A DNA stretch of 12,248 bases from an uncultured Collinsella sp. (GTDB taxonomy: Bacteria; Actinomycetota; Coriobacteriia; Coriobacteriales; Coriobacteriaceae), in assembly GCA_900550595.1 (NCBI GenBank), contig URTB01000026.1, forward strand, positions 1 through 12,248. Direction: 5' to 3'. Under the pieces are notes generated by a model, which saw only the letters and a program-made list of their open reading frames with translations, had not been told where the DNA came from and did no database searches. The first letter of the stretch is position 1, and every line of letters begins with the position of its first letter. The translations under genes and the position numbers were made by a program. Shown here piece by piece: positions 1-12,248 of the stretch.

Positions 1-737
1 CCTCTGACGGCATCATGTGGTGGGAGCACGAGTTCGAGGGCCAGAAGAAGGCCTACGAGATTGCCGATCGCGCCGAGCTGGAGCAGGTCATTCGCGATGT
101 GTACGCCAGTGGCTACACCGATGATCTCATCTTGCAGGACCGCGTGCCCGGCAACGACGAGTACATGCGCGTGCTTACCAGCTATTCCGACCGCAACGGC
201 AAGGTTCGCATGATGTGCCTGGGTCACGTGCTGCTCGAGGAGCATCAGCCCCACGGTGTCGGCAACCACGCCTGCATCATCACCGAGCCCAACGACGAGC
301 TCATGGGTGGCGTGCGCAAGCTGCTTGAGGACCTTAAGTTCACGGGCTTCTCCAACTTCGACGTCAAGTACGACCAACGCGATGGTTCGTTTAAGTTCTT
401 CGACTTCAACACGCGTCAGGGCCGCAGTAACTACTACGTCACCAACAGCGGCTTTAACGTTGCTAAATACGTGGTGGATGAGTACGTCTATAACCGTCCG
501 TTTGAGCCAGAATTTGTGACGGCGCAGGACGAGGCGCTGTGGATGGTCGTCCCCATGGGCGTCGTTGACAAGTATGTCAAGGACCCCGAGCTGCGTGCGA
601 AGGCGCATCGTCTGGCCAAGGAGGGCAAGGCTGCCGATCCTTCGTTTATGAAGGGCGATTTTGTCTTTAACCGCTGGTTGCGCATGTGGCACACCAAGCT
701 GCGTCACTTTAAGCTGTTCAAGACGTATTACAAGTAG
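1..737 (+). CDS. ATP-grasp ligase, 3' part (carboxylate-amine / D-amino-acid ligase type)
   Basis: The open frame runs in from the left edge (frame begins at base 3) and stops with TAG at 735-737, so this is about the last 244 residues of a longer protein; the ATG at 15 is internal. The visible part fits the C-terminal half of an ATP-grasp enzyme: the stretch FFDFNTRQGRSN, encoded near 400-435, matches the conserved acidic-x-Asn metal-binding segment (usually E-x-N-P-R), and GFSNFDVKYD precedes it as the preceding strand does in this fold. Family members join a carboxylate to an amine through an acyl-phosphate, using ATP, in the cytoplasm. The neighbouring amino-acid racemase suggests a D-amino acid such as D-aspartate as substrate; this is inference, since the specificity-determining N-terminal part lies outside the window. 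The C terminus (RMWHTKLRHFKLFKTYYK) is very basic. Fold assignment is fairly secure, substrate is not. Confidence 0.75.
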   Translation, partial: SDGIMWWEHEFEGQKKAYEIADRAELEQVIRDVYASGYTDDLILQDRVPGNDEYMRVLTSYSDRNGKVRMMCLGHVLLEEHQPHGVGNHACIITEPNDELMGGVRKLLEDLKFTGFSNFDVKYDQRDGSFKFFDFNTRQGRSNYYVTNSGFNVAKYVVDEYVYNRPFEPEFVTAQDEALWMVVPMGVVDKYVKDPELRAKAHRLAKEGKAADPSFMKGDFVFNRWLRMWHTKLRHFKLFKTYYK

Positions 738-746
738 ATGAGCGCG

Positions 747-776
747 GCGCCCGCCCGGTTTGCATCGGACGGGCGC
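747..776 (+). other. GC-rich intergenic hairpin between ligase and racemase genes
   Basis: GCGCCCG (747-753) pairs with CGGGCGC (770-776); after one C/A mismatch, two more C-G pairs extend inward (755-756 with 767-768), leaving a 10-base loop. There is no T run after it, so it is a poor intrinsic terminator. It may act in mRNA processing or partial attenuation between the two genes, which lie in the same direction 84 bases apart. Confidence 0.5.
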
Positions 777-821
777 GGGCATGATACGAGCAATTGCATG
801 GGCGTCACCAAGGAGGCGGCG

Positions 822-1568
822 ATGGAAAAGCTGGGAGTTATCGGCGGCATGGGCGCTGAGGCCACGTCGTATTACTACGACCAGGTCGTGCGTCATACGG
901 CTGCTGCCTGTGATCAGGAGCATATCGACATGGTGGTGCTTTCCAAGTCGACCATGCCCGACCGTACGCTGGCCATCAAGACCGGCGAGCATGCCGAGCT
1001 GCTGGCGACCATGAAGGAGTGCGCACAGGCGCTCGAGACACTGGGCTGCGCGCACATTGCCATTCCCTGCAACACATCGCACTACTTTTACGACCAGATT
1101 CAGTCGTTTACCAAGGTGCCGATTATCCACATGCCGCGTGAGTCGGTGCGCTATGCCCTGGCGGGCGCGGTGATGGGGGAGTGCGAGTTCGATCCCAACC
1201 TGAGCATGCCGTCCGAGCCGGTGCGCAAGATCGGCATCATGGGCACCGACGGCACCGTGGGTGCCGGCGTCTACGGGCGCGAGTGCGAGGCCGCGGGCGT
1301 CGAGGTCGTCTATCCCAGCGAGAAGCGCCAGGCCGACGTGATGTCGCTGATTTATGATGACGTGAAGGCCGGACGCGAGCCCGATATGGACAAGTTTGAC
1401 CGCGTGATGTGGGAGTTCGCCCGCAGCGGCTGCGACCGCGTCATTCTGGCCTGCACCGAGCTCTCGGTGCTGAAAAAGTACCGAGAGATGCCCGAGATTA
1501 CCCTTGACGCCATGGACGTCCTGGTGCGCGAATCCATCATCCGCAGCGGCGCCCCCTACCGCCTGTAG
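822..1568 (+). CDS. aspartate/glutamate racemase family protein
   Basis: A cofactor-independent amino-acid racemase of the Asp/Glu racemase superfamily, which interconverts L and D isomers with two cysteines acting as acid and base. The start is the ATG at 822, because AGGAGG at 811-816 lies 5 bases upstream and the protein then opens with MEKLGVIGGMG, the usual first strand; the frame is open further upstream to 738, but that stretch has no family resemblance. Length is 248 residues, usual for the family. GGMGAEAT (8-15) forms the first substrate loop, Cys83 lies in IPCNTSHY and Cys211 in ACTELSVL, the two catalytic cysteines. Asp is the likely substrate (aspartate racemases share the IPCNTxH pattern), but Glu or a broad range cannot be excluded. 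It follows an ATP-grasp ligase gene and may feed it a D-amino acid. A modest insertion lies at about residues 116-135. Confidence 0.88.
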   Translation: MEKLGVIGGMGAEATSYYYDQVVRHTAAACDQEHIDMVVLSKSTMPDRTLAIKTGEHAELLATMKECAQALETLGCAHIAIPCNTSHYFYDQIQSFTKVPIIHMPRESVRYALAGAVMGECEFDPNLSMPSEPVRKIGIMGTDGTVGAGVYGRECEAAGVEVVYPSEKRQADVMSLIYDDVKAGREPDMDKFDRVMWEFARSGCDRVILACTELSVLKKYREMPEITLDAMDVLVRESIIRSGAPYRL

Positions 1569-1574
1569 CCCTCG

Positions 1575-1610
1575 ACCTGCCAAAAAAGGGACAGGTTTAT
1601 TTTGGTAGGT
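1575..1610. repeat. REP-like palindromic element
   Basis: ACCTGCCAAAA (1575-1585) pairs with TTTTGGTAGGT (1600-1610) over 11 positions with a single G-U pair, around a 14-base loop that carries GGGACAGG. It starts 6 bases after the racemase stop codon. The GGGACAGGTTTATTTTGG-type sequence resembles interspersed palindromic repeats that I recall from coriobacterial intergenic regions; copy number cannot be tested here. Confidence 0.5.
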
Positions 1611-1628
1611 TTTATCTGGGAAAACAGT

Positions 1629-1665
1629 AAGGCCTCGGCTCGTTTGATGCGAGCCGGGGCCTTTT
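1629..1665. terminator. bidirectional intrinsic terminator between racemase and ecfT
   Basis: A 14-pair stem (1629-1642 with 1650-1663, one G-U pair) with a 7-base loop is followed by TTTT at 1662-1665, giving a good terminator for the + strand racemase transcript. Read on the - strand, the same stem is followed by ACTGTTTT, so it can also end the convergent ECF operon, whose last stop codon lies about 30 bases away. Confidence 0.85.
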
Positions 1666-1693
1666 GAATTTATCGGTTGCCGGTGGCGATGGG

Positions 1694-2440
1694 TTAGAAC
1701 AGGAAGCCGAGGACGATGAGGGCAATGCTGACAATAAGTATGGCAATGTCCAGGCCCTTGATGGGGTAGCGCTTGTACGAGCTCGCGCGCGTGCGCAGGT
1801 AGAAGCCGCGCTGCTCGGCTGCCAGGGCCGTGGCGTCGGTTTTACCCACGCTCGAGATCAGTAGCGGCACGCACAGCGGCAGCATGAGCTTGAGCTTCTT
1901 GATGGGGTTCTTGGTGTCATACTCGATGCCGCGTGCGGTCTGCGCCTCCATGATGGCGTTCATCTCCTGGCCAAACACTGGCACAAAGCGCAGCGCCGTG
2001 GTAAAGGTGAAGGCGTAACGATACGGAACGTGCAGCACCTCGACGCAGGCGTTGGCAAGGTCGTTGAGCTTGGTCACCATGAGCATCAGAATAAGCGGTA
2101 GCGCCACGCCCAGCAGACGCAGACAGGCCTTTGTTCCGGTGATGAGGCCTTCATCGGTGACAAAGCTCCACACCACGTTGCCATCGCGCATAAAAGCCAG
2201 CTGCAGCACCAGCATGATGAGCGCGAGTGGAATCAGCAGCTTGAGCAGCGCGAGCAGGCGGTCGACGACGCCGGCGTAGGCTCCCAGCGCGAGCGTGAGT
2301 GCCAGAAAGCCCAGCAGTGCCACATAGGTGTCGGACAAGAAAATGCCGATGATGATGGCGGCGGCGAGGCCCAGTTTGATGACGGGGTTCAGGCGGTGTA
2401 GCAGCGTGTCGCCCGGCATGTAGTCGATGACGTTAACCAC
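1694..2440 (-). CDS. ecfT: ECF transporter transmembrane component EcfT
   Basis: Membrane coupling subunit of an energy-coupling-factor importer; it links ATP hydrolysis by the ATPase to movement of the substrate-binding S component. The likely start is GTG at 2440-2438: GAGGAG at 2451-2456 lies 10 bases upstream, whereas the ATG at 2485 lies inside the ATPase gene without comparable support. This gives 248 residues. Hydrophobic segments lie at about 21-36, 38-58, 63-83, 108-123 and 229-248. The two cytoplasmic Arg-Gly motifs that contact the ATPases are present: TARG (168-171) and EQRG (209-212). The gene overlaps the ATPase gene by 8 bases, which suggests translational coupling. It is the last gene of the operon and is followed by a terminator. 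Confidence 0.88.
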   Translation of the reverse strand: MVNVIDYMPGDTLLHRLNPVIKLGLAAAIIIGIFLSDTYVALLGFLALTLALGAYAGVVDRLLALLKLLIPLALIMLVLQLAFMRDGNVVWSFVTDEGLITGTKACLRLLGVALPLILMLMVTKLNDLANACVEVLHVPYRYAFTFTTALRFVPVFGQEMNAIMEAQTARGIEYDTKNPIKKLKLMLPLCVPLLISSVGKTDATALAAEQRGFYLRTRASSYKRYPIKGLDIAILIVSIALIVLGFLF

Positions 2441-4184
2441 GGCGGACCATCTCCTCGGTAATGCGAACGATATCAGTGACCTCACTCACCTGCGTAAAGG
2501 CGGGCGAGACGGTGGATGCCAGACGGCGCGAGAGTTCGATGACCTGGGGCGGCTCAACGTAGGCACGCTGCATGAGTTCGATGTTCGAGAACAGCTCGTG
2601 CGTGCGGCCGCGGTCGAGGATGCGACCGTTGGCCATCACCACGATGCGCTCGGCAAAGTCGGAAACGACTTCCATGTCGTGACAGACCATGATGACGGCG
2701 CAACCGCGCTCTGCCATGGTGCGCACCGTTTCCATCACGGTCATGCACTCGCGGTAGTCCAGGCCACTCGTGGGTTCGTCGAGCACCACGATCTTGGGCT
2801 CGATCACCACAACGGAGGCCAGCGCCACCATCTGGCGTTGGCCGCGCGACAGTGAGAACGGTGCCTCGTCGGCGGGCAGACCAAAGCGGTCGATGACCAG
2901 CTGGGCGCGACGCAGGGCTTCGGCGCGGTCGATGCCGGCAAGTTCTAGACCAAAGGCGACCTCGTCGAGCACGGTGTCTTTGCAGATTTGGCGGTCGGGG
3001 TTCTGGAAAAGCGTTGCCACTTCGTGTGCGATGCGGCTCGTGGGAACCGATGCCGTGTCCAAGCCCGTAACGCGTACGCTGCCCGATGCGGGCTTGAGCA
3101 AACCCGTGAGCAGTTTGGTGAGCGTGGTTTTGCCGGCTCCGTTTTGGCCGACAATGCCCACGAGCTCGCCGGGGTAGAGCGTCAAGTTGAGGTCGTGGAC
3201 GGCGGCGCCTCCATGGGGGTAAGAAAACTCGACATGGTCAAAGGTGAGCACCGGCTCGGCGTCTTTCGCATGCGGGCGCAGCGACGGCGCGTGCGGGGAG
3301 CCTGCGGGCGCCTGGGTATCGCTTGTCGCACGGTCGGGGTCGACGATTTCCGTGATCAGGCGTTCTGCCTCGTCGACATCCAGACAGGGCGTGCCGCTTA
3401 CCAAGCCATCGGCCTCGAGACTGTTGAAGATGCGCGTGACGCGCGGACAATCGACGCCGATGGTGCGAAGCTCGTCGGTGCGTGCGAAGACCTCGTGCGG
3501 CTCACCTTGCAGCGCGATCTGGCCGTGATCGAGCACCAACACACGGTTGCAGTACTCCGAAAGCAGAGCGACCTTTTGCTCAACGACGACGATGGTGATG
3601 CCGAGCGCGCGGTTTGCCTCGCGCAGCGTCTCGAAGACCAAGGTGGAACTGGCGGGGTCGAGTGCTGCGGTTGGCTCATCGAGCACTAAGACGCGCGGAC
3701 GCATGGCGAGGATGGCGGCGATAGCTACCTTTTGCTTTTGGCCGCCCGAGAGGGTGGCGATCTCGCGGTCGCGCAGGTCGCTAATGCCGACGGTCTTAAG
3801 CGTCTCGCACAAGCGCTGCTCGATCTGGTCATGCGGAACGCCAAAGTTCTCGAGACCAAAGAGCATTTCGTCCTCAACGACCGAAGCGACCATCTGGGTA
3901 TCGATGTCCTGCAACACGCTGCCGACGATCTGCGATATGTCGGTGAGCGAGACCTCGCAGGTGTCGTGGCCGTCAACTAACACGGAGCCATAAAATGCGC
4001 CGGTGTAGTGGTGAGGCACGGCGCCCGACAGGCAGGCGGCAAGTGTGGACTTACCGGCACCCGAGGGCCCGATGATGCCGATGAAATCTCCCTTGTTCAC
4101 GCTAAGCGAAACGTGGCTGAGCGCCTGCTCGGTTTGCGTGCCATAGGAGAACGAGACATCGTCGACGTTGATGATCGTTTCCAT
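2433..4184 (-). CDS. fused double ECF ATPase (EcfA1-EcfA2 type)
   Basis: Cytoplasmic ATPase of the ECF transporter, with both nucleotide-binding domains in one 583-residue chain instead of two proteins. Domain 1: Walker A GPSGAGKS (39-46), Q-loop Gln92, signature LSGGQ (145-149), Walker B ending in Glu170. Domain 2: Walker A GQNGAGKT (346-353), Q-loop Gln394, signature LSRGQ (445-449), Walker B ending in Glu470, switch His502. A low-complexity linker of roughly residues 285-310 joins them. In domain 1 the switch-histidine position appears to be Gln203 (VVVEQK), so the two sites are unequal. The start ATG at 4184 has GAAAGG 5 bases upstream. It lies after the S-component gene, separated by two palindromic elements, and overlaps ecfT at its end. 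Fused pairs are known among ECF systems (YkoD-like). Confidence 0.92.
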   Translation of the reverse strand: METIINVDDVSFSYGTQTEQALSHVSLSVNKGDFIGIIGPSGAGKSTLAACLSGAVPHHYTGAFYGSVLVDGHDTCEVSLTDISQIVGSVLQDIDTQMVASVVEDEMLFGLENFGVPHDQIEQRLCETLKTVGISDLRDREIATLSGGQKQKVAIAAILAMRPRVLVLDEPTAALDPASSTLVFETLREANRALGITIVVVEQKVALLSEYCNRVLVLDHGQIALQGEPHEVFARTDELRTIGVDCPRVTRIFNSLEADGLVSGTPCLDVDEAERLITEIVDPDRATSDTQAPAGSPHAPSLRPHAKDAEPVLTFDHVEFSYPHGGAAVHDLNLTLYPGELVGIVGQNGAGKTTLTKLLTGLLKPASGSVRVTGLDTASVPTSRIAHEVATLFQNPDRQICKDTVLDEVAFGLELAGIDRAEALRRAQLVIDRFGLPADEAPFSLSRGQRQMVALASVVVIEPKIVVLDEPTSGLDYRECMTVMETVRTMAERGCAVIMVCHDMEVVSDFAERIVVMANGRILDRGRTHELFSNIELMQRAYVEPPQVIELSRRLASTVSPAFTQVSEVTDIVRITEEMVRRG

Positions 4185-4202
4185 GGATACCTTTCATAAT
4201 CA

Positions 4203-4246
4203 TTGGGGACGTTCTTACATGACTAGTCGTTTAAGAACGTCCCCAA
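4203..4246. repeat. perfect 15-bp inverted repeat upstream of the ECF ATPase
   Basis: TTGGGGACGTTCTTA (4203-4217) is exactly complementary to 4232-4246. The 14-base loop itself contains the palindrome GACTAGTC (4221-4228). On the - strand the hairpin ends 7 bases before the GAAAGG ribosome binding site of the ATPase gene. It resembles a REP-type intergenic element; effects on mRNA stability or translation are possible but unproven. There is no T run after the stem on either strand. Confidence 0.7.
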
Positions 4247-4289
4247 AAGCTCGTTGTTTGGGACAGTCTTTGGCGGTGAAGCACGGATA

Positions 4290-4390
4290 CGGCTTTACGA
4301 GGTGCCCCAGGTTGGCGCGAAAGAGGAGCGAAGCGTACTTGGGTATGCGAGCGACGAATGAACGCCAAGATGGGGTGGCTCGTAAAGCCG
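4290..4390. repeat. about 100-base structured palindromic element in the ECF operon
   Basis: A nearly complete long hairpin. The outer stem is 4290-4301 with 4379-4390 (12 perfect pairs). Then come 4305-4309 with 4371-4375, 4312-4317 with 4363-4368, and an inner stem 4333-4338 with 4343-4348 (one G-U pair) closed by a TTGG loop and extended across an internal loop rich in G-A. It begins 7 bases after the S-component stop codon. The repeated GCGA motifs on both sides suggest a mobile or REP-like origin. I see no coding potential with a ribosome binding site in it. It could also be a structured RNA, since either strand folds. Confidence 0.6.
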
Positions 4391-4396
4391 AGCGGG

Positions 4397-4972
4397 TTAG
4401 TTGAGCTTCAGGGCCTTCTGGATGGGCAGGTAGAGGGCGCCGACCAGAATGGCGTTAAATACGGCGGTCATGGCGACGACGGGTAGCATGGCTGCGGCGA
4501 GCTCGCCCACCACGCCGAGCATGGCCATCTTGATGACCATGAAGATGACGCCCGAGACAAAGGTGGTCACGAATGTTGCGACGATGGCGACGACGGGCTT
4601 AACCTGGCCGTCCTTGGCGGCGGCGTTGACAATGACGGCCATGAGCATGGCTGCGATACCCTCGGCGGCAAAATCGACAAACGGCGAGGTGGTAGTGATC
4701 TGGATTACGGCCGCCGAGATGAGACCAATGACGAGCGCCTGGCCAATGTTGGGACGAATGACCAGGATGGTGAGGCAGAAGGCCGAGATAATGAACTCGG
4801 GGCTGATCATACCGCCCGAGATGCCCGAGATTGCCTTGCCGACGGTGAAGTTGAGGATGAAGCCGGCGGCAAGCAGAATGGCGAGCAGGACAAGGGCGCG
4901 AATATCGAGTTTACCGCGGTCGGCGGTCTGGACGGTGCGGGGCTGGGCGGTGGCGGTGGTGTTCTGAGACAT
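4397..4972 (-). CDS. ECF transporter S component, probable tryptophan specificity (TrpP-like)
   Basis: Integral membrane substrate-capturing subunit of the ECF transporter. The start is ATG at 4972: AAAGGA lies 8 bases upstream. The frame stays open upstream, but that extension crosses the attenuator and is not protein-like. The protein has 191 residues: a polar N terminus of about 24 residues, then about six hydrophobic segments near 24-47, 56-73, 76-93, 104-118, 126-150 and 160-182. S components differ greatly in sequence, so the family was judged by length, topology and motifs such as PNIGQALVIGLISA and VVAMTAVFNAILVGALYLPIQKAL, which recall TrpP proteins. The strongest pointer to tryptophan is upstream: a leader peptide with three Trp codons and an attenuator-type terminator. 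The S role is fairly sure; Trp as ligand is an inference from regulation plus resemblance. Confidence 0.82.
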   Translation of the reverse strand: MSQNTTATAQPRTVQTADRGKLDIRALVLLAILLAAGFILNFTVGKAISGISGGMISPEFIISAFCLTILVIRPNIGQALVIGLISAAVIQITTTSPFVDFAAEGIAAMLMAVIVNAAAKDGQVKPVVAIVATFVTTFVSGVIFMVIKMAMLGVVGELAAAMLPVVAMTAVFNAILVGALYLPIQKALKLN

Positions 4973-5019
4973 GGTGAAAGTCCTTTCAAAAAGGGGAGTG
5001 TAAGAGAAAAACGGAGGCG

Positions 5020-5146
5020 CGTGATGCGAATGCGATCGGGCTCGAGATAGAAAAAGGCCCCCGGTCGAAACCGGAGGCCTTCCAATCACCTAGAGCGCAA
5101 AACAGGCGTGAGGGACTCACTTTCGACCGATCGTATTCGCATCACG
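5020..5146 (-). repeat. 20-base inverted repeat enclosing the attenuator terminator
   Basis: Bases 5020-5039 and 5127-5146 are inverted copies with 19 of 20 positions complementary (one A/C mismatch in RNA). The right copy lies inside the leader peptide coding sequence, just after the Trp codons; the left copy lies between the terminator and the S-component start. In a read-through transcript the two could form a long stem around the terminator hairpin. Confidence 0.75.
5051..5081 (-). terminator. attenuator terminator of the tryptophan ECF operon
   Basis: On the - strand, 5081-5071 pairs with 5064-5054 in an 11-pair GC-rich stem (one G-U pair) with a 6-base loop, followed by a run of five T at 5055-5051. 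It lies between the leader peptide stop codon and the S-component gene, so it would stop transcription before the structural genes. Bases 5062-5070 (loop and 3' arm) are complementary to 5121-5129 in the leader peptide gene, giving an antiterminator. Confidence 0.85.
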
Positions 5147-5185
5147 CCACCACCAGTTGTTGAGAGACTTCATCGTGTTCATCAT
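5117..5185 (-). CDS. tryptophan attenuation leader peptide (22 aa, WWW)
   Basis: A short gene starting at ATG 5185 with AAAGGAG (5200-5194) 8 bases upstream, and ending with TGA at 5119-5117. The peptide begins MMNTMKSLNN, then has three consecutive Trp (codons at 5155-5147), and ends RDANTIGRK. Three TGG codons in 22 are far above expectation, because Trp is rare. The peptide itself is probably not functional; its translation senses charged tRNA-Trp. When Trp is scarce the ribosome stalls on the Trp codons and leaves 5129-5121 free to pair with 5070-5062, which breaks the terminator. When Trp is plentiful the ribosome moves on to the stop codon, covers 5129-5121, and the terminator forms. 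Known trpL-type attenuators work this way; their use for a transporter here is inferred. Confidence 0.88.
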   Translation of the reverse strand: MMNTMKSLNNWWWRDANTIGRK

Positions 5186-5237
5186 CTTGGTGGCTCCTTT
5201 CGTGATGCCTTGGCGCGGTCGCACCTCGTTGCTGTTG

Positions 5238-5257
5238 CGCTGCACTATAGCACAGCG
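5238..5257 (-). promoter_or_regulatory. probable promoter (extended -10) of the leader/ECF operon within a palindrome
   Basis: On the - strand TGCTATAGT (5252-5244) is a good extended -10 element; no convincing -35 lies 16-19 bases upstream. The -10 is embedded in an imperfect palindrome, CGCTG-tg-CTATAG-tg-CAGCG (16 of 20 positions symmetric), which could be an operator for a dimeric repressor. The leader SD lies about 45 bases downstream. Confidence 0.5.
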
Positions 5258-5270
5258 AAGTGTGTGCGGG

Positions 5271-5293
5271 GAAATCTTTTTTGAAAAGATTTC
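5271..5293. promoter_or_regulatory. AT-rich perfect palindrome upstream of the ECF operon promoter
   Basis: GAAATCTTTT (5271-5280) and AAAAGATTTC (5284-5293) are perfect inverted copies around TTG. In a GC-rich neighbourhood this stands out. It lies 22-44 bases upstream of the putative -10, a place suited to an activator site or UP element, or to a weak transcription stop for the upstream dipeptidase gene. Confidence 0.4.
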
Positions 5294-5326
5294 GGCGGCG
5301 TTTCCTGCCGGTCAAAAGGGCAGGCT

Positions 5327-5363
5327 GAGCGGGCGGGATGACTCATGCGACCCCGCCCGTCTC
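5327..5363 (-). terminator. GC-rich hairpin downstream of the C69 dipeptidase gene (weak terminator)
   Basis: GGGCGGG (5331-5337) pairs with CCCGCCC (5352-5358), extended by a C-G pair (5330 with 5359) and by GAG/CTC (5327-5329 with 5361-5363) across a bulge, with a 14-base loop. It begins 17 bases after the stop codon. The - strand sequence beyond it is not a T run, so any termination would be factor-dependent or weak. Confidence 0.45.
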
Positions 5364-5379
5364 TTGGAACGCAAGGGCC

Positions 5380-7179
5380 TTAGGCCTTCTTGCGACGATA
5401 AAGCACGAAGCCGCAGACACCGATGATGACGACGGCGCCAACGGCCATGGCGGCCATGTTGTTGCCCTCGGACTTCTCCTCGGTCGCCTCTTCCTCAGCC
5501 TCGGGCTCGGCAACGTCCTTATCGGAGAGAGCCTCGTCGGCGTAGGTGATGGACTCGACCAGGCAGTCGTTGTCGGCATCGTAGTCACTCGGGACGAACT
5601 CCTCGGAGAAATCGCCCTCCTTGAGGTAGTCGCGCATCTCCTCGAGCATGGCCTTGCACTTGACGTAGGTGTTCTTGGTCGCTGCCTTGCCGGTCTTGTT
5701 GGCCAGGGCAGTGCGGGCCTCGGTGTCCTCGGCGGCCTGCATGGCCTCGTCGACGGTTAGGTTCTGCTCGATGAGCTCCTTCTGCAGGGCGTCGAGATAG
5801 GCGCGGACGCCGGTGGCGCAGCTGTCGCGGTTCTCATAGGCGAGCGTGTTGATGTCCATGAGGACGTAGTTGATGGAGTTCTTGGGCTCCTCGTTGTTCA
5901 CGACGTCTTCCTCTTCACAGTGATCGAAGGAGACATCCTGATCGCTGAAGTAGGGGCTGACCTCGGTGAGCAGTGCGGAATAGAGGGGGATAGCGACGGA
6001 GAACTCGGCGTTGGAGAGCATCTCCCACTGGATGGTCGCGATTTCGGGGTCCATGCCGTGACGGATCTGGAAGGTGTGGATCTCGGTGTTGCGGTTGGAG
6101 CCGATGGCATAGGCGCCGTCGGTGTTGGCGTTGAGGCCGGCGACATTCTCGCCGCGAGCGGCGAAGGAACGAATCATCTCAAAGGTGTTCCAGTCGGACT
6201 TGCCGGGCTGGAAGAACAGCGGCTGCATCTCGTGGACCAGGGCGCCGGTCGTCGCACGAGCGTCTTCGCGCTCGTCCTTGACGATCTCATAGTCGGTGCC
6301 CTCAGCAAGCGGAGCCATGAAGTAATCGCGGCCCTGGACATAGCGCGACCACTGGTGCATACCGGCCTCGCTAATCTCCTCGCCGTAGGTCTTGGCGACG
6401 TCGAACTTGCCGTCGGTGTACTCGGCAAAGCCCTTCTCCTTAGGCATGGACTCGATGCCCTCGGAGTGGAGGCAGTTCTCGGTGTCGTCGAGGTCGACGT
6501 CATAGGTGAGGTTGCCGATGTTGGGGTTGAGTGAGGCAATATCGTCGGTGAGCCTCATAGCGATCCACTGGTGGCCGGAAAGCGCTGCAAACAACCAGGT
6601 CTCGTTGTTGTCGGCAATGATGATCTGGTCGTTGGAGCAGACGCCCTGCTCGTCAATCAGGCTGCCGAGGAGCTCGACACCCTCGCGGGCCGTGGCGCTC
6701 TCGCCCAGAATAACGCTGGCGTAGTTGTACTCGCCGATGCCGGTCTCCTCGGTGACGGGGTCGGCTTCCTCTGCCTTCTCGTTATAGGAGGTGCTCAGCG
6801 TGGCAGAGCAGGAAACGCCCTTTTCGTTGATGCCAGCCTCGGAATATGCGTCGTAACGATCTTCCCACTGAGAGGGGTTGTCGCGAACGAAGGTGTAGCG
6901 GTAGGTTGCGCCCTTGGACTTGTACTCAAAGCCGGACTCGACCGAGGTGTACTTGCTGCCGTCCTTGTGTGCGGGCTCGATGCCAAAGTGCTTGATGTAG
7001 CGCGGGCCGAAGTCCTCGGAGCGTCCGTAGTACGTGTTGCCGTCTGCCGTGAGCTGGCTGCCCATGTAGATCTGGGTGCAAGCGAGCGCCGAAGTCGGCA
7101 TGGCCATAATGGCCGCTGCTCCAAATGCAAGGCCGCAGCCGAGCTTCTTGAGCGTGTTGACAGGATGAGTAAACCTCAT
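5380..7179 (-). CDS. C69 family dipeptidase, secreted and membrane-anchored
   Basis: A 599-residue peptidase of the N-terminal nucleophile fold (family C69, PepD-like), likely releasing amino acids from short peptides at the cell surface. The start is ATG 7179, with GGGAGGG 3 bases upstream. Residues 1-33 form a signal peptide (basic start, hydrophobic core, TSALA), so cleavage exposes Cys34, the expected catalytic N-terminal nucleophile. Family motifs follow: RSEDFG (53-58), DNNETWLF, GHQWIAMRLTDD, and IQWEMLSNAEFSVAIPLYSAL. The C terminus has an acidic Glu-rich linker, a single hydrophobic span (about 575-594) and YRRKKA, a membrane anchor without an LPxTG signal. Typical intracellular C69 enzymes are shorter (about 470 residues), so the extra length is mostly anchor and stalk. 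An alternative reading of the signal as a lipoprotein box is less likely. It lies upstream of, and in the same direction as, the tryptophan transporter, but with its own intergenic signals. Confidence 0.9.
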   Translation of the reverse strand: MRFTHPVNTLKKLGCGLAFGAAAIMAMPTSALACTQIYMGSQLTADGNTYYGRSEDFGPRYIKHFGIEPAHKDGSKYTSVESGFEYKSKGATYRYTFVRDNPSQWEDRYDAYSEAGINEKGVSCSATLSTSYNEKAEEADPVTEETGIGEYNYASVILGESATAREGVELLGSLIDEQGVCSNDQIIIADNNETWLFAALSGHQWIAMRLTDDIASLNPNIGNLTYDVDLDDTENCLHSEGIESMPKEKGFAEYTDGKFDVAKTYGEEISEAGMHQWSRYVQGRDYFMAPLAEGTDYEIVKDEREDARATTGALVHEMQPLFFQPGKSDWNTFEMIRSFAARGENVAGLNANTDGAYAIGSNRNTEIHTFQIRHGMDPEIATIQWEMLSNAEFSVAIPLYSALLTEVSPYFSDQDVSFDHCEEEDVVNNEEPKNSINYVLMDINTLAYENRDSCATGVRAYLDALQKELIEQNLTVDEAMQAAEDTEARTALANKTGKAATKNTYVKCKAMLEEMRDYLKEGDFSEEFVPSDYDADNDCLVESITYADEALSDKDVAEPEAEEEATEEKSEGNNMAAMAVGAVVIIGVCGFVLYRRKKA

Positions 7180-7180
7180 G

Positions 7181-7401
7181 ATCCCTCCCAACTGTTGAAA
7201 CCCCGCGAAACCGTACGGAGTTTCAGCTAATAAATACATCTACTAGCCTAAAGGAAGTGTAAAGAGTATTCATTCGACAACAGCTTTTACTCGATGAGCG
7301 TGAAGAAATATACGATGAGCGGATAATAATACTCATTTTATTGCTTTAGTTAAATAAAGGCACCCTGCATTTACTGTAGCTGAACAAAGCGCCAGACAAT
7401 G
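7181..7401. other. AT-rich upstream region of the dipeptidase gene
   Basis: Together with the adjoining terminator, this is a gene-free stretch of about 300 bases between the 30-codon gene and the dipeptidase, clearly more AT-rich than its surroundings. It holds the dipeptidase ribosome binding site (7183-7189) and two direct copies of CGATGAGCG (7292-7300 and 7313-7321) exactly 21 bases apart, which could be binding sites on one face of the helix. On the - strand TTTACA occurs near 7260, but no well-spaced -10 is convincing. I found no short ORF with a ribosome binding site. Confidence 0.4.
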
Positions 7402-7454
7402 CTCAAAAAGAAAACTCTCCCGCTGTTTAGGATTTGCATAAACAACGGGAGAGT
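7402..7454 (-). terminator. intrinsic terminator of the lipid kinase operon
   Basis: On the - strand 7454-7439 pairs with 7429-7414 in a stem of 16 positions with one mismatch and a 9-base loop, followed by TTTTCTTTTT. It lies about 35 bases after the stop of the 30-codon gene, so kinase and small gene share this end. Confidence 0.88.
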
Positions 7455-7487
7455 CGATAACTGGATGAATATCATACCAATGTGGAT

Positions 7488-7580
7488 TTACTTCTTTCGG
7501 CGGTGGATCACATTGATGGCGTAACCAACGAGCATGGCCAAGACGATGACGATAAAGCCAATCAGGGGATTGTCGTTCAT
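7488..7580 (-). CDS. 30-residue single-pass membrane peptide
   Basis: A small gene with ATG at 7580 and TAA at 7490-7488. A strong AGGAGGA (7591-7585) lies 4 bases upstream and overlaps the stop codon of the lipid kinase gene. The peptide starts MNDNP, has a hydrophobic helix at about residues 6-24 (LIGFIVIVLAMLVGYAINV) and ends IHRRKK; the basic end suggests N-out/C-in orientation in the cytoplasmic membrane. I do not recognise the family. Close coupling to the kinase gene and the shared terminator suggest that it modulates or anchors that enzyme, or is a generic small membrane protein. It is supported by the ribosome binding site, the coherent transmembrane pattern and the terminator just after it. 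Confidence 0.72.
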   Translation of the reverse strand: MNDNPLIGFIVIVLAMLVGYAINVIHRRKK

Positions 7581-7589
7581 GGGGTCCTC

Positions 7590-8507
7590 CTATTTTCCGA
7601 GCGGTGAAAAATCGTCGACGATGAGGTCGAGACATTGCGGCAGCGCGCGAGCGCCAAAGACGCCGGAGTTGCTGGAGATGATCTCTCCATCGAACTGCAT
7701 ACCCAGCGATGGCGTGCAGGTGATCTTGGCTTCCTTGGTCTGGATGATCTTAAACTGCGGACGGCCGAGCACTTTGCCGGCGGGATCGAGCGCGGCGGTG
7801 ATTACCGTGGGGAGCAGCTGCACCGTGCGTACGGGCTCAATAACGACGATGTCGACCATGCCGTCGTCCATACGACAGTTGGGGAACAGGTTGATGTCGT
7901 TTTGGATGACCGAGGTATTGCCTGCCATGCAGCAGATGCCGTCGAGCTCCTCGACAATGCCGTCGTGCTCAATGGCAAAGTGCGCCACCGTGGGGTTGGG
8001 CGTGGCGAGCGCGGAGAGGAAGTAGGCGATCTCGCCAATGTCGTTTTTAGTGGGAGCGGCCTTCATCATGATCTCGGCATCGAAGCCCGAGCCGGCGATG
8101 ATGATGAAGCCGTGGCGCTTCTCGTTGCCGTTCTCGTCGAGCCAAAAGAGCTCGCCCATGTCTACTTTGACCGTGCGGCCGGCGCGGCAAGCCTTGGCAA
8201 GCGCCGCTGCCTCGGGGGCATTACCGATGTTGTTAAAGAACAGGCAGGCCGTGCCGGAGGGGAAGACGAGCGTGGGGACGCCACACCCGCGCATCTGGTC
8301 GAGCACGTTGGAAACGGTGCCGTCGCCGCCCGAAACGACCACGCGATCGAACTCGCGAACGTCCGCTACTGCGTCCTCGGGCTCCATGCCATCGCCGATA
8401 AAGCGCATCACGACCTCGTCGCCGCCCTGTGCAAGGGCGTGCGTGAATGCGTAGATTTCATCGGAGCTGGGACCCGATGCCGGGTTGTGGATGATAAGGC
8501 AGCGCAT
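7590..8507 (-). CDS. diacylglycerol/lipid kinase family protein (YegS/DgkB-like)
   Basis: A 305-residue cytoplasmic kinase of the diacylglycerol-kinase catalytic family, which phosphorylates lipid alcohols such as diacylglycerol or undecaprenol with ATP. Visible motifs: NPASG (8-12) at the first strand, VVVSGGDGTVSNV with the nucleotide-binding GGDGT (60-64), FPSGTACLFFNNIG (83-95) in place of the usual GTANDFA or GTGNLLA loop, and GSGFDAEIM in the second domain. The usual Asn of the GT-x-N loop is Cys here, so substrate or catalytic detail may differ. The start is ATG 8507 with only a weak GGGAA upstream. A 30-codon membrane peptide gene follows directly. The gene is divergent from RNase D across 98 bases. 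Exact lipid substrate is unknown. Confidence 0.85.
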   Translation of the reverse strand: MRCLIIHNPASGPSSDEIYAFTHALAQGGDEVVMRFIGDGMEPEDAVADVREFDRVVVSGGDGTVSNVLDQMRGCGVPTLVFPSGTACLFFNNIGNAPEAAALAKACRAGRTVKVDMGELFWLDENGNEKRHGFIIIAGSGFDAEIMMKAAPTKNDIGEIAYFLSALATPNPTVAHFAIEHDGIVEELDGICCMAGNTSVIQNDINLFPNCRMDDGMVDIVVIEPVRTVQLLPTVITAALDPAGKVLGRPQFKIIQTKEAKITCTPSLGMQFDGEIISSNSGVFGARALPQCLDLIVDDFSPLGK

Positions 8508-8535
8508 ACTTACGTTCCCGTTCTGTGACTAACCG

Positions 8536-8543
8536 AGTATAGT
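8536..8543. promoter_or_regulatory. candidate -10 elements in the divergent kinase / RNase D region
   Basis: AGTATAGT contains TATAGT for the + strand (8538-8543, RNase D) and TATACT for the - strand (8541-8536, kinase). No clear -35 hexamer is seen at the expected spacing for either direction, so these are only candidates. Confidence 0.3.
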
Positions 8544-8605
8544 TGTAGAGCAATGCCGATATCCTACCCGTGTTTTTCGGGCCTAACCTTATTTGATGGG
8601 TTGAT

Positions 8606-9739
8606 ATGTACATTTCCACACATCAGGCTCTGGTCGACTTTTGCCAGCGCGCCCGCGAGTTCGACGCGATCGCCGTCGATACCGAGTTTTTGCGCGAGCG
8701 CACGTTTCACCCGCGCCTGTGCCTGGTCCAGATTGCCACCCCCGCCGAGAGTGTCGCTGTCGATCCGCTGGCGATCGACGACCTGTCTCCCTTGGCCGAG
8801 CTTATGGCTGACGAGGGCGTGGTCAAGGTATTCCATGCTTGCTCGCAGGACATGGAAGTTATGCTCCATACCGTGGGCGCACTGCCGCGACCGATTTTTG
8901 ACACGCAGGTTGCCGCCGCCTTTTTGGGAGAGCGACAGCAGATTTCGTATGGTGCGCTCGTTCAGACGTTCTGCGGCGTATCACTGCCCAAGACCGAGTC
9001 GCTGACCGACTGGTCGCGCCGCCCGCTGACCGACAAGCAGATTGAGTACGCGATCGATGACGTCAAGTATCTGATCGTTGCCTATACCGAGATGATGAGC
9101 CGTCTGCGCGAGCTGGGCCGCGTGGATTGGGTGCTCGACGAGTTGCGTCCTCTGGCCGACGAGTCGCACTACCGCGCCGACCGCCACGAAGCGTTCCGCA
9201 AGGTCAAGCGCATCAACTCGTGCAGCCGCCATCAGCTGGGCATTGCGCGCGAGCTTGCTGCCTGGCGTGAGGACCGCGCTGAGCGGCGCAACATCCCGCG
9301 CAAGTGGGTTATGTCCGACGATACACTGCTGGCCCTGGTTAAGCGCAATCCCGTGCGTGTTGAGGAGTTCCGTAGCATCCGCGGCACCGACCAGCTGGGG
9401 GAGCGCGACGTGGACGGCGCGCTCATGGCCATCAAGCGCGGAGCGAGCTGTCCGCACGATCGCCTGCCGCTCTTGGTGCGCGGACATCGTCAGATTTCGC
9501 CGGAGCTGGAGAGCGTGACTGACCTTATGTATGCGCTTATTCGCCTAGTTGCCGAGCGCTCGGGCGTGGCGACCTCGGTCATTGCCTCGCGCGATGACCT
9601 GGCCGACTACATTGAGCATCCTGAGCAAAGTCCCCTGCGCGAAGGCTGGCGTTTTGAGCTCGTGGGCTCGCGCCTGGACGATCTGCTCTCGGGCAACATG
9701 GGACTCACCGTGAAAGACGGCAAAATCGAGCTCCTGTAG
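8606..9739 (+). CDS. rnd: ribonuclease D
   Basis: A 3'-to-5' exoribonuclease that trims tRNA precursors and other small RNAs, acting in the cytoplasm with two metal ions. The 377 residues match RNase D in length. The DEDDy exonuclease domain fills roughly residues 1-170: Asp25 and Glu27 (VDTEFL), Asp82 (ACSQDMEVM), and Tyr148 with Asp152 (YAIDDVKYL). A nucleic-acid-binding HRDC domain follows at about 208-285 (HQLGIARELAAWREDRAERRNIPRKWVMSD). The C-terminal part resembles a second, divergent HRDC-like region. The start ATG 8606 has only a weak GATGGG ribosome binding site. It is divergent from the lipid kinase gene and is followed after 64 bases by the YugP-like gene. Confidence 0.92.
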   Translation: MYISTHQALVDFCQRAREFDAIAVDTEFLRERTFHPRLCLVQIATPAESVAVDPLAIDDLSPLAELMADEGVVKVFHACSQDMEVMLHTVGALPRPIFDTQVAAAFLGERQQISYGALVQTFCGVSLPKTESLTDWSRRPLTDKQIEYAIDDVKYLIVAYTEMMSRLRELGRVDWVLDELRPLADESHYRADRHEAFRKVKRINSCSRHQLGIARELAAWREDRAERRNIPRKWVMSDDTLLALVKRNPVRVEEFRSIRGTDQLGERDVDGALMAIKRGASCPHDRLPLLVRGHRQISPELESVTDLMYALIRLVAERSGVATSVIASRDDLADYIEHPEQSPLREGWRFELVGSRLDDLLSGNMGLTVKDGKIELL

Positions 9740-9803
9740 GGAAGCCTAGCCGCTTGAGTGGGTAGAATGCCTCCAACGTGTAACTCGATTCGGAGGAATT
9801 CGC

Positions 9804-10508
9804 ATGCCCTATTACTATGGTTACGGCTTTGGCATCGACCCGCTGTACCTGCTGGTTGTTCTTGTTTGTACAGTGCTTGGTCTTGCGGCGCAGAGCTATA
9901 TCAACTCGACGTACAAGACCTGGTCCAAGGTTCGCTCGGACGGCGACACGGGTGCCACGGTCGCTCGCCGCATGCTCGACGCCAACGGTTGCAACGCCGT
10001 GGGTATCAAGGGCGTGGCTGGTGAGCTCACCGACCACTACAACCCGCAGGATAACAACCTGTATCTCTCGGACGCCAACCGTTCGGGCGGGTCGGTCGCA
10101 AGCGTTGCCGTCGCCTGCCACGAGGCGGGCCACGCCGCCCAGCGTCAAAGCGGTTACGCCATGATGAAAGTGCGCACCGCCCTGGTTCCGGTCGTTAACT
10201 TTACCCAGAACACCTGGACCATCGTGTTGCTCTTGGGCCTGTTTATGAACATTGCCGGGCTCACGACCCTCGCGTTGATTTTCTTCTCGTTTAGCGTGCT
10301 GTTCCAGCTCGTTACGTTGCCGGTCGAGATTGACGCTAGCCGACGTGCCGTGGCGTACATCGAGCAGTCGGGTATGAGTTCCAAGCAGGTCAACGGCGCC
10401 AAGAAGGTGCTGACGGCGGCCGCGCTTACCTATGTGGCCGCAGCGCTGACTTCGATCATTCAGCTGCTCTACCTTATGGTTCGCTACAACAGAAACTCCG
10501 ATCGATAA
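9804..10508 (+). CDS. YugP-type membrane zinc metallopeptidase
   Basis: A 234-residue membrane protein of the neutral zinc metallopeptidase family typified by YugP; its substrates are not known. The start ATG has GGAGGA 6 bases upstream. A hydrophobic segment at about 13-30 is followed by a soluble part with HEAGH at residues 106-110, giving two zinc-binding histidines and the catalytic Glu107. Two or three hydrophobic segments follow (about 136-173 and 205-225). LPVEIDASRRA (172-182) matches the family's conserved VE-x-DAS segment and probably supplies the third zinc ligand, Glu176. The order of segments and length match the family. The Tyr- and Gly-rich N terminus (MPYYYGYGFG) is also typical. 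Confidence 0.9.
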   Translation: MPYYYGYGFGIDPLYLLVVLVCTVLGLAAQSYINSTYKTWSKVRSDGDTGATVARRMLDANGCNAVGIKGVAGELTDHYNPQDNNLYLSDANRSGGSVASVAVACHEAGHAAQRQSGYAMMKVRTALVPVVNFTQNTWTIVLLLGLFMNIAGLTTLALIFFSFSVLFQLVTLPVEIDASRRAVAYIEQSGMSSKQVNGAKKVLTAAALTYVAAALTSIIQLLYLMVRYNRNSDR

Positions 10509-10524
10509 CAAATTGGGTCGTTGG

Positions 10525-10554
10525 GCGCCGCGGGGATTCGTGTCCCCGCGGCGC
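10525..10554 (+). terminator. strong GC hairpin after the metallopeptidase gene
   Basis: Twelve perfect pairs (10525-10536 with 10543-10554) close a 6-base loop, starting 16 bases after the stop codon. The following bases (TGTACTATG) are not a T run, so it is an atypical intrinsic terminator or an mRNA-protecting stem ahead of xseA. Confidence 0.6.
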
Positions 10555-10623
10555 TGTACTATGTGTTGGACTTGAATTTGCGCAGGGCCGGAGCCTTTGT
10601 GCACGATAACGAAAGGAGGCTGC

Positions 10624-12075
10624 GTGGCAGGCTGGAATCTAACCGGCAATGCCGTTTCCGCCGAGTTTGACGGTTCGGACGAGCAGGAGCGCAAGGAGCT
10701 CAGCGTGAGCCAGGCGGTGGAGATCGCCGCCGGTGCGCTCGATGCCATTCCGCAGCTGAGTGTCCTGGGCGAGGTCACGGGCTTCCGTGGCCCCAATGCC
10801 CGAAGCGGCCACTGCTACTTCCAGATTAAGGACGACTCGGCAGCCGTTGACTGCATCATCTGGAAGGGCGCCTATCTCAAGCGCACCTTCGATTTGCGCG
10901 ACGGTATGCAGGTGAGCTTTAAGGGCAGCTTCAATCTCTATAAGGCCACGGGTCGCATGAGCTTTGTCGCCCGCTCGTTTTCGCTGGCGGGGGAGGGTCT
11001 ACTGCGTCAACAAGTGGCGCAACTGGCCGAAAAGCTACGCCGCGAGGGCCTGATGGACGAAGCACGCAAGCGCCGCATCCCGGTGTTCTGCTCGCGCGTG
11101 GCGGTCGTCACCTCGCTTTCGGGTGCCGTAATCGACGACGTCAAGCGTACGCTGCGCCGCCGCAATCCGCTCGTTGAGCTCGTCTGCGTGGGCGCCAAGG
11201 TTCAAGGCGAGGGCGCGCCGGCCGAGCTCATTGAGGGCTTGCACCGCGCCGCTTCCATTACGCCGGCGCCCGACTGTATTTTGCTGGTGCGTGGCGGCGG
11301 CTCCTTTGAGGACCTCATGACCTTTAATGACGAGGAGCTTGCCCGCGCGGTGGCGGCTTGTCCTGTGCCCGTGGTGACCGGCATTGGCCATGAGCCCGAT
11401 ACCTCGATTTGCGACATGGTGAGCGACCGCCGCGCCTCCACGCCCACGGCGGCGGCAGAATCGGTGGCGCCGGCTATGACGGAGTTGGCCGATGTGCTCG
11501 AGGCGCGCCATCAGCGTCTGGGTGCCGCGATGGCATCGATGATTGGGCCGGCCCAGGTCGACCTGGAGATGCTCGATCAGCGCGGTCGCCGTGCCTGGGA
11601 TACCTATACGGCTCGCCTGGGCGATGCGCTCGATGCGGCTGCGTGCCGCCCGTGCCTCAACGACCCCACATTTATGGTCGAGCGTCGCGAATCGGAGCTT
11701 GCGCTGACTGCCGATCGCCTGTCGGGCGCCATGGTGCGCTCAGTCGGGACATTCCGCTCCAACTTTGAGCGCCTGCCCGAGCGTCTGGTTGCAAGCACCT
11801 CAGGGCTCGATGGCAAGCGTCATGCGCTCACGCTTGCGAGTTCCCGTCTGGAGCATCAGGGACGTACGATGCTTAGCAAACCCGCGTCCGAACTGGGCCG
11901 TGCGGCAGCCTCGCTCGATGCCCTGTCGCCGCTCAAGGTGCTTGCCCGCGGCTATTCCATTGCATATAGCGAAGCCGGTGTGGCTACGAGCGCCAAGACC
12001 TTTAAGCCAGGCGACGCCATTCGCGTGCGTATGGCAGACGGCATCGTGGCGGCAACGGTCGATACGGTCGAGTAA
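10624..12075 (+). CDS. xseA: exodeoxyribonuclease VII large subunit
   Basis: Catalytic subunit of exonuclease VII, which degrades single-stranded DNA from both ends in complex with several copies of XseB. The start is best placed at GTG 10624: AAAGGAGG at 10612-10619 lies 4 bases upstream, whereas the ATG at 10597 has no such site. This gives 483 residues, slightly longer than the usual 400-460. An OB-fold ssDNA-binding domain covers about 43-120 (VLGEVTGFRGPNARSGHCYF). The catalytic domain has VAVVTSLSGAVIDD (159-172), LVRGGGSFEDLMTFNDEE (221-238), VVTGIGHEPDT (250-260) and RRASTPTAAAES (269-280), all hallmark segments. The C-terminal helical region ends in the common SPLKVLARGYSI. xseB follows 42 bases downstream on the same strand. 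Confidence 0.95.
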   Translation: MAGWNLTGNAVSAEFDGSDEQERKELSVSQAVEIAAGALDAIPQLSVLGEVTGFRGPNARSGHCYFQIKDDSAAVDCIIWKGAYLKRTFDLRDGMQVSFKGSFNLYKATGRMSFVARSFSLAGEGLLRQQVAQLAEKLRREGLMDEARKRRIPVFCSRVAVVTSLSGAVIDDVKRTLRRRNPLVELVCVGAKVQGEGAPAELIEGLHRAASITPAPDCILLVRGGGSFEDLMTFNDEELARAVAACPVPVVTGIGHEPDTSICDMVSDRRASTPTAAAESVAPAMTELADVLEARHQRLGAAMASMIGPAQVDLEMLDQRGRRAWDTYTARLGDALDAAACRPCLNDPTFMVERRESELALTADRLSGAMVRSVGTFRSNFERLPERLVASTSGLDGKRHALTLASSRLEHQGRTMLSKPASELGRAAASLDALSPLKVLARGYSIAYSEAGVATSAKTFKPGDAIRVRMADGIVAATVDTVE

Positions 12076-12117
12076 GCCGTGTTTCATAGCGATAAACCTT
12101 TAGGAAAGGAAACAGAT

Positions 12118-12248
12118 ATGGCAGAGAAGACCCCGGTCGAGCAGCTTACGTACAAGCAGGCCTCGCAGGAACTGGAGCTCATCATCCGTAGCTTGGAGTC
12201 GGGCGATATGGAGCTCGAGGAGTCGCTCGAGAGCTATACCCGCGGCGT
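12118..12248 (+). CDS. xseB: exodeoxyribonuclease VII small subunit, 5' part
   Basis: The first 43 codons are visible before the window ends. ATG 12118 has AGGAAAGGA just upstream (7 bases from GGA to the start). The peptide shows the XseB pattern: TYKQASQELELIIRSLESGD, then MELEESLESYTRG. The small subunit binds the large-subunit helices and is needed for a stable nuclease. Its place directly after xseA fits the usual pair. Confidence 0.95.
   Translation, partial: MAEKTPVEQLTYKQASQELELIIRSLESGDMELEESLESYTRG

Follow-up and report, generated by a model that had tools for sequence, protein, structure and literature searches.

A probable trp-type leader-peptide attenuator in front of a predicted tryptophan ECF importer operon in Collinsella and related Coriobacteriia

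The window analyzed here, a stretch of 12,248 nucleotides from an uncultured Collinsella sp., carries on its minus strand what is very probably a trp-type, ribosome-mediated transcription attenuator that controls a tryptophan importer operon. The core of the element would work as, and is best classed as, a trp attenuator, because all of the defining features that could be tested are present, and the version in the window carries one further arm that is conserved. The assignment is built on the parts of the element, their spacing, their pairings, their conservation and a simulated switch, from which we infer that read-through responds to tryptophan in vivo.

An earlier note on this DNA had described an attenuator at 5051-5185, comprising a 22-codon ORF with a strong ribosome binding site, three TGG codons and a terminator before the S-component gene, and all of these parts were found, at the coordinates given there, on the minus strand. 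The leader peptide ORF (5117-5185, minus strand; 22 codons plus TGA; MMNTMKSLNNWWWRDANTIGRK), homologs of which were identified by comparison, is preceded by the Shine-Dalgarno sequence AAAGGAG (5194-5200, minus strand), with the ATG 8 nt downstream, and reading of the sequence places three adjacent regulatory TGG codons at 5147-5155 (minus strand). At the sequence level, this is the short ORF with tandem tryptophan codons expected of a trp attenuator. The whole unit exceeds 5051-5185, with an additional arm, segment 5, which that note does not describe, at 5012-5031 and an extended -10 promoter-like element, TGC-TATAGT (TGCTATAGT), at 5244-5252 (minus strand), between the leader and the end of the upstream peptidase gene at 5380. 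The promoter-like element has no recognizable -35 sequence, and a sigma-70 scan gave no match for it; CTATAGT is visible 5' of several homologous leaders. A search of the window with every family of Rfam release 15, including the T-box, returned no match at the gathering score. Just 5' of the leader ribosome site, GCATCACG (5201-5208) is complementary to CGTGATGC (5139-5146), which follows the Trp run; no such complementarity was seen in more distant homologs.

Scanning GTDB species genomes for the S component yielded 62 named loci, 60 of which have a leader with three consecutive tryptophan residues (WWW) 5' of the S component. The two loci without it are L054, whose upstream sequence is only 27 nt long, and L060, where the match starts at residue 29. 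The latter, from the Lachnospiraceae MAG RUG14439, is an S-component fragment near a contig end with an unrelated reading frame 5' of it, and the contig is perhaps chimeric. When the window and the loci of further relatives were included, the leader was present in 111 of 133 records; these records overlap between collections, and 53 are distinct at 93% identity. The distance from the Trp run to the stop codon is exactly 27 nt in 107 of the 111 leader records (the exceptions are L106, L107, L116 and L129). Residues around the run are also conserved, as NWWW and as GR or GQ toward the end of the peptide, and one leader (L097) has WAW in place of WWW. The locus labeled Slackia isoflavoniconvertens (L021) encodes an S component 78% identical to that of the window and has a Collinsella-type leader with segment 5, which we read as a transfer or a wrong label.

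A search of all column pairs of the alignment recovered three competing helices, 1:2, 2:3 and 3:4; the alignments A1 and A2 hold 52 and 53 of the 111 leader records, respectively, after filtering at 93% identity, and L116 is absent from A1. The protector hairpin 1:2 is formed in the window by GGCGTGA (5142-5148, minus strand), spanning the end of the Trp run and the next codons, and TCACGCC (5105-5111, minus strand), 3' of the stop codon. In the alignment, the end of the Trp run likewise pairs with TCRCGCC 3' of the stop, with 81.2% of cells paired and changes on both sides in 5 of 7 pairs. The intrinsic terminator 3:4 and its U-tract (5051-5081, minus strand; 12-nt arms, 92% complementary, with a 4-nt loop and then TTTTT) lie between the leader ORF and the structural gene. 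Here 97.2% of cells are paired, both-side changes occur in 8 of 11 pairs and, for four of five covariation measures, 0 of 500 shuffles matched the real alignment. The antiterminator 2:3 pairs the last codons of the leader (CGGTCGAAA, 5121-5129, minus strand) with the terminator loop and the start of the terminator 3' arm (TTTCGACCG, 5062-5070, minus strand), and in the alignment CGGTCGA, in the codons before the stop, pairs with the same region. On A1, 87.5% of 2:3 cells are paired, compared with 86.9% in shuffles, both-side changes occur in 2 of 8 pairs, and the shuffles are clearly beaten by only one of the five covariation measures, the number of cells changed on both sides (12 cells; 0/500); most of the measures fail because the 2:3 arm is nearly invariant. 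Beyond A1, L116 forms the pairing from different letters (CGGATTA and TAATCCG), and it is rebuilt in leaders that precede TrpB-like and sodium symporter genes, in some of them with other letters, as in L170 (TCTCGGATTA/TAGTCCGAGG). In single-sequence folding, the bare attenuator is unremarkable (z = -0.73), and z is -3.88 when segment 5 is included.

These pairings suggest how the switch would operate. In a cell short of charged tRNA-Trp, translation would stall at the three TGG codons with the ribosome covering segment 1, leaving segment 2 (CGGTCGA) free to pair with the emerging terminator loop and the first bases of the 3' arm, and transcription would read through into the S-A-A-T genes. 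With sufficient tryptophan, the ribosome would reach the stop codon 27 nt further on and cover segment 2, whereupon 3:4 would form and transcription would end. Without translation, 1:2 would compete with 2:3.

We simulated growing transcripts of the 53 distinct loci, with half of the terminator 3' arm emerged and the position of the ribosome varied, and used E. coli trpL as the control for growing-transcript folding. In emerging transcripts with the ribosome stalled on the last Trp codon, the mean value was 0.05 for the terminator and 0.72 for the upstream pairing; with the ribosome at the stop codon, the values were 0.87 and 0.16. The emerging transcript was ambiguous without a ribosome (terminator 0.58, upstream pairing 0.35). 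The difference between states exceeded 0.2 for the upstream pairing in 52 of 53 loci and for the terminator in 50 of 53; L048 failed on both, and L037 and L101 failed on the terminator alone. The E. coli trpL control gave the same order of states. Shuffling of the segment 2 stretch reduced the mean difference to 0.06, compared with a real value of 0.56 (lowest real value, 0.11), and only 7 of 265 such shuffles reached the real value. In contrast, the switch was not seen in equilibrium folding of the full leader with ribosome footprints, where the terminator won in nearly all states and was still at 0.5 or more in 48 to 49 of the 53 loci with the ribosome stalled at Trp. The terminator likewise won in the finished E. 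coli trpL leader at equilibrium. A mutually exclusive antiterminator is therefore computed for emerging transcripts and not at equilibrium. Because the terminator wins at equilibrium, in E. coli trpL as well, the switch requires co-transcriptional timing, and therefore probably a ribosome that is coupled to the polymerase. Comparison and folding, which show the codon run to be conserved, its distance from the stop to be nearly fixed, and the terminator and both alternative helices to be present, uphold the earlier reading of this element as a Trp attenuator.

Two other explanations of these observations were considered. The hairpin could be the ordinary terminator of the upstream transcript, the short ORF being incidental and the importer promoter lying further down. 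The strength of the hairpin, which wins at equilibrium whatever the ribosome does, would suit such a role, as would the unexceptional stability of the bare attenuator for its composition and the terminator-like match without a leader in the genomes G175 and G163. However, the ORF is conserved with its 27-nt spacing in 107 of 111 records and with a covarying 1:2 helix, the computed pairing depends on the ribosome in 52 of 53 loci, and the promoter-like element stands between the end of the peptidase gene at 5380 and the leader; we regard this explanation as highly unlikely. It is also extremely unlikely that the signal is free tryptophan, acting with the nascent leader peptide as in TnaC or through a protein as in TRAP, rather than uncharged tRNA. 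The targets of tnaCAB include a transporter, as do those of the leaders studied here, and the conserved residues around WWW (NWWW; GR or GQ near the end) might be those of an arrest peptide, but the GR codons are accounted for by the 2:3 arm CGGTCGA. Moreover, the WAW of L097 and the several TrpB-like and symporter leaders that end soon after WWW are unlike a fixed arrest peptide, and a ribosome that stalls at the Trp codons would account for both the distance to the stop and the alternative helices.

Downstream of the attenuator are the genes that the earlier note had recognized as an ECF transporter. These encode a TrpP-like ECF S component of 191 aa (4397-4972, minus strand; Pfam PF17099, E = 2.4e-5), a double ECF ATPase of 583 aa (2433-4184, minus strand; TIGR04520, 458 bits against a cut-off of 315) and an ECF T component of the CbiQ family (1694-2485, minus strand; PF02361, 92.8 bits). 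The S, double A and T genes are adjacent, as expected of an ECF transporter that has dedicated A and T components. The match of the window S component to PF17099 is nearly full length and, at 24.6 bits, lies below the gathering score of 27.2; the TrpP family was matched at E = 1e-3 or better by 10 of 15 homologs of the S component (best, 5.1e-9). Its best named matches are from uncultured Collinsella, at 98% identity, and the source names of its homologs, present in 3 of 120 rows, are "hypothetical protein" only. A search of solved structures with the S-component profile gave no match at E = 0.1. The prediction of tryptophan as the substrate is backed by the TrpP matches of the homologs and by the missing trpE and trpB genes described below, and on this sequence evidence tryptophan is the probable substrate. 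The upstream gene (5380-7185, minus strand) encodes a peptidase of the C69 family that has a hydrophobic stretch, and after it YRRKKA, at its C terminus, and may be a source of peptides adjoining an amino acid importer. On the plus strand, positions 3-1568 hold an ORF without a Pfam or NCBIfam match (3-737), followed by an aspartate/glutamate racemase-type gene. In 21 of the 127 relatives with an S component, a second S component, 43 to 51% identical, adjoins the first (for example, G040:C67:41536-42075 and G154:C1:290789-291325).

Matches of the leader model R1 showed that similar leaders precede other genes. One such target is a stand-alone TrpB-like gene (L170 to L176, L122 and L124), identified in L172 by NF009057/TIGR01415 and in the others by position beside weak trpB matches and by similar starts. 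Another is a sodium-dependent transporter (L118 and L167 to L169), the L118 protein matching NF037979 and the remainder being assigned by likeness; this transporter presumably carries tryptophan, as TnaT does. Several of the TrpB-like and symporter leaders stop 9 to 15 nt past WWW. Weak R1 matches near E = 1e-3 in L177, L178, L179, L181 and L186 were counted as false because in each of these loci at least one match covers part of a tRNA-Ala gene in the same orientation; further weak matches lie in L180 and L182 to L185. Matches to trpE were found in 59 of 197 genomes and trpB above the cut-off in 38 of 197, and within f1, the family of Collinsella, both were confined to G002. For the other 64 of the 65 f1 genomes, some of which are incomplete, the absence of trpE matches and of trpB above the cut-off therefore predicts tryptophan auxotrophy. 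A T-box lies just 5' of trpE in G002, G154, G163 and G175.

The S component was found in 127 of the 197 relatives. The earlier note had proposed that its reading would fall if homologous loci kept the transporter and lost the codons and terminator, and this was mostly not so: in a tally made by reading listings rather than by script, 93 of the 127 have the leader and 31 have a T-box. In G163 and G175 the S component lacks a leader and a partial model match covers the terminator only; G105, on a short contig, fell into no class. In both G175 (L108) and G163 (L109), trpE and trpB genes are present with a T-box before trpE, and the importer has a terminator-like hairpin and no leader. The 93 leader genomes comprise 63 of f1 (the family of the Collinsella-like genomes), 25 of f5, 2 of f2, 1 of f3 and 2 of f7, and they include G017, counted once with its leader and S component at different contig ends; G071 and G096, where the leader precedes a TrpB-like gene that in turn lies 5' of the S component; and G034 and some other genomes, called from the model match alone. 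The 31 T-box genomes comprise 27 of f2, 2 of f7, 1 of f10 and 1 of f6; f2 appears to be Eggerthellaceae and f5 Atopobiaceae. The T-box matches score 56 to 82 bits, below the Rfam gathering score of 93 (RF00230), and GGTGGYACCGC is present in all 22 of the 31 that were read. Seven T-box loci (L111, L112, L114, L115, L117, L120 and L194) have AGTATCTGGACC, which holds TGG, and two (L119 and L130) have AGTATCCGGACC. T-box control, which the earlier note had associated with Firmicutes, occurs within the same order as leader control.

Segment 5 (ATTCGCATCACGCGCCTCCG, 5012-5031, minus strand), a post-terminator arm, is antisense to segment 1 (5135-5155, minus strand), which consists of the Trp run and the next four codons, and the complementarity continues to 5039. 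Against dinucleotide shuffles, the 1:5 duplex has a z of -5.4 in the window and -4.8 in both L055 and L118, the last of which has segment 5 in different letters and an S component 34% identical. A z of -2.6 or lower was obtained for 10 of the 53 distinct loci, and none of the Olsenella-type loci fell below -2.2 (L083). The alignment A3 has 18 rows, chosen for complementarity from the 62 records in which 9 or more of 10 positions pair to segment 1. In it, 91.8% of 1:5 cells pair and both-side changes occur in 8 of 19 pairs; near-duplicates and L105, taken for a chance match, were left out. RNAalifold predicts the 1:5 helix on A3 unprompted. These compensatory changes suggest that segment 5 is a conserved extra arm in the Collinsella group. 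No significant segment 5 was found at the 13 TrpB-like and symporter leaders, the best of which was L167 (a run of 12 to 13 pairs; z = -1.8; 17/300 shuffles).

In the Collinsella group, segment 5 of the read-through RNA would close over the Trp codons. In simulations, the unpaired value of the Trp region changed from 0.24 before to 0.11 after read-through at loci with segment 5, compared with 0.28 and 0.26 at loci without it. Control of S-component translation by segment 5 was rejected, as access to the ribosome site was unchanged (0.44 free and 0.44 stalled) in the 17 loci with segment 5; this simulation also covered 32 loci without it, and 4 of the 53 were dropped for want of a start codon with a ribosome site. 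Our preferred, though weaker, reading is that segment 5 acts after read-through as a lid that shuts the leader ORF of the mature mRNA; it might also serve as a second checkpoint or be processed by RNase III. We tentatively raise, as a possible but doubtful extension, a five-segment attenuator with one sensor and two decisions, in which, after read-through, the arm covers the Trp codons if no starved ribosome is still on them, within a scheme where many Coriobacteriia scavenge tryptophan (TrpP-ECF, TrpB-like protein and sodium symporter) through ribosome attenuators and trpE is behind a T-box in the four genomes compared. If so, the sensor ORF would be shut, or leaked transcripts would be cut or silenced, once tryptophan returns. 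There is also a substantial chance, if short of an even one, that selection does not act on segment 5 as RNA. The arm would then be either a remnant inverted repeat whose two copies stay similar through template switching or an operator in the DNA. An unbiased 14-mer scan of all 53 loci reached p ≤ 0.01 in only 5, which agrees with such an origin, as do the choice of A3 rows for complementarity and the lack of low z values among Olsenella-type loci. Against it stand the duplex energies of the window, L055 and L118, the both-side changes and the unprompted helix. Copying by template switching would have erased the wobble pairs that persist in A3 (U4-G199 in 10 of 18 rows and U10-G193 in 16 of 18), and a DNA operator is at odds with the variable distance, from 98 to 169 nt, that separates segment 5 and the Trp run.

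Tryptophan in the gut is a contested nutrient between host and microbes. Collinsella and its kin, themselves predicted to be unable to make tryptophan, are nevertheless predicted to detect a shortage of it by way of translation. The attenuator also names a likely substrate for an importer whose homologs, in the few rows that give a source name, are annotated as hypothetical. A natural experiment is offered by the homologous operon, which has a leader peptide in some families and a T-box in others. Segment 5 poses the question of what attenuator leaders do after read-through.

T-boxes bind uncharged tRNA directly. Like the T-box (RF00230), which is found 5' of the homologous S component in 31 of 127 relatives, the attenuator of the window would sense amino acid supply; unlike it, the attenuator has a leader peptide. 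The earlier note had called this arrangement unusual and perhaps undescribed; our literature search likewise found no leader-peptide attenuation of a TrpP/ECF importer and no trp attenuators of Coriobacteriia. PMC4833913 cites Korolev 2015, which deals with actinobacterial Trp attenuators, and Lopatovskaya 2010, two works that may list leaders of Coriobacteriia and so bear on priority; it also gives a predicted leader control of the permease gene lysQ in Lactococcus lactis. As in the hisS T-box/leader-peptide switches, one target gene is found under either sensor (PMC2965389), and as with the NSS transporter under a Trp T-box, a Trp importer is under RNA control (PMC2494555); TrpP-ECF and Coriobacteriia are not reported in the portions of these two sources consulted. 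In the LEU element of actinobacterial leuA, as described in the part of PMC1262725 consulted, a regulatory codon run also pairs with a downstream segment, but its partner is the leuA Shine-Dalgarno box, which segment 5 is not. According to the same part of that source, the trp attenuators of E. coli (trpL), Corynebacterium and Streptomyces share with the window the leader ORF with tandem UGG codons, the alternative helices and the U-tract terminator. Those known attenuators precede biosynthetic operons or trpS, whereas that of the window precedes an importer. Unlike the trpL type as described there, its 2:3 helix uses the terminator loop and 3' arm, and one group has segment 5. The importer as a target and the extra arm, for which we found no report, therefore appear to be the new features of an otherwise classical trp attenuator.
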